DNA from: Pseudarthrobacter sp. fls2-241-R2A-127
GTDB lineage: Bacteria > Actinomycetota > Actinomycetes > Actinomycetales > Micrococcaceae
Direction of reading: 5' to 3'
Assembly: GCF_030209355.1 (NCBI RefSeq)
Contig: NZ_JARVSF010000027.1
Coordinates: 1 to 64,000 of the forward strand
Length of the DNA: 64,000 nt
Numbering within the stretch: the stretch's first letter is position 1; every line of letters starts with the position of its first letter. The notes under the pieces are model-generated. The model saw nothing but the letters and a program-made list of their open reading frames with translations, did no database searches and was not told where the DNA came from. The position numbers and the translations under genes were made by a program. Shown one piece after another: positions 1 to 64,000 of the stretch.

Positions 1-131
1 CCGCCATCGCGCAAGAAGCCCTCGCCACCGGCAAGGGCGTCGCCGAACTCGTCCTGGAACACCGCCTCCTCACCGACGCCCAACTCCAGGACCTCCTCAG
101 CCCCGAACGCCTGGCAAACCTCAGCAAGTAG
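1..131 (+). CDS. Aspartate ammonia-lyase/fumarase family, C-terminal fragment
   Basis: Only the last 42 residues are inside the window; the gene begins upstream. The segment GKGVAELVLEHRLLTD followed by LQDLLSPERLA is the small C-terminal domain (FumaraseC_C) shared by aspartase and class II fumarase, which closes these 460-480 residue homotetrameric lyases. The downstream gene is a dicarboxylate/amino acid symporter, which fits aspartase (aspartate to fumarate plus ammonia) better than fumarase. That choice is inference, because the catalytic SS loop lies outside the window. Confidence 0.8.
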   Translation, partial: AIAQEALATGKGVAELVLEHRLLTDAQLQDLLSPERLANLSK

Positions 132-200
132 TCCCCACCCGCCCCCTGGCCCCGCAAACCCGGCCAGGGAACCCGGCAGGCCTGGGCCCACCTAAATCGT

Positions 201-222
201 CCCCTGGGCTTTGTACCAGGGG
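201..222. promoter_or_regulatory. Dyad CCCCTGG-N8-CCAGGGG upstream of the symporter gene
   Basis: A perfect 7-bp inverted repeat with an 8-nt spacer lies between the lyase stop (131) and the symporter start (332). A TATATG hexamer, a plausible -10 box, follows at once (223-228). There is no T-run, so an operator or mRNA hairpin is likelier than a terminator. The rest of 132-331 shows nothing else I recognise. Confidence 0.3.
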
Positions 223-331
223 TATATGAACGTGCCCGAATTTCCTCAGCCGACGACACAGAAGCGGACCTCAGCGACGAGGACCGTCCCGGCCACGGGA
301 CCGACTTCCCGGCATTTACCGAAGGATGGAT

Positions 332-1645
332 ATGAAAAACAAGTCAACCATGTGGATTCTCGCCGCACTGGTTTTCGGAATACTGGGCGGCCTGCTGTTC
401 CACTGGCTGCTTCCCACGGACGCCGGCGGATCAGTCGTTACGGTGCTGGACACCGTTACGCACATGTTCCTGAACCTGATCAAGATGATCATCGCTCCGC
501 TGATCTTCGCCACCCTTGTCTCGGGCATCGCAGGTGCTGCCAAGTCAGCTGGGGTGGGGAAGCTCTTCGGCCGTTCCATGATCTGGTTCCTGTCCGCCTC
601 CGCCCTGGTGGGTGTCTTCGGCTTCATCAGCGCGCATCTGCTCAATGTGGGCGCGGGACTGCATCTGCTGCCGGGTGGAGACGCGGGGATTGAGTCGAAG
701 CCGCTTGATTACGCGGACTTCATCACCCACATCATCCCCACCAGCGTTTTCGCCGCCCTGGCCGCCAATAACCCGCTTCAGATCCTCGTCTTCGGGGCGC
801 TCTTCGGTATAGCGCTGTTGAACCTTCGCAAGCGGGGCCGTTCCTCCATCGCAGACGCTGTCGATGAACTCATGGGTGTGATGCTCAAGGTCACCGGATA
901 CGTGATGCTTGCGGCTCCGGTGGGTGTCTTTGCCGGCATCGCGTCCGCCTTCACGGCCCAGGGCCTCGATGCGTTTGCCACCTATGCCTCGTTCATCGGC
1001 GGATTCTATGTTTCCCTTTCGGCTCTGTGGGTCCTCATGATCGCCGTCGCCGTTGCCTGCCTCGGGAAGGCAGCGTTCCGCCTGGTCCGGATCGTGCGTG
1101 AACCCATGCTCATAGCCTTCGCCACCTCCAGCAGCGAAGCGGCTCTGCCCAAGCTCATCGAGGGCTTGACCAAGTTCGGCATCGAGAAACGAACCACCGG
1201 GTTCGTCCTTCCCCTGGGCTACTCCTTCAATGTCGACGGCTCCATGATGTACATGACCTTCGCGTCCGTCTTCCTCATCAACGCCTACGGCATCGACATG
1301 GACCTCGGCCAGCAGATCGCGATGACCGGAATGCTGTTGCTCAGCAGCAAGGGCATGGCCGGCGTCCCGCGCGGTTCGCTCGTGGTCGTGGCCGCCGTCG
1401 TTCCCGCCTTCGGCATCCCGGCGGCCGGTATCGGCGTCCTTCTGGTGATCGACCAAATCCTGGATATGGGCCGAACCGCCACCAACATCCTGGGAAATGC
1501 CATTGCCACGGCTGTCATCGGACGGAACCACGACAAAGAGTCCAGCGTGTCGCCGTCTGTCGCCGGCACCACGCAGGCCGCAGCGGAACCAGTGGAAGAA
1601 CTGGACGCTGAGGGCAGGCAGCGCGAGACTGTCTCGATGCACTGA
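332..1645 (+). CDS. Dicarboxylate/amino acid:cation symporter (DAACS/SLC1 family)
   Basis: A 437-residue secondary transporter of the DctA/GltP family that imports C4-dicarboxylates or acidic amino acids with H+ or Na+. The serine-rich re-entrant loop motif SSSEAALPK, the block PLGYSFNVDGSMMYM, and the TM8 block DQILDMGRTATN with a following NAIATAVI are typical of the family. Hydrophobic segments run from about residue 8 to 400, followed by a polar tail of about 35 residues. The first ATG at 326 overlaps the GAAGGA ribosome-binding site; the ATG at 332 has proper spacing and is preferred. Its position after an aspartase/fumarase gene suggests uptake of aspartate, fumarate or succinate. Confidence 0.88.
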   Translation: MKNKSTMWILAALVFGILGGLLFHWLLPTDAGGSVVTVLDTVTHMFLNLIKMIIAPLIFATLVSGIAGAAKSAGVGKLFGRSMIWFLSASALVGVFGFISAHLLNVGAGLHLLPGGDAGIESKPLDYADFITHIIPTSVFAALAANNPLQILVFGALFGIALLNLRKRGRSSIADAVDELMGVMLKVTGYVMLAAPVGVFAGIASAFTAQGLDAFATYASFIGGFYVSLSALWVLMIAVAVACLGKAAFRLVRIVREPMLIAFATSSSEAALPKLIEGLTKFGIEKRTTGFVLPLGYSFNVDGSMMYMTFASVFLINAYGIDMDLGQQIAMTGMLLLSSKGMAGVPRGSLVVVAAVVPAFGIPAAGIGVLLVIDQILDMGRTATNILGNAIATAVIGRNHDKESSVSPSVAGTTQAAAEPVEELDAEGRQRETVSMH

Positions 1646-1659
1646 GGTACTTCCCGTTG

Positions 1660-1727
1660 GCAGATCATGCCGTGTCCGGTTTGGCCTGGCTCCGGCCCGG
1701 CACCGAAACCGGGCACGGCTGATCTGC
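1660..1727. repeat. Long imperfect inverted repeat between symporter and htpX
   Basis: Three consecutive matching blocks pair across a 23-nt loop: GCAGATC (1660-1666) with GATCTGC (1721-1727), CCGTG (1670-1674) with CACGG (1714-1718), and CCGGTTT (1676-1682) with AAACCGG (1706-1712). Small internal loops separate them. No T-run follows, so it may be a processed hairpin or a non-canonical terminator. Confidence 0.5.
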
Positions 1728-1885
1728 AATGGGCGGGCTCCTCGTGATGGTGGCGGCCCCCGCTTGGCGACCTGCCGGCCGGCGGCGCGGCTAAGATTCT
1801 GGATGAGGTCCGGGTCCTGTGGCTCGGCTTTGCACTGCGCGGAACCAGGTGCCGTAGCAGGCCGTTCCTTAGGTAAGGAGGAAAC

Positions 1886-2752
1886 GTGCACAACCATCAC
1901 AATGGACTGAAGACCGCCGCGCTGTTTGGGGTGCTCTGGGCCGTACTGCTTGGCCTCGGCGGCCTCATCGGCGTCGGTACCCGCAGCTCCGCACCCATCG
2001 TGATCATGGCGCTGATCGGCGTCGGCACCACGTTCTACGGCTACTGGAACAGCGACAAGATCGCCATCCGCTCCATGCAGGCCTTCCCGGTGACCGAAGC
2101 CCAGGCGCCCCAGCTGTACCAGATTGTCCGCGAGCTCTCCATGCGCGCCAACCAGCCCATGCCGCGGATTTACGTGTCGCCCACTATGAACCCCAACGCA
2201 TTCGCCACTGGCCGCAACCCGAAAAACGCTGCCGTCTGCTGCACTGAAGGCATCCTGCAGTTGCTGGACGCCCGCGAACTCCGCGGGGTCCTGGGCCACG
2301 AACTGATGCACGTTTACAACCGCGACATCCTCACCTCATCTGTCGCGGCCGCCGTCGCCGGCGTGATCACCTCGGTGGGCCAGATGCTGCTGTTCTTCGG
2401 CGGCGGGGACCGGCGGAACGCCAACCCGTTGGCCATGATCGCCATGGCACTGCTCGCGCCCTTCGCCGCGTCGCTGATCCAGATGGCCATCTCCCGCACC
2501 AGGGAGTACGACGCCGACGAGGACGGTTCGCAGCTCACCGGCGATCCGCTGGCACTCGCCTCAGCCCTGGCCAAGATTGAGCGCGGCGTCAGCATCGCGC
2601 CCCTGCCGCAGGACCAGCGGTTGGTCAACGCATCGCACCTCATGATCGCCAATCCGTTCCGGGGCGGCGCCATGAACAAATTGTTCGCCACCCACCCGCC
2701 CATGAGGGACCGGATCGCACGGCTGGAGCGGATGGCGGGCCGGCAACTGTAG
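1886..2752 (+). CDS. htpX: HtpX-like M48 membrane metalloprotease
   Basis: A 288-residue integral membrane zinc protease of peptidase family M48B, expected to degrade misfolded membrane proteins. Two N-terminal transmembrane segments (about 8-30 and 33-50) precede the catalytic motif GHELMHVYN (HExxH). Two more hydrophobic segments follow, then the [12 protein letters not shown] block that supplies the third zinc ligand Glu. The length matches HtpX (280-295). The GTG start is supported by a near-perfect AAGGAGGAAAC ribosome-binding site. It sits alone between a symporter and a convergent VOC gene. Confidence 0.93.
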
Positions 2753-2827
2753 CCGGGACCCCGCCGTCGAGCCCCATACCGACGTTCGAGAGCTGGAAAA
2801 CTTTCCCGCACCCCGAGGTGATCGAGC

Positions 2828-3202
2828 TCAGTTGGCCGGGCGCGAGAACAGGTTGACAAGGTTTCCATCAGGATCGCGGAACAGCGTCGACCGGTTTCCC
2901 CACGGCATGGTGGTCGGTTCGAGCACGATATTCTCCAGTGCAGCGCGGAGTCGAGCAAAATCAGCGTCAACGTCCGGGACGAGGAACTCGATAATGAGGC
3001 CGTCATTGCTACCGGGCCTCGGAGCCTGGTCACCAAGCATAGCCACGGTCGCTGGGCTCCCGATCGCGATAACACACGTCCCGGTGCGGATCTCTGAGAA
3101 CACGGGAGCCGGCCTTAGCGCGGTGGTGCCCGTGACTGTCTCATAGAAACGGGTGAGCCGCTCTACGTCGTGGGTGATGATGCGGATTGATGCGAATTCC
3201 AT
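2828..3202 (-). CDS. VOC (glyoxalase/bleomycin-resistance) family protein
   Basis: A 124-residue single-domain vicinal-oxygen-chelate protein. It shows the paired beta-alpha-beta-beta-beta layout, with ITHDVERLTRFYETVTG at the start and FRDPDGNLVNLFSRP at the end; the DPDGN turn before the last strand is a family hallmark. Metal-dependent dioxygenase, isomerase or drug-binding roles are all possible and the substrate cannot be read. The start has a strong GGAGG site 5 nt upstream. It lies 42 bp downstream of a WYL regulator on the same strand and is probably its co-transcribed target. Confidence 0.8.
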   Translation of the reverse strand: MEFASIRIITHDVERLTRFYETVTGTTALRPAPVFSEIRTGTCVIAIGSPATVAMLGDQAPRPGSNDGLIIEFLVPDVDADFARLRAALENIVLEPTTMPWGNRSTLFRDPDGNLVNLFSRPAN

Positions 3203-3244
3203 GGGTCCTCCAGGCTGTAGGGGTTTTGCCTCAACCCGTCCAAC

Positions 3245-3985
3245 CTAAATTGGTGTCCCGACACCGTAGTGTCGGTGTTTAGCGATTTCTCCGATGGGGC
3301 TGACCTCGCGGAGAACCCCATGGACAATGCCGAGGTCCTCTGGATGCAGTGGGCGTTGCGGCGGCTTTTCGCCGGTCGGTTCAGCCATGCTGATGCGATC
3401 GCCACGGAACGCACGAACGCCGTCTCGGAGGCGGCACCAGGCAACCAGATACCAGTCGCGCCCCTTCCCGATGTAGCCCATAGGTTCGACTTCGCGTGAA
3501 GTTGTGATGGTGTTGCGGTCGGCGTAGGCGATGCGAAGCACCTGCCCGGATCGGAGCGCCGTTGCGAATTCGTCAGGCACCACTGCCGTGGGACCCTCGT
3601 CCAGGAGATGGATGCGCATTGCAAGTCCGGCGGTCTCTGTAAGATTTCGATCTTCCATGACGGCAGCGACTTTCCGCTGCGCAGACCTCGCCGCGTCTCC
3701 GAACGGAGACGTCGACAGCATCCCGAGCGCGATCGTAACCGCGAGAGCTTCGTCAACGGAGAACCCGAGCGGCGCCAGGGTGTGCGCCCTATCAAGACAG
3801 TAGCCACCCGAACGCCCCGGTTCTGACCAAATAGGGACGCCACCCTGTTGCAGTGCCGACAAGTCCCGTTCAATGGTGCGCGCACTGACACCAAATTTCT
3901 CGGCAAGCCAACGGGCACTCCTCGGGCGGGGTGCCACAGCACGCAGCTCCTCAACGAGTGCATAGAGCCGGTCCGTGCGAGTCAC
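3245..3985 (-). CDS. HTH/WYL-domain transcriptional regulator (YafY type)
   Basis: A 246-residue cytoplasmic regulator. Residues 1-60 hold a DeoR-like HTH (LAEKFGVSARTIERDLSALQ), and from about 140 onward comes a WYL domain with GYIGKGRDWYLVAWCRLR, proposed to bind a ligand or nucleotide. The architecture and length match YafY-type regulators. The GTG start at 3985 is 6 nt after a TAGGAT box (complement of 3992-3997), consistent with a leaderless mRNA. It heads a two-gene unit with the downstream VOC gene. Confidence 0.85.
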   Translation of the reverse strand: MTRTDRLYALVEELRAVAPRPRSARWLAEKFGVSARTIERDLSALQQGGVPIWSEPGRSGGYCLDRAHTLAPLGFSVDEALAVTIALGMLSTSPFGDAARSAQRKVAAVMEDRNLTETAGLAMRIHLLDEGPTAVVPDEFATALRSGQVLRIAYADRNTITTSREVEPMGYIGKGRDWYLVAWCRLRDGVRAFRGDRISMAEPTGEKPPQRPLHPEDLGIVHGVLREVSPIGEIAKHRHYGVGTPI

Positions 3986-4123
3986 GTCCCGATCCTATAA
4001 TCCCTACTAGGCCGAATCCTCCTTGCAGCGGCCCTGCGCCGGTGGTTCAACGGTCGCTCCGGCGAGCACCGGCAGGCCGTAACGAAGAAGGCCGGGAAAT
4101 TCAGGTCCGCTACGCTCCGGTGT

Positions 4124-4705
4124 ATGCCTTCCTCTTGGACCGTCTTGATCGCTGTGCACGCAGTGGCTGCCAGCTATGCACTCATCTTTGGAGCCGTAAA
4201 CCTGTTGCGTCGGACCAAAGGCGGCGACCTTCATAGGGCAGTAGGCCGGATCTGGGTTGCCGCCATGTACATCGTGGTGCTGACCTTCTTCGGAATCCGG
4301 ACCATTGACGGCGGGTTCAACTGGCTCCATGCGCTCTCAGCTCTTACGTTCTGCACACTCACGGCAGGGCTGTGGGCTGTCCGGAAAGGAAATATCCGTG
4401 CCCACCGCAGCTTCATGACAGGTAGCTACTTCGGTCTGCTCGGCGCCTTCGTTGGTGTGCTGGCCGTGCCCACGCGCCGCATCCCCCAGCATCACGCAGA
4501 CCGCACCGAACGCCCATGGCCGGCGGCCTACTTTCGGTGTGGCATCCCCCAATGTCATGAGTCGCACTCTACCGGGCTTGGACGTTCTCGAAGCCGGCCC
4601 CTACGACAGCTGAGGTGCCATTATGCGGCGTCCGGTAAAGGACCGGATTTACGTAACCGCCGTGGAGCTCTTGCGCGAGTACCAGAGCGACAGCACAAGG
4701 GCTGA
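4124..4705 (+). CDS. DUF2306-like membrane protein with suspect C-terminus
   Basis: Residues 1-122 form a small four-helix membrane protein that ends in GLLGAFVGVLAVPTRRIPQ, a pattern I associate with DUF2306. After that the frame runs on for about 70 residues rich in Arg, His, Pro and Cys with no hydrophobic segment. This tail overlaps the convergent neighbour by 57 bp. A frameshift or deletion near 4485-4490 is the simplest explanation. The ATG has no clear ribosome-binding site; a TACGCT box at 4111-4116 ends 7 nt before it, consistent with leaderless transcription. Function unknown. Confidence 0.6.
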   Translation: MPSSWTVLIAVHAVAASYALIFGAVNLLRRTKGGDLHRAVGRIWVAAMYIVVLTFFGIRTIDGGFNWLHALSALTFCTLTAGLWAVRKGNIRAHRSFMTGSYFGLLGAFVGVLAVPTRRIPQHHADRTERPWPAAYFRCGIPQCHESHSTGLGRSRSRPLRQLRCHYAASGKGPDLRNRRGALARVPERQHKG

Positions 4706-5149
4706 ACCCCAAAGGAAGAACAGCGGATCCCACAGCCAGGCGTGGCCAATCATCGCATTGAGGTCGTACCCACCTTCAGGGCGGATTACTCCTCCAAGAA
4801 CGGCACCGCTGACGATGGTGTTCACACCCCCATAAGTGACAAGGAGTAAGCCGCCGGCCCAGCTCACCGCACGCCAGAACCTCTGCCGGGGCGTTCTTTC
4901 ATAGGCGACGACGACGGGAATCGCCGCTGCCAGCAACTTTCCCGCCGCGACAACTCCAAGGACGAGTCCAGCCTCGAGGGGAGCATCGGCTGACAGCTGG
5001 ACTGCCCATTGGCCGACCGTGGCCAGGAGCCCTTGCCCACCCAGCGCCCAGTACAAGCTGAATCCGGCATGCACAGTACCGGCCAGGCAGGCCAGCCACA
5101 CCAAGAATCGACTGAAGGTCAACTTTCTCGCGGACGTCACGTGGCTCAC
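4649..5149 (-). CDS. DUF3995-like four-helix membrane protein
   Basis: A protein of about 166 residues with four hydrophobic segments: LVWLACLAGTVHAGFSLYW, GLVLGVVAAGKLLAAAIPVV, a third around AVSWAGGLLLVTYGGVN, and a C-terminal DPLFFLWGSALVLSL. The spacing and the GGxNTIVSG and HAWLWDPLFFLWG blocks resemble DUF3995. The start is uncertain: the frame is open to a GTG at 5212 without a usable ribosome-binding site, and GTG codons at 5149 and 5140 fit the conserved region better. Function unknown. Confidence 0.6.
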   Translation of the reverse strand: MSHVTSARKLTFSRFLVWLACLAGTVHAGFSLYWALGGQGLLATVGQWAVQLSADAPLEAGLVLGVVAAGKLLAAAIPVVVAYERTPRQRFWRAVSWAGGLLLVTYGGVNTIVSGAVLGGVIRPEGGYDLNAMIGHAWLWDPLFFLWGSALVLSLWYSRKSSTAVT

Positions 5150-5245
5150 TGTAGCCAACCGCCGAAGATCGGCTGAGTCGAAAGTGCCGTTTGCCAGGGG
5201 CACAGCCCACACTCTCCAAAAGACACCAAGCCCACAACGTCAAAA

Positions 5246-5276
5246 GCCGGCGCGCCCGTAGATCGGGTGCGCCGGC
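5246..5276. terminator. Bidirectional hairpin terminator
   Basis: GCCGGCGC-G-CCC (5246-5257) pairs with GGG-T-GCGCCGGC (5265-5276). It is followed by CTCTTTT on the plus side and TTTTGAC on the minus side. It ends the minus-strand yajQ transcript. Confidence 0.65.
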
Positions 5277-5328
5277 TCTTTTACGCAGCGGAACAGCATT
5301 GCGCGCCGGGAACGACGCCGGGGCAGTG

Positions 5329-5820
5329 CTAGCTGCGGAAGTTCACAAACTGCAGGTCGGCTTCCTCAAAGTCCTTCAGGAGCGCCATGGTGGCCTGGAG
5401 GTCGTCACGGGACTTGGACGTCACGCGCAGTTCATCGCCCTGGATCTGCGACTTGACCGACTTGGGGGCTTCGTCCCGGATCAGCTTGTTGATTTTCTTG
5501 GCCAGGTCCTGGGCGATGCCCTCCTTAATGGAGGCTTCCAGACGGAACTCCTTGCCGGAGGCGTAGGGCTCGCCGGTGTCAAGCGACTTCAGCGAGATGC
5601 CCCGGCGGATGAGCTTGGACTGCAGCACGTCCAGGACGGCCAGCACGCGCTCCTCGGAGTTGGCCTTCATGAGGATCTTCTCGCCGCTGAAATCCACCTC
5701 GGCGCCGACGCCTTTGAAGTCGTAGCGCTGGGTGAGTTCCTTCTGGGCCTGGTTAAGGGCGTTGGCCACTTCCTGCTTGTCCACTTTGCTTACGACGTCG
5801 AACGTTGACTCGCCTGCCAT
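5329..5820 (-). CDS. YajQ family nucleotide/c-di-GMP-binding protein
   Basis: A 163-residue cytoplasmic protein of the UPF0234/YajQ family with two RNP-like domains. The N-terminus STFDVVSKVDKQEVANALNQ, the segment TQRYDFKG and the C-terminal DLQATMALLKDF are diagnostic. Family members bind nucleic acid, nucleotides or c-di-GMP; the role in actinobacteria is not established. The frame is open to 5853, but the ATG at 5820 has an AAGGAGAG site and matches the family N-terminus. Confidence 0.92.
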   Translation of the reverse strand: MAGESTFDVVSKVDKQEVANALNQAQKELTQRYDFKGVGAEVDFSGEKILMKANSEERVLAVLDVLQSKLIRRGISLKSLDTGEPYASGKEFRLEASIKEGIAQDLAKKINKLIRDEAPKSVKSQIQGDELRVTSKSRDDLQATMALLKDFEEADLQFVNFRS

Positions 5821-6004
5821 GACTCTCCTTTTGCTGATGGGAGCCCTGCGCATAACAGGGCCGGGATCACTGGCATCAAGCCTAATACGGATGCCCCGGC
5901 AGGGGTGGTGCTGGATTCACAGTTCCCTCTCAGCGGACGCACCGCGGGAACGAAGGCGCCCCGGCGAGAGTTGGAGCAGTTGTACAAAGCTCGAAGGGAA
6001 CACC

Positions 6005-6259
6005 ATGCACCGCAAAGCCGCCCGTTACGTCACGCGGACCACCTCAGCAGCAGCCGGGGCGGTGGCAACAGCGGCAACCTCCGTGGCGGCGGCGGCAGTG
6101 GCGGCCTCGATCGTCTTCAGCCCGCTACCCGATGCTTCGGCCCGGATGGAGGGGGTGCGGGCAGACCTCCAGCGGGCGGTGCAGCTGAACCAGATCACCG
6201 CGGAGCAGGCGCTCAGCTTCGAAGCCAAGCTCGCGGACCGCATCCTGGGTGAGGTCTGA
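6005..6259 (+). CDS. Small Ala-rich protein with an N-terminal membrane/signal segment
   Basis: An 84-residue protein I do not recognise. A basic start (MHRKAARYVTRTT) leads into a long Ala/Val-rich hydrophobic stretch (about 14-40) that could be a signal anchor or export signal. A predicted amphipathic helix follows (VRADLQRAVQLNQ and EQALSFEAKLADRIL). The ATG is preceded by GAAGGGAA at good spacing. It lies between yajQ (divergent) and tRNA-Tyr. Confidence 0.5.
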   Translation: MHRKAARYVTRTTSAAAGAVATAATSVAAAAVAASIVFSPLPDASARMEGVRADLQRAVQLNQITAEQALSFEAKLADRILGEV

Positions 6260-6426
6260 TCCGGCCTTATTTCCCGTCATCTCAAGGGTTTTGGAGTGAT
6301 GCAGGGCCCGATTCGATTCTTCGCCGGAAGTTCTGTAAAGTTGTCTTGCCCGCGGTTACTGGAAGCGGAACGGACCGGAAACGGACGCTCCGAACACTGC
6401 ATCGGCGGGTACTTCTTTTGAAGTTC

Positions 6427-6508
6427 GGCAGATTACCCGAGCGGCCAAAGGGGGCTGACTGTAAATCAGCTGGCAACGCCTACGGGGGTTCGAATCCCTC
6501 ATCTGCCA
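6427..6508 (+). tRNA. tRNA-Tyr (GTA)
   Basis: The acceptor stem GGCAGAT (6427-6433) pairs with ATCTGCC (6501-6507) and the discriminator base is A. The anticodon loop reads CTGTAAA with anticodon GTA. The variable arm (TGGCAACGCCTAC) is long, as expected for bacterial type II tRNA-Tyr. The T-loop GTTCGAATC is intact. CCA is not encoded. Confidence 0.95.
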
Positions 6509-6514
6509 CCCTTG

Positions 6515-6552
6515 GAAAAGCCTCCGGAACCGTCAGGTTCCGGAGGCTTTTC
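6515..6552. terminator. Bidirectional terminator after tRNA-Tyr
   Basis: GAAAAGCCTCCGGAACC (6515-6531) pairs perfectly with GGTTCCGGAGGCTTTTC (6536-6552) around a GTCA loop. T-runs within the arms serve both the tRNA (plus) and the LysM gene (minus). Confidence 0.8.
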
Positions 6553-6563
6553 TGTGTCCTGGG

Positions 6564-7562
6564 TCAGTTCAATGCGATCAGGAGCATCGTGCTGGTGCCC
6601 GGGATGCAGGTTTGCAGGATGGCCCGCGGGAACCCGCCGAAGACTGCAATCACGTCGTTGGTGGTTCCGGGGTTGGGGACGGTGCCGCGGCCCGTGACGG
6701 TGTAGGTGCCGTAGCCGGGGATGCTGACCGTCTCACCTACCCCGATTCCGGAGAATCGTGCCCAGCCGCCGCAGAAATCGTGCTCGGTGATGAACAGCGA
6801 ATACCCGTCGTTCGGAGTGAAATGGATGGGGCCGATGCACGCGTCCACCATTGACTGGCCGCCGGACCCCGCCACGTAGATGGTACGGACGGCGGGTGCC
6901 GCCGGTGCAGGAGCGGGTGCCGGGGCCGGGGCTGCCGCCGGCGCGGGTGCCGGGGCCGCGGCAGGAGCGGGAGCCGGGGCGGCCACCGCCAGGGCGGGAC
7001 CGGTCAGCAGCAGCGTCTGGCCCGGGTAGATGATGCTGTACGCGCCCAGTCCATTGGCCGCGAGCATGGAATTCATATCCACCCCGTGGCTGGCAGCAAT
7101 CGCGCCCACCGTGTCGCCGGAAACCACTGTGTACACGTTGGGGTCCCCGGCCGGTTCGGGAGCCGGCGCTGGCGCTGGCGCAGGATCGGGAGCGGGTGCC
7201 GGGGCCGCTGCCGGGGCGGCCTCCACCGGGGGAGCGGCCGCAGGTGCCGGTGCAGCGGCGGCAGCCGCATCGGGTGCGCTTGGCGCGGACGAGTCTGCTG
7301 CGGCGCCGGATTCAGCGGCGGGAGCCGGCGATGGCACGGCGGCCTCCGCCACCTGGACCGCCGCCGCAGGCGTACCTCCGCTGAGGGAGGCGGGCGGCGC
7401 GGCCATCGCGCCGATTCCCATCGCGGCCACAACGGCCGCCGTGGCCATGCCGGCCCATAACTTGTTGCTGATGGCCGGGCGTCCGGTGGTGAGGTCCGTC
7501 CGGGGTTCGTCGGTGACAAAGCTTCTGCTGGTGCCGTCGGAAGGGGGGAGAGGCTGGTTCAT
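6564..7562 (-). CDS. LysM-domain secreted protein with a degenerate sortase-like C-terminal domain
   Basis: A protein of about 332 residues. A cytoplasmic stub is followed by a signal or anchor helix (LWAGMATAAVVAAMGIGAMA), an Ala/Pro-rich linker, one LysM domain (YTVVSGDTVGAIAASHG through YPGQTLLL) for peptidoglycan binding, a second Ala/Pro linker, and a C-terminal domain of about 105 residues. That domain has a sortase-like order: FITEHDF where sortases have the catalytic His, GVGETVSI, GTYTVTG, then ILQTCIPG where they have LxTC. The downstream Arg expected after the Cys is not visible. The start is uncertain (7562 chosen; 7574 and upstream codons possible). It is extracellular and probably cell-wall-bound. 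Confidence 0.75.
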   Translation of the reverse strand: MNQPLPPSDGTSRSFVTDEPRTDLTTGRPAISNKLWAGMATAAVVAAMGIGAMAAPPASLSGGTPAAAVQVAEAAVPSPAPAAESGAAADSSAPSAPDAAAAAAPAPAAAPPVEAAPAAAPAPAPDPAPAPAPAPEPAGDPNVYTVVSGDTVGAIAASHGVDMNSMLAANGLGAYSIIYPGQTLLLTGPALAVAAPAPAPAAAPAPAPAAAPAPAPAPAPAAPAVRTIYVAGSGGQSMVDACIGPIHFTPNDGYSLFITEHDFCGGWARFSGIGVGETVSIPGYGTYTVTGRGTVPNPGTTNDVIAVFGGFPRAILQTCIPGTSTMLLIALN

Positions 7563-7902
7563 GGGAGGGCCCATCTGGGTTCGGTCCAGCCAGGACATAC
7601 GATGCATGCCTAAGGCGGGGGACGGATCGCAATGCTGTTGCACCGCCGGCCCCGGCAAGTGCCGGAGCCGCTGCGGCGCAAGATGGAGGCATCCGCATAC
7701 CCAGAAAATGCGAAGCTCCGCGTGTCGGCAGGAACATCCGGAAGCAACCCGGTGCACCTGCCGGTGCGTGGTAGTCCTAGGAATCCCGAGTCTAGGAATC
7801 ACGCCACGGCGCGGGCACCAGTAGGAATTACCCGAGTTTTCGGCCCCGGTACTCGTCCCCGGCAGCGCCCCTACTCAGGCCCGGAGCGTCCGGTACTTGC
7901 CG
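7563..7902. other. Gene-free stretch upstream of the LysM gene
   Basis: No convincing gene is seen in about 340 bp. It holds two copies of CTAGGAATC (around 7779-7800), which on the minus strand give TAGACT- and TAGGAC-type -10 candidates for the LysM gene, implying a 5' leader of 200 nt or more. I looked for c-di-AMP (ydaO) riboswitch hallmarks, which occur before actinobacterial cell-wall hydrolase genes, and did not recognise them. Confidence 0.4.
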
Positions 7903-8637
7903 CTACAGCGGCCGGCGGTCCCGGAGTGCCGCGATTTCCCGGCGCAGCAGGGCGATCTCAGCCACCAGTTCCGAGACTTCAACCCGCATGGGCTCTTCAA
8001 CCGCTTCGGCCACCGATTCCGCCGTGTCCTCCACCCGCTGGACCAGCCAGGATGCGATGGACGCGGTGACCACGCCCAATACCGCGATCCCGCTCATCAT
8101 CAGCGCCGTAGCCACCAGCCGACCAATCGGAGTCACGGGATACATGTCCCCGTAGCCCACCGTGGTGATGGTGGACGTGGCCCACCACAGGGCGTCACCG
8201 AACGTGAGGATCTTGGCGCCCGGCGCCCACTGCTCCACGTCCAGGACTGCCAGCGCGCCCACGAACACCAGCAGCGCGGCAGAACCCGCCACATAGGTGA
8301 CCACCCGGCCCCGCAGTGTTTCGCCCACGGTCCGGTGCAGTACGGACAACAGGGTCACCAGCCGCAGCAGCCGCAGGGGCCGGAAGAAGGGCAGCGCGAC
8401 GATGACCAGTTCGTGGAGGTTGCGGATGAACCACCGCCGGCGGTTCTCCGCCAGCCACAGGTTCGCTGCATAGTCCAGCACGAACACGCACCACGTCCCC
8501 CACATGACCATTTCCAGCCAGTCCGCTCCGCTGCCCTCAAACCTGCCGATGACCTGCCACGCGTACGCCGCCAGGAATATCAGTGCCGTTGCCATCAGGG
8601 GCCACTCCGCCAGGTCACGGTAGCGTTGCTGCGTCAT
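7903..8637 (-). CDS. Potassium channel family protein (voltage-gated-like)
   Basis: A 244-residue membrane channel subunit. Four N-terminal hydrophobic segments include an arginine-repeat S4-like helix (FRPLRLLRLVTLLSVLHR). A pore region follows with the selectivity filter TTVGYGD and an inner helix (LMMSGIAVLGVVTASIASWL). The tail from about 205 is a charged heptad-like helix suited to tetramer formation. The layout is that of a six-TM Kv/KvAP channel. The ATG at 8637 is preceded 7 nt upstream by TAGGAT (complement of 8645-8650), so it may be leaderless. Confidence 0.9.
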   Translation of the reverse strand: MTQQRYRDLAEWPLMATALIFLAAYAWQVIGRFEGSGADWLEMVMWGTWCVFVLDYAANLWLAENRRRWFIRNLHELVIVALPFFRPLRLLRLVTLLSVLHRTVGETLRGRVVTYVAGSAALLVFVGALAVLDVEQWAPGAKILTFGDALWWATSTITTVGYGDMYPVTPIGRLVATALMMSGIAVLGVVTASIASWLVQRVEDTAESVAEAVEEPMRVEVSELVAEIALLRREIAALRDRRPL

Positions 8638-8708
8638 GCAGGAAATCCTACGGCGATGGCATCCCCAACAGCAGGGCCCAGGATGTTACCCGCGGGTAGC
8701 ATTGGTCC

Positions 8709-9263
8709 ATGCACCTGCTTCTGAGAACCCTGCTCCTGCTCTTCCGGTCCAAACGGCGGCCGTCCCTCACAGTGTGGGAGCCGTCGTCGCTGCCGTTGCG
8801 CGTCCTGCCCACGGACATCGACATCGCCATGCACGTCAACAACGGCATGTACCTGTCCCTCATGGACCTGGGCCGGTTCGACCTGATGGTCCGCAGCGGC
8901 ATCTGGCAGCGGATGCGGCGCCGCGGCTGGAGCCCTGTCGTGTCTGCCGAGACCATCTCCTTCCGTAAATCGCTGCAGCTGTGGCAGGAGTACACCATCG
9001 AGACCCGCATCATCGGGCTGGACACCAAAGCGATCTTCTTTGAACAGCGCATGGTGGCCGACGGCGAGATTTACGCACGTGCCTACATCGCCACCCGGCT
9101 GGTCACCAAAGGAGGGCCGGTCAGCCAGGAGGACATCATCGCGGATTTTGGTGCCCCACCGGCGGACCTTGTGCTGCCCGAATGGATCCACGAATGGCGC
9201 GCCACCAGCGCCCTGCCCGGCAGCCGCACCCCCGCCCCGCACCTGTGGGACGCCAACCGCTGA
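8709..9263 (+). CDS. Acyl-CoA thioesterase, hotdog fold (THEM6-like)
   Basis: A 184-residue 4HBT-type protein. The core TDIDIAMHVNNGMYLS followed by DLGRFDLM holds the HxxNxxY catalytic-site pattern of hotdog thioesterases, and the strand SFRKSLQLWQEYTIETRI follows as in THEM6-like proteins. A hydrophobic N-terminus (LLLRTLLLLF) may associate with membrane. TAGCAT at 8697-8702 ends 6 nt before the ATG and no ribosome-binding site is visible, so the mRNA is probably leaderless. Substrate unknown. Confidence 0.83.
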   Translation: MHLLLRTLLLLFRSKRRPSLTVWEPSSLPLRVLPTDIDIAMHVNNGMYLSLMDLGRFDLMVRSGIWQRMRRRGWSPVVSAETISFRKSLQLWQEYTIETRIIGLDTKAIFFEQRMVADGEIYARAYIATRLVTKGGPVSQEDIIADFGAPPADLVLPEWIHEWRATSALPGSRTPAPHLWDANR

Positions 9264-9355
9264 ACCGGCGTTCCGTCGTCGTACGCCAGTATTCCCGATG
9301 ACGCGGGGAGCGAACATCCGCGACACGGGCAGCCCAGGGCGCGTAGCGTGGACAC

Positions 9356-9790
9356 ATGGCTACCCTTGACATCACAGGTGAACAGTTCGCATCCACGATC
9401 GAAGGCAACGATATTGTCCTGGTCGATTTCTGGGCAGAATGGTGCGGCCCCTGCAAGCAGTTCGGCCCCACGTACGCCAACGTCTCCGAGAAGCACCCGG
9501 ACGTCCTCTTCACCAAGGTGGACACCGAGGCAGAACAACAGCTCGCGGCGGAGGCAGGCATCACCTCCATCCCCACGCTGATGGCCTTCCGCGAAAAGGT
9601 GCTGGTGTTCTCCCAGCCCGGCGCGCTGAACGCCCAGCAGCTGGAACAGGTGGTGGACGCCGTGAAGGCGCTGGACATGGACGAGGTCCACGCCCACGTG
9701 GCCAAGCAGCGGGAAGAAGCATCCGCAGCGGCCGGCAATCCTTCCACCCAGAACGGCCCGCAGGACGGCTCGCAGATTCCTGACTTCTAA
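9356..9790 (+). CDS. trxA: Thioredoxin
   Basis: A 144-residue cytoplasmic thiol-disulfide reductase. The active site WCGPC is at residues 29-33 and the cis-proline loop is SIPTLMAF. The thioredoxin fold ends near residue 105; the remaining 40 residues form an acidic, Gln/Ala-rich helix and tail not needed for the fold. TAGCGT (9344-9349) lies 6 nt before the ATG, so the message is probably leaderless. A perfect-stem terminator follows the stop. Confidence 0.93.
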   Translation: MATLDITGEQFASTIEGNDIVLVDFWAEWCGPCKQFGPTYANVSEKHPDVLFTKVDTEAEQQLAAEAGITSIPTLMAFREKVLVFSQPGALNAQQLEQVVDAVKALDMDEVHAHVAKQREEASAAAGNPSTQNGPQDGSQIPDF

Positions 9791-9796
9791 GACCCG

Positions 9797-9850
9797 GTTA
9801 AACGCAGAATGCGGGACCTCCCACCGGAGGTCCCGCATTCTGCGTTTAAC
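9797..9850. terminator. Perfect 25-bp stem, bidirectional terminator
   Basis: Left arm 9797-9821 and right arm 9826-9850 are exact reverse complements around a 4-nt CACC loop. Both ends carry GTTAAAC/GTTTAAC, giving short T-runs in either direction. It separates the convergent thioredoxin and monooxygenase genes. Confidence 0.75.
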
Positions 9851-9857
9851 GGCTGCG

Positions 9858-10136
9858 CTAGACGCGTTCCACCTTGACCGGTTCGGCCAGCAGCGCGCTC
9901 AGCGATTCATTCAGGTCCTGGACGGCGATGCCCTTGGAGTGCCTGTCCAGGTCTTCCTGGGAGGCCCACTGCTCCGTCAGGACCAGCTTCTGCTCGGTGG
10001 CTTCGGTGAGCTCGTACTGGATGCAGCCTGGCTCCTTCACCACCTCGTCGATGGCGATTTCCAGGGCCAGCTTGACGCGGTGGAACTCGCCGTCATTAGG
10101 GATGAACGTTGCTTTCAGGTCAATGGGTGCACTCAT
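9858..10136 (-). CDS. Antibiotic biosynthesis monooxygenase (ABM) domain protein, quinol monooxygenase-like
   Basis: A 92-residue dimeric alpha+beta-barrel protein. The pattern EPGCIQYELTEATEQ, then LVLTEQWASQEDLDRH, is typical of YgiN-type ABM proteins, some of which oxidise quinols. The frame is open far upstream against the acyl-CoA synthetase gene, but the ATG at 10136 gives normal family length. TATTGT (complement of 10144-10149) lies 7 nt before it, suggesting a leaderless message. Confidence 0.83.
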   Translation of the reverse strand: MSAPIDLKATFIPNDGEFHRVKLALEIAIDEVVKEPGCIQYELTEATEQKLVLTEQWASQEDLDRHSKGIAVQDLNESLSALLAEPVKVERV

Positions 10137-10238
10137 GGATTTCACAATACCGGGCGCCCCCGGCCAGTCCCTTGTGTTGCGCCCGTTTCCGGCCCTGCCT
10201 TCCTTCTCCTGCCGGGATCCTGTTGGTAGCGTTCCAGC

Positions 10239-11915
10239 ATGCGTGCTTATACAGCCGGGGACACTGACGTCCCGCTCCTGGAAGAAACCATCGGCGCGAA
10301 CTTCGAGCGCGTCGCCGCGCAGTTTCCGCTCCATGACGCCCTGATCGAGGCCGCCCCCGTGCCCGGCGCGGATGCGCGGCGCTGGAGCTACACCAAGATG
10401 AACGACGACGTCGACCGGCTGGCGAGGGCGCTCCTCGCCCTGGGTGTCGCCAAGGGGGAGCGGGTGGGCATCTGGAGTCCCAACTGCGCCGAGTGGACGC
10501 TCCTGCAATACGCCACCGCCAAGGCCGGCGCGATCCTGGTGAACGTCAACCCCGCCTACCGCAGCCACGAACTCGAATTCGTGGTCAAACAGAACGGCAT
10601 GCGGATGCTGGTCACGGCGCCGTCGGACACCAACAGCGACTATGTGGGCATGGCCCGCCAGGCGCTCGCCGCCTGCCCGGACCTGAAGGAACTCATCTTC
10701 CTGCCGGACCACGGACTGGACGGGCTGGCGGCCGGCAGCCCCGAAAGCGACGCGGAGCTGACCTACGCCGAACTGCTCAAGCGCGCGGACGCCGTCGGAC
10801 ACTCCCTCCTGAAAGCCCGGATGGCCGAGGTCAGCCCGCACGATCCCATCAACCTTCAGTACACCTCGGGCACCACAGGATTCCCCAAAGGCGCCACGCT
10901 GACCCACCACAACATCCTCAACAACGGCTACGCGATCGGCGAGCTGCTGGGCTATACCGAACACGACCGGGTGGTCATCCCTGTGCCGTTCTACCACTGC
11001 TTCGGCATGGTGATCGGCAACCTGAACGCGCTCAGCCACGGCGCTGCCACCATCATCCCGGGGCGCGGTTTTTCGCCGGCCGCCGCACTCGAGGCCGTGC
11101 AGGACTTTGCCGGTACTTCCCTGTACGGCGTGCCCACCATGTTCATCGCCGAGCTGGCGCTCCCGGATTTCGGCTCCTATGACCTGTCCACGCTTCGGAC
11201 CGGCGTGATGGCCGGTTCGCTGTGCCCCATCGAGGTGATGAACCGGGTGATCTCCGAGATGCACATGGTGGATGTGGCCATCTGCTACGGCATGACCGAG
11301 ACGTCTCCGGTGTCCACCATGACCCGCATAGGGGACACCCTGCAGCAGCGCACCGAAACCGTGGGCCGGACCATGCCGCAGCTGGAAAGCAGGATCGTTG
11401 ACCCGGCCACCGGGGAAGACCTGGAGCGCGGGCAGATCGGTGAACTCTGCACCCGGGGCTACGCCGTGATGTCCGGGTATTGGAACCAGCCGGACAAGAC
11501 AGCCGAGGCGATCGATGCCGACGGGTGGATGCACACCGGCGACTTGGCCCGGATGGACCAGGACGGATATGTGGTGGTGGAAGGCCGGATCAAGGACATG
11601 GTGATCCGAGGCGGCGAGAACGTCTACCCGCGGGAGATTGAGGAGTTCCTGTATACCCATCCCGCCATCCAGGACGTCCAGGTCATCGGTGTCCCGGATC
11701 CCAAATACGGTGAGGAACTGATGGCCTGCATCATCCTCAAACCGGGAGCCGAGCCCCTCGAGGCCGGGGCGCTCGCGGAGTTCTGCCGCGGAAAGCTGGC
11801 GCACTACAAGATCCCGCGCTACGTGGAGGTCCGCGAGAGCTTCCCCATGACGGTTTCGGGGAAGATCCGCAAAGTCCAGATGCGCGAGGAAGCGGTGGCC
11901 CGGCTGGGCCTGTGA
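10239..11915 (+). CDS. AMP-binding acyl-CoA synthetase (FadD-like)
   Basis: A 558-residue adenylate-forming ligase that activates a carboxylic acid with ATP and CoA. Visible motifs are the P-loop YTSGTTGFPKGATLTH, the A5 block YGMTETSP, the A7/A8 blocks GWMHTGDLA and GRIKDMVIRGGENVYP, and the catalytic Lys block PMTVSGKIRK near the C-terminus. Length and order match medium/long-chain FadD enzymes; the acyl group cannot be read. TAGCGT (10227-10232) ends 6 nt before the ATG. It is a single gene. Confidence 0.92.
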   Translation: MRAYTAGDTDVPLLEETIGANFERVAAQFPLHDALIEAAPVPGADARRWSYTKMNDDVDRLARALLALGVAKGERVGIWSPNCAEWTLLQYATAKAGAILVNVNPAYRSHELEFVVKQNGMRMLVTAPSDTNSDYVGMARQALAACPDLKELIFLPDHGLDGLAAGSPESDAELTYAELLKRADAVGHSLLKARMAEVSPHDPINLQYTSGTTGFPKGATLTHHNILNNGYAIGELLGYTEHDRVVIPVPFYHCFGMVIGNLNALSHGAATIIPGRGFSPAAALEAVQDFAGTSLYGVPTMFIAELALPDFGSYDLSTLRTGVMAGSLCPIEVMNRVISEMHMVDVAICYGMTETSPVSTMTRIGDTLQQRTETVGRTMPQLESRIVDPATGEDLERGQIGELCTRGYAVMSGYWNQPDKTAEAIDADGWMHTGDLARMDQDGYVVVEGRIKDMVIRGGENVYPREIEEFLYTHPAIQDVQVIGVPDPKYGEELMACIILKPGAEPLEAGALAEFCRGKLAHYKIPRYVEVRESFPMTVSGKIRKVQMREEAVARLGL

Positions 11916-12013
11916 CTATCCGGGCTGCTGCACCAGGTCGAAGCGGACACTTTAGTCCCAACCTCCAACAGCCTGTGCGGCAGCAGGCGGAGGCGGGATG
12001 GGGACAAGTGCGC

Positions 12014-12628
12014 CTAGCCCTCCAGGGAGGCCCTGGAGGTGCGGCGTGATAACTGGATAACCGCAAGGGCAGCCAGGACGACTCCTGCCAGCGCTGTCGC
12101 CGCCAGGATCTGCCGGGAGGGGCCTTCAGGTGTCATCAGGTTTCGGAGGGCACCCCGCCCGCCGCGTCCGGGGTCCGCGCTGGTGACCTCGTTGGCCGGA
12201 ATGTTCCACTCAGATGGTTTGGGGAGGATTCCCTCCGGCAGTTGTACCTCGCGCAGCTTCCGGCGGTCGGCCAGCCGCTCGCGCACTGCTTCATCGGGTG
12301 CGGCTTCCAGATCGTCTGCGGCGATGGCTGTTGGGTAGTCGATGATGTACGGCTCACCGTAGAACGCCGAGGACGCCGCCGACTCCACCCACGTGAACGG
12401 CGGCGGGGCTACGTTCCGCGCGGCGAAGGCTGCCATCAGCATCTCCCGGATTTCCTCAAGGCTCTTGCCCGTGGCCCCGCGGCGCGTCACGTCGAAAATG
12501 GCCAGTTGCAGCTTGAGCTTGGCATCCTCGTCAGGATCCTGCGCTTCCGGGTCAAGCACCGCAGGGTCCTGGGGCGGGTTGTCGACCTTCGGGCGAGCAG
12601 GAACGTTGCTGCCTGTTTCGGAGCTCAT
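12014..12628 (-). CDS. Hypothetical protein with a C-terminal membrane anchor
   Basis: A 204-residue protein I do not recognise. The N-terminal 30 residues are acidic and Pro-rich, a soluble region follows (LEEIREMLMAAFAARN, then SSAFYGEPYIIDYPTA), and a single hydrophobic helix (QILAATALAGVVLAALAVIQ) lies near the C-terminus before a short basic tail. That layout suggests a tail-anchored inner-membrane protein facing the cytoplasm. The ATG at 12628 has a good AAAGGA site. Confidence 0.6.
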   Translation of the reverse strand: MSSETGSNVPARPKVDNPPQDPAVLDPEAQDPDEDAKLKLQLAIFDVTRRGATGKSLEEIREMLMAAFAARNVAPPPFTWVESAASSAFYGEPYIIDYPTAIAADDLEAAPDEAVRERLADRRKLREVQLPEGILPKPSEWNIPANEVTSADPGRGGRGALRNLMTPEGPSRQILAATALAGVVLAALAVIQLSRRTSRASLEG

Positions 12629-12734
12629 CGTGATCCTTTCAGTCGTGGTCCAGCCGTCGGCCTGGCTGGACGCCACACCATAGCCGTACCCATTGCAGTG
12701 CGGATCAAGCACCTGCCGGCCGGCCGTTGCGGCG

Positions 12735-13727
12735 TCAGTGCCGGCGGTGGTCCTGGATGGTCATCCGCGGGCCGAAGGTGGGTTTGCGGTAGCCGGTGCT
12801 CTGGATCATCCGCACCACCCGTTGCCGGTGGCCGCGCCAGGGTTCCAGCAGCCGGATCATGCCGGCGTCGTCGGTCCTTCGCCCGGTGAGGGCGGCCCCT
12901 ACGTAGGCTGCCAGGTGGTAGTCGCCCACGGCGATGGAGTCTGGGCAGCCGTGCGTGCGCTGCACCACCTCGGCTGCCGTCCAGACACCGATTCCGGGAA
13001 TCACCTGCATCTTTTCGGCGGCTTCCGCGGCAGGCAGCGCTGCCAGCCTTTCCAGGGCGGCGGCGGAGCGGAGGGCCCGCATGACGGTCGCCGAACGCTG
13101 GGGGCCCACACCGGCCTTGTGCCACTCCCAGCTGGGAATCTGCAGCCACTGCGCCGCCGTCGGCGCCACGATGAGGCCCGCCGGAGTGGCCGGCCCCGCC
13201 GTCGGGGCCGGCGTTCCGTAGCGGTGCACCAGGTACCGGTAGGCGCGCCGGGCCTCTATGACCGTCACCTTTTGCTCCAGGATGATGGGCACCAACTGGT
13301 CCACCATGCGGCCGCTCGCCGGCAGGCGCAGGGACTGGCTCCGTCTGCGTGCCTCCCGGACCATGCGGGGCAGCGTTGCATGGAAGGAGGGTTCGTCGAA
13401 ACCCCGCCAGTCGTCGTCGGCCCCCAACAGCCGGGGTGCTGCGTGGATCGCGGCTGCGGCTCCCGGACCCCACGCCTGGACGTCCACCCACGGCCCGCCC
13501 GCTTCGCCGCCTGCGGGTGCCAGCCGCAGGGTGGCCGGCCCGGCGGGAGCGGTGAAGGCGTTCCAGATGACATCACCCTGGACGCAGAAGGAAGGATCAC
13601 TGGCGCCTCGCAGCAGTGGAGCAAGGGTCCTGGACAGGCTGTAGGGCGCCTCCGGGTACCAGCGCAGGGACACGTCCGCCGCGGCCGCCAGCCGGGGAGG
13701 TGCGTCTGCGATCGTCATGTCTTCCAT
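12735..13727 (-). CDS. DNA-3-methyladenine glycosylase-like protein (AlkA/HhH-GPD)
   Basis: About 330 residues. The C-terminal half carries the helix-hairpin-helix IPGIGVWTAAEVVQ and, after the PDSIAVGDYHL segment, the catalytic Asp expected of AlkA-type enzymes. The N-terminal half is beta-rich, as in AlkA. It should excise alkylated purines in base excision repair. The start could be 13727 or 13718 (both ATG; the latter has GGAAG upstream). Confidence 0.83.
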   Translation of the reverse strand: MEDMTIADAPPRLAAAADVSLRWYPEAPYSLSRTLAPLLRGASDPSFCVQGDVIWNAFTAPAGPATLRLAPAGGEAGGPWVDVQAWGPGAAAAIHAAPRLLGADDDWRGFDEPSFHATLPRMVREARRRSQSLRLPASGRMVDQLVPIILEQKVTVIEARRAYRYLVHRYGTPAPTAGPATPAGLIVAPTAAQWLQIPSWEWHKAGVGPQRSATVMRALRSAAALERLAALPAAEAAEKMQVIPGIGVWTAAEVVQRTHGCPDSIAVGDYHLAAYVGAALTGRRTDDAGMIRLLEPWRGHRQRVVRMIQSTGYRKPTFGPRMTIQDHRRH

Positions 13728-13863
13728 GGTCCCACGGACCACCGACACTGGCGGGACCAACGACCCTTCTCCCCACCGGCCAACTAACCGGAGGGCGGGA
13801 ACCCGGACCCGGTTTGAGCGCCGGGATCCTGCCGACGCCGGCTGCTTCGGACCCGGCCGGCCC

Positions 13864-15051
13864 TCAGTGCATGCCGGAAACCAGCCACAGTGCCAGCACG
13901 GCCAGCGGCACAGTCAGCACGACGGCCACCAGCCCTGCTAAAGCAAACCCGCCCCACCTGATGGGGACGTTAAGCACCCGCAGCCGCTCGTGCCACAGCA
14001 GCGTGGCCAGCGAAGCCCACGGGGTTACCAGCGGACCCAGGTTCACGCCGATGAGCAGGGCGGCCAGCCTGGCCGGGGATCCGGCCACCGGCTCCAGTGC
14101 CAGGTAGGCGGGAAGATTGTTCGCGGCATTGGCCGCCCCCGCACCCAGACCGGCCAGCTGCAGGAGCGCCGGCAGGCTGTCGCCCGATCCGGCAATGCCG
14201 GCCAGCAGGGTGGTCAGCCCGTGCGCGTGCAGCGTTTCCATGAGCATGAACAGGCCCACTGTCAGCATCAGCGGCCGCCAGGGGATCATGGACCACCGCA
14301 ACGCCGAGGGCCTGCGGCGCAGGAAAACCGCCAGCAGGACCGCCGCCGCGGCAAGGGCGGGGTACTGGACCGGGACTCCTGACACCAGGGCCGGGAGCAG
14401 GACCAGGAGGGTCACCGCGGCGGCCTTCAACAGGGTGCGGTCACGGACGGGGTGGGACGGCTGCGGCCCGTAGGTTCCGCGCAGGTCCCGGCGGAACGCC
14501 AGCCACAGCAGGATGAGGGGGACCAGCAGTCCCACGACGGCGGGCGCCCAGACCAGTCCCGCGAAGCGCCACGGGCTCAGGCCCAGCCGGTCCTGGGCCA
14601 GGAGGTTGGTCAGGTTGGACACCGGCAGCAGCAGCGAGGCGGTATTTGCCAGCCAGATGCTGGTCAGCGCGAACGGCAGCGGGGGGATCCGCGCGTGGAC
14701 GGCGAGGAGGACCACCACGGGTGTCACCAGCACCGCCGTCGTGTCCAAGGACAGGAACACCGTGGCTACAGTGGCCACGGCGACTACCAGCAGCCACAGG
14801 GTGAACACGCGGCCCCGGCCCATCGCCGCCAAACGGTCGGTCACCACCCTGAACAGCCCGGCCTCATCCACCAGTTCAGTGACCAGTGACATTGCCAGCA
14901 CGAAGGCCAGGATGGGAATGGTGCGTCCGGCCAGTTCGCCGAAGGCCGGAACGGGGAGGGCACCAACGGCGAGGGTGGCCAAGCCTGCCGCCAGGGTTGC
15001 GCCGGACAGCAGGTAGCTGCGGGCTGCTTTCAGCCATGCGAACTGCATCAC
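13864..15051 (-). CDS. SLC13/ArsB-type ion permease
   Basis: A 395-residue membrane protein with roughly ten to eleven hydrophobic segments. The paired hairpin regions SLDTTAVLVTPVVV and GAANAANNLPAYLAL are the signature of the ArsB/NhaD/citrate ion transporter superfamily, and ANTASLLLPVSNLTNLL resembles ArsB. Arsenite or a small anion is a plausible substrate, but no ars genes are nearby. The GTG at 15051 has a GGGAGGA site; an ATG follows immediately at 15048. It is divergent from cbs with a 59-bp spacer. Confidence 0.8.
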   Translation of the reverse strand: MMQFAWLKAARSYLLSGATLAAGLATLAVGALPVPAFGELAGRTIPILAFVLAMSLVTELVDEAGLFRVVTDRLAAMGRGRVFTLWLLVVAVATVATVFLSLDTTAVLVTPVVVLLAVHARIPPLPFALTSIWLANTASLLLPVSNLTNLLAQDRLGLSPWRFAGLVWAPAVVGLLVPLILLWLAFRRDLRGTYGPQPSHPVRDRTLLKAAAVTLLVLLPALVSGVPVQYPALAAAAVLLAVFLRRRPSALRWSMIPWRPLMLTVGLFMLMETLHAHGLTTLLAGIAGSGDSLPALLQLAGLGAGAANAANNLPAYLALEPVAGSPARLAALLIGVNLGPLVTPWASLATLLWHERLRVLNVPIRWGGFALAGLVAVVLTVPLAVLALWLVSGMH

Positions 15052-15110
15052 CGGGCTATCCTCCCATCCCGGGCGGGGAACGGCCTGCAGGAAGCGGTAG
15101 CTTTGTATCT

Positions 15111-16496
15111 ATGAAGTACGCCCAGTCCATCCTGGACCTCATTGGCAATACGCCGCTCATCAAACTCAACCACGTGACTGACGGCATCAAAGCCACCGTC
15201 CTGGTCAAACTGGAGTACCTGAACCCCGGCGGCTCCATCAAGGACCGTATTGCGGCGCAGATGATCGAGGACGCCGAACGCGAAGGCAAACTGAAGCCCG
15301 GCGGCACCATTGTTGAGCCGACGTCCGGCAACACCGGGGTGGGCCTGGCCCTGGTAGCGCAGCAAAAGGGCTACAAATGCATCTTCGTGGTTCCGGACAA
15401 GGTGGGCGAGGACAAGCGTGCCGTGCTGCAGGCGTACGGCGCTGAAGTAGTGGTAACCCCCACGTCGGTGCCGCCGGACAGCCCGCAAAGCTACTACGGC
15501 GTCTCGGACCGGATCACCCGCGAAACACCCGGCGCCTACAAGCCTGACCAGTTCTCCAACCCGGCGGCACCGGGCAGCCACTACAAGACCACCGGCCCGG
15601 AGATTTGGCGCGACACCGACGGCAGGGTCACGCACTGCGTCATCGGCGCGGGCACGGGCGGCACCATCACCGGCACCGGGCGGTACCTCAAGGAGGTTTC
15701 GGCTGACAGGCCGGAGTCCGACGGCGGCGTGGTCCGGATCATCGGCGCCGACCCAGAGGGCTCGGTCTACTCAGGCGGAACCGGGCGTCCCTACTTTGTC
15801 GAGGGCGTGGGTGAGGACATGTGGCCCGGGAACTACGACAAATCCATCCCCGACGACGTGATCGCCGTCAGCGACGCCGACTCCTTCAGCATGACCCGCC
15901 GGCTCGCTCGGGAGGAAGGCCTGCTGGTGGGAGGTTCCTCCGGAATGGCGGTAGTGGCCGCCCTGCAGGCCGCCCGGGACCTGCCGGAAAGTGCCGTCGT
16001 CGTGGTCATCCTGCCTGACTCCGGGCGCGGCTACCTGGCCAAGATCTTCAACGACCAGTGGATGCGCTCCTACGGTTTCCTCTCCGGCGGCGAGGAAACG
16101 TCGGTGGGTGAGGTCATCAAGTCCAAGAACGGCGAACTCCCGGACCTGGTGCACATCCACCCCAACGAATCGGTGCGTGATGTCATCAACATCATGACCG
16201 AGTACGGCGTCAGCCACATCCCGGTCCTCTCGCAGGAACCGCCCGTCGTCATGGGAGAGGTCCTGGGCGCCGTGGACGAGCGCACGCTGACCGCCAAGCT
16301 GTTCCGCGGCGAAGCGAAGCTGACGGACAAGATCTCCGAACACATGGGACCCAAGCTGCCGGTGATCGGATCGCTGGAAACCATCTCCGCCGCCAGGGAG
16401 CTGCTCTCGGACTCGGACACCCTCATGGTCACGTTCGTGGGCGCGCCCGTGGGCATCCTGACCCGGCACGACCTGCTGGCCTACCTCAGCAACTAA
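15111..16496 (+). CDS. cbs: Cystathionine beta-synthase
   Basis: A 461-residue PLP enzyme condensing serine (or O-acetylserine) with homocysteine in transsulfuration. PLP Lys is K44 in NPGGSIKDR, the substrate loop is EPTSGNTGVGLA, and the phosphate-binding loop is GAGTGGTITGTGRYL. A pair of CBS domains occupies about 335-461 (VHIHPNESVRDVINIM and VGAPVGILTRHDLLAYL); there is no heme domain. TAGCTT (15098-15103) ends 7 nt before the ATG. metB follows after 27 nt in the same operon. Confidence 0.95.
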   Translation: MKYAQSILDLIGNTPLIKLNHVTDGIKATVLVKLEYLNPGGSIKDRIAAQMIEDAEREGKLKPGGTIVEPTSGNTGVGLALVAQQKGYKCIFVVPDKVGEDKRAVLQAYGAEVVVTPTSVPPDSPQSYYGVSDRITRETPGAYKPDQFSNPAAPGSHYKTTGPEIWRDTDGRVTHCVIGAGTGGTITGTGRYLKEVSADRPESDGGVVRIIGADPEGSVYSGGTGRPYFVEGVGEDMWPGNYDKSIPDDVIAVSDADSFSMTRRLAREEGLLVGGSSGMAVVAALQAARDLPESAVVVVILPDSGRGYLAKIFNDQWMRSYGFLSGGEETSVGEVIKSKNGELPDLVHIHPNESVRDVINIMTEYGVSHIPVLSQEPPVVMGEVLGAVDERTLTAKLFRGEAKLTDKISEHMGPKLPVIGSLETISAARELLSDSDTLMVTFVGAPVGILTRHDLLAYLSN

Positions 16497-16523
16497 TTTG
16501 CGTTACCCCGTAAAGGAGCATCC

Positions 16524-17687
16524 ATGACTGCCTCTGAAAACCAAGGTTTCAACACCCGAGCCGTGCACGCCGGCCAGGCGTTCGAGCCCCGTACCGGAGC
16601 CGTTGTCCCGCCGCTGCACTTTAGCTCCACCTACGCGCAGGACGGCATCGGCGGCCTGCGCAGCGGTTACGAGTACGGCCGCGGCGGCAACCCCACCCGG
16701 GACGCGCTGCAGGAACAGCTCGCCGCCCTGGAACTGGGGACGCACGCCTACAGCTTCAGCTCAGGCCTCGCCGCGGAGGACGCCCTCATCCGCGCCCTCA
16801 CCCGGCCGGGCGACCACATCGTGCTCGGCAATGACGCCTACGGCGGCACCTACCGGCTGATCAGCCGCGTGCTGGGCGATTGGGGAATCGGCAACACCCC
16901 GGTGGACATGGCCAACTTGGACAGGGTCCGCCACGCCGTCGCCGCCCACAAGACCCGGTTCGTCTGGGTGGAGACGCCGTCCAACCCGCTGATGAAGATC
17001 ACTGACATCGTGGCGCTCGCCGACATAGCGCACGACGCCGGTGCCCTCCTGGTGGTGGACAACACCTTTGCCTCCCCCTACCTGCAGAACCCGCTCGCCC
17101 TCGGTGCCGACGTCGTGGTGCACTCCACCACCAAATACATCGGCGGCCACTCGGACGTGGTGGGCGGCGCCGTCGTGGTCAAGGACGCGGAGCTGGCCGA
17201 GAAGATCGGCTTCGTCCAGTTCGCGGTGGGGGCGGTGTCCGGTCCGATGGACGCCTTCCTCACCACCCGCGGCCTGAAGACCCTCGGGGTGCGCATGGAC
17301 CGGCACAGCGAGAACGGCCAGGCCGTGGCCGAGTGGCTGCTGGAACGTCCCGAGGTGGAGGCCGTCCTGTACCCGGGCCTGCCGTCGCACCCCGGCCACG
17401 AGCTGGCCAAGCGGCAGATGCGCAAGTTCGGCGGCATGGTCTCCGTCCAGTTCAAGGGCGGCGAGGCTGCCGCCCGCAAGGTGGCCGAATCCACATCCGT
17501 GTTCACCCTGGCCGAGTCCCTGGGCGGGATCGAATCGCTGATGAACTACCCGTCCGAGATGACCCATGCTTCGGTCAAGGGCACCGAGCTCGCAGTTCCG
17601 GTGAACCTGCTGCGCCTGTCCTGCGGCATTGAGGACGTCGAGGACCTGATCGCGGACCTGGACCAGGCTTTCTCCGCCATTCCATAG
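16524..17687 (+). CDS. metB: Cystathionine gamma-synthase
   Basis: A 387-residue Cys/Met-metabolism PLP enzyme that forms cystathionine from an activated homoserine and cysteine; some relatives act as gamma-lyase. PLP Lys is K204 in HSTTKYIGGHSD, and the phosphate-binding YEYGRGGNPTRDALQ is present. The C-terminal ESLGGIESLMNYPSEMTHAS is typical of the family. An AAAGGAGCA site precedes the ATG. Together with cbs it could interconvert cysteine and homocysteine; the direction cannot be settled from sequence. Confidence 0.92.
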   Translation: MTASENQGFNTRAVHAGQAFEPRTGAVVPPLHFSSTYAQDGIGGLRSGYEYGRGGNPTRDALQEQLAALELGTHAYSFSSGLAAEDALIRALTRPGDHIVLGNDAYGGTYRLISRVLGDWGIGNTPVDMANLDRVRHAVAAHKTRFVWVETPSNPLMKITDIVALADIAHDAGALLVVDNTFASPYLQNPLALGADVVVHSTTKYIGGHSDVVGGAVVVKDAELAEKIGFVQFAVGAVSGPMDAFLTTRGLKTLGVRMDRHSENGQAVAEWLLERPEVEAVLYPGLPSHPGHELAKRQMRKFGGMVSVQFKGGEAAARKVAESTSVFTLAESLGGIESLMNYPSEMTHASVKGTELAVPVNLLRLSCGIEDVEDLIADLDQAFSAIP

Positions 17688-17704
17688 CAGACCCTCCGGG
17701 AACT

Positions 17705-17734
17705 CTAGCTTTCTTGAAGAGAGTCAGCTAGGGT
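17705..17734 (+). promoter_or_regulatory. Promoter and probable operator of the HxlR-MFS operon
   Basis: CTAGCT (17705-17710) and AGCTAG (17726-17731) form an outer dyad around an inner TCTT-G-AAGA dyad (17712-17720). The right arm overlaps a TAGGGT -10 box (17729-17734) lying 6 nt before the regulator's ATG. This is the expected place for autoregulation by an HxlR dimer. Confidence 0.5.
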
Positions 17735-17740
17735 TCCTGT

Positions 17741-18247
17741 ATGCCCCTTCGCTCCGACTGGTCCCAACGCACCTGCAGCATGGCCCGGGGCCTGGACATT
17801 CTGGGTGACCCCTGGTCCGTCCTGGTCCTGCGCGAGGTCTTCTTCGGCAACGGCCGCTTCGACGCCATGAAGGCGCGCCTCGAGGTGGCCGACTCGGTCC
17901 TCACCAAACGCCTTGCGGGCCTGGTGGAGTCCGGGCTCCTGGAGAAGAAGGCATACGACGACGGCGGCCGCACCCGACAGGAATACGTCCTCACTCCCAT
18001 GGGCGAAGACGCGCTCCCGGTCCTGAATGCGGTCACCATCTGGGCGGAAAAGCACCTGCCCGCGCCCTCGGCCCAGGCCCACCTGTACGTCATCCATACG
18101 GGCTGCGGGAAGCCCACCACCTCGGCCGACACCTGCACCTGGTGCGGGGAACGGCTTACCGCCGCGAACACCAGCTGGCACAGCCGCTCCAGGTCAGAAC
18201 AGCCCATCCCGTTGTCCACCGCATCCGGCAAGGAGCCCGCCGCATGA
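17741..18247 (+). CDS. HxlR-family winged-helix regulator with a C-terminal Cys motif
   Basis: A 168-residue DNA-binding protein. Residues 10-105 are an HxlR winged helix (LDILGDPWSVLVLREVFFG, then VLTKRLAGLVESGLL). The C-terminal extension contains HTGCGK and, about 10 residues later, CTWCGE, resembling a small zinc ribbon with three Cys and one His. HxlR proteins respond to reactive electrophiles or other inducers. Its stop overlaps the start of the MFS gene (ATGA), so the transporter is the probable regulated partner. Confidence 0.87.
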   Translation: MPLRSDWSQRTCSMARGLDILGDPWSVLVLREVFFGNGRFDAMKARLEVADSVLTKRLAGLVESGLLEKKAYDDGGRTRQEYVLTPMGEDALPVLNAVTIWAEKHLPAPSAQAHLYVIHTGCGKPTTSADTCTWCGERLTAANTSWHSRSRSEQPIPLSTASGKEPAA

Positions 18248-19587
18248 GCACGTTGCCCGATGAAGCAGCCGTCCCCGCCCGCCAGGCCGAAACAGGCGGC
18301 GCCCGTACTTCCCGGCGCAGGCTGCATCCGGCCTGGATCGTGGCTGCCGTGGCGTTCCTGGCACTGGTCGGGGCAGCAGGGTTCCGGGCCGCCCCCGGCG
18401 TCCTCATGGTCCCGTTGCAGCAGGAGTTTGGCTGGTCCACTACGGTGCTCTCGGCGGCAGTGAGCATCAACCTGGTTCTCTTCGGACTGACCGCCCCGTT
18501 CGCAGCCGCCCTGATGGAACGCTTCGGCGTCAGGGCCGTTACGGCAACAGCCTTGGTCCTGATCGGTATGGGAAGTGCCCTGACGGTCATGGTGAACCAG
18601 TCCTGGCAGATCCTGCTCACCTGGGGCCTGCTGATCGGACTCGGTACCGGTTCCATGGCGCTGGTCTTCGCCGCCACGATCGCCAATACCTGGTTCACCA
18701 AAAGCCGCGGGCTGGTCATTGGCATCCTTACCGCCGGCAGCGCCGCCGGGCAGCTCGTCTTCCTCCCGCTCATCGCCCTGCTGGCCCAGGACCCCGGCTG
18801 GCGGCAGGCGTCCCTGCTGATCGCCGCCGGCGCCCTGGCCGTCGTCCCGCTGGTGCTGAAGTTCCTCAAGAACTCGCCCGCCGACGTCGGGGTGCTGCCA
18901 TACGGTGCGGAGCCTGAGGCAGCCCCGGCAGCCGCACCGGAATCCGGGCCGCGCACCAACGCCGCCGTCCGTGCCCTCCAAGTTCTCCGCCGCGCCAGCA
19001 AGGTCCGGACCTTCTGGGCGCTCGCAGCCGGTTTCGCCATCTGCGGCGCCACCACCAACGGCCTGATCGGCACCCACTTCATCCCCTCGGCACATGACCA
19101 CGGCATGCCCGAAACCACAGCTGCCGGGCTGCTCGCCGTCGTCGGGATCTTCGACATCATCGGTACCATCGCCTCCGGCTGGCTGACCGACCGCTTTAAT
19201 CCGCGCGTCCTGCTGGCCGTCTATTACCAGTTCCGCGGCATCGGCCTGCTGGTGCTGCCGCTGCTGCTGAACGCCGAGGTGCAGCCCAGCATGATCGTGT
19301 TCGTGGTGATCTACGGCCTGGACTGGGTGGCCACCGTTCCCCCCACGGCCGCCATCTGCCGCGAGACGTTCGGCGCGGACGGCAGCGTGGTCTTCGGCTG
19401 GGTCTTCGCGGCCCACCAGCTCGGAGCCGCTGCAGCCGCCATCGCCGCGGGGGCCCTGCGCGATGCCACCGGGCACTACACGTACGCCTGGTTCGGTGCG
19501 GCGGCCATGTGCACCATCGCTGCGGTCATCAGCGCCACAATCCGCCGGAACCGCAGTTCGCGGGACGCGGAGCCGGCCGCGGCCTGA
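18244..19587 (+). CDS. MFS transporter
   Basis: A 447-residue twelve-helix major facilitator. The first helix begins after a polar N-terminal stretch of about 35 residues, and GLGTGSMALVFAATIANTWF plus the mid-protein loop GWLTDRFNPRVLL are typical of MFS proteins related to the oxalate/formate or monocarboxylate porter group. The start ATG overlaps the HxlR stop by 4 bp, indicating translational coupling. The substrate is unknown; export of the compound sensed by the HxlR protein is a reasonable inference. Confidence 0.88.
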   Translation: MSTLPDEAAVPARQAETGGARTSRRRLHPAWIVAAVAFLALVGAAGFRAAPGVLMVPLQQEFGWSTTVLSAAVSINLVLFGLTAPFAAALMERFGVRAVTATALVLIGMGSALTVMVNQSWQILLTWGLLIGLGTGSMALVFAATIANTWFTKSRGLVIGILTAGSAAGQLVFLPLIALLAQDPGWRQASLLIAAGALAVVPLVLKFLKNSPADVGVLPYGAEPEAAPAAAPESGPRTNAAVRALQVLRRASKVRTFWALAAGFAICGATTNGLIGTHFIPSAHDHGMPETTAAGLLAVVGIFDIIGTIASGWLTDRFNPRVLLAVYYQFRGIGLLVLPLLLNAEVQPSMIVFVVIYGLDWVATVPPTAAICRETFGADGSVVFGWVFAAHQLGAAAAAIAAGALRDATGHYTYAWFGAAAMCTIAAVISATIRRNRSSRDAEPAAA

Positions 19588-19622
19588 GGCAACGCATTCC
19601 GGGTCGCCGCTAGGCTGGTCGG

Positions 19623-20393
19623 ATGGAACCTGACGCACCCGCAGCCGCCCGCCCCGTTGCCCTGGTCACCGGCGCCGGACGCACGGGGAACATCGGCGCC
19701 GGCATTGTCCGGCAGTTGGCTGCCGATGGGTGGGACCTCGTCCTCTCCTATTGGGGCGGGTATGACGCCCGAATGCCGTGGGGGAGCGAGCCGGAAGATG
19801 TCCTGCGCCTCACCGCCGAGCTCGAAGCGATCGGCGCCACCGTCCGCGCCCTTCCCGCAGACCTGCAGGACCCCGGTGTGCCGGATCAACTGGTGGCAGA
19901 GGCCGTGCAGCTGGCCGGCCCGCTGCGGGGCCTGGTGCTCAGCCACGCCGAATCGGTGGATTCCGGGGTGCTGGACACCACCGTTGAATCGTTCGACCGG
20001 CACTTCGCCGTGAACACGCGGGCCAGCTGGCAGCTGATCGCCGCCTTCGCCCGCCAGGCCGCGGACGGCGGCGGCGCGATCGTCGCGTTGACCAGCGACC
20101 ACACGGCCTTCAACCTCCCGTACGGGGCCTCGAAAGGCGCGTTGGACCGGATTGTCATTGCCGCCGCGCGCGAACTCGGTCCACAGGGTATCTCGGCGAA
20201 CGTCCTGAACCCCGGCCCCATCGATACCGGCTGGATGACCCCGGAGATCCGTGAAGAGCTCACGGCACAGCAGCCCACCGGCCGCCTCGGCACCCCTGCC
20301 GACGTCGCCGGAACCGTGGCCTTCCTGCTCTCGCCGGCCGGCCGCTGGGTGTCCGGGCAGCTGATCAAGGCCGACGGCGGCTTCTCGGCCTGA
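19623..20393 (+). CDS. SDR family oxidoreductase
   Basis: A 256-residue classical short-chain dehydrogenase/reductase. The nucleotide-binding loop is VTGAGRTGNIGAG, the catalytic YGASK is present, and NPGPIDTGWM precedes the C-terminal ISANVL-type strands. The usual catalytic Ser region reads TSDHTAF. TAGGCT (19611-19616) ends 6 nt before the ATG. It is convergent with the acyl-CoA dehydrogenase operon; a short GTCCCTG/CAGGGGAC hairpin (about 20395-20416) lies between them. Confidence 0.9.
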   Translation: MEPDAPAAARPVALVTGAGRTGNIGAGIVRQLAADGWDLVLSYWGGYDARMPWGSEPEDVLRLTAELEAIGATVRALPADLQDPGVPDQLVAEAVQLAGPLRGLVLSHAESVDSGVLDTTVESFDRHFAVNTRASWQLIAAFARQAADGGGAIVALTSDHTAFNLPYGASKGALDRIVIAAARELGPQGISANVLNPGPIDTGWMTPEIREELTAQQPTGRLGTPADVAGTVAFLLSPAGRWVSGQLIKADGGFSA

Positions 20394-20420
20394 GGTCCCT
20401 GTTGCCGCCAGGGGACAGCG

Positions 20421-21596
20421 TCAGTGGAAGGCGCCTAACCCGGTGATGTGCCGGCCCAGGATCAGGGTGTGCACTTCGTCGGTCCCCTCGTAGGTCCGGA
20501 CCGATTCCAGGTTCGCGGCGTGCCGGAGCGGCGAGTAGTCGCCGGTGATGCCGTTGCCGCCCAGGATGGTCCGGGCTTCGCGCGCCACGGCGATGGCCTC
20601 GCGGACGTTGTTCAGCTTGGCCAGCGAGATCTGCTCGGGCCGGAGGGCCCCGGCGTCCTTCAGCCGCCCCAGGTGCAGCGCCAGCAGGGTGCCCTTCTGG
20701 ATCTCCAGCAGCATGTTCACCAGCTTCTCCTGCGTCAGCTGGTACCCGGCCAGCGGTTTGCCGAACTGCAGCCGGTCCAGCGAATAGGCCAGCGCGGCCT
20801 CGTACGAGTCCCGGGCCGCGCCCATGGCGCCCCAGGCGATGCCGTACCTTGCCTCGTTCAGGCAGGTGAACGGGCCGCGCAGCCCGCGGGCCGCCGGCAA
20901 CAGCGCCTCCGGACCCAGGCGGACGTCGTCGAACACCACGTCGCATTGGATGGACGCCCGCATGGAGAGCTTCTGCGCGATGGGCGTCGCGGTGACGCCT
21001 GGGGTTCCGGCCGGTACCAGGAAGCCGTGCACGCCGTCGTCCGTCATGGCCCAAACCACCATGACGCCCGCCACGGAAGCCAGGCCGATCCAGCGCTTGG
21101 CACCGTTCAGTACCCAGCCGGCGTCCTCGCCGGTGCCGTCGCGCTGGGCAACGGTGGCCATGGCGGCGGGGTCGGATCCGGCCGTGGGCTCGGTCAGGGC
21201 AAAGCAGCCGATCACCTCGCCGGCGGCCATCCGCGGCAGCCACTCCTGCTTCTGCTCCTCCGAGCCCCAAGTATGGATAGCTGTCATGGCCAGCGAGCCC
21301 TGGACCGAAACGAACGTGCGGATTCCGGAGTCCCCGGCTTCCAGCTCCATGGCCGCGAGTCCATATTCGACGGCGGTCCGGCCCGGGCAGCCATAGCCTT
21401 CCAGGTGCATCCCCAGGACGCCCAGCTCGCCGAGTTCGGTGGCCAGCTCCAGCGGGAACACCGCGTCCTCGTACCAGCGGGCAATATCCGGTTTGATCCG
21501 CTGGCGGGTGAAGTCGCGGATGTGCTCGCGGAGCGCCAGTTCGTCCGCGGACAGCAGGGAGTCGAGGTCCAGGACGTCGGACGGCCCGGCGCTCAC
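20421..21596 (-). CDS. Acyl-CoA dehydrogenase, glutaryl-CoA dehydrogenase-like
   Basis: A 391-residue FAD flavoprotein. GCFALTEPTAGSDP is the flavin/substrate segment and the catalytic Glu lies in TYEGTDEVH. The ending LILGRHITGLGAF and the FVSVQGSLAMTAI segment match glutaryl-CoA dehydrogenases rather than generic short-chain enzymes. Glutaryl-CoA would come from lysine, tryptophan or polyamine-derived C5 compounds. Its GTG start overlaps the permease stop (GTGA, 21593-21596), so it is the last gene of a four-gene operon. Confidence 0.88.
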   Translation of the reverse strand: MSAGPSDVLDLDSLLSADELALREHIRDFTRQRIKPDIARWYEDAVFPLELATELGELGVLGMHLEGYGCPGRTAVEYGLAAMELEAGDSGIRTFVSVQGSLAMTAIHTWGSEEQKQEWLPRMAAGEVIGCFALTEPTAGSDPAAMATVAQRDGTGEDAGWVLNGAKRWIGLASVAGVMVVWAMTDDGVHGFLVPAGTPGVTATPIAQKLSMRASIQCDVVFDDVRLGPEALLPAARGLRGPFTCLNEARYGIAWGAMGAARDSYEAALAYSLDRLQFGKPLAGYQLTQEKLVNMLLEIQKGTLLALHLGRLKDAGALRPEQISLAKLNNVREAIAVAREARTILGGNGITGDYSPLRHAANLESVRTYEGTDEVHTLILGRHITGLGAFH

Positions 21597-23086
21597 CGCT
21601 TCACCTCGAAGTAGCCGCGGGTAGCCGGAAGGAACCGGCACACAGCTGCCAGGACCACGCCCAGCGCCAGCAGCACCACGCCGCTGACAAACGCACCGCC
21701 GACGCCGAAGATCCGGGTATCGCCGTACGCCGGGTCCCACATCTGCACGGCGGAGACGAAGAACGCAGCCGTCAGCAGCAGCGCCCCGAGCAGGGGCAGG
21801 ATGCCGCGGAACCAGAGGTTCCGGGCGGAGTCCCGCAAGGTGGTCCGGAAGTACCAGAAGCAGGCGTACCCGGTGAGGGCGTAGTAGAAAGCGATGAACA
21901 GGCTGATGGCGCTGATTGAGTCCGCCAGCAGGTTCTCGCTCAGGAAGCTCATGGCCACGTAGTAGGCAGCGGCCGCACCGCCCATCACCTGGGTGGAAAA
22001 ACCGGGCGTCTGGTTCCGCTCATGGACCTCGGCGAACTTCGCCGGCAGTGCCCCGTGAACCCCCATGGACAGGGTGCCGCGGGCTGTGGGCAGGATGGTG
22101 GTCTGGGTGGAGGACAGGACGGAAGCCAGGACCGCGACGACGATCAGCCAGCCCCAGGGCCCCAGGACGACGTCCTTCATGGCGAGGAAGACATCATCCT
22201 TGTTGGCCTCATTGCCCAGGCCGATACCCTCCGAGCCCACAGTGGCATACATCATCACCAGCAGCGCCACCGAAACATAGATCGCCATCAGGACGAAAGC
22301 TGAGATGACGGCCCCGCGGCCGGGCGTACTGGCGGGATTCTCGGTTTCCTCGTTGACGGCAAGGCACGTGTCCCACCCCCAGTAGATGAATAGGGCAAGG
22401 AGTGTTCCATGCACCACGGCACCGGGATCGGTAAGGGCACCCACCGGGTTGAACCACTCGAAATCGAAGGCCTGGCCCTCCGGGGCGCCACCCACGATCC
22501 GCGCCACCAGGGCCAGCGCGAAAACGCCCAGGGCAATGTACTGCACATAGGTCAGCACCCGCTGGACGTGCTCGCCCAACCGGATCCCGCGGTAGTTCAC
22601 CAGGGTCATCAACACGATGAACAGCAGGCCCGTGGCCGTGACCACCACCTTGTTTTGCGCCAGCGAACCGTCACCCACCAGCAGCCACAGATACTGGCCC
22701 GCCACCTGGGCGAGGTTGGCCAGGACCACGATCCCTGCCAGTGCCACGCCCCAGCCTCCCAACCAGCCCGCCCACGGGCCGAAGGCCTGGCGCGACCAGG
22801 TGAAGGTGGTGCCGCAGTCCGGGATGGCACTGTTGAGCTCCCGGAAGGCGTAGGCGATGAACAGGACCGGGACGAATCCCAGCAGCAGGATCAGGGGAGT
22901 GTAGTTGCCGTTGACGGCAACAATCAGGCCCAAGGTGGCGGCCAGCGAGTACACCGGGGCGGTGGAGGCCAGCCCCAGCATCACCGAGTCGCCCAGGTCC
23001 AGGATCCCTGCCCGCAATCCCTTGCCCGGCACCGGGGTGCCGGGGGCGCCGCCGGGGCCTCCCGTCGTCGTCATGTCCGTGCTCAT
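21593..23086 (-). CDS. APC-family amino acid/polyamine permease
   Basis: A 497-residue membrane transporter with about twelve hydrophobic segments. The first helix region is VMLGLASTAPVYSLAATLG, and YAFRELNSAIPDCGTTFTW is typical of APC transporters (GxxF/Y-type substrate site). A conserved FIYWGWDTCLAVNEETENP segment is characteristic of a large actinobacterial APC subgroup. The ATG at 23086 has a GGAGA site and lies 13 nt after the YgiC-like gene. Linked genes suggest an amino acid or amine substrate. Confidence 0.9.
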   Translation of the reverse strand: MSTDMTTTGGPGGAPGTPVPGKGLRAGILDLGDSVMLGLASTAPVYSLAATLGLIVAVNGNYTPLILLLGFVPVLFIAYAFRELNSAIPDCGTTFTWSRQAFGPWAGWLGGWGVALAGIVVLANLAQVAGQYLWLLVGDGSLAQNKVVVTATGLLFIVLMTLVNYRGIRLGEHVQRVLTYVQYIALGVFALALVARIVGGAPEGQAFDFEWFNPVGALTDPGAVVHGTLLALFIYWGWDTCLAVNEETENPASTPGRGAVISAFVLMAIYVSVALLVMMYATVGSEGIGLGNEANKDDVFLAMKDVVLGPWGWLIVVAVLASVLSSTQTTILPTARGTLSMGVHGALPAKFAEVHERNQTPGFSTQVMGGAAAAYYVAMSFLSENLLADSISAISLFIAFYYALTGYACFWYFRTTLRDSARNLWFRGILPLLGALLLTAAFFVSAVQMWDPAYGDTRIFGVGGAFVSGVVLLALGVVLAAVCRFLPATRGYFEVKR

Positions 23087-23099
23087 GCTGTCTCCGGGT

Positions 23100-24311
23100 T
23101 CATAGGACGATACCTGCCTTGCTGGAGTTGGCCACCGCCGAGAGCGGCGCCGGTGCGTCGATGGTGTTGGGCACGAAGCGGCAGAAGTAGTCAGTGACCG
23201 GGCCGTCCGATTCCCGGATGCCGCAGCCCACGGATTCGCCGTCCACCACCCAGAGTCCCAGCACGGGTCTGTTGCCGTCGAAGTCGGGAAGCGCGTGGTA
23301 CTGCTGGTAGCACCAGCCCTCGCGGCCGTACCCGCCGGGTTGCTCCAGCGTGATGCCGTCCGCGTGGATCCGGATGTTGTCGCCTTCGCGCCCATGCAGG
23401 GGCTTGGCCACCCATTCCTTCAGCGGCCCCGGGTCCGAGAGGTAGGCGGGCAGCAGGTTGGGGTGGTCCGGGTAGAGGTGCCACAATGCGGCCAGCAGGG
23501 CCTTGTTGGAGAGCAGCATCTTCCAGGCCGGCTCAACCCAGCGCGGGTTGTGCGCCCGTTCCAGCAGGCGGGGCCCGAACTCCTCCTTCATCATCAGCTC
23601 CCAGGGGTACAGCTTGAAGATGGTGCTGATCATGAAATTGTCCAGGTCCACGAACCGGTTCAGGTTGGGGTCCCAGCCGATATCGGACATGTTGATGCCG
23701 ATGGTGGTCCAGCCCGCCTGGCTCGCCACGTCGCGCATGTACGCGGCCGTCATCCAATCTTCGCCGGACTCTTCCACCTCGGAGTGGGCCACGTGGAGGG
23801 TGCTCATACCCGTGCGGTACTGGAACTTCTTCCACTGCCGGATCAATGCCTCGTGGATGCCGTTCCACTGGTCCTTCTCCGGGAACACGTCCTGCAGCCA
23901 GAACCACTGGGCCACGGCGGCCTCGATCAGCCCGGTGGGGGTGTCGGCGTTGTATTCGAGCATCTTGGCCGGGCCGCCCTGGCCGTCGTAAATGAAGTCG
24001 AACCGGCCATAGACGTCCGCGTCGCCGGCCTGCAGGGATTCCGCCGCCAGCTCCAGTGCCTGCGGTCCGATGCCGATGCTGCCCATGGCCCCGGTGGCAA
24101 GGAACTTTGCTGCCTCCAGGCACATCCGGTGCATGTCCTCCGCGGCGACCTCAAGGGCCTCCACCTCGTCCATGGTGAACTCGTAGTACGCTGATTCGTT
24201 CCAGTACTCGATCCGTCGGCCGTCATCCATGGTGGTGGTGGAGAACACCAGGCCCTGCTCTTCGATCTTTTGCTTCCAGCCCGGCCGGGGCTCAGACAAC
24301 AGTCTCTTCAT
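23100..24311 (-). CDS. Glutathionylspermidine synthase-family ATP-grasp ligase (YgiC-like)
   Basis: A 403-residue protein of the GSP_synth family. The pattern YWNESAYYEFTMDEVEALE, the Mg/ATP segment MLEYNADTPTGLIEAA, the VEPAWKMLLSNKALLAALW block and the late VAKPLHGREGDNI segment are family hallmarks. These enzymes form an amide bond at ATP expense. Actinobacteria normally use mycothiol (mshD is in this window), so glutathione is an unlikely substrate. It follows the YgiB-like gene by 3 nt and precedes the APC permease. Confidence 0.92.
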   Translation of the reverse strand: MKRLLSEPRPGWKQKIEEQGLVFSTTTMDDGRRIEYWNESAYYEFTMDEVEALEVAAEDMHRMCLEAAKFLATGAMGSIGIGPQALELAAESLQAGDADVYGRFDFIYDGQGGPAKMLEYNADTPTGLIEAAVAQWFWLQDVFPEKDQWNGIHEALIRQWKKFQYRTGMSTLHVAHSEVEESGEDWMTAAYMRDVASQAGWTTIGINMSDIGWDPNLNRFVDLDNFMISTIFKLYPWELMMKEEFGPRLLERAHNPRWVEPAWKMLLSNKALLAALWHLYPDHPNLLPAYLSDPGPLKEWVAKPLHGREGDNIRIHADGITLEQPGGYGREGWCYQQYHALPDFDGNRPVLGLWVVDGESVGCGIRESDGPVTDYFCRFVPNTIDAPAPLSAVANSSKAGIVL

Positions 24312-24314
24312 CGC

Positions 24315-24905
24315 TCAGCCCCCCGAGACCTTGCCGCCGCCGCTGGAGCCGCTCTTGGCGCTGGAACCAAACCCGCCGCGGCTGACAGTGCCGCCCTTGC
24401 TGCTGTACCCGGTGGAGGCCTTCGCCCCGCTGGGGATGGTCCGCGTGTAGCCGGGCGCCGTGGACCTGTTCTGGCCCACCGGTGGGACGCTGGCCCCGCG
24501 GGAGTAGAAATACCAGGCGTAAACCCCGCCGCTGCGGCCGGCAGAGCTGTCGCAGTTGGTGTCCTCGACGCGCTCGCCGGTGTCGTCGTTGAAGCAGACC
24601 TGGGCGTACTCGGGGTCGTCCTCGTTGCTGGCCACCACCGCCGTGATGGTCCCCGCCAGGAGGGCAGTGACGCCCAGGCCCACCACCACCGTGCGGCGCT
24701 GGGAGCGTTTCTTCCGGGCTGCGGCGTCGTTGAGCTGCTTTTCCCGTTCCCGCGCGAACGGGTCCACCGGGCTGAGGGGCTCATTGAGCAGTTCGGGGCG
24801 GAGGTCCGGCTTGGGGACCTGCCAGGGCGGAGGCTTGGCGGTTCCGCTTCCCTCCGGGGGTGCCTTGTCCGGGTCCTCTTTCGGGTCTTTCTCGTTCGAG
24901 TCCAC
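24315..24905 (-). CDS. YgiB/DUF1190-like membrane-anchored protein
   Basis: 196 residues: an acidic, Pro-rich cytoplasmic region, one transmembrane helix (VVVGLGVTALLAGTITAVVA), then an external domain with two Cys and a Gly/Ser-rich end containing the SRGGFGSSAK segment. The SRGGFG tail, the Tyr/Thr-rich PGYTRTIP region and its position directly before a YgiC-like gene match enterobacterial YgiB. The GTG start has a GAGGGGGA site. It is the first gene of the operon; its exact role is unknown. Confidence 0.7.
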   Translation of the reverse strand: MDSNEKDPKEDPDKAPPEGSGTAKPPPWQVPKPDLRPELLNEPLSPVDPFAREREKQLNDAAARKKRSQRRTVVVGLGVTALLAGTITAVVASNEDDPEYAQVCFNDDTGERVEDTNCDSSAGRSGGVYAWYFYSRGASVPPVGQNRSTAPGYTRTIPSGAKASTGYSSKGGTVSRGGFGSSAKSGSSGGGKVSGG

Positions 24906-25039
24906 GGCCGTCCCCCTCAGTTGTCCACGCCATTTGGGCGCAGCGCTGCACCCCCACAGGCAAGTCTGGACCCAGCGTAGTCCCTGCAACGGTCCGTTGA
25001 CGAGATTGGCACGGCGGGCAGGAACCCTAGACTGAAGCC

Positions 25040-25693
25040 ATGGAACCAGCTTCTGTCCTCGCCGTCTGCCGCGTCCACCAGCTCCTGGGAGACCGGGGAA
25101 ACGTGGGTGTCACGGCGATCGACAAACGCCCGTCCGACGGTCCCGTGAAAGTCCACAAGCTGGGCGTGCACGGGGATATCCAGGCCAACCGGGTCCACCA
25201 CGGCGGCGAGGACCAGGCCATCTACGCCTACTCGCAGTCGGACGCCGATTTCTGGGCCGGGACGCTCGGACGGGAGCTGCCACCGGGTACTTTCGGCGAG
25301 AACCTCCGGGTCTCCGGCATCGAACCGACCAGCGCGGTGATCGGGGAGCGCTGGCAGGTGGGTACCGACGTCGTCCTTGAGGTCACGTCCCCGCGCGTCC
25401 CCTGCGCCGCCTTCCAGCGCCGGATGAAGGAACCCCAATGGGTGAAGCGCTTCACCGAGGAAGGGCGCGTGGGCGCCTACCTGCGCGTCATCCGCACCGG
25501 CACCATCCAGGCGGGCGATTACATCCACCGGACGTTCGTGCCGCGCCATGGCGTCACCATCGGAAGATGGTTCAGTGCGCCGGACGCGGAGGCCGTCGAA
25601 GCCCTCCGCGATGCCGAGGCCGACGGCGAGATCAGGCTCCAGGAGGAGTACCACGCCAGGTTCGAGGTACTGATGCGGCGGCTGGGGGAGTAG
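25040..25693 (+). CDS. MOSC-domain protein (YiiM-like)
   Basis: 217 residues. The central MOSC domain shows KLGVHGDIQANRVHHGG, the GTFGENLRVSG turn, and the SPRVPCAAFQ segment carrying the Cys that coordinates molybdenum cofactor in MOSC proteins. A C-terminal helical extension follows, as in YiiM-type enzymes that reduce N-hydroxylated compounds. TAGACT (25028-25033) ends 6 nt before the ATG. It is divergent from the YgiB operon. Confidence 0.88.
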   Translation: MEPASVLAVCRVHQLLGDRGNVGVTAIDKRPSDGPVKVHKLGVHGDIQANRVHHGGEDQAIYAYSQSDADFWAGTLGRELPPGTFGENLRVSGIEPTSAVIGERWQVGTDVVLEVTSPRVPCAAFQRRMKEPQWVKRFTEEGRVGAYLRVIRTGTIQAGDYIHRTFVPRHGVTIGRWFSAPDAEAVEALRDAEADGEIRLQEEYHARFEVLMRRLGE

Positions 25694-25790
25694 GCCCGAC
25701 GCGCCCCATGGCGTGCTGTCCGTGCACCGTGTGCGCAAGCTCACCGTCGTCGTCGGGCCCTTAATTTCCCGCCGGCGGTGTCCGTGCCCT

Positions 25791-26100
25791 ACACTTGAAA
25801 CATCCCCCACTCCGGAAATCCCTTATTCCTGCCCAATTTTTGAGGCAGGACTGGCAAGTGTTGGGGCCCGCGCAAGCGATGCGGGCATTTTCATAGGGAG
25901 AGCCGGCTAAAGAAAACGCTGTACAGACTGCTGGGATAGCAGCCAAGAGATGCAGCGCGAAGTCCTGCCATGGGATTGCGAAAGCGCCGGACTTCTGTGA
26001 CCGGCCGGTCAACGTCTGCCCGGCACCATCGGCACGTGTACTGCGGCTCCGCTCACCCCGGGTAGTGCCGCCTGGCCCCCTATGGATGAGGAATCTCCCT
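25791..26100 (+). promoter_or_regulatory. Long structured 5' leader of the DEAD-box helicase gene
   Basis: A TACACT -10 candidate (25791-25796) predicts an untranslated leader of about 300 nt. It contains the hairpins CCTGCC/GGCAGG (25828-25849), GCCCGC/GCGGGC followed by ATTTTC (25866-25886, terminator-like), CTGCT/AGCAG near 25939-25953, and GAAGTCC/GGACTTC (about 25960-25996). CACTTG near 25793 can pair with CAAGTG at 25855-25860, competing with other pairings. The 25694-25790 stretch shows nothing else. Confidence 0.45.
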
Positions 26101-28218
26101 ATGCCCGAAAACCAGAACGAAACCACCTCCGAAGCAACCGCCAGCATCGAATTCACCGAGCCCGCTGCGCCCGCAGCAGAGGCCGCCGGCGTAACCGCTG
26201 AAGCTCCCGAAGCCGCCCCGGCCGCTCCCGAAGCCAAGGCAGACGCCGAAGAAACCCCGGCGTCCAAGGCCGGCGAAGACGAAGAAGGCGGCGTGCGCTT
26301 CGCCGACCTCGGCATCGACGGCCGTGTCCTGGCCGCCCTGCAGGATGTCGGGTACGAGAAGCCGTCCCCCATCCAGGCAGCCACCATCCCGCTGCTGCTC
26401 GAAGGCCGCGACGTAGTAGGCCTGGCACAGACCGGTACCGGTAAGACTGCAGCATTCGCAGTGCCGGCACTGTCCCGCCTGGCCGAGCTCCACGACCTCA
26501 ACGGCCCGTCCCGGAAGACCCAGGCCCTTGTCCTGGCCCCCACCCGTGAGCTTGCCCTCCAGGTCGCCGAGGCCTTCACCTCCTACGCCAAGCACATCGA
26601 CGACTTCACCGTGCTGCCCGTCTACGGCGGATCCGCTTACGGCCCCCAGCTCGCCGGCCTGCGCCGCGGCGCCCAGGTGGTTGTGGGTACCCCCGGCCGC
26701 GTGATTGACCACATCTCCAAGGGTTCCCTGGACCTGTCCGAGCTCCAGTACCTGGTGCTGGACGAAGCTGACGAGATGCTGCGCATGGGCTTCGCCGAAG
26801 ACGTGGAGCAGATCTTCCAGCAGACCCCGTCGGACCGCCAGGTTGCGCTGTTCTCGGCCACGATGCCGAGCCAGATCCGTCGGATGTCCAAGCAGTACCT
26901 GAACAACCCTGCCGAGATCTCGGTGAAGTCCAAGACCACCACCGGCGCCAACACCCGCCAGCGGTACCTGCAGGTCATGGGCCCGCACAAGCTGGATGCC
27001 ATGACCCGCATCCTCGAGGTGGAAGAGTTCGACGGCGTCATCGCGTTCGTGCGCACCAAGATGGCCACCGAAGACCTGGCTGACAAGCTGAAGTCCCGCG
27101 GTTTCCAGGCCGCCGCGATCAACGGCGACATCCCGCAGCAGCAGCGTGAGCGCACTGTGGACGCGCTGAAGGAAGGCCGGATCGACATCCTGGTGGCCAC
27201 CGACGTCGCTGCCCGCGGCCTGGACGTTGAGCGCATCAGCCACGTGGTCAACTACGACATCCCGCACGACACCGAGTCCTACGTGCACCGCATTGGCCGT
27301 ACGGGCCGCGCGGGCCGCAGCGGTGAGGCGATCCTGTTCATGACGCCGCGCGAGAAGTACCTGCTGCGCGCCATCGAAAAGGCAACCCGCCAGCCGGTGG
27401 AGCAGATGCACCTGCCCACCGCCGAGACCGTGAACTCGCTGCGCCTGGGCAAGTTCGCCGAGCGCATCACCGAGACCCTCGAATCCGAGGACGTCTCGAT
27501 GTTCCGTGACCTGATCGCCTCCTACGAGGAAGAGCACAAGGTGCCGGCAGCAGAAATCGCTGCGGCACTGGCAGTCATGGCCCAGGGCGGACAGCCGCTC
27601 CTGGTCAAGGAACTGCCCGCTGCTCCCGAGTTCCAGAAGCGTGAACGCTCCAAGGACGGCTTCGGCTCCCGCGGGCCGACCCGCGCCCTGACCGAGGGCA
27701 ACGCCACCTACCGGATCGCCGTCGGACGCCGCCAGCGCGTCATGCCGGGTTCCATCGTGGGCGCGATCGCCAACGAAGGTGGCATCTCCTCGGCCCAGAT
27801 CGGCGGCATCGACATCCGTTCGGACCACTCCCTCGTGGAGCTCCCGGCGGACCTGAGCCCCGAGCAGCTGCGGGCCCTCTCCCGCACCCGGATCGGCGGC
27901 GAGCTGATCCACCTCGAGCTGGACAACGGCCGCAAGCCCTCGGGTGACCGCGGCGCCTACCAAGGCAACCGTGGCGGCGACCGTGGCGGAAACTTCAAGG
28001 GCAACGGCGGGTTCAAGAAGGAATTCCGCAAGAACGACGGCGAGCGGTCCTCGGCGGACCGTGGCGGCCGTTCCTACAGCGACCGTTCGGAGCGCTCCTT
28101 CAGTGACCGCGGCCAGGCCGGTGACTCGCGCTTTGGTGGCCATGGGGACGGCTCCCGCAAGCCCCGCAGCGGCGGCGACAGCGGCCACCGCGACTTCAAC
28201 CGCAAGGGCAAGTGGTAA
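26101..28218 (+). CDS. deaD: DEAD-box ATP-dependent RNA helicase (DeaD/CsdA type)
   Basis: A 705-residue helicase acting in ribosome assembly and RNA remodelling. An acidic Ala/Glu-rich N-terminus of about 65 residues precedes the Q motif (FADLGIDGRVLAAL) and motif I AQTGTGKT. DEAD sits in VLDEADEML, then SAT in FSATMP and motif VI HRIGRTGRAG. A DbpA-type RNA-binding domain (YRIAVGRRQRVMPGSIVGAI) follows near 540-610, ending in an Arg/Gly-rich disordered tail. The start has GAGGA upstream. The long leader suggests cold-shock or autoregulatory control. Confidence 0.95.
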   Translation: MPENQNETTSEATASIEFTEPAAPAAEAAGVTAEAPEAAPAAPEAKADAEETPASKAGEDEEGGVRFADLGIDGRVLAALQDVGYEKPSPIQAATIPLLLEGRDVVGLAQTGTGKTAAFAVPALSRLAELHDLNGPSRKTQALVLAPTRELALQVAEAFTSYAKHIDDFTVLPVYGGSAYGPQLAGLRRGAQVVVGTPGRVIDHISKGSLDLSELQYLVLDEADEMLRMGFAEDVEQIFQQTPSDRQVALFSATMPSQIRRMSKQYLNNPAEISVKSKTTTGANTRQRYLQVMGPHKLDAMTRILEVEEFDGVIAFVRTKMATEDLADKLKSRGFQAAAINGDIPQQQRERTVDALKEGRIDILVATDVAARGLDVERISHVVNYDIPHDTESYVHRIGRTGRAGRSGEAILFMTPREKYLLRAIEKATRQPVEQMHLPTAETVNSLRLGKFAERITETLESEDVSMFRDLIASYEEEHKVPAAEIAAALAVMAQGGQPLLVKELPAAPEFQKRERSKDGFGSRGPTRALTEGNATYRIAVGRRQRVMPGSIVGAIANEGGISSAQIGGIDIRSDHSLVELPADLSPEQLRALSRTRIGGELIHLELDNGRKPSGDRGAYQGNRGGDRGGNFKGNGGFKKEFRKNDGERSSADRGGRSYSDRSERSFSDRGQAGDSRFGGHGDGSRKPRSGGDSGHRDFNRKGKW

Positions 28219-28250
28219 ACACTTCCCCGGCGTTGAGTGATTGACGACGG

Positions 28251-28280
28251 CGATGGGCCGGCTTTCGAGCCGGCCCATCG
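28251..28280 (+). terminator. Terminator after deaD
   Basis: CGATGGGCCGGCT (28251-28263) pairs perfectly with AGCCGGCCCATCG (28268-28280) around a TTCG tetraloop; GCGTTTAA follows. The remainder of the gene-free stretch 28219-28519 holds no visible gene, only the tRNA-Thr promoter at its end. Confidence 0.75.
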
Positions 28281-28479
28281 GCGTTTAACCACCAGTAAGG
28301 TGTGGGCCTCACCACATTCGGCCGCCTCAGCGTTGAAGGGTGGCCGCGCAGGCCGCTTCCCGGCGTCGTTCGTTCTGTCTTTTCGATGCCTGTAAACCGC
28401 GGAAAGACGCGGAAAAACGGACTTTTTCCCGGCGCCTTTGCAACTGTTTCGACCGCTCCGGACCGCCCTTGATGCCGAT

Positions 28480-28508
28480 TTGTTGGTGCGTAAATCTTCC
28501 GGTAGAGT
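28480..28508 (+). promoter_or_regulatory. Sigma-70-type promoter of tRNA-Thr
   Basis: The -35 box TTGTTG (28480-28485) and -10 box TAGAGT (28503-28508) are separated by exactly 17 nt. Transcription would begin about 5 nt before the mature tRNA. Confidence 0.7.
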
Positions 28509-28519
28509 ATTTACTCGTT

Positions 28520-28591
28520 GCCCCCCTAGCTCAGTGGTAGAGCGCGTTCTTGGTAAGAACGAGGTCACCGGATCGATTCCGGTGGGGGGCT
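28520..28591 (+). tRNA. tRNA-Thr (GGT)
   Basis: The acceptor stem GCCCCCC pairs with GGGGGGC (28584-28590), with discriminator T. The anticodon arm GTTCT-TGGTAAG-AAC gives anticodon GGT. The T-loop is GATCGATTC. CCA is not encoded. Confidence 0.95.
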
Positions 28592-28602
28592 CTGAATGAG
28601 GG

Positions 28603-28645
28603 CCTGCGTCAAGGCGGTTTTGACCGGCTTGACGCAGGTTTTTCT
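28603..28645 (+). terminator. Terminator after tRNA-Thr
   Basis: CCTGCGTCAAG (28603-28613) pairs with CTTGACGCAGG (28628-28638), followed by TTTTTCTC. It separates the two tRNA genes into different transcripts unless there is read-through. Confidence 0.8.
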
Positions 28646-28652
28646 CATTCGT

Positions 28653-28726
28653 GGCGGTGTAGCTCAGTTGGTTAGAGCGCACGACTCATAATCGTGAGGT
28701 CGGGAGATCGAGCCTCCCCACCGCTA
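28653..28726 (+). tRNA. tRNA-Met (CAT)
   Basis: The acceptor stem GGCGGTG pairs with CACCGCT (28719-28725) with one terminal G-T pair; the discriminator is A. The anticodon stem-loop ACGACTCATAATCGT carries CAT. The paired 5' end argues for the elongator, not the initiator. A lysidine-modified tRNA-Ile2 cannot be wholly excluded by eye. Confidence 0.9.
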
Positions 28727-28732
28727 CAGGCT

Positions 28733-28766
28733 AAGCCCCCGGAATCCGCAAGGATCCCGGGGGCTT
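28733..28766 (+). terminator. Terminator after tRNA-Met
   Basis: AAGCCCCCGG (28733-28742) pairs with CCGGGGGCTT (28757-28766), with ATCC/GGAT extending the stem inside; TCCTGTTT follows. Confidence 0.75.
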
Positions 28767-28820
28767 TCCTGTTTCCTGGATCGGCAGTAGCTTTGCAGCA
28801 ACTGTCGGATGGGGGATTCG

Positions 28821-29609
28821 GTGGATGTTATTGCTGCGGTCCTGGAACCGTTCCGGTGGCTGGTGTCCGTGATCATGGTGGCTTTCCATGACGGACTCAG
28901 CGCCGCGGGCATGCCTGCAGCCGGTGGCGGGACGTGGGTAATGGCCATCGTCGGGCTGGTGCTGGTGATCCGCGCCGCCCTCATTCCGGTGTTCCTGGCC
29001 CAGGTCCGGGCACAGCGCAGAATGGGTCTCCTGCAGCCGGAACTGATGGAGCTGCAGGACCGGTACAAGGGCAGGACTGACCAGGCTTCCCGGCAAGCGT
29101 TGGCCCGGGAGCAGATGGCCCTGTACCGCAAGCACGGCACCAATCCGTTCTCGGCGTGCCTGCCCCTGCTGATCCAGGCGCCGTTCTTCCTCGCCCTGTT
29201 CCAGGTCCTGTCAGGGCTCTCCAACGCCTCGCAGCAGGGCGCCGGCCTCGGCGCCATGGGCCGGGACCAGGTGGCGCAATTCGACTCGTCCAGCATTGTC
29301 GGGGCACCCCTGTCCGCGTCCTTGGTCCGTGGCGGGGGAGACCCGGCCGCCGTGGCCGTGCTCGCCGTCGTGATGATCCTGGTGATGACTGCCTGCCAGA
29401 TCCTGACCCAGAGGCTCGTTGCTGCCAGGACCACGGGCCGGCAGGACCCGGCGGGCCCGCTGGTCCGGCAGCAGAAGGTCCTGCTGTATGTGTTGCCCCT
29501 GGTTTTCGGCGTGGGCGGAATCTTCTTCCCCCTGGGCGTCCTGGTGTACTGGACGGTCTCCAACCTCTGGACGCTGGGGCAGCAGTTCCTGGTCTCCCGA
29601 ACCCGCTGA
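28821..29609 (+). CDS. YidC/Oxa1-family membrane insertase, secondary copy
   Basis: About 262 residues with five hydrophobic segments. A YidC-like N-terminus is followed by a charged loop (QVRAQRRMGLLQPELMELQD, then ALYRKHGTNPFSACLPLLIQ). The pore-lining basic residue is probably the Arg in VIRAALIPVFLAQ, and the C-terminal GGIFFPLGVLVYWTVSNLW is the conserved TM5. It lacks the large periplasmic domain and the basic C-tail. The GTG at 28821 has GGGGGA upstream; an ATG at 28809 is the alternative. It is not in the rnpA-yidC-jag context of the main insertase gene. Confidence 0.87.
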   Translation: MDVIAAVLEPFRWLVSVIMVAFHDGLSAAGMPAAGGGTWVMAIVGLVLVIRAALIPVFLAQVRAQRRMGLLQPELMELQDRYKGRTDQASRQALAREQMALYRKHGTNPFSACLPLLIQAPFFLALFQVLSGLSNASQQGAGLGAMGRDQVAQFDSSSIVGAPLSASLVRGGGDPAAVAVLAVVMILVMTACQILTQRLVAARTTGRQDPAGPLVRQQKVLLYVLPLVFGVGGIFFPLGVLVYWTVSNLWTLGQQFLVSRTR

Positions 29610-29683
29610 GCACAGCGCCGACCGAAACCCCATCACCGTTCCGGGCCTGTTCCCGGCGACATTGCCCCGGGCAGAATGGGCCC

Positions 29684-30238
29684 ATGGCGAAGCTGATCTA
29701 CTCCGCAATCATGTCCCTGGACGGCTACACGGCAGACCCCGACGGCAACTTCAACTGGTCCGCGCCGGATGAAGAAATCCACGCCTTCATCAACGACCTC
29801 GAGCGGGACGTGGGCACATACCTCCTGGGCCGGCGGATGTATGAGGTGATGTCCGTCTGGGCAACCATGGACACGCGGGACGAGCCGCCGGTCATCCAGG
29901 ACTACGCCCGCATCTGGCAGGGGGCGGACAAAGTGGTCTACTCAACCACTCTCGATACTGCCAGTACCCCAAAAACCCGGTTGGTGCGGCGCTTCGACCC
30001 CGAAAGGGTGCAGGACATGAAGAGAAGCAGCGACAGGGACATCAGCATCGGCGGCCCCACCCTGGCGGCACACGCCCTCAACGCCGGGCTGGTGGACGAG
30101 TGCCAGCTGTTCATCAACCCGGTGGCTGTCGGCGGCGGCCTGCGCTTCCTGCCTGAGGGGCTGAAGGCGCAGCTGGAGCTGGTGGACCAACGCCGGTTCG
30201 GCAATGGGGTGGCCTACCTGCGCTACCGCGCGCGCTGA
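29684..30238 (+). CDS. Dihydrofolate reductase-family protein (RibD C-terminal-like)
   Basis: A 184-residue protein of the DHFR/RibD_C superfamily. The start KLIYSAIMSLDGYTADPDG, the TYLLGRRMYEVM block, and the C-terminal ISIGGPTLAAHALNAGLVDE match the YyaP-type group. It should bind NADPH; the substrate is unknown and the true DHFR is folA at 47.6 kb. CAGAAT (29672-29677) ends 6 nt before the ATG, in a context shared with the next gene. Confidence 0.85.
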   Translation: MAKLIYSAIMSLDGYTADPDGNFNWSAPDEEIHAFINDLERDVGTYLLGRRMYEVMSVWATMDTRDEPPVIQDYARIWQGADKVVYSTTLDTASTPKTRLVRRFDPERVQDMKRSSDRDISIGGPTLAAHALNAGLVDECQLFINPVAVGGGLRFLPEGLKAQLELVDQRRFGNGVAYLRYRAR

Positions 30239-30358
30239 ACCGCTGCCGTGCGGCGGGAAGCAGTCGCCCATGCCGCTGGCGGCACTCACTTTGCATAAAG
30301 GCCCTGTTCAGGACGGGGGGTCTGCCCGAATGTCTGGCGGGACGGGCAGAATGGGTGC

Positions 30359-31015
30359 ATGACACGCATCGCCATAATCGGCGGCCACGGAAAAGTGGCC
30401 CTCCTCCTGTCCGCACTCCTCACCGACGAGGGCCACAGCGTCACCTCGCTCATTCGAAACCCGGACCATGCCGGTGACGTGAGTGCCACCGGCGCCACGC
30501 CGTCCGTCCTGGACGTGGAGAATGCCACGACGCCGGCGGTCGCCGAGGCCCTCGCCGGGCATGACGCCGTGGTCTGGTCCGCGGGCGCGGGCGGCGGCAG
30601 CCCCGAACGCACCTACGCCGTGGATCGGGACGCCGCCATCCGTTCCATGGATGCCGCAGCCCAGGCCGGCGTGGACCGGTACGTCATGGTCTCCTACTTC
30701 GGGGCCGGCATGGACCACGGGGTGCCCGAAAGCAACAGCTTCTTTGCCTACGCCGAAGCCAAAGCGGCCGCGGACGAGTACCTGCGAGGCACCAACCTGG
30801 CGTGGACCATCCTGGGGCCCGGTGCGCTGACGGACAACCCTGGAACCGGACGGATCGACGTCGACCCCTCGCCGGAAGGGGACCGGGACACCGCCCGGGC
30901 CAATGTGGCAATCGTGGCCGCGGCGGTGCTGGACCTGCCTCAGACCGCGGGCCGGACCATTGAGTTCCGCGACGGCACCCTTCCGGTGGCCGCGGCGCTG
31001 GAACCCCGCCCGTAG
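30359..31015 (+). CDS. NAD(P)-binding atypical SDR (NmrA/YwnB-like)
   Basis: A 218-residue Rossmann protein. IIGGHGKVALLLSALL is the dinucleotide loop, and SYFGAGMDHG followed by YAEAKAAADEYLRGT supplies the YxxxK-like site. It is probably a reductase or redox-sensing protein; the substrate is unknown. CAGAAT (30347-30352) ends 6 nt before the ATG. The antiporter gene begins 22 nt downstream. Confidence 0.85.
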   Translation: MTRIAIIGGHGKVALLLSALLTDEGHSVTSLIRNPDHAGDVSATGATPSVLDVENATTPAVAEALAGHDAVVWSAGAGGGSPERTYAVDRDAAIRSMDAAAQAGVDRYVMVSYFGAGMDHGVPESNSFFAYAEAKAAADEYLRGTNLAWTILGPGALTDNPGTGRIDVDPSPEGDRDTARANVAIVAAAVLDLPQTAGRTIEFRDGTLPVAAALEPRP

Positions 31016-31036
31016 GCGCCGGCAGGGAAGAGGCTT

Positions 31037-32608
31037 ATGGATCAGCTCGCTCTTATTGTCGGACTACTGCTGGCCACGGTGGTGGCCGTGGGCCTGGGGG
31101 ACAGGCTGCGGCTGCCCTACCCGGTCCTGATGCTCCTGCTGGCGGTAGCCCTGACGTTCATCCCGGGTTTCCCGGACCTGGAAATTGAACCTGAGCTGAT
31201 CCTGCCCATCTTCCTGCCGCCGCTGCTGTTTGCCACGGCCCAGCGCAGCTCGTGGGCCGTCTTCCGCGTCCGGTGGCGGACCCTGATCATGCTGGCAGTG
31301 GCCCTGGTGGTGATCAGCACCGCCGTGGTGGCCGGGGCCGCGTGGCTGATGATTCCCGGCATCGGGATTCCCGCGGCCATCGCCCTCGGGGCCATGGTGG
31401 CACCGCCGGACCCGGTGGCCGTGGAGTCCGTGGCGGGCCGCGTCCACATGCCGCGCCGCCTCATCACCGTCCTGCAGAGCGAGGGCCTGTTCAATGACGC
31501 CGCCGCTATCGTCATCTTCCAGGCTGCCGTGGCGGCTGCCGTGGGCGGCACCAAGGTGGGGCCCGACGTCGTCCCGCAGTTCCTGGTGGGCGCGGCACTT
31601 GCCGTCCTTGTCGGCATCGCCATGGGCTGGCTGATCGCGCTCATCACCCGGCTGGTCACGTCCATGGTGGCCCGGAGCGCGGTAACGCTGGTGGTGCCTT
31701 TTGCCGCCTACATCCTGGCTGAAGAGGTCCACGCCTCCGGCGTCATCGCTGTGGTGGTCACAGCCCTTGAGATGCAGCGGCACGCCCGCCCGCAGGACGC
31801 AGCCGAACGGGTCACCCGCAACGCGTTCTGGGACGTGGTGGAGCTGCTGGTCACCGGGCTGGCGTTCGGTTTGGTGGGGTTGGAAATCCGCCACGTCATC
31901 CGGGATGAAGGGACGGAAATCTTCGGCATGATCGGGGTGGCCGCGGTGGTCTGTGTCCTGGTCTTCGCAGTCCGCTTCCTGTGGCTGGGCGCCCTGGCCG
32001 TGGGCGCCAGGAAACGCAGGAACCTCCTGCAGCCCACATCCCTCAAGGAGGTCCTCATCCTGACTTGGTGCGGCATGCGCGGCCTGGCCACCCTGGCCTT
32101 GGCACTGGCCCTGCCGTTGACTCTCGCGGACGGCACGCCGTTCCCGGCCAGGGACTATCTGCTGGTCATTGCCTGCGCTGTGCTGCTGGCCACGCTGGTC
32201 CTGCCGGGCCTGACGCTGCCCTGGCTGATGCGGGTGCTCAAGGCCTCCGAAGACGGCACGGCCGAACGCGACGCCGTCCGGCTGCTGGCCACCAGGGCCC
32301 AGGCCGCCGCGGTGGCCGCCTTGAAGCAGCACGACCTGATGACGGACCTCCCGCCGGAGAAGGTGGCGCTGGTGAAGGACAGGATGCGGCGCCTGCACGC
32401 GGAACTGACGGACGGCAGCCTGCGGAACGAACCCTTGGCGGAAAAGCGCCAGCGGGGACGCGAACTTGCCATCGCCGTTCAGACCATCGCCCTGGACGCG
32501 GCCAGGCAGGAAGTGGTGGCGGCGCGGAACGAGCCGGACATGGATCCCGAGGTGGCGGACAGGGTGCTCCGGCAGCTCGACCTGCGCACCATGGTCATGC
32601 CGGAGTAA
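31037..32608 (+). CDS. Na+/H+ antiporter (CPA1 family)
   Basis: A 523-residue membrane exchanger with about twelve hydrophobic segments. MVAPPDPVAVESVAG contains the ion-binding Asp, and SEGLFNDAAAIVIFQ is the hallmark ND motif of CPA1/NhaP-NHE proteins. CGMRGLATLALALALP is also typical. The last 120 residues form a charged cytoplasmic helical domain. It follows the SDR gene closely and may be co-transcribed with it. Confidence 0.92.
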   Translation: MDQLALIVGLLLATVVAVGLGDRLRLPYPVLMLLLAVALTFIPGFPDLEIEPELILPIFLPPLLFATAQRSSWAVFRVRWRTLIMLAVALVVISTAVVAGAAWLMIPGIGIPAAIALGAMVAPPDPVAVESVAGRVHMPRRLITVLQSEGLFNDAAAIVIFQAAVAAAVGGTKVGPDVVPQFLVGAALAVLVGIAMGWLIALITRLVTSMVARSAVTLVVPFAAYILAEEVHASGVIAVVVTALEMQRHARPQDAAERVTRNAFWDVVELLVTGLAFGLVGLEIRHVIRDEGTEIFGMIGVAAVVCVLVFAVRFLWLGALAVGARKRRNLLQPTSLKEVLILTWCGMRGLATLALALALPLTLADGTPFPARDYLLVIACAVLLATLVLPGLTLPWLMRVLKASEDGTAERDAVRLLATRAQAAAVAALKQHDLMTDLPPEKVALVKDRMRRLHAELTDGSLRNEPLAEKRQRGRELAIAVQTIALDAARQEVVAARNEPDMDPEVADRVLRQLDLRTMVMPE

Positions 32609-32647
32609 CCGGCCCAGGCAGAGGCAGCTCCGCGTAGGCAACCGGCC

Positions 32648-33859
32648 TCAGGCCGGAGCAGCGGGCGCCGCCAGCTCCAAATCCAGGGAGTTCTTCTCCA
32701 CGTAGTCCAGGGCGCAGCGCACGGCACCCACCGTCACGATGGAGTCACCCAGCGGGGATACCGCAACGCGCGCGGGGGTGGCCGTGAAGTTCTGCAGGCG
32801 CTCGCTGATGGGCGCCAGGAGGACAGTAGCCGAATGGGCAACGCCGCCGCCCATCACCACCAGCTCGGGGTTGAGCATGGTGGCCACGGTGCCGATCACC
32901 CGTGCCATCCTGTCCGCCAGGCGGTCAAGGATGGCCAGCGCCACTACATCCCCCCGGGCAGCGGCGGCGAAGACCTGCTCGGCTTCCACCCGCCCCGGCC
33001 CGAAGGCGCGGAGGGCGGTGGCTACGTCCGTTGCCAGGGCCTCGGCGGCCCAGGTCCGGGCCAGGTGCGCGATCCCGTAGGTATCGCCCACGCCTTCCAC
33101 GAGGTTCAGGTATGCAAGTTCCCCGGCGCTGCCGCGTGTGCCGTGAACCAGCCGGCCGCCTTCCACGATGCCGGAGCCCAGCCGTTCGCTGGCCAGGATC
33201 ACCACCACATCGTCGACACCGGCCGCCGCGCCCTGCCACCGGTCGCCCAGTGCTGCCAGGTTGGCGTCGTTCTCCAGCAGGACGGTCCACCCGCGGGCCT
33301 CTTTGAGGGCCGGCCGCAGGCCAAGGTCAAACAGTCCCCAGAACTCCTGCGTGGCCACCACCTCCCCGTGCCGGTCCACCGGTGCAGCCACCCCGGCGCA
33401 GGCGGCCAGCACCTGCCCGGGCTCAATCCCCGCGGAACGGAGCGCGGCCATGGCCACGGCGTCGATGAAACCGATGCGCTGCCGGGAATTGACGTCACCG
33501 GCCTGGAACGGGCGGCTGGAGCGGCCAAGGGTGTTCCCGCGGAGATCGGACACCACCACGGTGACCTTGGAGTAGCCGATGTCCATGCCCAGGACCACCC
33601 CTGCCCGGTCGTTGAGCTCGAACCGGCGGGCCGGCCGGCCCTTCTGGTAGCCGCCGAACTCGCGTTGGTTTTCCCGCTCCAGGATCCAGCCGCGCCGGAC
33701 CAGGTCCTCGCAGACGGCAATGGTGGTGGCGCGGGTCAGGCCGGTGGCTGCCATGACGTCAGTGACGGTTACTGCCGCCGCGGAGCGCATGAACTCAAGG
33801 ACCGCGCCGGCGCTGACCCGCCGCAGCAATTGGGGAGTCGCGGGAACCATTTCAGGCAT
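32648..33859 (-). CDS. ROK-family transcriptional repressor
   Basis: 403 residues: a winged HTH (AVTVTDVMAATGLTRATTIA) at about 25-75, then a ROK sugar-kinase-like domain (VVLGMDIGYSKVTVVV, VLLENDANLAAL, LGSGIVEGGRLVHGTRGSAG). The zinc-binding Cys cluster found in many ROK proteins is not obvious. It probably senses a sugar or sugar phosphate and represses the divergent alpha-glucosidase operon. The ATG at 33859 has AAGG at fair spacing; 33850 is an alternative. Confidence 0.9.
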   Translation of the reverse strand: MPEMVPATPQLLRRVSAGAVLEFMRSAAAVTVTDVMAATGLTRATTIAVCEDLVRRGWILERENQREFGGYQKGRPARRFELNDRAGVVLGMDIGYSKVTVVVSDLRGNTLGRSSRPFQAGDVNSRQRIGFIDAVAMAALRSAGIEPGQVLAACAGVAAPVDRHGEVVATQEFWGLFDLGLRPALKEARGWTVLLENDANLAALGDRWQGAAAGVDDVVVILASERLGSGIVEGGRLVHGTRGSAGELAYLNLVEGVGDTYGIAHLARTWAAEALATDVATALRAFGPGRVEAEQVFAAAARGDVVALAILDRLADRMARVIGTVATMLNPELVVMGGGVAHSATVLLAPISERLQNFTATPARVAVSPLGDSIVTVGAVRCALDYVEKNSLDLELAAPAAPA

Positions 33860-33892
33860 GCTGTTGACCTTCCTGCACAATGCACCAGATAA

Positions 33893-33925
33893 TACTTGAG
33901 GAAGTAAATTTAGATCCAATATAAA
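33893..33925 (+). promoter_or_regulatory. Alpha-glucosidase promoter with operator over the -35 box
   Basis: TTGAGG (33896-33901) and TATAAA (33920-33925) are spaced by 18 nt. The dyad TACTT-gagg-AAGTA (33893-33906) covers the -35 box, a typical repressor position. The region is unusually A/T-rich for this chromosome. Confidence 0.65.
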
Positions 33926-33956
33926 TATACCCGCACCGAAGAAAAGGACCGTCTCC

Positions 33957-35669
33957 TTGTCCACCACTGCCACGCTGGCAACACTGTCCGACTCCGACCG
34001 CCTTGCCGATCCCAACTGGTGGCGCCAGGCCTCCGTCTACCAGATCTACCCCCGCAGCTTCGCGGATTCCAACGGCGACGGCATTGGCGACCTGAAGGGC
34101 ATCACCGCCAAGGTGCCGTACCTGAAGTCGCTGGGAATCGACGCCGTCTGGCTGAGCCCGTTCTACCCCTCCGCCCTCGCTGACGGCGGTTACGACGTGG
34201 ACGACTACCGCGACGTTGACCCCAAGCTCGGGACGCTGGCGGACTTCGACGAGATGGCAAAGGCCCTGCACGACGCCGGCATCAAGCTGATCGCCGACAT
34301 CGTCCCCAACCACTCCTCCAACCGGCACCGGTGGTTCCAGGAAGCGCTGGCCGCGCCCAAGGGATCCCCGGCCCGCGACCGCTACATCTTCCGCGACGGC
34401 AAGGGCCCCAACTGCGAGTTCCCGCCGTCGGACTGGGACTCAGTGTTCGGCGGACCCGCCTGGGAACGGATCACCGAACCGGACGGTACTCCCGGCCAGT
34501 GGTACATGCACATCTTCGCCAAGGAACAGCCGGACCTGAACTGGTCCAACCGCGAGATCCGCGACGACTTCCTGAAGACCCTGCGCTTCTGGTCCGACCG
34601 CGGCGTGGACGGCTTCCGTGTTGACGTGGCGCACGCCCTCACCAAGGACCTCACCGAACCGCTGCTGTCCAAGCTCGAACTGAGCGCGGCCAACACCGGC
34701 GTGGACGGATTCGACGACGGCTCGCACCCGTTCTGGGACCGCGACGAAGTCCACGAGATCTACGCCGAATGGCGTGAGGTGTTCAACGAGTACAACCCGC
34801 CGCGCACCGCGGTGGCGGAGGCTTGGGTGCACGCCACCCGGCGTGCCCGCTACGCCAGCCCGCAGGGCCTGGGCCAGGCGTTCAACTTCGACCTGCTGCA
34901 GTCCGACTTCGACGCCGCCGAGTACAAGGAGATCATCACCCGCAACCTCGCGGAGGCCGCTGCCACCGGCGCCTCCTCCACGTGGGTGTTCTCCAACCAC
35001 GACGTCGTACGGCACGCCACCCGTTACGGCCTGCCTCAGGTCGCCAAGGCGAAGGCCGGTGCCAAGGGCCAGGACGGCAAGGACTGGCTGCTCGCCGGCG
35101 GCCCCAAGGACCAGCTGGACGTGGAGCTCGGTGAACGCCGCGCCCGCGCCGCCACCTTGCTGATGCTCGCCGTCCCCGGCTCTGCCTACCTGTACCAGGG
35201 CGAGGAACTGGGCCTGCAGGAAGTTGCCGAAATACCGGAATCAGAGCGCCAGGACCCGTCCTTCTTCCGGAACAGGGGCGTGGAGATCGGCCGCGATGGC
35301 TGCCGCGTACCGCTGCCCTGGAAGGTGGAAGGCACCTCGTTCGGCTTCGGCGATGGCGGGGCCCACTTGCCGCAGCCTGACTGGTTCAGCAAGTACGCCG
35401 TCGAGGCCCAGGACGGCACCGAAGGATCCACCCTGGAGCTCTACCGCAAGGCCCTCAAGCTGCGCCGCGAACTTCTCACGGGCGAGGAACTGGAGTGGAT
35501 TGACGCCGGAAGCCCGGACGTACTGCACTTCAAGCGCCCCAACGGCTGGCACTCGGTGACCAACTTCGGGTCCACCGCCGTGGACCTTCCCGCCGGTGAG
35601 GTGCTGGTCGGCAGCGCGCCGCTGGAAGATGGCAAGCTGCCGGCGAACACCACCGCGTGGCTGCGCTGA
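33957..35669 (+). CDS. Alpha-glucosidase, glycoside hydrolase family 13
   Basis: A 570-residue cytoplasmic enzyme hydrolysing alpha-glucosides such as maltose, isomaltose or sucrose-type substrates. The start WWRQASVYQIYPRSFADSNG and GH13 regions DIVPNHSS (I), GFRVDVAHAL (II, nucleophile Asp), VAEAW (III, acid/base Glu) and FSNHDVVRH (IV) are all present. It begins with TTG preceded by AAAAGGA. It is divergent from the ROK repressor and followed after 31 nt by an aldo/keto reductase gene. Confidence 0.93.
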   Translation: MSTTATLATLSDSDRLADPNWWRQASVYQIYPRSFADSNGDGIGDLKGITAKVPYLKSLGIDAVWLSPFYPSALADGGYDVDDYRDVDPKLGTLADFDEMAKALHDAGIKLIADIVPNHSSNRHRWFQEALAAPKGSPARDRYIFRDGKGPNCEFPPSDWDSVFGGPAWERITEPDGTPGQWYMHIFAKEQPDLNWSNREIRDDFLKTLRFWSDRGVDGFRVDVAHALTKDLTEPLLSKLELSAANTGVDGFDDGSHPFWDRDEVHEIYAEWREVFNEYNPPRTAVAEAWVHATRRARYASPQGLGQAFNFDLLQSDFDAAEYKEIITRNLAEAAATGASSTWVFSNHDVVRHATRYGLPQVAKAKAGAKGQDGKDWLLAGGPKDQLDVELGERRARAATLLMLAVPGSAYLYQGEELGLQEVAEIPESERQDPSFFRNRGVEIGRDGCRVPLPWKVEGTSFGFGDGGAHLPQPDWFSKYAVEAQDGTEGSTLELYRKALKLRRELLTGEELEWIDAGSPDVLHFKRPNGWHSVTNFGSTAVDLPAGEVLVGSAPLEDGKLPANTTAWLR

Positions 35670-35700
35670 TGCACGGCAGCCGTGGAAGCGGGCGCCCCTG

Positions 35701-36642
35701 ATGCAGGAACTCATTTATGGGTGCATGGGGCTGGGTGGCAGCTGGTCTGACGAACCGCATGAAACCAAGCATGTGGACCAGGCCGCTGCCGCCGTCCAGG
35801 CGGCCATGGACGCAGGTATCACCCTGTTCGACCACGCGGACATCTACCGGAGCGGAAAGTCGGAAGCCGTCTTTGGTGAAGTGCTGGCGGCCACCCCGGG
35901 CCTGCGGGAGCGGATCCGGCTGCAGACCAAGTGCGGCATCAGGCTCAACGAACGTGGCCTGCAGACCCACTACGACCTGAGCCGGGAAGCCATCCTTGAG
36001 CGGGTCAATGGAAGCCTCAAACGGCTGCGGACGGAGTACGTGGATATTCTCCTCCTGCACCGCCCGGACCCCCTGGCGGACCCTGCGGAGGTGGCATCCG
36101 CCGTCGGGCAGCTCATGGCCGAAGGCAAAGTCCGGCAGCTGGGCGTGTCCAACATGTCAGCGGCGCAGATCGAGGTGCTGCAGGATCGCCTGGAGACGCC
36201 CGTGGTGGCCAACCAGCTGGAGATGAGCCTGCTCAAGCGGGCGTGGCTGGAAAGCCAGGTCCTGGTCAACCACGCGGAGCACCTGGACTACAGTTTCCCG
36301 CACGGCACGCTCGAGTACTGCGCCCGCAACAACATCACCCTGCAGGCGTACGGGTCCCTTGCCCGCGGCACCTACACAGGGGCGGAGCTGGAAAGCCCCA
36401 CCTCTGCCGAGGCCGCCACCACAGAGCTTGTGGCGGAACTGGCGGGGGAGTACGGAACCTCCGGCGAAGCGGTCCTGTTGGGCTGGCTGATGAAGCATCC
36501 GGCCGGGATCGCGCCCGTGATCGGGACGGCCAACCCGGACCGGATCCGTGCGTGCCGGGACGCTGAACGGGTGGCCGGCGCCATGACCCGCGCCGAGTGG
36601 TACCGGCTCTGGGTGACGGCACGCGGCAGCAACATCCCCTAA
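35701..36642 (+). CDS. Aldo/keto reductase (YdhF-like)
   Basis: A 313-residue NADPH-dependent oxidoreductase. The catalytic tetrad is visible: Asp and Tyr in FDHADIYRSG, Lys in LQTKCGI and His in LLLHRPDPL. GVSNMSAAQIEVL is the strand-helix after the active site. The downstream position after the GH13 gene suggests it reduces a sugar or sugar-derived carbonyl, but this is inference. The ATG has only a weak ribosome-binding site, consistent with operon coupling. Confidence 0.9.
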   Translation: MQELIYGCMGLGGSWSDEPHETKHVDQAAAAVQAAMDAGITLFDHADIYRSGKSEAVFGEVLAATPGLRERIRLQTKCGIRLNERGLQTHYDLSREAILERVNGSLKRLRTEYVDILLLHRPDPLADPAEVASAVGQLMAEGKVRQLGVSNMSAAQIEVLQDRLETPVVANQLEMSLLKRAWLESQVLVNHAEHLDYSFPHGTLEYCARNNITLQAYGSLARGTYTGAELESPTSAEAATTELVAELAGEYGTSGEAVLLGWLMKHPAGIAPVIGTANPDRIRACRDAERVAGAMTRAEWYRLWVTARGSNIP

Positions 36643-36655
36643 GCGCCACCTGGCT

Positions 36656-36700
36656 GGCAGTAGTTGCCGTTTTGGAAGCTCCAAAACGGCAACTACTGCC
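36656..36700. repeat. Perfect 21-bp inverted repeat
   Basis: Arms 36656-36676 and 36680-36700 are exact reverse complements around a 3-nt AGC loop; the arm begins GGCAGTAGTTGCCG. No T-run follows on either side. It may be a dispersed intergenic palindrome of the genus or a terminator without a U-tract. The rest of 36643-36808 carries only the -10 box of the next gene. Confidence 0.7.
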
Positions 36701-36808
36701 GGCTGCTTTCCCCGCCAGGCCGGTCACAACCCGTTTAGTTCGTATTGATCCTCACAAGCGGGCCGTTTTCTTCGCCGTGCCGCTGGCGGGGCGGATACTG
36801 TAGAAACC

Positions 36809-37672
36809 ATGACGTCTACCATCCCCGCCGAAACCGTAAGGCCGGAACGCAATATCCCCGCAGAGATCGCCCGTTCGTGGCTGCTGGTCAATGCCATGAA
36901 GCCGGAGCTCTTTGATCAGTCGGCAGTGTCCCGCGCTGATTCGATCATCCTGGATATTGAAGATGCCGTGGACCCGTCGCAGAAGGACCAGGCCAGGAAC
37001 AACGTTATCGACTGGCTGACCGCCGGCGGCGAGGCCTGGGTCAGGATCAACGACGCCACCAGCCCGTTCTGGGCCGATGACCTCGCCGGTCTGCGCGGCA
37101 CCCCGGGCCTGCTCGGTGTCATGCTCGCCAAGACCGAATCGGCGGACCAGGTCACCGAGAGCTTCCACCGCATGGACGGCAAGACTCCCGTGATCCCGCT
37201 GGTGGAGTCCGCCGTCGGCATCGAAGAGGCCAACAACATCGCCAAGGCCCAGGGCGCATTCCGGCTGGCGTTCGGTTCCGGTGACTTCCGCCGCGATACC
37301 GGCATGGCGGCCACCCCGGAGGCCATGGCCTACCCGCGCGCCAAGCTCGTGGTTGCCAGCCGCGTCGGCAACCTGCCCGGCCCGATCGACGGCCCCACCG
37401 TGGGCACCAACCACCCCATCCTGCGCGAGCAGACCGGCATCACGGTGATGATGGGCATGACCGGCAAGCTGTGCCTGGCCATCGACCAGACACCCGTGAT
37501 CAACGAGGTCATCAGCCCCACGCCGTCGGACGTCGCCTGGGCCACCGACTTCATGAACGACTTCGAAGCCAACGGCCGCGTCATCCGTGACGGCTCGGAC
37601 CTGCCCCGCCTGGGCCGCGCAGAGAAGATCATGAAGCTCGCCGTTGCCTTCGGGGTCCAGCCCGCACTCTAG
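36809..37672 (+). CDS. HpcH/HpaI aldolase / citrate lyase beta-like (CoA ester lyase)
   Basis: A 287-residue TIM-barrel lyase of the CitE-like family. SWLLVNAMKPELF, SIILDIEDAVDPS (metal-binding acidic residues), IPLVESAVGIEEA and AFGSGDFRRDTG match the family. These enzymes cleave malyl-, citramalyl- or related CoA thioesters, or free acids. No other citrate lyase subunit is nearby, so it is a stand-alone member. TACTGT (36796-36801) ends 7 nt before the ATG. Confidence 0.88.
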   Translation: MTSTIPAETVRPERNIPAEIARSWLLVNAMKPELFDQSAVSRADSIILDIEDAVDPSQKDQARNNVIDWLTAGGEAWVRINDATSPFWADDLAGLRGTPGLLGVMLAKTESADQVTESFHRMDGKTPVIPLVESAVGIEEANNIAKAQGAFRLAFGSGDFRRDTGMAATPEAMAYPRAKLVVASRVGNLPGPIDGPTVGTNHPILREQTGITVMMGMTGKLCLAIDQTPVINEVISPTPSDVAWATDFMNDFEANGRVIRDGSDLPRLGRAEKIMKLAVAFGVQPAL

Positions 37673-37697
37673 CCACACCACGTTTCAGGAGACCCCG

Positions 37698-38657
37698 TTG
37701 ACCGATACCCGCTATCTGGTCCACGGGGTCTTTTGGGATGGCGTGGGCGCCTTCCCGGGGACGCACGCTTCCACCGCCGCGCACGACGCCGGCAATCCGG
37801 TTTTGCGCCTCCAGTCACCAGCCGGGGGCTTCCGGCAGCTCAGCCTCCAACCGCACGCACGGCTTGGCTTCGAGGTAGTCCACCCCGGCAAGTCCTGCCT
37901 GGGGCATACAGTGGTGCACTCGTCCACGAGGCGGGACCATATCCTTTGCGCCGCAGGGGCTCCCGCCGTCCGCGGCAAGCAGTGCGAGCGGTGCTTCGTG
38001 CTCGATGAGTCCCGGCTGATGCACGACTTCCACCGTGGCGGCCGCGTGACGCCCGGCCTGCGGGACTACCTGATGCAGGAACACTGGCTGTACGTGGCCA
38101 CGTTCGCCGGCGGGACAACGAAGGTGGGAACGGCCTCCGGCCCGCGGAAGTGGAACAGGCTGGCCGAACAGGGGGCCGCAGCGGCGAGCTACGTCGCGAG
38201 GGCGCGGGACGGAAGGGTGGTCCGCATTCTCGAGGACCTGGTGACAGCCCAGGCCGGCCTGACCCAGCAGGTGCGGTCCGCGGCCAAGGCGGAGGCGCTG
38301 TTGAACCCGCTCCCGGCCGCGGAGCTGGCGGCCGTCAATACCCGCGCTGCTGCTGGGGCGCGGGCACTGCTGGCGACTGCCGCCGTCGACGGCTTCGATG
38401 TGGTGGAGGAACAGTGGGCCAGGCCCGCGCACGCCGGAGCCCTCCACGGCGCGGCGCCCCGCCACGCCTACCCGCACGCTTTGGACCGGGGCCGGCACGG
38501 CTTCGACGTCAGTTCCCTGAGCGGAGCTAACGCCCTGGCGCGGCTGGACGGCACGGACGCCCCCTTCGTGGTCAACCTCTCCCAGATCGCCGCCCGGACC
38601 ATCGTGCTGGGGGAGTACGCCTCTGCGGTTCCTGCCCTGCAGGAGGCCTTGTTCTGA
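37698..38657 (+). CDS. DUF2797-like protein
   Basis: 319 residues with no membrane segment. A Cys-rich early part (KSCLGH, HILCAAG, KQCERCFV) resembles a zinc-binding module. The later HWLYVATFAGGTTKVGTA, then WNRLAEQGAAAASYVARA, resembles the DUF2797 core. The TTG start is supported by a CAGGAGA site 6 nt upstream. Function unknown. It lies 25 nt after the CitE-like gene and may share its transcript. Confidence 0.72.
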   Translation: MTDTRYLVHGVFWDGVGAFPGTHASTAAHDAGNPVLRLQSPAGGFRQLSLQPHARLGFEVVHPGKSCLGHTVVHSSTRRDHILCAAGAPAVRGKQCERCFVLDESRLMHDFHRGGRVTPGLRDYLMQEHWLYVATFAGGTTKVGTASGPRKWNRLAEQGAAAASYVARARDGRVVRILEDLVTAQAGLTQQVRSAAKAEALLNPLPAAELAAVNTRAAAGARALLATAAVDGFDVVEEQWARPAHAGALHGAAPRHAYPHALDRGRHGFDVSSLSGANALARLDGTDAPFVVNLSQIAARTIVLGEYASAVPALQEALF

Positions 38658-38699
38658 GCTTGGGATTTGCCCGGCCGCGGCGCTCGGTAGACTTGGACG

Positions 38700-38924
38700 G
38701 TGCTGAACGAATTCTGGGCCACCGCGCCAACCCGCTATAAAGTCCTGGTTTTCAGCGCGATGGGATTGATCGCCGTCGGCATCGTCCTCAATGTCATCGG
38801 CAACACGGGCGGCAACCAGGGTCTTGCCATGGCGTCCCTGCCGCTGATCGGCCTGGGCCTGGTGCTGCACGTCGTGGGCATGGTGGTCCGCGGCCAGTCC
38901 ATTCGTAAGAACCTCCGCCGGTAG
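38700..38924 (+). CDS. Small two-helix membrane protein (DUF3188-like)
   Basis: 74 residues with two hydrophobic segments (VLVFSAMGLIAVGIVLNVIG and LPLIGLGLVLHVVGMVV) and a basic C-terminus. It resembles DUF3188 in size and pattern, but I hold that name loosely. It starts with GTG; TAGACT (38688-38693) ends 6 nt before it. It precedes the MaoC pair and murB on the same strand. Confidence 0.7.
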   Translation: MLNEFWATAPTRYKVLVFSAMGLIAVGIVLNVIGNTGGNQGLAMASLPLIGLGLVLHVVGMVVRGQSIRKNLRR

Positions 38925-38976
38925 CCTATCCTCCGCGTTTTCCTGCCGCCAACACGCGGAGGATAGGCTGGAATCC

Positions 38977-39438
38977 ATGACTATCAATCCGGATCTGCAG
39001 GGCCGAAGCTACCCTGCCGCAGAGGTGTACGACGTTGGCCGGGAGAAAATCCGCGAGTTCGCCCGCGCCGTGAAGGCCACCCACGCCGCGCACTTCGACG
39101 TCGAGGCAGCGAAGTCGTTGGGTCACGGCGATCTCGTAGCCCCGCCCACCTTCGCCATCATCATCGCCCAGCGCGCCGATGCCCAGCTCATCGAGGATCC
39201 GGAAGCCGGTATTGACTTCTCGCGCGTGGTCCACGCCGACCAGCGTTTCATCCACCACCGCGCCATCGTGGCCGGAGACCGCCTCGTCGCGGAGCTGCAC
39301 GTCGACGGCGTCCGGGCCATGGGCGGCGGCGCCATGATCACCACCCGCTCCGAGATCTTCGCCCTCGGCCACGACGATTCACGCAAGCACGTCACCACCA
39401 CCAACTCATCCATCCTGGTCCGCGGAGAGGGACAGTAG
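38977..39438 (+). CDS. MaoC-like dehydratase N-terminal-domain protein (HadA/UPF0336-like)
   Basis: 153 residues with a single hotdog fold: GRSYPAAEVYDVGREKIREF at the start, then LVAPPTFAIII, IDFSRVVHADQRF and the TTRSEIFALG strand. It lacks the DxxxxH dehydratase motif, which its partner has, so the two probably form a heterodimeric (R)-3-hydroxyacyl dehydratase as in mycobacterial HadAB. The next gene starts 2 nt after its stop. TAGGCT (38964-38969) ends 7 nt before the ATG. Confidence 0.88.
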   Translation: MTINPDLQGRSYPAAEVYDVGREKIREFARAVKATHAAHFDVEAAKSLGHGDLVAPPTFAIIIAQRADAQLIEDPEAGIDFSRVVHADQRFIHHRAIVAGDRLVAELHVDGVRAMGGGAMITTRSEIFALGHDDSRKHVTTTNSSILVRGEGQ

Positions 39439-39440
39439 CC

Positions 39441-39878
39441 ATGAGCTTCAGCATCCACGAACTCAGCCCGGGCCAGGACATTGGCAGCCGCACCATTGAG
39501 GTGACCCGCACCGACCTGGTCAAGTACGCCGGCGCCTCCGGTGACTTCAATCCCATCCACTGGAACGAGGCCTTTGCCACCGGTGTGGAACTGCCCGGCG
39601 TCATCGCGCACGGCATGTTCACCATGGGCTCTGCCGTCCAGCTGGTGACGGACTGGGCAGGCGATCCCGCCGCCGTCGTTGATTTCCAGACCCGCTTCAC
39701 CAAGCCTGTCCTGGTCACCGATACCACCGGCACCCCTGAACCCGGCGCCACCATCGAGGTCAGCGGCATCATCGGAAAGCTCGATGCCGAGGCCAACACC
39801 GCGCGGATCGACCTCACCGTCATCGCGGCCGGGCAGAAGGTGCTGATGAAGGCCCAGGCGCTGGTCAAACTGGCCTGA
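39441..39878 (+). CDS. MaoC-family dehydratase (HadB-like catalytic subunit)
   Basis: A 145-residue hotdog protein with the hydratase-2 motif: DFNPIHWNEAFA (catalytic Asp and His) and the GVIAHGMFTMG turn. It should dehydrate or hydrate (R)-3-hydroxyacyl thioesters with the preceding subunit. Members of this genus do not make mycolic acids, so the role in fatty acid metabolism differs from the mycobacterial one. A strong terminator follows. Confidence 0.9.
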   Translation: MSFSIHELSPGQDIGSRTIEVTRTDLVKYAGASGDFNPIHWNEAFATGVELPGVIAHGMFTMGSAVQLVTDWAGDPAAVVDFQTRFTKPVLVTDTTGTPEPGATIEVSGIIGKLDAEANTARIDLTVIAAGQKVLMKAQALVKLA

Positions 39879-39929
39879 GGCAGCGCCGGCAACACCGCCC
39901 GGCCGGCGCATAGGCCCGGCTGCTCAACA

Positions 39930-39976
39930 GGGTTGAGGGAGGACGCCCCCGTGGGCATCCTCCCTCAACCCTTTTT
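39930..39976 (+). terminator. Strong intrinsic terminator after the MaoC pair
   Basis: GGGTTGAGGGAGGA (39930-39943) pairs perfectly with TCCTCCCTCAACCC (39958-39971). A GCCC/GGGC pairing extends the stem inside, and TTTTT (39972-39976) follows. Confidence 0.9.
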
Positions 39977-40042
39977 GTGGCACAGGTGGGTCAGGAAGCC
40001 GCGACGACGGGTCGCCCGGCGGTTCCCTAGTATTGTTGACGG

Positions 40043-41110
40043 GTGACTGTCACCATGCTTTCCCAGCTGACCACGTCCGCCGTCGGCGGCCCCGCCGGCG
40101 CCTTCATCGAAGCCCGGACGGAGGAGGAGATCATCGACGCCGTCAGGTCGGCGGACGCCGCAGGGCGGCAGCTCCTGATCATCAGCGGCGGCTCCAACCT
40201 CCTGGTGTCCGACGACGGGTTCCCCGGTACCGTGGTCAAGATCGCCTCGGAGGGCTTCACGGTGAACGCGGAAGACTCGTGCGGGGGTGTTGCCGTTGTG
40301 GTGCAGGCCGGCCACAACTGGGACCGGCTGGTGGAGCACGCCGTCCGCCACGCCTGGTCCGGGATTGAGGCTTTGTCCGGTATTCCTGGCTCAACCGGGG
40401 CCACTCCCGTCCAAAATGTGGGTGCCTACGGCGCCGAAGTGTCACAGACCATTGCCGCAGTCCGTACCTGGGACCGCGAGCGGAACGCCGTGCAAACGTT
40501 CACTAATTCGGAACTGAAATTCGGTTACCGGGACTCCATCCTTAAGCGGACCACCGTTGACGGTTCTCCCCGGTACGTGGTCCTCACCGTTGAATTCCAG
40601 TTGCCGCTGGGCCGCATGAGCGCACCCATACGGTACGCCGAGCTGGCCCGTTCCCTCGGCGTCGAGGTGGGCAAGCGAGCATACGCCAATGACGTCCGCC
40701 GGGAAGTGCTGCGGCTGCGCGCCTCCAAGGGGATGGTGTGGGACGCCGACGACAGGGATACCTATTCCACCGGTTCGTTCTTCACCAATCCCATCGTCCC
40801 GGCCGACGTCGCCGAAACGCTGCCGGAATCGGCTCCCCGCTACCCGGCAGGCGGGGACGGGCTGGTGAAACTTTCGGCAGCGTGGCTGATTGACCAGGCC
40901 GGGTTCGGCAAAGGGTTCGGGCTGGAACCTGGAAGCGTCTCCGGGGGCCGTGCCTCACTTTCCACTAAGCACACCCTCGCGGTCACCAACCGCGGCACAG
41001 CCAGCGCGGCCGATATGGCGGCGGTGGCGCGGGAGGTGCGCGCCGGCGTCGAGCGCCGTTTCGGGATCCTGCTCCACCCCGAACCGCTGCTGATCGGGCT
41101 GGAGCTCTAA
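40043..41110 (+). CDS. murB: UDP-N-acetylmuramate dehydrogenase
   Basis: A 355-residue FAD enzyme reducing UDP-GlcNAc enolpyruvate in peptidoglycan precursor synthesis. FAD-binding segments LLIISGGSNLLVSDDG and GIPGSTGATPVQNVGAYG, the catalytic Ser region YSTGSFFTNPI, and the late HPEPLLIG Glu are present. Length and the mid-domain insert fit type I MurB. It starts with GTG; TATTGT (40031-40036) ends 6 nt before it. Confidence 0.95.
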   Translation: MTVTMLSQLTTSAVGGPAGAFIEARTEEEIIDAVRSADAAGRQLLIISGGSNLLVSDDGFPGTVVKIASEGFTVNAEDSCGGVAVVVQAGHNWDRLVEHAVRHAWSGIEALSGIPGSTGATPVQNVGAYGAEVSQTIAAVRTWDRERNAVQTFTNSELKFGYRDSILKRTTVDGSPRYVVLTVEFQLPLGRMSAPIRYAELARSLGVEVGKRAYANDVRREVLRLRASKGMVWDADDRDTYSTGSFFTNPIVPADVAETLPESAPRYPAGGDGLVKLSAAWLIDQAGFGKGFGLEPGSVSGGRASLSTKHTLAVTNRGTASAADMAAVAREVRAGVERRFGILLHPEPLLIGLEL

Positions 41111-41155
41111 GCCCTGACGGCTCCGCGCCGGGGGTGACCGGCCTAGGATGGGGCC

Positions 41156-42259
41156 ATGGCTGCACGAGGTGCCCTGCGCGACCGCAGGATGATAGGCAGG
41201 CTGCGGCTCGCATCGCAGCGGCTGCTGGGCGCTGGCGGCGGCTCAGTGCCGGAGCTGGTCCGGTGGATGACAGCCATGCAGGCCCAGGACCTGCCGGCAG
41301 CCCTGTGGGCCGTCGGGGCGCGGGTGCCGGGCGCCGGGATCAGCGAGGTACGGGCGGCCATCGACAGCGGCACGGTGGTCCGGTCCTGGCCGATGCGGGG
41401 AACGTTGCATCTGGTGGCGCCCGAGGACCTGCGCTGGATGCTCGATCTGACTGCCGAGCGGATCACCCGCAGCATCGCAGCCCGGCACCGCCAGCTGGAC
41501 ATTGCATGGGCGGACGTTGAGAAGGCACGGGACCTCGCCCTTGACCGGATTCTGGCGGATGGTCCCGTCAGCCGCCCCGAATTGTTCCGGGTGTTCGACG
41601 CCGGCGGCCAGCCGACCCAGGGGCAGCGGGGCGTCCACCTCCTGGGCTCGCTCTGCCGGCACGGCTGGCTGGTGCTGGGTCCCCTGGCCGGGAACCAGCA
41701 GCTGATCGCGGCCTACGAGCAGTGGATACCCTCATCCCGTGCCCTGGACCGTGAGGAAGCAGTCGCGGAATTCCTGCTCCGCTACTTCCGCAGCCACGGG
41801 CCGGCCACGCTGCGGGACTTCGCCTGGTGGACGCAGCTGCCGCTGACCGAGGTGAGGGCCGCGCTCCGGGAGGTCAGCGGGCAGTTGGAGGAGCTGGAAT
41901 GCGAGGGCACCACGTACTGGATGTCGCCCGAAACGGCGGCCCTCCTCGAGGCCGGCCTGCCGGGCGCCCGCTCCGTGCACCTGCTGCCCGGTTTTGACGA
42001 GTTCGTCCTCGGCTACACCGACCGCACGCCCGTCCTGGCGCCGGAGCACTTCGACCTGATCGTTCCCGGCGGGAACGGTATCTTCAAGAAGACTGTGGTG
42101 GCCGCGGGGAAGGTTGCCGGCACCTGGACTGTCCACGGCACCGGCCGGAGTGCCGTCGTCGTGCCGGAAATGTTCGACGCCGACGCGCCCCTTGGCCCGG
42201 CCGCCCATAAAACGCTCGCCAAGGCCGCCCAGGAGTATCTCGGCTTTCTTGGACGCTAG
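41156..42259 (+). CDS. Winged-helix DNA-binding protein of the HTH_42 (AlkZ/YcaQ) family
   Basis: 367 residues. RWMTAMQAQDLPAALWAVGA near the N-terminus, the WPMRGTLHLVAPEDLRWML segment, and VHLLPGFDEFVLGYTDR are diagnostic of HTH_42 proteins. Q42-A43-Q44 matches the catalytic Q-hydrophobic-Q motif of AlkZ-type DNA glycosylases, which unhook interstrand crosslinks or remove bulky adducts. TAGGAT (41144-41149) ends 6 nt before the ATG. Its stop codon and that of the convergent antiporter share the same CTAG. Confidence 0.87.
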   Translation: MAARGALRDRRMIGRLRLASQRLLGAGGGSVPELVRWMTAMQAQDLPAALWAVGARVPGAGISEVRAAIDSGTVVRSWPMRGTLHLVAPEDLRWMLDLTAERITRSIAARHRQLDIAWADVEKARDLALDRILADGPVSRPELFRVFDAGGQPTQGQRGVHLLGSLCRHGWLVLGPLAGNQQLIAAYEQWIPSSRALDREEAVAEFLLRYFRSHGPATLRDFAWWTQLPLTEVRAALREVSGQLEELECEGTTYWMSPETAALLEAGLPGARSVHLLPGFDEFVLGYTDRTPVLAPEHFDLIVPGGNGIFKKTVVAAGKVAGTWTVHGTGRSAVVVPEMFDADAPLGPAAHKTLAKAAQEYLGFLGR

Positions 42260-43416
42260 GTTCCCGGAATCGGCTTCCCAGTTGCCGGCGGTGCCCACCG
42301 CCGGGCGGCACGCTGTCCTGCGAAGGCACTCGCGGTGATGGTGACCAGGGGGCCGAGGAGCACCGCGGCGCCCTCACCGGGGAGCAGGACACCCGTCCGG
42401 GTTCCTATGCTGGCCGCGGCCACCGGAATGCCAAGCTGGGCTGCGGACAAGACGCCGAGGATGGCGGGCACGCCGAGGAGGCGGAGGACCGCATGGATGA
42501 GAAGGGATCCGCCACCGAGGCACAGTCCCAGCAGGATCATGCCGGGGTGCGCCGCCAGCTCGCTCAGGTTCAGCGAGGCGCCCAGGCACACGAAGAAGAC
42601 GGGTCCCAGGAACCCGTCGCTCACCGCGAACAACTGGTGGGCGAGCCGACGGGGCTCACCCACGGCAGCCACCACCAGGCCGAAGGCGAAGCCGGCGAGC
42701 ATGATGGAGACGTTGTTGAGCACCGCCAGTCCGGCCAAGGCGAAGAGGATTGCCAGCTGGATGCGGAGCTCCAGGGCGAACCTCCGGTTTTCCGACAATT
42801 TGTGCAGCCTGGCCCGGGCGCCTGACTGCTCGGCACGTCGCAGCAGCAGGAACAGCACCACGGCGCACAGTGCGACGGCGAGGGCTCCCACGGCCGCCCG
42901 GCCGGCGTTCGCGGGGTCCAGGGCCAGGGGGAGCGCCACGATGCAGGCGACATCCGCGATGGCCACCTGTGCCGTCATGGCCAGCACGGGAGGGCCGCCG
43001 AGGCCCAGTGAGTCAACGATGGGCAGGACCATCGCCGCTGAGGAGGAAGCGAGCAGGACCGCATAGAGCGGGGCGTGGCCGGTACCGAAGGCTGCCGCCA
43101 CGGCGACTCCTGTGGCAGCAGCCAAGGCCGCTGCCACCACGGCCTGCACGGCACCGTGGCCCAAGGCTGACCGGAGTCGGGCATCCCGTACGGGGACATG
43201 GGTACCGACGACGAACATCAACAGCGCAAAACCGACGTCGGACAGGAGCCGCAGCGTGGGGTCGGAAGCGTCGATCAGGTTCAGCCCGCTCCGGCCGATG
43301 GCGACGCCGGCGAACAGCTCGCCGGCCACCACTGGCACCCGCCATTTGGCCGGCAACGCCAGCAGCGGGCCGGCCATGGCAACCACGGTGATCAGGGCGA
43401 GTGCAAGGAATGCCAT
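42256..43416 (-). CDS. Cation:proton antiporter (CPA2, KefB-like membrane domain)
   Basis: A 386-residue membrane protein with eleven to twelve hydrophobic segments. VAGELFAGVAIGRSGLNLID, then the GFALLMFVVGTHVPV segment and the pore region of SSSAAMVLPIVDSLG fit the Na_H_Exchanger/CPA2 family. It ends without a RCK/TrkA-N domain, unlike full KefB/C. It probably exchanges Na+ or K+ for H+. The ATG has a weak AGGCAG site. Confidence 0.87.
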   Translation of the reverse strand: MAFLALALITVVAMAGPLLALPAKWRVPVVAGELFAGVAIGRSGLNLIDASDPTLRLLSDVGFALLMFVVGTHVPVRDARLRSALGHGAVQAVVAAALAAATGVAVAAAFGTGHAPLYAVLLASSSAAMVLPIVDSLGLGGPPVLAMTAQVAIADVACIVALPLALDPANAGRAAVGALAVALCAVVLFLLLRRAEQSGARARLHKLSENRRFALELRIQLAILFALAGLAVLNNVSIMLAGFAFGLVVAAVGEPRRLAHQLFAVSDGFLGPVFFVCLGASLNLSELAAHPGMILLGLCLGGGSLLIHAVLRLLGVPAILGVLSAAQLGIPVAAASIGTRTGVLLPGEGAAVLLGPLVTITASAFAGQRAARRWAPPATGKPIPGT

Positions 43417-43446
43417 GATCTGCCTGCGCGGCGGCCGGGCGGGCTG

Positions 43447-44577
43447 CTACAGGTTGCCGGTGGCGATGTTGAGCATGCGGCGCAGCGGCTCGGCGGCGCC
43501 CCAGAGGAGCTGGTCGCCCACGGTGAAGGCGCTGATGTACTGCGGACCCATCTCCATCTTGCGGATGCGGCCCACCGGGATGTCCAGGGTGCCGGAAGCG
43601 GCCACCGGGGTGAGGTCCGCCATGGAGGCTTCCTTGGTGTTGGGGACAACCTTGGCCCACTGGTTGTCCTCGTCCAGGAGCTTCTCGATCTCGGCGACGG
43701 ACAGGTCCTCGCGCAGCTTGAGCGTCAGGGCCTGGGAGTGGGAGCGCATGGCGCCGATGCGGACGCAGAGGCCGTCCATGATCACATGGGTTTCCTCGGA
43801 GGTGCCCAGGATCTTGTTGGTTTCAACCCCGGCCTTCCACTCTTCCTTGGACTGCCCGTTGCCCAGGTCCGCGTCGATCCAGGGGATCAGGGAGCCGGCC
43901 AGGGGGACGCCGAACTGGGTGGCGTCGATGTCGGTGCGCTGGTGGGCCAGGACCTTGCGGTCGATGTCCAGGATGGCCGACGCGGGGTCGTCCAGTTCGG
44001 TGCTGACCTCGGCGTTGAGCGTGCCGAACTGGCTGAGCAGCTCGCGCATGTGCCGGGCGCCGCCGCCGGATGCTGCCTGGTAGGTCATGGAGGTTCCCCA
44101 CTCCACCAGGCCGTTCTTGAACAGGCCGCCGAGGCCCATGAGCATGCAGGAGACGGTGCAGTTGCCGCCGATGAAGTCCTTGGTGCCGTTGACCAGGCCC
44201 TTGTCGATGACGTCGCGGTTAATGGGGTCCAGCACGATGATCGAATCGTCGCTCATGCGCAGGGTGGAGGCGGCGTCGATCCAGAGGCCGTCCCAGCCGC
44301 GGCTGCGCAGCTCGCCGTGGACCTGCTTGGTGTAGTCGCCGCCCTGGGCGGTGACGATAATGGGCAGCTTTGCCAGCGTGTCGACGTCGAACGCGTTCTC
44401 GAGCTTGCCGGCGCTGTCAGCGAACGACGGCGCGGCACCTCCCGCGTTGGAGGTGGAGAAGAACACCGGGTTGATGTTGGCGAAGTCGCCCTCGTCCTGC
44501 ATGCGCTGCATGAGGACGGAACCGACCATGCCGCGCCATCCGACCAGGCCGACGGAAGGGGTAGCTGCTGTAGTCAT
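43447..44577 (-). CDS. asd: Aspartate-semialdehyde dehydrogenase
   Basis: A 376-residue NADPH enzyme making aspartate semialdehyde for lysine, threonine and methionine. [18 protein letters not shown], then [18 protein letters not shown] with the catalytic Cys, and [15 protein letters not shown] are the variants seen in the long proteobacterial Asd (about 367 residues), not the usual Gram-positive form. TAAACT (complement of 44584-44589) ends 6 nt before the ATG. Confidence 0.95.
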
Positions 44578-44673
44578 TCGTCCAGTTTAGACTTCGCGTC
44601 CGGAAGGGCGCAGTCGGTTACGTCACGCGTGGGCGAGCAGGAAAGGTACGACGGCGGCACACTCCTTTAGGCG

Positions 44674-45075
44674 CTATTCCACCGGCCGCGGGAGGTTCTT
44701 CGCTCTGCGCAGCTTTTCGGCTTTGCGCTCCTTGAAGTAGCCGGCCCAGGCGCCGAGCAGCGGGATCTGGATCAGCAGGAACATCCACCACGTGCGGCCG
44801 AGGATCTCCCATTGTCCGGTGATGGCGATTTGAACCAGGCCGTACAGCATCCCGCCGAATGCAAGGGTGATCAGGATTGAGAGGAACAGCAGACCACCCG
44901 AACTGTTCACGGGTTCGACGAGGCCCAGGCCATCATCCTTGCGGACGCCGTACTCCTCCTCGGTGTAGGCCACCGCCTCCCCGTTCTCGGCGAGGCGATG
45001 CAGCACGCGCTGTTTGGGCGGCGGGTAAGGAACGTAGCCAGGTTCCTGCGGCACGCCCTTACTACGCTTGGCCAT
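44674..45075 (-). CDS. Small two-helix membrane protein, WXG100-locus paralogue B
   Basis: 133 residues. The segment EEYGVRKDDGLGLVEPVNSS leads into GGLLFLSILITLAFGG and a second hydrophobic region (TWWMFLLIQIPLLGAWAGYF), then a basic tail with FKERKAEKLRRAK. It is clearly paralogous to the 136-residue protein encoded next to it. The ATG at 45075 has an AGGA site. No known family is recognised. Its locus suggests a membrane partner or immunity-like role, which is speculation. Confidence 0.65.
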   Translation of the reverse strand: MAKRSKGVPQEPGYVPYPPPKQRVLHRLAENGEAVAYTEEEYGVRKDDGLGLVEPVNSSGGLLFLSILITLAFGGMLYGLVQIAITGQWEILGRTWWMFLLIQIPLLGAWAGYFKERKAEKLRRAKNLPRPVE

Positions 45076-45141
45076 GCCGATCCTGGCCCCCAACCAATCC
45101 GGAGTGCACTGGGTTCCGGGATACCCCCATTCCGAGTCTTC

Positions 45142-45552
45142 CTACCAGTCCGGCCTGCCTGAGCGGCGGGTAGGGGGTTCAAGAGTCTTTCCCGCTGCCT
45201 TCCGGAGGCGCACTGCCTTACGTTCTTTGAAGTAGTAGGCCCATGATGTCGGTACCAGGACAAGGGCGATTGCACAGCCGAAGACGAATTGCACCCAGTT
45301 GGTGACCCCTTCACCGGTGAGCAGAATAATGGCGGCTACGACGACTACTCCAGAGAACAGCGATATCAGGATGGCCAGGAAGAGCAGGCCGCCGGCCGAG
45401 TTGATGGGCTTGATGGCGCTGCCGGTTGAGCCCTTGTAGACCCCGTATTCCTCGGGCGTCAGTCCCTGCTTCCCGGCTTCCAATTCGATCTGGCGTTTGT
45501 AGTAGCCTTTGCGCCGTGCCGGAGGCCCGGGTTGGGGCGCCTCGCTGCTCAT
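45142..45552 (-). CDS. Small two-helix membrane protein, WXG100-locus paralogue A
   Basis: 136 residues sharing EEYGVYKGSTG, then PINSAGGLLFLAILISLFSG and a C-terminal YYFKERKAVRLRKA with paralogue B. The layout is a cytoplasmic N-terminus, two transmembrane helices, and a basic cytoplasmic tail. Its ATG overlaps the stop of the upstream 213-residue gene (ATGA, 45549-45552), so the two are translationally coupled. Function unknown. Confidence 0.68.
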   Translation of the reverse strand: MSSEAPQPGPPARRKGYYKRQIELEAGKQGLTPEEYGVYKGSTGSAIKPINSAGGLLFLAILISLFSGVVVVAAIILLTGEGVTNWVQFVFGCAIALVLVPTSWAYYFKERKAVRLRKAAGKTLEPPTRRSGRPDW

Positions 45553-46190
45553 TTGGTTTCTCCCCGGGTTTCCCGAAGCCGGGTGAGCAGGCCGGCTGTG
45601 TCCAGGCCGGTGATTTCCTCGACATCCTTTGTAGGGTCAATGACTTTGCCCACCGCCCAGGCAAGGCCATCTGGTCGGATGAGCAGGTGGTCTTCACCGG
45701 AGATCGACTTAACCCGGATGAACGCGGTCCCCTCGGGATGGGTTTGCCTGTGTTGCTCGATGAGGAAGAGTTCGGCATCTGCGCCGTCGAAATCGGGGTC
45801 CTGGGCGAAGACGAACCAAGTGCCCAGCGTTCTGGGCTGCATCAGCAGAGATACCTTGTCCGACTCCACGTGCACCACAGTATCGGTTTTCTCCGCGTCA
45901 ACCAGGCTGATTTCGGACCACCGGACGGCCTTGGACAGGGCGTATGCGACGGGCACCGCCGGCCCTTCCAGTTCAAGGTCGTCGTCGACGCTGGCGAAGC
46001 CTCGGCCCAGAAGTGAAGAACTTCCGGCGATGCAGATCGGGTCCGACCTGACTTCCTCTTCCAAACGGAGTACCTGGCCGGACTTCCTGGCGGCTTCGGT
46101 ATCGAACCTTCTGATCAGGTATGCGATTTCGGCAAAGCCGAAGCCGATTGCCGTGTCCGGCGATTCGATGAGTTCAGTGCTGGTTGTCAC
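45549..46190 (-). CDS. Soluble protein of the WXG100 locus
   Basis: 213 residues without signal or membrane segments; I do not recognise the family. The first half is helical and acidic (LIRRFDTEAARKSGQ); the second half has strand-rich blocks (VHVESDKVSLLMQ, GTWFVFAQDPDFDGADAELF, EGTAFIRVKSISGEDHLL). Placement directly after a WXG100-type protein would suit a cytoplasmic chaperone (EspG-like in role) or an immunity protein. The GTG start has AAAGGA. Confidence 0.6.
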   Translation of the reverse strand: MTTSTELIESPDTAIGFGFAEIAYLIRRFDTEAARKSGQVLRLEEEVRSDPICIAGSSSLLGRGFASVDDDLELEGPAVPVAYALSKAVRWSEISLVDAEKTDTVVHVESDKVSLLMQPRTLGTWFVFAQDPDFDGADAELFLIEQHRQTHPEGTAFIRVKSISGEDHLLIRPDGLAWAVGKVIDPTKDVEEITGLDTAGLLTRLRETRGETK

Positions 46191-46210
46191 GAGTTTGTCC
46201 TTTAGTTGAA

Positions 46211-47233
46211 TTATCCGAAGCCAAGGAAGCTGGCCGCACTCTTGCCGAGGTCTGCCAGGTTCTTGCCGGTGTCTTCGACGAACTTGCCCGGATCTTTAAC
46301 GGCGCTGGCCACTGTGTCCACCACGTTGCTGGCCGCACTGTTGACGAATTCCTTGACCGCGGGGATTTCGTAGATGGCAATTCCGGCACTGACTACGGTG
46401 CAGATGGTTCCGGCGGGAGGCGGCAGGAAGCAGGCCACGCCAAGTGCCGCCTTGGCGCCCGACCAACCGGCCTCTTCGTATTTCCCTTCTGCGAGATATC
46501 CGGCGGCGTCGAAGGCGTTCAAGCCCACGCCTGCCCAGCCCAGGCCCCGGCCGAGTCCGCCCTTTCCAAGGCCTTCCAGGATTGCGCCCTGGCCTTTGAA
46601 CAGCCAGGGGCTTTCTTTGAATACTCCGCCGAACTGGTTGAGCGCCGGGATGTATTTCTGCAGATTCTTCAGTCCGAGGAGATCCGTGCCTGAATCCAGC
46701 AGGTTGTACGTGATGCTATTGCCCGGAAGCTTCGCCCAGCGGGCGGCGTCGGTGAATTTGTCCAGCCCCTGGGAGGCCATCGTGGCCAGCCCAAAGACAT
46801 TCTTGGGCAGGTCCAGGGCGCTCTTGAACGTTCCACGGAGGCCCCAAGCATCCCTGAAAGGGGAGCCCTTTGCGAGCCAGTCCGGGCCCCACGGGTTTGG
46901 AGCAGCGGGTGATCCGGGAACACCTGGCACTCCGCCACCCGTGGCGGAGCCAGGCCCGCCAGACGTGCTGGCTTTCTCCTGCTCATCGGCGTTCTTGAGC
47001 AGTACTTTCGATTCCTGCTGAAGCCGCGAGACTGTCTGCTGGAGGAGGGTCCGGTGGCTGCTGTTCCAGTCAGACCGGAACCGCTGGGCGTCTGCGCCTT
47101 TCCAGGCCGGATTGTTGTTGATCTGGCTGCTCAGCTGCGTGGACTGCTGCTGAAGCAGGTCCGCCGTTTTGTTGAACTGCTGCGCGAGGGTCCGCAGTTG
47201 CTCGACGTCGGCGCCCCACAAAGTTCCTGCCAC
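46211..47233 (-). CDS. WXG100-type secreted protein with extended C-terminal domain
   Basis: 340 residues. The first 90 form a helical hairpin with the WxG turn at W44-K45-G46 (PAWKGADAQRF), like ESAT-6/WXG100 proteins exported by type VII secretion. A Gly/Pro/Ser linker (about 90-115) leads to a C-terminal region. That region includes GLNAFDAAGYLAEGKYEEAG, a hydrophobic stretch (GVACFLPPPAGTICTVVSAG), and an amphipathic end finishing in SFLGFG. No catalytic toxin domain is recognised. The GTG at 47233 has GGGGGGA 5-6 nt upstream. Confidence 0.78.
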   Translation of the reverse strand: MAGTLWGADVEQLRTLAQQFNKTADLLQQQSTQLSSQINNNPAWKGADAQRFRSDWNSSHRTLLQQTVSRLQQESKVLLKNADEQEKASTSGGPGSATGGGVPGVPGSPAAPNPWGPDWLAKGSPFRDAWGLRGTFKSALDLPKNVFGLATMASQGLDKFTDAARWAKLPGNSITYNLLDSGTDLLGLKNLQKYIPALNQFGGVFKESPWLFKGQGAILEGLGKGGLGRGLGWAGVGLNAFDAAGYLAEGKYEEAGWSGAKAALGVACFLPPPAGTICTVVSAGIAIYEIPAVKEFVNSAASNVVDTVASAVKDPGKFVEDTGKNLADLGKSAASFLGFG

Positions 47234-47345
47234 CAGGATTCCCCCCAATATTCATCCAACAGCCCCCAGAGTGCTGTGTGCCCAGACTAGGGCAGGAGCT
47301 GCTCGGCCGCGATGGGGTGTCCTTCCCATGCCGCTGCCGAAAGCC

Positions 47346-47564
47346 CTAGCCCTGGTCCGACTGCTCCAGCACCGCTGCCTTCCGCGCACGCAGGGCGAAG
47401 AACGCCCCGAAGGTGAACACCTGTGTGACCACCACCAGCACAATGGCTCCGGCGATCTTGTTGCCGCCCAGGATCATGGTGAGCCCCACGATCGCGGAGA
47501 GCAGCGCCAGCAGGGGCAGCAGCATGTAACCCAGGACGAACAGGGTTTCCGGTTTCTTCAGCAT
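47346..47564 (-). CDS. Small membrane protein in the thyA-folA operon
   Basis: 72 residues with two hydrophobic segments (LFVLGYMLLPLLALLSAIVG and AGAIVLVVVTQVFTFGAFFA) and a short polar tail. It starts 4 nt after the folA stop, so it is co-transcribed and probably translationally coupled. Function unknown. Confidence 0.65.
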   Translation of the reverse strand: MLKKPETLFVLGYMLLPLLALLSAIVGLTMILGGNKIAGAIVLVVVTQVFTFGAFFALRARKAAVLEQSDQG

Positions 47565-47568
47565 GTTC

Positions 47569-48153
47569 CTAGCCCTCGGTCCGTGACCATTTGGTGAATC
47601 GGTAGCGTGTGCCGTTGGCGGCCGTCAGCCACCCGTCCGGCGGGACGGAGGCGGTGGCCTCCCAACTGGTGCCGAGCTCCGGGGCGAAGGTGTCGCCGTC
47701 GGCCTTCATATCGATGGTGGTGACCACCGCAACGTTGGCGAGGTCCGTGGACTGGCGGAAGACCTCACCGCCGCCCAGGATCCAGACGGTCTCGCCGCCG
47801 TCGACGAACTGCGACTCAAGGAGCGCGTCATCCAGGGAGGGAACCACGACGGCGCCCTCCGCCTCGGGCGTGTTGGCCCAGCCCTGTTGCCGGGTGATGA
47901 CGATGTTGGTGCGTCCGGGCAGCGGACGGTACTTGTCCGGGAAGGACAGCCAGGTCTTCCGGCCCATGATCACGGGGTGCCCGGTGGTGAGCCGGTTGAA
48001 ATGCTTGAGGTCCTCCGGCAGGTGCCAGGGCATGTCCCCGTCCTTGCCGATGACCCCGTCGGAGGTCTGTGCCCAGACCAGGCCGACGCCGGTGGTTGAG
48101 GCGGCCAGCTCCTCGGTGAAGGACTGGGGATCGGTGAAGTTTTCGGTGCTCAT
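47569..48153 (-). CDS. folA: Dihydrofolate reductase
   Basis: A 194-residue NADPH enzyme regenerating tetrahydrofolate. [20 protein letters not shown], then [24 protein letters not shown] and [12 protein letters not shown] are canonical. An N-terminal extension of about 20 polar residues precedes the fold. Its ATG overlaps the thyA stop (48150-48153), coupling it to thymidylate synthase, which consumes the folate cofactor. Confidence 0.95.
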
Positions 48154-48953
48154 ACGGCGATCGGCGCCTTGATGGTGGGGTGGTGCTGGTAGCCCACCAC
48201 GTCGAAGTCTTCCAGCGTGTAGTCGAAGATCGAGGCAGGCTTGCGGGTGATCTTCAGCTGCGGGTACTCGTAGGGCTCGCGTTCCAGCTGCTTGAGGACC
48301 TGGTCCATGTGGTTCTCGTAGATGTGCACGTCCCCGCCGGTCCACACGAATTCGCCGGGCTCAAGCCCCACCTGCTGGGCGACCATGCAGGTCAGCAGCG
48401 CATAGGAAGCGATGTTGAACGGCACTCCCAGGAACATGTCAGCGGAGCGCTGGTAAAGCTGGCAGGACAGCTTGCCGTTGGCCACGTAGAACTGGAAGAA
48501 CGCGTGGCAGGGCGGGAGCGCCATGTCATTGAGTTCGGAGACGTTCCACGCTGACACGATGTGCCGGCGGGAGTCCGGATTCGACTTCAGGTTCTCAATG
48601 AGTTCAGCGATCTGGTCGATGTGGCCGCCGTCAGGGGTGGGCCAGCTTCGCCACTGCACGCCGTAAACCGGGCCGAGGTCGCCGTCCTCATCCGCCCACT
48701 CGTTCCAGATGGTGACGCCCTGGTCCGTCATCCACTTGATGTTGGTCTCGCCGCGCAGGAACCACAGGAGCTCCACCGCCACGGACTTGAAGTGGACCCG
48801 CTTGGTGGTGATCAGCGGGAAACTCTTGGAGAGGTCAAAGCGGATCTGGCGCCCGAAAACGCTGGTGGTTCCGGTGCCCGTGCGGTCCGATTTATGGGTG
48901 CCGGTGGCCAGGACATCGCGCAGGAGGTCTTCATAAGGCGTAGGGATGCTCAC
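48150..48953 (-). CDS. thyA: Thymidylate synthase
   Basis: A 267-residue enzyme methylating dUMP to dTMP. The active-site Cys lies in [14 protein letters not shown], followed by [19 protein letters not shown] and the [11 protein letters not shown] end; length matches the E. coli enzyme. The GTG start is 6 nt after TAGACT (complement of 48960-48965). It leads the thyA-folA-small membrane protein operon. Confidence 0.96.
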
Positions 48954-48962
48954 GCCCCAAGT

Positions 48963-50576
48963 CTACTTTGCAGCGGGGACCAAGGGCTGCGTAGACGCCG
49001 CGCCATGACGCGGGCCAACCGCTGCCACCGGGATCACGGCGATGACCACGGCAGCGGCGGCCAGCAAAGCACCGAGGGCGGGGGACACCTGCCACAGGAC
49101 GTCCCACCGCTCCAGGCCCGGGGGCGACGGCCGCTGCAGCTGTGGCCCGGCGGCCATCAGCAGCACCCCTGCCTGGGCGGCCAGGAACGCGGCCAGAGTC
49201 CGGACCACGCGGTGCACAGTGATGGCTCGAAGCGCGGCGTCCAGCCCCGGAACCGGCCCCGGGACGCTGCTCCGACGCCGGGCCAGGACCAACGGAACAC
49301 TGGCAACGAGCACGATTCCTGCGCTGCTCCACGCCGTCACCTGCCAGGACGGCCCCACTTCCGGCCCCATCCGGCGCCAGGCCACCACAAGCACAACAGC
49401 CACAAATACGGCCGCAGCCACCACGAGGGTGCCGGCCATGCCGGGTGCAATCGCGTGGCGCGGCCAACTGCGGGGCTCTTCCGGGGTTCCGTAGTTCCGG
49501 TGGACCAACAGCTCGCCGAGTGAAACAACCGCCAGGACGCCGCACGCCGACGCGGCAACGAAGACCGCCGGCTGCCCCGCAAACGCTCCCGGGGCGAAAA
49601 TTGCTGCGGGCACGGGCAGGAATGCGGCCAGTCCCATGGTCGCGCCGATCGACACCATGAGTCTGGTCACCGGTTGCCCTCCCGCCGCGCCCTTCCCCGG
49701 GACCGGCGATGGTCCGGGAAGCCTCGGCGGGGCCCACAACAGCATCAGCAGCAGGACAGCCAGGTTCAGGGCCCCTGCCGGGTTGAACCAGTTGGACGGT
49801 CCGGTGGACGGATCGGGCCGGGCTGCGTGGTTCCCCGCAATGGCCGCCAACCCGGACGCGATGGTCGCCACCGTACGGAGCAGGCGGTTCGAGGTGATGG
49901 TTCGCAGGAGCCTGTCCGGTCCCGGAGCGAGTCCGTCTACCGGCGCCCTGCGGCTGGTCAGGAACAGCACGGCGAGGGTTCCCCCTGCCAGGATGACCAA
50001 CGCCGCACCCAGGTACGTCCCCAAGTCCATTCCGGCGATTCGGCCTTCCCCGCCGAAGGTGGCATAGCCGCCGTCACCATCCGGACGTGACCCGTACTCA
50101 AGGGGAGCGAAACCGGGCAGCGTGTACGTCCAAGCGATCTGGGCAGCGGACAGGAGGAAGATCACCGCCACCGTCCAGGCGAGCGGACGGGAAACGAACC
50201 CCCGGAGCCTGGGAGGTTTTCCGCTCTGCAGGACCGGCCTGGCGCGTGCCTTGGGGTAGCTGGCCTGCCCCAGCGCGTGTGCGGCCACGCAGCCGAGGAC
50301 CGGCCATGCAAGGGCAGGGAGGATATCCACCGGAGCGGCCGCCGAGTGGGGAAGGGGGATAATTCCTGCGTTCGCGGCCGGAACCAGGGAACTGGCAAGC
50401 CATCCGATCAGGCCCGTCAGGAATGCGTGCCGCGACGCCGAAGCCCGTGGGCTGCCATCCCTTGCCCTCCGGATCACCCGCGAAAGCAGCCAGTACACAA
50501 CGCCGGCAAGAACGACCGGCCAGAGCAGCGCCGGCAGCGGAAAGTCGTCGACAACAGCGAGAGTGGCAGCGTGCAC
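48963..50576 (-). CDS. Polytopic membrane protein with an internal duplication
   Basis: About 537 residues with roughly twelve hydrophobic segments; no family recognised. Two stretches resemble each other: PGPDRLLRTITSNRLLRTVA and PGLDAALRAITVHRVVRTLA, each flanked by an Arg-rich loop (SRRAPVDG, RRRSSVPG) and a hydrophobic helix. This suggests an internal repeat of two halves. The GTG at 50576 has GGGGGGA upstream; the frame is open to a GTG at 50606 without a site. It lies 9 nt upstream of the thyA start region. Confidence 0.65.
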   Translation of the reverse strand: MHAATLAVVDDFPLPALLWPVVLAGVVYWLLSRVIRRARDGSPRASASRHAFLTGLIGWLASSLVPAANAGIIPLPHSAAAPVDILPALAWPVLGCVAAHALGQASYPKARARPVLQSGKPPRLRGFVSRPLAWTVAVIFLLSAAQIAWTYTLPGFAPLEYGSRPDGDGGYATFGGEGRIAGMDLGTYLGAALVILAGGTLAVLFLTSRRAPVDGLAPGPDRLLRTITSNRLLRTVATIASGLAAIAGNHAARPDPSTGPSNWFNPAGALNLAVLLLMLLWAPPRLPGPSPVPGKGAAGGQPVTRLMVSIGATMGLAAFLPVPAAIFAPGAFAGQPAVFVAASACGVLAVVSLGELLVHRNYGTPEEPRSWPRHAIAPGMAGTLVVAAAVFVAVVLVVAWRRMGPEVGPSWQVTAWSSAGIVLVASVPLVLARRRSSVPGPVPGLDAALRAITVHRVVRTLAAFLAAQAGVLLMAAGPQLQRPSPPGLERWDVLWQVSPALGALLAAAAVVIAVIPVAAVGPRHGAASTQPLVPAAK

Positions 50577-50649
50577 GTTATCCCCCCAGAACAGTGCGTA
50601 GTCCACCCAGTCAAGACGGACGGGAGCCCGGGGTCAAGCCGAAGTGTGG

Positions 50650-51618
50650 CTAGTCGTCAAACGGCTTGAACTGTTCCACCGCCACGATCCGCTTCTTCCC
50701 GCCCTGCGTTACATGGCATACCACGAGCTCGCCGGGGGAGAGGAAGGGCTCGTCCGCCGGCAACAATTTCGCCAGGTGTGAAGGCATGTGGCCGGCAAGC
50801 TGCTTGAGCACTGTTGGCAGGGCGGGCCGGTGGGTGCAGGCAACCACCGGCCGCTGCTTGTCAAAGAGGGATTCGATGACGGCGGCCGTCTTCCGCGGGC
50901 TGCGCTGGTGCCTGTGCTCGGTCAGTCCCTCGGCGAGCTTCACCTTCGCTCCCGTAGCCCGTGCGTACGGGGCAACGGTGGCAACGCAGCGCAGCCACGG
51001 GCTGGTAACCACGCGCATCGGCTTCCATGCCTGCAGGAGCCTTCCAACGGCCTGCGCCTGGCGGGTCCCGGTGGCGGCCAGGGGCCGCTCACCTTCCGCC
51101 TTGCTCCAGGATGAGCGGGGTTTGGCCTTGGCGTGGCGGAGCACCACCAGGGGCCACGTGTCCAGGCTGCCGCGCTCATGCGCGTCCCGCAGGTACTCCA
51201 AAGGGCCGACGTCGGACGGGTTGGACAGCAGCCGGGCCGCCTTCTCGGGCCCGCACCACATCACGCTGTCCACCTCCTTGCCGTCCGGAACCAGGCCATT
51301 GCCGTTGACTTTGACCGCCCAGTAGTAGACCTTCTTGAGGCCTGAAGCGACGTGGTAGTGGATGGGCGGCAAGGGAATTCCCAGGGGCGCCTCGAGTCCA
51401 ATCTCCTCGCGCACCTCCCGCACAGCGCATTCGGGGACGGTCTCGCCGTCGTCAATCTTTCCCTTGGGCCATGACCAGTCGTCATAGCGCGGCCGGTGGA
51501 TCAACAGGACTTCCAGCCGGTCCTTGGTGACCCGCCACGGGATGGCACCCGCAGCCGTCACGGCTACGGGTTCCCCCGGGTGGTCAGTCTGGTCGGCTAC
51601 GAGTGCATCGCTCGACAA
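50650..51618 (-). CDS. mutT1: NUDIX hydrolase fused to a histidine phosphatase (MutT1-like)
   Basis: 322 residues. The Nudix box occupies GKIDDGETVPECAVREVREE plus IGL, near residues 50-75, and the phosphatase half begins VVLRHAKAKPRSSWSKAEG. This two-domain layout is mycobacterial MutT1, which hydrolyses 8-oxo-dGTP and diadenosine polyphosphates. It begins with TTG 8 nt after the ppk stop, so it is co-transcribed. The start is uncertain, as no good ribosome-binding site is visible. Confidence 0.9.
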   Translation of the reverse strand: MSSDALVADQTDHPGEPVAVTAAGAIPWRVTKDRLEVLLIHRPRYDDWSWPKGKIDDGETVPECAVREVREEIGLEAPLGIPLPPIHYHVASGLKKVYYWAVKVNGNGLVPDGKEVDSVMWCGPEKAARLLSNPSDVGPLEYLRDAHERGSLDTWPLVVLRHAKAKPRSSWSKAEGERPLAATGTRQAQAVGRLLQAWKPMRVVTSPWLRCVATVAPYARATGAKVKLAEGLTEHRHQRSPRKTAAVIESLFDKQRPVVACTHRPALPTVLKQLAGHMPSHLAKLLPADEPFLSPGELVVCHVTQGGKKRIVAVEQFKPFDD

Positions 51619-51626
51619 TGCGCTGC

Positions 51627-53876
51627 CTAGCGCCGGCTCAGGGTGCGCTGCCGCGGCCGGGATGCCAGCAGCCAGGACTGGACATCCTCAAGCGGCTCGC
51701 CGTCGTCCGAAAGGTGGTGCCGCGTCCACGCGCCTTCGTTGTCCAAGTGCCAGCTGGACGTTTCCGGGTCCATGTAGCGCCGCAGGAGGTCCAGGACATA
51801 GGTGATGTCGTCGGCACTGCTCAGCTGGACCAGGGCCTCCACCCGGCGGTCCAGGTTGCGGTGCATCATGTCCGCGGAACCGATGTACACCACGGGGTCG
51901 CCGCCATTGGCAAAAGCGAAGACCCGTGAGTGCTCGAGGAACCTGCCCAGGATGGAGCGCACCGTGATGTTTTCGCTCAGTCCCGGGACCCCCGGGCGCA
52001 GCGAACAGATGCCGCGGACGATAACGTCCACCTTCACTCCGGCCTGCGAGGCACGGTACAGCGAATCGATAATGGCCTCGTCCACCATCGAGTTGACCTT
52101 GATCTGCACATGGCCGGGCACGCCGGCCCTCGCGTTGCGGATCTCCGTCTCGATCCGGTCGATGAGTCCGGACCGGACTGACCGGGGTGCCACGAGCAAA
52201 CGCTTGAAGGTGGACTTGGGGGCGTAGCCGGAGAGCTGGTTGAACAGCTTGGAAAGGTCCTCGCCCACCTGCTCGTTCGCGGTCAGGAGGCCCAGGTCCT
52301 CGTAGTAGCGGGCGGTGCGGGGGTGGTAGTTGCCGGTGCCGATGTGGCAGTACCGGCGCAGCCCGTCGACTTCCTGGCGTACCACCAGCGAAAGCTTGCA
52401 GTGCGTCTTCAGGCCGACGATGCCGTACACCACATGCACGCCGGCCTGCTCCAGCTTCCGGGCCCAGGAGATGTTGGCCTGCTCGTCGAAGCGTGCCTTG
52501 ATTTCCACCAGGGCCAGGACCTGCTTGCCTGCCTCGGCGGCGTCGATCAGGGCGTCCACAATGGGGGAGTCCCCGGACGTGCGGTAGAGGGTCTGCTTGA
52601 TCGCCTGGACCTTGGGGTCCGACGCCGCCTGCTCCAGGAATGCCTGCACCGAGGTGGAGAAGGAATCGTACGGGTGGTGCAGCAGGATGTCCCGTCGCCG
52701 CATGGCGGCGAAAACGTTGGCGGCCTTGGAGGTTTCGGATTCGTTCAGGTACCGCGAGGTGTGCGGCATGTGCTTGGGGTAGTGGAGGTCGGCACGGTCG
52801 ATTCCGGCAATCACCGACAGCCCGCGCATGTCCAGCGGCGCGGGGACCGAATACACCTCGGACTCTTCGACCCCAAGTTCGCGGATCAGGAGGGCGCGGA
52901 TGTTCGGGTTGATGTCCGTGGTGACCTCAAGCCGCACCGGCGGGCCGAAGCGGCGGCGCAGCAGTTCCTTCTCGAGCGCCTGCAGGAGGTTCTCGGCGTC
53001 GTCCTCTTCCACCTCCACGTCCTCATTGCGGGTAACGCGGAACGTGTGGTGCTCCAGAACTTCCATGCCCGGGAAGAGCTTGTCCAGGTGGACCGCAATG
53101 ACTTCCTCAAGGGCGATGAACCGTGCCACCCGTCCGGGGACTGCGCCGGCCCGCGGCCCGTCGATGGAAATCAGGCGGGGCAGCTGGTCCGGCACTTTGA
53201 CGCGGGCGAACAGTTCCTTGTCGCTGACCGGGTTCCTGACCACGACGGCAAGGTTCAGTGACAGGCCTGAGATGTAGGGGAACGGGTGCGCCGGGTCCAC
53301 CGCCAACGGCGTCAGAATTGGGAACACCTTCTCGGCAAACATCACGCTGAGCTGCTGCTGGGCGGCGTCGTCCAGTTCGCCCCACTGCATGACGTGGATG
53401 TGCTCGTACGCCAGTGCCGGGCGGATCTGGTCGGCGAAAACCTGGGCGTGCCGCTGCTGCAGCCGGTGGGCTTCCTCGCTGATCCGCTCCAGCACCTCCA
53501 CGGGGCTCAGACCGGCGGGGGAGGGAACGGCCAGGCCGGTGGCGATCCGGCGTTTAAGGCCGGCAACGCGGACCATGAAGAACTCGTCCAGATTGGAGGC
53601 GAAGATGGACAGGAAGCTGACGCGTTCCAAGAGGTGCAGGGTGGGGTCCTCGGCCAGTTCCAGCACCCTCGAATTAAAGGCGAGCCAGCTCAGTTCGCGG
53701 TCCAGGAAACGGTCCGGCCGGATGTCGCCCTCAGGCTTGAGGTTGGGTGCGAATTCCGGGATGTCGATGCGGTCCTGGGTGGCCCTTGCCGCAGGGACCT
53801 CGGAGGAGCCGAAACGCGCACGCGCAGGCGACGCAACATCCTGGGACGTGGCTGTTCCGGAGCGTTCCGGGTTCAT
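51627..53876 (-). CDS. ppk1: Polyphosphate kinase 1
   Basis: A 749-residue PPK1-type enzyme transferring the ATP gamma-phosphate to polyphosphate. The N-terminal domain ([20 protein letters not shown]) and head domain are followed by [20 protein letters not shown]. The block [19 protein letters not shown] has the conserved His expected to be phosphorylated, and PLD-like [19 protein letters not shown] is present. An AAGGAG site supports the ATG. Confidence 0.95.
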
Positions 53877-54008
53877 GGCTTCTCCTTATGGCTGGCGCTG
53901 TGGTGCCGGCGCTTCCGCCCCGCACGGCTCCCTTCCAACCTTACAAGCATTCACCCGCCCCACGGCCCTGTTTCACCCACCGCCGGGCGATGTTCCGGCG
54001 TCCTTAAC

Positions 54009-54977
54009 CTAGCCGGCAGCCGGGCCGTACATGACGTCCATGTCCCACCGGGTGAACCCCAGCCGCCGGTACAAGGCAACGGCCGCAGTATTGTCCGCAT
54101 CCACATAGAGCATGACCCCGTTCAGTCCTGAGTCGCGCAAATGCTTGATGCCGGCGATCGTGAGGGCCTTCCCCAGGCCGAGGCCCTGCGCTTCCGGCGC
54201 AACGCCCACCACATAGACTTCGCCGATTGCCGGATGACCTCCGTGGCGCGGGTGGACCTTGGTCCAGTGGTAGCCGAGCAAACGGCCGTCACGGTCTTCG
54301 GCGAGGAAGAAGCCTGCAGGATCAAACCAGTCCTCCGCCATCCGGGCGTCCAGGTCCGCGCGGGTCAGGTTTCCTTGCTCGGGGTGGTGCGCGAACGCCG
54401 CCCGGTTGGCCGCGAGCCACGCCTCCTCATCCTTGCCGGGCACGAAGGCACGGATGGCCACGCCTTCCGGCAGCCCGGCGTCGGGCAGGTCCGCGCCCGC
54501 CGTCGTCATCCGCATCTTCCACAATTCGCGCACGGGCGCGTAGCCGTAGCGGGCCGCGAGGTCCGCGGCGGCCTCGTGGTTGCCGTGGGACCAGGCCTTC
54601 AAGCCGTCGAATCCCCGCACCTCCTTGAGCGCGCCCACCAGCCGGTCGGCCACGCCCTGGTTCCGGTACGAGGGGTGCACGGCGATTTCCAGGACACCGG
54701 TACCGTCCGGTTCGTCCACCACGACGGCGAATCCGGCCAGGTCCTGGCCTGTGGCGGGATCGGAGTCCTCGTCCGGCGCGTACAGGGCCAGCGTCAGCAG
54801 GGCGTGGTCCGGGGAGTCGCCGGCGCGCATGGTCACCAGGGTCTGTTCGGAGATCGAGGGATTGCCGTCCGATTCCTCGGCTGCCGCCAGGAGGTCGCGG
54901 CAGTCTTTCAGGAGCTGCTGGTCAACCCCGCCCCGGACGACATGGACGGGCCACTTCTGCGGATGCGCTGGAGTCAT
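54009..54977 (-). CDS. mshD: Mycothiol synthase
   Basis: A 322-residue two-GNAT-domain acetyltransferase making the last step of mycothiol, acetylating the cysteinyl amine. The N-terminal domain has AVHPSYRNQGVADRLVGAL, and the C-terminal domain has VVGVAPEAQGLGLGKALT with a GFTRWDMDVMY ending, as in MshD. TAGCCT (complement of 54984-54989) ends 6 nt before the ATG. Its neighbour is glnR, as in mycobacteria. Confidence 0.95.
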   Translation of the reverse strand: MTPAHPQKWPVHVVRGGVDQQLLKDCRDLLAAAEESDGNPSISEQTLVTMRAGDSPDHALLTLALYAPDEDSDPATGQDLAGFAVVVDEPDGTGVLEIAVHPSYRNQGVADRLVGALKEVRGFDGLKAWSHGNHEAAADLAARYGYAPVRELWKMRMTTAGADLPDAGLPEGVAIRAFVPGKDEEAWLAANRAAFAHHPEQGNLTRADLDARMAEDWFDPAGFFLAEDRDGRLLGYHWTKVHPRHGGHPAIGEVYVVGVAPEAQGLGLGKALTIAGIKHLRDSGLNGVMLYVDADNTAAVALYRRLGFTRWDMDVMYGPAAG

Positions 54978-55010
54978 GAGCCAAGGCTATACGGCAAAGG
55001 CGGGCCGGGC

Positions 55011-55709
55011 TCAGGCTTCGGTCAGTTCGTCTTCCTGCTGCCTGACCAGGGTGAGGCGGTAGCCGACGTTCCTGACGGTGCTGATCAGGTTCTCGTGGTC
55101 CGCGCCGAGCTTGGCGCGGAGCCGGCGGACGTGGACATCAACGGTGCGGGTGCCGCCGTAGTAGTCGTAGCCCCAGACTTCCGTGAGCAGCTGCTGGCGT
55201 GTGAAGACCCTGCCCGGGTGTTGTGCCAGGTACTTGAGGAGCTCGAACTCCTTGAACGTCAGGTTCAGCGGTGCGCCGTTGACCCGTGCCGTGTAGCTTG
55301 CTTCGTCGATGATCACACCGGCGGCCCGGATTTCGCTGGGTGCGTCCTCCTGCTCCGGTACGGCCCGGGCTACGGACAGCCGGATGCGCGCTTCAACTTC
55401 GGCGGGTCCGGCGGAATCAAGGACGATGTCGTCAACGGCCCACGCGGAGGAAACCGCGGCCATGCCGCCCTCGGTGAGGATCAGGACAAGCGGTGCGCTG
55501 AGGCCGGTGGCCTTCAGGAGCTGGGTGAGGGAACGGGCGCCCACGAGGTCCTTGCGCGCATCCAGCAGGACGATGTCGCACGGGTCCGTTTCCAGCAGGG
55601 CAGTGGGTTCGGCGGGAAGGATATGGACCCGGTGGTTCAGCAGCTCGAGGGCAGGCAGGATGTCCACCGAAGAACCGGTGCTGTTCGTCAGTAACAGGAT
55701 GTGCGACAT
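55011..55709 (-). CDS. glnR: GlnR-type orphan response regulator of nitrogen metabolism
   Basis: A 232-residue OmpR-type regulator. The receiver domain keeps D50 ([10 protein letters not shown]) but lacks the usual acidic pair near the N-terminus ([10 protein letters not shown]), as GlnR does, so it is not a normal phosphoswitch. The winged helix has [18 protein letters not shown], then [18 protein letters not shown]. The ATG has a strong GGAGGAACA site. Adjacency to mshD matches the mycobacterial glnR-mshD pair. Confidence 0.9.
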
Positions 55710-56048
55710 TGTTCCTCCAAGGGCCGTCCGCGCATCATTGGGCGACTGAACCGGATTCTCACCGGCCGGTACTGGCTTCCTGCGGGAGGTTTTGGTCCGT
55801 CAGCAAGCCGCCGGCCAGCCACCTCAGCAGGGAGCGTAGCTGAACTTTGAGTATACCCGGCGCCCCCTTCCAAGCCACAGATTCGGGGCCTGGACAGGAA
55901 CGTTTTGCGACATAAGCGGTTCACATAGGGCAGGATTGGACCAGGGCGGACCAGCCCTGCCATGAGGGGGCGGACCAGCCTTCCACCCGACGCCAGGATG
56001 GGAAATCAGCGCAGTGAGTGCACCGACAACGCACAGGCCGGGCCCCGG
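55710..56048. other. Intergenic region between glnR and the following membrane protein
   Basis: About 340 bp without a convincing gene. On the minus strand a TATACT box (near 55850) could serve glnR with a leader of about 130 nt. Near 55960 there are two copies of GCGGACCAGCC, separated by about 20 nt. A 12-codon frame at 56014-56052 (GTG start, GGGAAA upstream) ends on the ATG of the next gene. No recognised riboswitch or RNA. Confidence 0.35.
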
Positions 56049-56816
56049 ATGACGGCGGAACTGCAGTCACCTGTGCGGTCCCTTGGTTCCTGGACCATCG
56101 GAGTCGTCGGGATCGCCGGGCTCATCGCGATCATCGCCGGTGTCTATGCCTCCTCGGAAGCCCTGGCCGCCGTCGGCATCCTGATCGCAGCAGCCGTAGG
56201 CATCGGGTGGCCCCATTTCCTGCGCATCCCCGCGAAAAAGACCCTGGCCGCCGTCATCGCCCTGCCGGGCGCCGCGGCCGCGGTCTCCGCCTCCGTGGCG
56301 CCCCCGCCCGGCTACCTCGACTGGACCCCCGCCTTCGTCGCCTTGGGCATGATGGCCGTCTTCGTAGTGCAACTCATCCGCGGAACCGGGCAGGCGCAAC
56401 GGCTGGAGTCCACGCTCGGGTGCTGCGTCGGTGTCCTCCTGTCCTGCCTCGGCGCGGGCTGGATAGCAGGCGCCCGGTTCAACGGCGTCCGCGAAATGCT
56501 CCTGGTGGCCGCGATCAGCGCCGCCGTGGCTTTGCTTGCCGGACTCATCCAATGGCCGGACAGCATCATCGCGCCCCTGGGCATAGTCCTGGCCGGACTT
56601 GCCGGACCGCTTGCCGGGCTGGTCCTCTCGGACATTGCCGTCCTGCCGGCCGCCGTCTTCGGCGTCATTGTCGGGGCGGTCCTGGCCAGCTTCCGCAGGC
56701 TCGCCACGCTCCGGGGGGCACCATTGAATATGCTGGCAGCGTTGAGCATGGGCCTGGCGCCGGTCTCAGCTGTCGGATCCCTGGCGTACTTCATAGACAA
56801 ACTACTCATCTACTAA
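56049..56816 (+). CDS. Polytopic membrane protein of unknown function
   Basis: About 255 residues with seven or eight hydrophobic segments (for example IGVVGIAGLIAIIAGVYASS and ALGMMAVFVVQLI). No family recognised. The reading frame is open to an ATG at 55998, but its N-terminal residues are polar; 56049 is preferred although its ribosome-binding site is weak. Its start overlaps the stop of the short upstream frame (ATGA). It is followed after 17 nt by a 37-residue membrane peptide gene. Confidence 0.6.
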   Translation: MTAELQSPVRSLGSWTIGVVGIAGLIAIIAGVYASSEALAAVGILIAAAVGIGWPHFLRIPAKKTLAAVIALPGAAAAVSASVAPPPGYLDWTPAFVALGMMAVFVVQLIRGTGQAQRLESTLGCCVGVLLSCLGAGWIAGARFNGVREMLLVAAISAAVALLAGLIQWPDSIIAPLGIVLAGLAGPLAGLVLSDIAVLPAAVFGVIVGAVLASFRRLATLRGAPLNMLAALSMGLAPVSAVGSLAYFIDKLLIY

Positions 56817-56833
56817 CGGGTTAGGATTGCACC

Positions 56834-56947
56834 ATGTCCGTACTTGCATTTGAAATCTTCTTCCTCGTCCTGCTCGGTATCGCGAGCGTTTCCATGGCCT
56901 GGTTTGCCGGTTTCGTGGTCTACCGCCTCTTCAAAGGCCAGAAGTAG
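56834..56947 (+). CDS. 37-residue single-helix membrane peptide
   Basis: The frame encodes 37 residues: a hydrophobic helix (ILFLV-type run from residue 4 to about 30) and a basic end RLFKGQK. TAGGAT (56822-56827) ends exactly 6 nt before the ATG, matching the window's leaderless pattern, which is the main argument that it is real. Function unknown. Confidence 0.5.
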   Translation: MSVLAFEIFFLVLLGIASVSMAWFAGFVVYRLFKGQK

Positions 56948-56987
56948 CCACATCCTTTCCCACCGCCGTATCTCGAGGTAATAGACA

Positions 56988-57596
56988 GTGCCCATTGAGA
57001 TTCCAACAGACCTGACCCCCGAACTCGTCCCCCTTTCCTGGCTCATTGGTGAGTGGGAGGGACGCGGCCGGCTGGGCAGCGGTGACGAGGATTCCGAGCA
57101 CTTCCTGCAGCACGTGTCCTTCACCCACAACGGACTGCCGTACCTCCAGTACCGCGCCGAAAGCTGGTTGACCGACGACGAGGGAACGCGGCTGCGGCCG
57201 CTCACCGTCGAGACCGGCTTCTGGGCGCTGGAGCGCAAGCAGCTGGACGCCGACGGCGGCCCGGGGCTGGTGCCGGCAGACATCGTTCCCGTGTTGAAGA
57301 GCGCCGACGAGGTGGAAGCGCTGCGCAACAAGGACGGCGGCTTCGACATCTCCGTATCCATCGCCCATCCCGGCGGCATCACGGAGCTGTACTACGGCCA
57401 GATCAAGGGACCGCAGATCCAGCTGACCACCGACATGGTGATGCGCGGCAGCCATTCCAAGGATTACAGTGCCGCTACCCGGATCTTCGGCCTGGTGGAC
57501 GGGAACCTTTTGTGGCGGTGGGACGTGGCAACGGGTGGAGAGGCCGGAAAAGGGCTGGAGGCCCACGCCTCTGCATTCCTGAAAAGAGTTTCCTGA
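56988..57596 (+). CDS. FABP-like / nitrobindin family heme-binding protein
   Basis: A 202-residue beta-barrel protein (THAP4/nitrobindin, DUF1794). LSWLIGEWEGRGRLGSG matches the family's GxWxGxG motif, and GLEAHASAFLKRV near the C-terminus supplies the candidate heme-ligand His. Relatives such as M. tuberculosis Rv0813c bind ferric heme and react with NO or peroxynitrite. The GTG start has a CGAGG site. Confidence 0.88.
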   Translation: MPIEIPTDLTPELVPLSWLIGEWEGRGRLGSGDEDSEHFLQHVSFTHNGLPYLQYRAESWLTDDEGTRLRPLTVETGFWALERKQLDADGGPGLVPADIVPVLKSADEVEALRNKDGGFDISVSIAHPGGITELYYGQIKGPQIQLTTDMVMRGSHSKDYSAATRIFGLVDGNLLWRWDVATGGEAGKGLEAHASAFLKRVS

Positions 57597-57613
57597 CCCG
57601 GAAAGGCCCCGCC

Positions 57614-58348
57614 ATGGAAGACGGAACGGAACACGTAGGCAAGCCCACCAGCTACAGCGACCTCAAGGCCGTCTTCTTCAACGGCACCCTGAAGAAGTCA
57701 CCCCAGACCTCCAACACCGAAGGGCTGATCACCATCAGCCGCCGGATCATGGAGAAGCAGGGCGTCAGTACCAAGCTCATCCGCACTGTCGACCACGACA
57801 TTGCCACGGGCGTCTACCCGGACATGACCCAGTACGGCTGGGCCACCGATGAATGGCCGGAGATTTACCCCGCCGTCCAGGAAGCGGACATCGTGGTGGT
57901 GGCCGGCCCCATCTGGCTGGGCGACAACTCGTCCCAGACCAAGAAGCTGATCGAGCGCCTCTACGCCCACTCAGGCCAGCTCAACAGCCAGGGCCAGTGG
58001 GCGTTCTACCCGAAGGTGGGCGGCTGCCTGATCACCGGGAACGAGGACGGCATCAAGCACTGTGCCATGAACGTCCTTTACAGCCTCCAACACATCGGCT
58101 TCAGTATCCCGCCGCAGGCCGACGCCGGGTGGATCGGGCCGGTAGGACCCGGCCCCAGCTACCTGGACGAGGGCTCCGGTGGCCCGAAGACAGACTTCAC
58201 CAACCGGAACACGACGTTCATGACGTGGAACCTCCTGCACCTGGCCAGGATCCTCAAGGATGCCGGAGGCTACCCGGCCTACGGCAACCTGCCGGGTGAA
58301 TGGGCGGCCGGTACGCGGTTCGATTTTGAGAACCCGGAATACCGCTAG
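57614..58348 (+). CDS. Flavodoxin-like NAD(P)H-dependent oxidoreductase
   Basis: A 244-residue FMN protein. KAVFFNGTLKKSPQTSNTEG is the phosphate-binding loop, and VVVAGPIWLGDNSSQTKKLI the second FMN loop, as in NADPH-dependent FMN reductases. The C-terminal third is longer than the basic fold. The ATG has GGAAAGG; the gap after the nitrobindin-like gene is 17 nt, so they are probably co-transcribed. Confidence 0.88.
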   Translation: MEDGTEHVGKPTSYSDLKAVFFNGTLKKSPQTSNTEGLITISRRIMEKQGVSTKLIRTVDHDIATGVYPDMTQYGWATDEWPEIYPAVQEADIVVVAGPIWLGDNSSQTKKLIERLYAHSGQLNSQGQWAFYPKVGGCLITGNEDGIKHCAMNVLYSLQHIGFSIPPQADAGWIGPVGPGPSYLDEGSGGPKTDFTNRNTTFMTWNLLHLARILKDAGGYPAYGNLPGEWAAGTRFDFENPEYR

Positions 58349-58406
58349 CGTTGGCTGAACCTGCACACCCCGGAATACCCCGCTGCTAAAGGACGTTGCC
58401 GCCAAT

Positions 58407-59489
58407 ATGAGTACGCCCAGCCCTTTGTTGTCGCGTCCCGGCGCCGTTGAGGCCGCCGGCCCCGACGCCGGTGTCGCCGCCCACTACGGCGAGCCGTTGC
58501 GCGAGCAGCGCGCCCTCGCTGCCGGAACCGCCGTCGTCGACCTGTCACACCGCGGTGTAGTCACCGTCACCGGACCGGACAGGCTGAGCTGGCTCAATAC
58601 CCTCTCGTCCCAGCAGGTGGCAGCCCTGGCGCCGGGTGAGTCCAGCGAACTGTTGCTCCTCAGCGTCCAGGGGCGCATCGACTTTGATGCCCGGGTTGTT
58701 GACGACGACGTGACCACCTGGTTGATCGTGGAGGCCGCCGAGGCTGCACCGCTGGCTGAGTACCTGAACCGGATGAAGTTCATGCTGCGCGTGGAGATCG
58801 CCGACGCCTCCGCCGAATGGGCGGTGGTGGGGAGCACCAAAGCCGTTCCCGATTGGTCCGGCCGCCTCGCCTGGCAGGACCCCTGGCCGCACGTTTCGGC
58901 GGGAGGCTACTCCTACGCCACTGTCTCCGAGGAAAGCCACCCGGGCCTCGAGCGTCCCTGGTTCGAATACCTCATCCCGGCCGCGGAACTCGAGGCCGCC
59001 GTCGATGGCCGTCCGCTGGCCGGAGTACTCGCAGCCGAAGCCCTCCGCGTCGCCGCCTGGCGTCCCAGGATCGGCGCCGAAACCGATGACAAGACCATTC
59101 CGCACGAACTCGACCTGCTGCGTACCGCAGTGCACCTGGCCAAAGGCTGCTACAAGGGGCAGGAAACCATCGCCCGCGTGCACAACCTGGGCCACCCCCC
59201 GCGCCGGCTTGTCTTCCTGCAGCTGGACGGTTCACAGCACACACTGCCCGCCGCCGGCAGCCCGGTCATGGCAGGGGAGCGCAAGGTAGGAGCGGTGACC
59301 TCCGTGGCACAACACCATGAAATGGGTCCCGTGGCGCTCGCGGTCATAAAGCGCTCCGTGGCGCCGGATGAAATACTGACGGTCCTGGACGGCGATGAAC
59401 CGTATCCGGCTGTCCAGGAGCTCATTGTCGCCCCGGACGCCGGCCAGGTTGTCGGGCGGCAGACCGGATTCCTGAGAGGCCCACGCTGA
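58407..59489 (+). CDS. ygfZ: Folate-binding YgfZ/GcvT-like protein
   Basis: A 360-residue protein needed for assembly or repair of some iron-sulfur enzymes. The diagnostic KGCYKGQETIARVHNLG motif (K-G-C-Y-x-G-Q-E) with its functional Cys is intact, and DLSHRGVVTVTGPDRLSWLN is the GcvT-like start. The stop shares a base with the next gene's ATG (TGATG). Confidence 0.93.
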   Translation: MSTPSPLLSRPGAVEAAGPDAGVAAHYGEPLREQRALAAGTAVVDLSHRGVVTVTGPDRLSWLNTLSSQQVAALAPGESSELLLLSVQGRIDFDARVVDDDVTTWLIVEAAEAAPLAEYLNRMKFMLRVEIADASAEWAVVGSTKAVPDWSGRLAWQDPWPHVSAGGYSYATVSEESHPGLERPWFEYLIPAAELEAAVDGRPLAGVLAAEALRVAAWRPRIGAETDDKTIPHELDLLRTAVHLAKGCYKGQETIARVHNLGHPPRRLVFLQLDGSQHTLPAAGSPVMAGERKVGAVTSVAQHHEMGPVALAVIKRSVAPDEILTVLDGDEPYPAVQELIVAPDAGQVVGRQTGFLRGPR

Positions 59490-59908
59490 TGACAGACCAC
59501 ACCGCACCGGGAACAGCGGCAGAGGCCATGGAGGACAACGACGCCGCGGTGGCGCTGGCGCACACGCTGTTCCAGGCCGCCCGCGACGGCAACGACGCCC
59601 TGCTCGGCGCCTACCTTGAAGCCGGGGCGCCGGCAACCATGACCAACGCCACAGGCGACTCCCTGCTGATGCTGGCCGCCTACCACGGCCACGCGGATAC
59701 GGTGGTGTTGCTCCTGCAGCACGGCGCCAACCCCAACACCGCCAATGACCGGGGCCAGACCCCGCTTGCCGGGGCAGCCTTCAAGGGTTACCCGGACGTG
59801 GCCCGGGCCCTCCTGGGCGCGGGAGCCGATCCCGACGCTGGAACGCCGTCGGCACGCGCCGCCGCGCAGATGTTTGCCCGCGCGGAAATCCTGGATCTGC
59901 TGGGCTAG
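59489..59908 (+). CDS. Ankyrin-repeat protein
   Basis: 139 residues with three to four ankyrin units: DGNDALLGAYLEAGAP, then DSLLMLAAYHGHADTVVLLL and GQTPLAGAAFKGYPDVARAL. It probably acts as a protein-binding scaffold; partner unknown. The start overlaps ygfZ by one base, so expression is coupled. Confidence 0.85.
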   Translation: MTDHTAPGTAAEAMEDNDAAVALAHTLFQAARDGNDALLGAYLEAGAPATMTNATGDSLLMLAAYHGHADTVVLLLQHGANPNTANDRGQTPLAGAAFKGYPDVARALLGAGADPDAGTPSARAAAQMFARAEILDLLG

Positions 59909-59961
59909 CGAAGACGCCGGGCGCGCCCGGCACCAACACGAAACTTTCAAAGGATGACCAA

Positions 59962-61485
59962 GTGGAAAACGTAGCGAAGCCCTGGCCGGCACTGTGGTCC
60001 CTGGTGATCGGGTTCTTCATGATCCTGATCGACACCACCATCGTTTCCGTGGCCAATCCCCGGATCATGGAAGGCCTGCATGCGGACATCAACGCGGTCA
60101 TCTGGGTCACCAGCGCCTACCTGCTGGCCTACGCTGTTCCGCTGCTGATCACGGGCCGCCTCGGCGACAGGTTCGGGCCGAAGAAGCTGTACCTCTCCGG
60201 CCTGGTGGTCTTTACGCTCGCGTCGCTGTGGTGCGGCCTGTCCGGCGACGTCCGGGTCCTGATCGCTGCCCGTGTGCTCCAGGGGCTCGGCGCCGCCATG
60301 ATGACCCCGCAGACCATGGCGGTCATCACCCGGATCTTCCCGCCGGACCGCCGCGGCTCCGCCATGGCGGTCTGGGGTGCCACCGCCGGCATGGCGACCC
60401 TGGTCGGGCCCATCCTGGGCGGCGTCCTGGTGGACGGGCTCGGCTGGGAGTGGATCTTCTTCATCAACGTCCCGGTTGGCCTGGTCGGCTTCATCCTGGC
60501 ATGGCGCAACGTCCCGGCACTGAGCACCCACCCGCACAAGTTCGACATCCCCGGGGTACTGCTCAGCGCCGTCGGCCTGTTCCTGCTGGTGTTTGGCATC
60601 CAGGAAGGCGAGACCTACAACTGGGGCACCATCACCGGTCCCATCAGCGTGTGGGGCCTGATCATCGCCGGCATCGTGGTGCTTGCGGCCTTCGTGGCGT
60701 GGCAGCGCTTCAACAAGGGTGAGCCGCTCCTGCCCCTGGCGCTCTTCAAGGACCGGAACTTTTCGCTCGCCAACATCGGAATCACCACGGTGGGCTTCAC
60801 GGTGACCGCCTTCAGCCTGCCGCTGATCTTCTACTACCAGCTGGTCCGGGGCCTGACTCCCACCCAGTCCGCCCTGATGATGGTGCCCATGGCACTGATT
60901 TCCGGCGGCCTGGCGCCCGTCGTGGGCAAGCTGGTGGACCGCGTCAACCCCAAATACATCACCGCCACCGGGCTCGTCCTGATGGCTGTGGCGCTGCTCT
61001 GGAACTCAGCCCTGATGCAGCCCGACACGCCCATCCTCATGTTCCTGCTGCCCAGCGCCGTCCTGGGCTTCGCCAACGCGGGCATCTGGGCGCCGTTGAG
61101 CACCACCGCCACCAGGAACCTGCCGCCACGGCAGGCAGGGGCCGGATCTGGTGTCTACAACACAACCCGCCAGATCGGCGCGGTCCTGGGCAGCGCCGCC
61201 ATCGCGGTGCTCATCCAGTCGCGGCTCGCGGCCGAACTCCCCGCGGGAGGCCCCGGCGGTTCTGCCGGCGAGGGCCTGGCGATGGGCGGCTCCCTGCCCG
61301 AGTTCCTGCACAGCGGATTTTCGACGGCGATGGGCCAGTCCATCCTGCTTCCCGCCGGGGTGATCCTGGTGGGCGCAGCCGTGGCGTTGTTCTTCGCAAA
61401 GCCGCAGCCTGTGCAGGGTTGGGGCGCGCCGGCCCAGGGCCAGCCGTCAGCGAAGGTGGACGCTGGTCTGGATTCCGCCGGCTGA
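59962..61485 (+). CDS. MFS drug exporter, DHA2 (EmrB/QacA) family
   Basis: A 507-residue fourteen-helix antiporter. Loop motif GRLGDRFGPKKLYLSG, motif C GPILGGVLVDGLGWEWIFFI, and the second-half PRQAGAGSGVYNTTRQIGAV match DHA2 exporters. The first helix has LIDTTIVSVANPRI. The GTG start has AAAGGATGA upstream. Substrates are unknown. The 3' end overlaps the convergent GNAT gene by 39 bp. Confidence 0.92.
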   Translation: MENVAKPWPALWSLVIGFFMILIDTTIVSVANPRIMEGLHADINAVIWVTSAYLLAYAVPLLITGRLGDRFGPKKLYLSGLVVFTLASLWCGLSGDVRVLIAARVLQGLGAAMMTPQTMAVITRIFPPDRRGSAMAVWGATAGMATLVGPILGGVLVDGLGWEWIFFINVPVGLVGFILAWRNVPALSTHPHKFDIPGVLLSAVGLFLLVFGIQEGETYNWGTITGPISVWGLIIAGIVVLAAFVAWQRFNKGEPLLPLALFKDRNFSLANIGITTVGFTVTAFSLPLIFYYQLVRGLTPTQSALMMVPMALISGGLAPVVGKLVDRVNPKYITATGLVLMAVALLWNSALMQPDTPILMFLLPSAVLGFANAGIWAPLSTTATRNLPPRQAGAGSGVYNTTRQIGAVLGSAAIAVLIQSRLAAELPAGGPGGSAGEGLAMGGSLPEFLHSGFSTAMGQSILLPAGVILVGAAVALFFAKPQPVQGWGAPAQGQPSAKVDAGLDSAG

Positions 61486-62163
61486 GAGGCCCAGCTTCCG
61501 GGCCAGCGCGAGGCATCCGGTGTTGCTGACGTCCGCACGCCACTGCAGGGTGAGCCCCGCTGCGAGTGCTTCATGGGCTGCAATGGAGCCCGCCAGGGAA
61601 CCGAGGCCGCGGCGGCGCCACTCGGGGTCCACCAATACACCCATATTGGCCAGCAGGCCTTCCCACTCGCCGTAGGCACCGCAGGCCAGGGGAACGCGCC
61701 TGCCGTCCTGCTCGTGGACGATCGTGTACCGGTTCTCCAGGTCGGAGAGGCCAACTTCGTTGACATCATCCGGCGGGCAGCGGCCCTCAAGCTCAATGGC
61801 CTCGGGATTGCCGTGGGACACAGTGAGCTCCTCGGCGGGCTGCTGCAGGGGCAAATCGTCGGCGAAGAACAGGGCTGCCGCGCCCAGGCCGTAACCGCCC
61901 TGGTCCCTGGTCAAGGTAAGAAGAGTCACGTGCTGGGCCATCTCTTCGTCCGGGATGCCGGCGGCGGCGTCGATCACGCTCTGCGGCCCAACCAGAACCG
62001 AACTTCCGAAAAGCCGAACGAACTCAACGGTCCGCGCAGACTCGTCGGCCCGGACAATCCGTTCGCTCGAGGCAAGCGCGGTCCCGAATGCGTCGTCGTC
62101 GAGGCCCAGCCGGCGCGCCCACGCCAACTGGATGATGGCAGCAGAGCCGGGATCGAGTGTCAT
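61447..62163 (-). CDS. GNAT-family N-acetyltransferase
   Basis: 238 residues. The C-terminal half has the acetyl-CoA loop GVLVDPEWRRRGLGSLAGSI and ending SNTGCLALARKLGL. The N-terminal half is less conserved, with a possible second degenerate GNAT fold. TAGGCT (complement of 62170-62175) ends 6 nt before the ATG. It overlaps the convergent exporter gene by 39 bp. Substrate unknown. Confidence 0.88.
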   Translation of the reverse strand: MTLDPGSAAIIQLAWARRLGLDDDAFGTALASSERIVRADESARTVEFVRLFGSSVLVGPQSVIDAAAGIPDEEMAQHVTLLTLTRDQGGYGLGAAALFFADDLPLQQPAEELTVSHGNPEAIELEGRCPPDDVNEVGLSDLENRYTIVHEQDGRRVPLACGAYGEWEGLLANMGVLVDPEWRRRGLGSLAGSIAAHEALAAGLTLQWRADVSNTGCLALARKLGLSAGGIQTSVHLR

Positions 62164-62190
62164 GGTCCCAGCCTAGGGCGGCCCGGCGGC

Positions 62191-63216
62191 TTATCCGAAC
62201 AGGACGGCGGCCTCGTCGTACCGGTTCTGCGGGACGGTCTTCAGCTGGCCCAGGGCTTCCTGGAAGGCGACGTGGTGGATGTCGGTTCCCTTCAGCGCCA
62301 CCATGGTGCCCCAGTAGCCTTCCACCACGGAATCGATGGCTGCCATGCCCAGCCGGGTGGCCAGGACGCGGTCGAAGGCGGACGGTACGCCCCCTCGCTG
62401 GATGTGGCCCAGGATGGTTGCACGGGTCTCGATGCCGGTCCGGGCCTCCAGCTCGGGTGCCAGCTGGTCGGCGATGCCGCCCAGCCGGGGCCGGCCGAAC
62501 GTGTCCAGGCCGCGCTCGGAGTGCGGGCTCTCCATGTGCTCGGGGACAAAGCCCTCAGCCACGACCACCAAGGGTGCGCGGCCGCGGGCGTGGGCTTCAT
62601 TGACCCACTCGGTGATCTGCTCGATGCTGACTTTCTGCTCCGGGATGAGGATTGCGTGCGCACCCGCGGCCATGCCGGCGTGCAGGGCAATCCAGCCCAC
62701 GTGCCTGCCCATGACTTCGGCGATCATGCAGCGGTGGTGCGATTCGCCGGTGGTGCGGAGCCGGTCAATCGCTTCGGTGGCGATCTGGACGGCCGTATCG
62801 AAGCCGAAGGTGTAGTCGGTGGCGTCGAGGTCGTTGTCCACGGTCTTGGGGACACCGACAATCTTCAACCCGGCGTCGGTCAGGCGTTTGGCGGCAGCGA
62901 GCGTACCCTCACCACCGATCGCGATGATGGCGTCGATGCCCAGCCGGTCCATGTGGGCCTTGATGGCCTCGGGACCACCGCCGTTTTCAAACGGGTTGGT
63001 GCGGGAGGTGCCCAGGATGGTGCCACCTTGTTTGGCGATGCCGCGGACCATGGTGCGGGGGATGTCGATGATGTCACCCTCCACCACACCGCGCCAGCCA
63101 TCGAGGAATCCGACGAATTCGTGGCCGTGGATGGCGATGCCCTTCAGCACGGCGCCGCGGATCACGGCGTTCAAGCCGGGGCAGTCGCCACCACTGGTAA
63201 GGATTCCAATTTTCAT
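62191..63216 (-). CDS. pfkA: 6-phosphofructokinase
   Basis: A 341-residue glycolytic kinase. GILTSGGDCPGLNAVIRG is the start, IGGEGT places E103 and G104, and GVPKTVDND places K124 with catalytic D127. G104 with K124 is the combination common in actinobacterial ATP-using enzymes; true PPi-dependent ones carry Asp at 104. IQRGGVPSAFDR and GRHVGWIAL are canonical. The start site has only a modest AGGA 12 nt upstream. Confidence 0.93.
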   Translation of the reverse strand: MKIGILTSGGDCPGLNAVIRGAVLKGIAIHGHEFVGFLDGWRGVVEGDIIDIPRTMVRGIAKQGGTILGTSRTNPFENGGGPEAIKAHMDRLGIDAIIAIGGEGTLAAAKRLTDAGLKIVGVPKTVDNDLDATDYTFGFDTAVQIATEAIDRLRTTGESHHRCMIAEVMGRHVGWIALHAGMAAGAHAILIPEQKVSIEQITEWVNEAHARGRAPLVVVAEGFVPEHMESPHSERGLDTFGRPRLGGIADQLAPELEARTGIETRATILGHIQRGGVPSAFDRVLATRLGMAAIDSVVEGYWGTMVALKGTDIHHVAFQEALGQLKTVPQNRYDEAAVLFG

Positions 63217-63351
63217 GTTCAGCTCAAATCCTGGGAGAAGGTTTACAGGCAGAGCGCCACGCTGAGCTCACCTAGAAGTGTAATGGGGTGTGTGGGGTAC
63301 GACACAAACTGGTTACATGCGGTGCCTGTCCCCAGGGTGACCTCGGGCAGG

Positions 63352-63393
63352 AAAAAGCCCCCGCGTCCGTGATTGGTTCACGACTGCGGGGGC
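63352..63393 (-). terminator. Terminator after the PspC operon
   Basis: On the minus strand GCCCCCGC and GCGGGGGC (63386-63393 and 63357-63364) form the stem base, followed by five T's (63352-63356 on the plus strand are A). GTGA/TCAC pairing extends the stem. Confidence 0.75.
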
Positions 63394-63425
63394 CCGGTCC
63401 CCTTGGGGTGAGACGCCTTCCGTGG

Positions 63426-63689
63426 CTACATGCGGGGCCCGTTGATTGAGCGGCGCTCAAGGAAGTTTTGCAGCACGATCCCGTCGCGCTGGTCCGGCAG
63501 CACCACCCACGCCAGCAGGTAGAAGACGACGGCGGGCCCCGGGAGGAGACAGAACAGCAGGAACGCGATACGGACATAGGCCACGTCCACGTTCAGTTTG
63601 GCCGCGATGCCGCCCAACACCCCGCCCAGCCACCGCTGCGGGCCGCGCTTCAGGCCAAGGCCCCTGACAATGCCGAAGAACTTATCCAT
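63426..63689 (-). CDS. PspC-domain protein
   Basis: 87 residues. The PspC motif is GPQRWLGGVLGGIAAKLNVD followed by YVRIAFLLFCLLPGPAVVFY, a membrane helix, and the ending AWVVLPDQRDGIVLQ. PspC proteins sit in the inner membrane and participate in envelope-stress responses. It starts 3 nt after the preceding small membrane gene, in an operon. Confidence 0.9.
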   Translation of the reverse strand: MDKFFGIVRGLGLKRGPQRWLGGVLGGIAAKLNVDVAYVRIAFLLFCLLPGPAVVFYLLAWVVLPDQRDGIVLQNFLERRSINGPRM

Positions 63690-63692
63690 GGT

Positions 63693-63947
63693 TCAAGACT
63701 TCCTTTTCATTGGGTCGTTGTCACGTTTGCGGGCCGAGAGCAGGCCGCCCGCCACCAGGGCCACGCCCGCGCCGATCATGAGGCCGATCAGGACATAGGT
63801 CCCGTTGAGGCTGACGATGCCCAGTTGCGCCACGATGATCAGGGCAGCCAAGGCCAGGACGATCAGGCCCCACACCACGGTTCCCACCCTGGCGGGTGCC
63901 GCTCCGGCAGGGTCTTGGCCCGTCGTCGTCGGAATATTGCTGTCCAT
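63693..63947 (-). CDS. Small two-helix membrane protein in the PspC operon
   Basis: 84 residues with two hydrophobic segments (VVWGLIVLALAALIIVAQLG and YVLIGLMIGAGVALVAGGLL) and a basic C-terminus. Start 63947 has GAAGG and lies one base from the upstream stop. Function unknown; probably a membrane partner of the PspC-domain proteins. Confidence 0.65.
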   Translation of the reverse strand: MDSNIPTTTGQDPAGAAPARVGTVVWGLIVLALAALIIVAQLGIVSLNGTYVLIGLMIGAGVALVAGGLLSARKRDNDPMKRKS

Positions 63948-63948
63948 G

Positions 63949-64000
63949 TCAGTTGCCTTCCTGGATAGTGACGTTGCTGAAGGTGCCATCGATCCGCACC
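63949..64000 (-). CDS. C-terminal end of an upstream protein (partial)
   Basis: The last 16 codons (ending DGTFSNVTIQEGN) of a gene whose body lies beyond the window. The frame ends at TGA 63949-63951, overlapping the next gene's start region. The tight spacing suggests the first gene of the PspC operon, perhaps a larger PspC/LiaF-type protein, but that is a guess. Confidence 0.45.
   Translation of the reverse strand, partial: VRIDGTFSNVTIQEGN

Follow-up and report, generated by a model that had tools for sequence, protein, structure and literature searches.

A conserved YgiB-YgiC-permease unit of the Arthrobacter group with a Gly-Gly protein tail as candidate ligase substrate

Homologues of the ATP-grasp ligase YgiC are neighboured by a protein with a flexible RGGFG...GG C-terminus that is kept across phyla. 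We describe this new association starting from a window of 64,000 nucleotides of the soil bacterium Pseudarthrobacter sp. fls2-241-R2A-127, the window being the whole stretch of DNA that was analyzed. Here the tail protein is part of a functional unit YgiB-YgiC-permease, and we consider it an even bet that the ligase joins the C-terminal glycine of the YgiB-like protein to a primary amine; import of this amine by the permease is a less certain part of the proposal. The ligase family is widespread, and peptide-spermidine ligase activity is already on record, but none of the papers listed in our literature searches was found to name a physiological substrate of YgiC-type ligases, although Pederick et al. 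(2023) may discuss one. The conserved tail encoded next door gives the orphan enzyme YgiC a directly testable candidate substrate. If this assignment is true, proteins of the bacterial envelope would be modified at the C-terminus with polyamines, and phages would carry this modification as well.

Locus and gene neighborhood

The four minus-strand genes of the locus were placed exactly by their ORF coordinates (Table 1). Recomputation gave the same spacing of 3, 13, and -4 nt in the order YgiB-like protein, YgiC-like ligase, permease, and dehydrogenase that the initial annotation had reported. In the region 20300-25200, one promoter-like site (0.2 in shuffles) and five terminator-like sites (2.3 in shuffles, sd 1.5) were detected, none of which is positioned to split or end the YgiB-YgiC-permease unit. 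A regulatory RNA at the locus was also considered and rejected, as the Rfam matches in the whole window were three tRNAs and nothing else.

Table 1. Positions of the genes and protein segments discussed in the text, in window coordinates.
Feature	Position	Strand	Remarks
YgiB-like membrane-anchored protein, proposed ligase substrate	24315..24905	-	196 aa, GTG start
Residues 72-92, probable membrane anchor preceded by KKRSQRR	24630..24692	-	N-in/C-out by the positive-inside rule, read by eye
Small beta-rich domain, residues ~100-176, with conserved Cys 104 and 118	24378..24608	-	AlphaFold2, conservation
C-terminal tail RGGFGSSAKSGSSGGGKVSGG, RGGFG and terminal Gly-Gly, proposed modification site	24318..24380	-	conservation; low pLDDT
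YgiC-like ATP-grasp acid-amine ligase	23100..24311	-	403 aa; PF03738, 493 bits
APC-superfamily permease, proposed amine importer	21593..23086	-	497 aa; PF13520
Glutaryl-CoA-dehydrogenase-like acyl-CoA dehydrogenase	20421..21596	-	391 aa, GTG start; 4-nt overlap with permease
Mycothiol synthase	54009..54977		TIGR03448

Conservation was followed in 80 named Arthrobacter-group loci (L097-L176), 25 family loci, and 15 other actinobacterial loci; the named loci partly overlap the unnamed ones (L098 = L057, L133 = L058, L154 = L059), and the counts are kept per set. Of the 80 named loci, 79 contain the YgiB-like gene, and the tail protein is encoded directly upstream of YgiC in 79/80 named, 25/25 family, and 15/15 other actinobacterial loci, which bears out the YgiB-YgiC pairing suggested initially. 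The permease follows YgiC in all 80 named loci (including L103 and L130, in which the best permease match is partial, and L159, which ends inside the permease), in 16 of the 25 family loci, and on two plasmids, which supports the assignment of the transporter to the unit. It is absent beside YgiC in nine family loci and in all 15 other actinobacterial loci. One plasmid copy of the unit has a potassium channel gene downstream.

The dehydrogenase behaves differently. Among the named loci, its gene lies within 200 nt in 58 and behind an inverted gene in seven, and it was not found in 14, which makes it missing or displaced in 21 of 80. It is close in five of the 25 family loci (19 without, one at a contig end) and in none of the 15 other actinobacterial loci, and the annotation shows no such gene next to the unit on the plasmids. 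Moreover, 109 of 149 family genomes carry a glutaryl-CoA-dehydrogenase-like gene, most of them without YgiC, whereas 30 of the 149 have YgiC. The enzyme contains three acyl-CoA dehydrogenase domains (89-113 bits), and its closest solved relatives are the mycobacterial glutaryl-CoA dehydrogenase 3swo (521 bits) and the glutaryl-CoA dehydrogenase 1sir (386 bits); with 172 bits it scores below the NCBIfam glutaryl-CoA dehydrogenase cut-off of 470, and the activity is a prediction. Because of this poor co-conservation, the acyl-CoA dehydrogenase looks like a chance neighbor outside the functional unit. The four-gene operon of the initial annotation, which had been made dependent on co-conservation, thus reduces to three genes that hold together. 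The pathway built on it, in which an amine or amino acid would be imported and then ligated or detoxified and a C5 acyl-CoA would be oxidized, could draw on the tight, co-directional spacing of the four genes, on the many named loci with a close dehydrogenase, and on E. coli, where an acyl-CoA dehydrogenase gene, aidB, likewise comes after yjfC. In view of the above distribution, we regard C5 oxidation by the same pathway as highly improbable.

The YgiB-like protein and its C-terminal tail

The identity of the first gene product had been tied to a DUF1190 search. On DUF1190 (PF06693), the protein reached 13.9 bits (cut-off 22, E 0.069), with residues 140-188 only, and a profile comparison (hhalign) against seven YgiB-like proteins from proteobacteria and phages aligned only 13 columns around RGGFG. 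Membership in DUF1190 was rejected, as beyond the tail neither Pfam nor hhalign lends it support; the protein does have the RGGFG tail and the position directly upstream of ygiC. The RGGFG...GG tail together with a position directly upstream of ygiC is how we define the family, and this definition is our own proposal and not that of Pfam. Read by eye, the transmembrane segment is devoid of the lipobox cysteine that is seen in many relatives. The AlphaFold2 model has a whole-model mean of 60.8, with block means of 69-93 for residues 101-180 and a pLDDT below 50 for residues 180-196. C104 is invariant and C118 nearly invariant in 21 diverse sequences. A comparison of the domain with the PDB gave no fold match at E 0.001 and no convincing sequence match.

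The motif has 25 matches in the organism's own genome, among which the tail of the YgiB-like protein is the only protein tail of its kind. In 134 of 139 YgiC loci, a motif protein is encoded directly upstream and ends at most 160 nt from the ligase start. In four of the remaining five loci, a motif protein is encoded no more than two genes away, whereas the fifth locus is truncated at the end of its contig; these four (L184, L186, L188, L189) were late finds that came from searching the whole loci with looser settings once the first count was complete, and their tails end with GG (L184, L189) or, in L186 and L188, with one AG and one GS. As the locus sets overlap, tails were de-duplicated. Among the 74 distinct tails, counted with a motif list that was widened after the first look at the tails, 59 end with GG, 11 with GS, and 15 altogether otherwise than with GG, and glycine is at position -2 in 70. 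Shuffling of the residues after the motif led to an expectation of 13.7 +/- 3.1 GG ends, with a maximum of 26 in 5000 shuffles. With strict RGGFG only, 49 of 59 distinct tails end with GG. The tail length varies from 6 to 28 residues, yet the GG end is mostly kept. Outside actinobacteria, three of ten tails do not end with GG (HA, GS, CG), but the tail proteins YgiB and YjfM of E. coli and those of the phages Motura and Phosso share the same ending.

The ligase

The sequence shows the YgiC-like protein to be an acid-amine ligase of the ATP-grasp type that stands alone, like the E. coli enzymes on record as peptide-spermidine ligases. PF03738 covers residues 12-384 of 403 (493 bits, cut-off 29.3); no other family scored over its cut-off, and an amidase domain is absent. 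Sequence identity amounts to 40% with YgiC and 38% with YjfC, both from E. coli, and to 26% with GspSA, and YgiC (272 bits) and YjfC (230 bits) are the closest solved relatives. RefSeq names both of them peptide--spermidine ligase, and PMC12568646, citing Pederick et al. (2023), refers to them as peptidylpolyamine synthetases. The AlphaFold2 model of the ligase, based on a shallow alignment, had a pLDDT of 33 and was left unused.

The bifunctional GspSA model scored 99.5 bits, compared to a cut-off of 882. In the alignment, T124 and T126 are found at GspSA S335 and S337, and L234 and L239 at T441 and T446, which we take to be glutathione pocket positions. With the pocket residues changed and the amidase domain absent, identity as a glutathionylspermidine synthetase was rejected, in agreement with the earlier point that the chemistry is not glutathione-based. 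The organism does encode the mycothiol synthase that had been noted (TIGR03448, 350 bits, cut-off 163). R103, D105, E119, N121, E184, K270, K303, and R366 correspond to GspSA R316, D318, E330, N332, E391, K498, K533, and R598, so that residues for ATP/Mg, the carboxylate, and the amine site are kept, E184 being equivalent to the amine-site residue E391. The roles of the active-site residues follow the literature on GspS and TryS, with a presumed correspondence of TryS to GspSA residues and a presumed role of R598. The kept amine site and the recorded activity of the relatives support the initial idea of amine ligation; for the ligase, modification of its partner protein is a better reading than degradation or detoxification of an amine.

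The permease and amine supply

The permease matches PF13520 with 101.4 bits (cut-off 27). AdoMetDC was found in none of 149 family genomes, a PF01276 decarboxylase in none of eight genus members, and PF01564 not in the organism's own genome, which thus lacks the three polyamine-synthesis families searched. Spermidine-synthase matches with E <1e-15 occurred in none of the 17 genomes in which a permease adjoins YgiC (among them G068, with a permease that shares only 28% identity with that of the window), in none of nine family YgiC genomes without it, and in 11 of 15 other YgiC genomes. Weak matches (best E 9e-7 to 4.5e-4) were seen in seven of the 26 family genomes, two of them permease-linked. 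As family genomes without an adjacent permease also lack strong matches, the absence is confounded with kinship.

Within the family, all nine carboxyspermidine-dehydrogenase-like genes found adjoin a sister permease, whereas such a neighbor is missing for four of the 13 close sister permeases that lie apart from YgiC. The five of these dehydrogenases that were scored reached 155-190 bits on carboxynorspermidine synthase, far under the cut-off of 800. In phage Motura, a "homospermidine synthase" adjoins the YgiB-like protein and YgiC. The permease subfamily occurs also without YgiC. The YgiC-linked permeases form one clan in the tree, and repeated switching between YgiC and carboxyspermidine-dehydrogenase-like partners was not borne out. 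Nothing about the substrate could be learned from the second-tier paralogues of the permease (L212-L214). Because the three polyamine-synthesis families are absent and sister permeases stand beside carboxyspermidine-dehydrogenase-like genes, the permease may supply the amine.

Proposed mechanism and alternatives

In the mechanism that we propose, the ligase would recognize RGGFG of the YgiB-like protein and phosphorylate its C-terminal glycine carboxylate, much as GspSA phosphorylates the glycine of glutathione. The glycine would then be coupled with a primary amine, in all probability a polyamine, which, less certainly, the APC permease might bring in. Joining would occur before or during export of the YgiB-like protein. 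A point against this mechanism is that the tail, judged by the apparent topology, ends up outside, whereas YgiC is taken as cytoplasmic, so that modification would have to precede export. The outcome would be a membrane-anchored envelope protein ending in a positively charged amide. With somewhat less than even confidence, we extend this to YgiB-family proteins as the natural substrates of YgiC-type ligases, with a polyamine-amidated C-terminal glycine, RGGFG as the recognition motif, and an envelope modification common to actinobacteria, proteobacteria, and several phages, the Arthrobacter group possibly being supplied via a dedicated permease because it would be unable to make spermidine.

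Less probably, the product of the YgiC-like ligase is a small peptide-polyamine metabolite in free form, such as a thiol or an osmoprotectant, and YgiB is a separate envelope partner with a GG tail for targeting or assembly. GspSA and trypanothione synthetase, the relatives of known product, indeed take a free tripeptide, and the record lists those of E. coli as ligases of peptides and not of proteins. However, YgiC comes with a tail protein in 138 of 139 loci, including phages and altered gene orders, the presumed glutathione-pocket positions are not kept, and another recurrent peptide source was not noticed, which makes a free product unlikely. Alternatively, the relatives' neighbors PspA, DUF2170, DUF2491, DUF350, and potassium channels, as well as the description of DUF1190 as a metal-chelating lipoprotein in PMC11237479, could point to an envelope-stress machinery in which YgiB binds metal or stabilizes the membrane and the ligase reaction is secondary. 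But the compared catalytic residues are kept, and beside the Arthrobacter-group chromosomal unit these PspA, DUF, and channel partners were not seen, the permease being there instead; we consider such a role distinctly unlikely. Still less probable is that the GG tail is a protein tag that YgiC couples to lysines of other proteins in a pupylation-like manner. A disordered tail with a Gly-Gly end next to an ATP-using acid-amine ligase would suit such a tag, as would the SprT-like metallopeptidase gene between tail protein and ligase in one phage. The tail, however, sits on a membrane-anchored protein, the amine-site residue is kept, the relatives are recorded as ligating spermidine, and among the neighbors that were named, no peptidase recurred.

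Comparison with known systems

GspSA and trypanothione synthetase belong to the same ligase family by sequence and share the Mg and phosphate residues and the amine-site Glu, but the ligase of the window differs from GspSA in its missing amidase domain, in the changed positions of the presumed glutathione pocket, and in its low overall identity. The Micrococcaceae pairs of an APC permease and a carboxyspermidine-dehydrogenase-like protein contain sister permeases that are 49-59% identical; their partner, however, is a saccharopine-dehydrogenase-family protein and not a ligase, and these permeases fall outside the YgiC-linked clan. The same pair of ligase and tail protein is found in the PspA-linked DUF350/DUF1190/DUF2491/ATP-grasp operons, as described in PMC11237479. 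DUF350 and channel partners of these operons occur also in other actinobacteria and plasmids examined, whereas the Arthrobacter-group chromosomal unit has the APC permease in their place. Compared to the E. coli pairs ygiB-ygiC and yjfM-yjfC (PDB 7uk6, 7uk7, 7uk8, 7uka), the partner protein of the window is below the DUF1190 cut-off and has no lipobox cysteine, a permease is encoded downstream, and tolC or yjfIJKL are missing upstream. In gene order, in the stand-alone PF03738 ligase, and in the active-site residues, however, the systems agree, and YgiB and YjfM have an RGGFG or RGGYG ... GG ending like that of the partner protein in the window.

A conserved three-gene unit

The four minus-strand genes of the cluster are spaced by 3, 13, and -4 nt. 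The closest named relatives of the ligase are from Arthrobacter and Pseudarthrobacter strains and share up to 97% identity. The first protein, which the initial annotation described as YgiB-like, scored only 13.9 bits with the Pfam family DUF1190, which has a cut-off of 22. A mycothiol synthase is encoded within the same window, as had been noted.

Genes of the cluster in the window
Gene product	Coordinates	Strand	Size and start	Pfam match
YgiB-like protein	24905-24315	minus	196 aa, GTG start	
YgiC-like ligase	24311-23100	minus	403 aa	GSP_synth, 493 bits
APC permease	23086-21593	minus	497 aa	AA_permease_2, 101 bits
Acyl-CoA dehydrogenase	21596-20421	minus	391 aa, GTG start	three acyl-CoA dehydrogenase domains

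All four genes had been proposed to form one operon for a pathway acting on an amine or amino acid. Among 80 Arthrobacter-group loci, the glycine-tailed YgiB-like protein (tail protein) was present in 79, the exception being a locus in which YgiC starts 75 nt from the contig end (L164), and the permease followed YgiC in all 80, including three with a partial permease match (L103, L130, and L159). The dehydrogenase was within 200 nt in 58 of these loci, behind an inverted gene in seven, off the contig in one, and not found in the fetched stretch of 14. A second, partly overlapping set of 25 family loci contained the tail protein in 25, the permease in 16, and the dehydrogenase in five cases, and in 15 loci of other actinobacteria the tail protein was always present and neither the permease nor the dehydrogenase lay beside it. 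YgiC elsewhere thus does without the permease, which counts against the reading of the unit set out below. Of 149 family genomes, 109 encode the dehydrogenase (E <= 1e-140) and 30 the ligase (E <= 0.001, one of these marginal). On two Arthrobacter-group plasmids, the unit consists of YgiB-YgiC-permease, and no dehydrogenase is annotated within 6 kb of it on either plasmid. Because of these co-occurrence counts, we conclude that the unit comprises three genes, YgiB-YgiC-permease; this part of the proposed operon holds together, whereas the dehydrogenase is judged not to belong to it.

The inverted gene between permease and dehydrogenase codes for about 450 aa and was found in seven mostly Paenarthrobacter-like strains (L153, L157, L162, L165, L167, L170, and L171). 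In E. coli, the gene after yjfC is aidB, which belongs to the acyl-CoA dehydrogenase family (L178:5029-7901); this arrangement echoes the window and is probably a coincidence. The YgiB-like proteins of two plasmids (L179:5501-5998 and L180:5368-5874) are annotated as 'tRNA-dihydrouridine synthase', an evident naming error.

The C-terminus of the YgiB-like protein

We aligned 21 YgiB-like proteins of actinobacterial, E. coli, plasmid, and phage origin. The only invariant positions were a single Cys and the GG within an RGGFG motif; another Cys, a Gly, and the R and final G of this motif were nearly invariant. In 134 of 139 YgiC loci, an ORF stopped at most 160 nt from the ligase start and carried an RGGFG-like motif close to its C-terminus. 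Of the other five, L164 is cut by the contig end, and in L184, L186, L188, and L189 a looser search after the first count detected the tail protein one or two genes from YgiC (downstream in L184).

Among 74 distinct tails, 59 ended with Gly-Gly and 11 with Gly-Ser, and the last but one residue was Gly in 70. When the residues after the motif were shuffled, only 13.7 +/- 3.1 GG ends resulted, with a maximum of 26 in 5000 trials. As the stretch from the motif to the end varies between 6 and 28 residues, it is the end itself that is conserved, beyond a Gly-rich stretch as such. Outside actinobacteria, seven of ten directly upstream tails ended with GG, and the others with HA, GS, and CG.

In the loci as a whole, 66 of the 1860 proteins predicted had the motif in their last 45 residues, and 61 of these were at most one gene from YgiC. 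The remaining five were one YgiB-like protein two predicted genes off (L121) and four proteins of about 740 aa with RGG-type repeats. In the own genome, a scan that left out the Arg codons AGA and AGG gave 25 motif matches at the DNA level versus 17 for the reversed control, and the YgiB-like protein was the only match with a real reading frame and a GG end within 60 codons. AlphaFold2 gave block means of 69-93 for residues 101-180 of the window protein and values below 50 for residues 180-196, which are predicted to be a flexible tail. At the other end, the N-terminus of the YgiB-like proteins in the Arthrobacter group is long and rich in proline (24630-24905 in the window). It contains a conserved motif resembling PPPWQVPKPELRPEL, which was not seen in the more distant relatives compared.

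The YgiC-like ligase and its potential acid substrate

Among solved proteins, E. coli YgiC and YjfC are closest to the ligase. RefSeq annotates both as peptide--spermidine ligases, and PMC12568646 terms them peptidylpolyamine synthetases with reference to Pederick et al. 2023. According to a table in PMC12506659, which cites Sui et al. 2012, YgiC lacks the glutathionylspermidine synthase activity of Gsp. Residues R103, D105, E119, and N121 of the window ligase align with R316, D318, E330, and N332 of the glutathionylspermidine synthetase/amidase GspSA, and E184, K270, K303, and R366 align with E391, K498, K533, and R598. In contrast, the window ligase, YgiC, and YjfC all differ from GspSA at S335, S337, T441, and T446. 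For this comparison, we presumed the residue-by-residue correspondence between trypanothione synthetase (TryS) and GspSA as well as the roles of GspSA R598, T441, and T446. PMC3581523 describes which TryS residues bind Mg and the phosphates and which bind the glycyl carboxylate or spermidine.

In GspSA, the C-terminus of glutathione is phosphorylated and then attacked by the spermidine amine (PMC6272389). By analogy, the same catalytic residues, the changed pocket positions, and the nearly always glycine-tailed neighbor suggest that the tail of the YgiB-like protein is the acid substrate of the YgiC-like ligase, although the 15 of 74 distinct tails with non-GG ends count against this. The product would be a YgiB-like protein with an amine amide-bonded at its C-terminus. 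Ligation would have to precede export, as the YgiB-like protein seems to have an N-in/C-out topology and many relatives are lipoprotein-like.

The amine and its source

The permease subfamily is also found apart from YgiC. We inspected 16 such places, 13 with close relatives and three with second-tier ones, and a saccharopine-dehydrogenase-family gene adjoined the permease in nine, all among the close relatives. In a PDB search with one of these dehydrogenases, carboxyspermidine dehydrogenase was among its four matches. In phage Motura, a gene annotated as homospermidine synthase, whose product shares its two dehydrogenase domains with these proteins, is followed by a tail protein and then YgiC. 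The permease sisters and the Motura gene order hint at polyamine-type substrates. Two aspects count against this reading: no such dehydrogenase adjoins four of the 13 close sisters of the permease, and the top NCBIfam model of the five sister dehydrogenases tested, carboxynorspermidine synthase, was matched with only 155-190 bits at a cut-off of 800. The dehydrogenase gene occurs in nine of 149 family genomes (E <= 1e-20), always beside the permease and never in the own genus. The permeases linked to YgiC group together in one clan (98/98), separate from the dehydrogenase-linked sisters; one very divergent member, L074, is of unsure placement. The permease and carboxyspermidine-dehydrogenase-like gene pair is a unit in other Micrococcaceae (L201-L208 and L215), with a TetR-type regulator beside it in L203 and similar-looking ORFs near others.

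Our searches for amine synthesis covered AdoMet decarboxylase, PF01276, and PF01564. AdoMet decarboxylase was found in none of 149 family genomes, PF01276 decarboxylases in none of eight own-genus members versus 42 of the 149 family genomes, and PF01564 was not found in the own genome. Spermidine synthase was surveyed in 41 YgiC genomes, and matches with E below 1e-15 were present in none of the 17 permease-adjacent genomes, none of the nine family genomes without adjacent permease, and 11 of the 15 others. AdoMet decarboxylase was found in three of these 15. At E <= 0.001, 20 of the 41 genomes had a match, and 17 passed the family cut-off. The 20 include weak matches in seven of the 26 family genomes, two of them permease-linked (G054, over the family cut-off, and G116, under it). 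Several strong matches may be membrane-fused relatives and not plain spermidine synthases, because they lie in frames of 500-680 aa. The missing synthesis families would fit amine import, and kinship could also account for the spermidine-synthase distribution.

Comparison with known systems

Phages also encode YgiC-like ligases, each together with a small tail protein of its own. They are found in Achromobacter phage Motura (L187), Ochrobactrum phage OC (L188), Aeromonas phage AS4 (L189), and Sinorhizobium phage Phosso (L191), as well as in L190, whose neighbors look bacterial. The ligase matched 135 records of a phage collection, some of which are bacterial by name.

Already known are the pairing of YgiB with YgiC, the association of such pairs with PspA, DUF350, and DUF2491, and the peptide-spermidine ligase activity. 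Our literature search, with incomplete coverage, found no paper that links YgiB to spermidine or names the ligase substrate. New here are the permease version of the unit in the Arthrobacter group, the tail with a fixed end that recurs across phyla, and the sequence-based case for this tail as a candidate ligase substrate.
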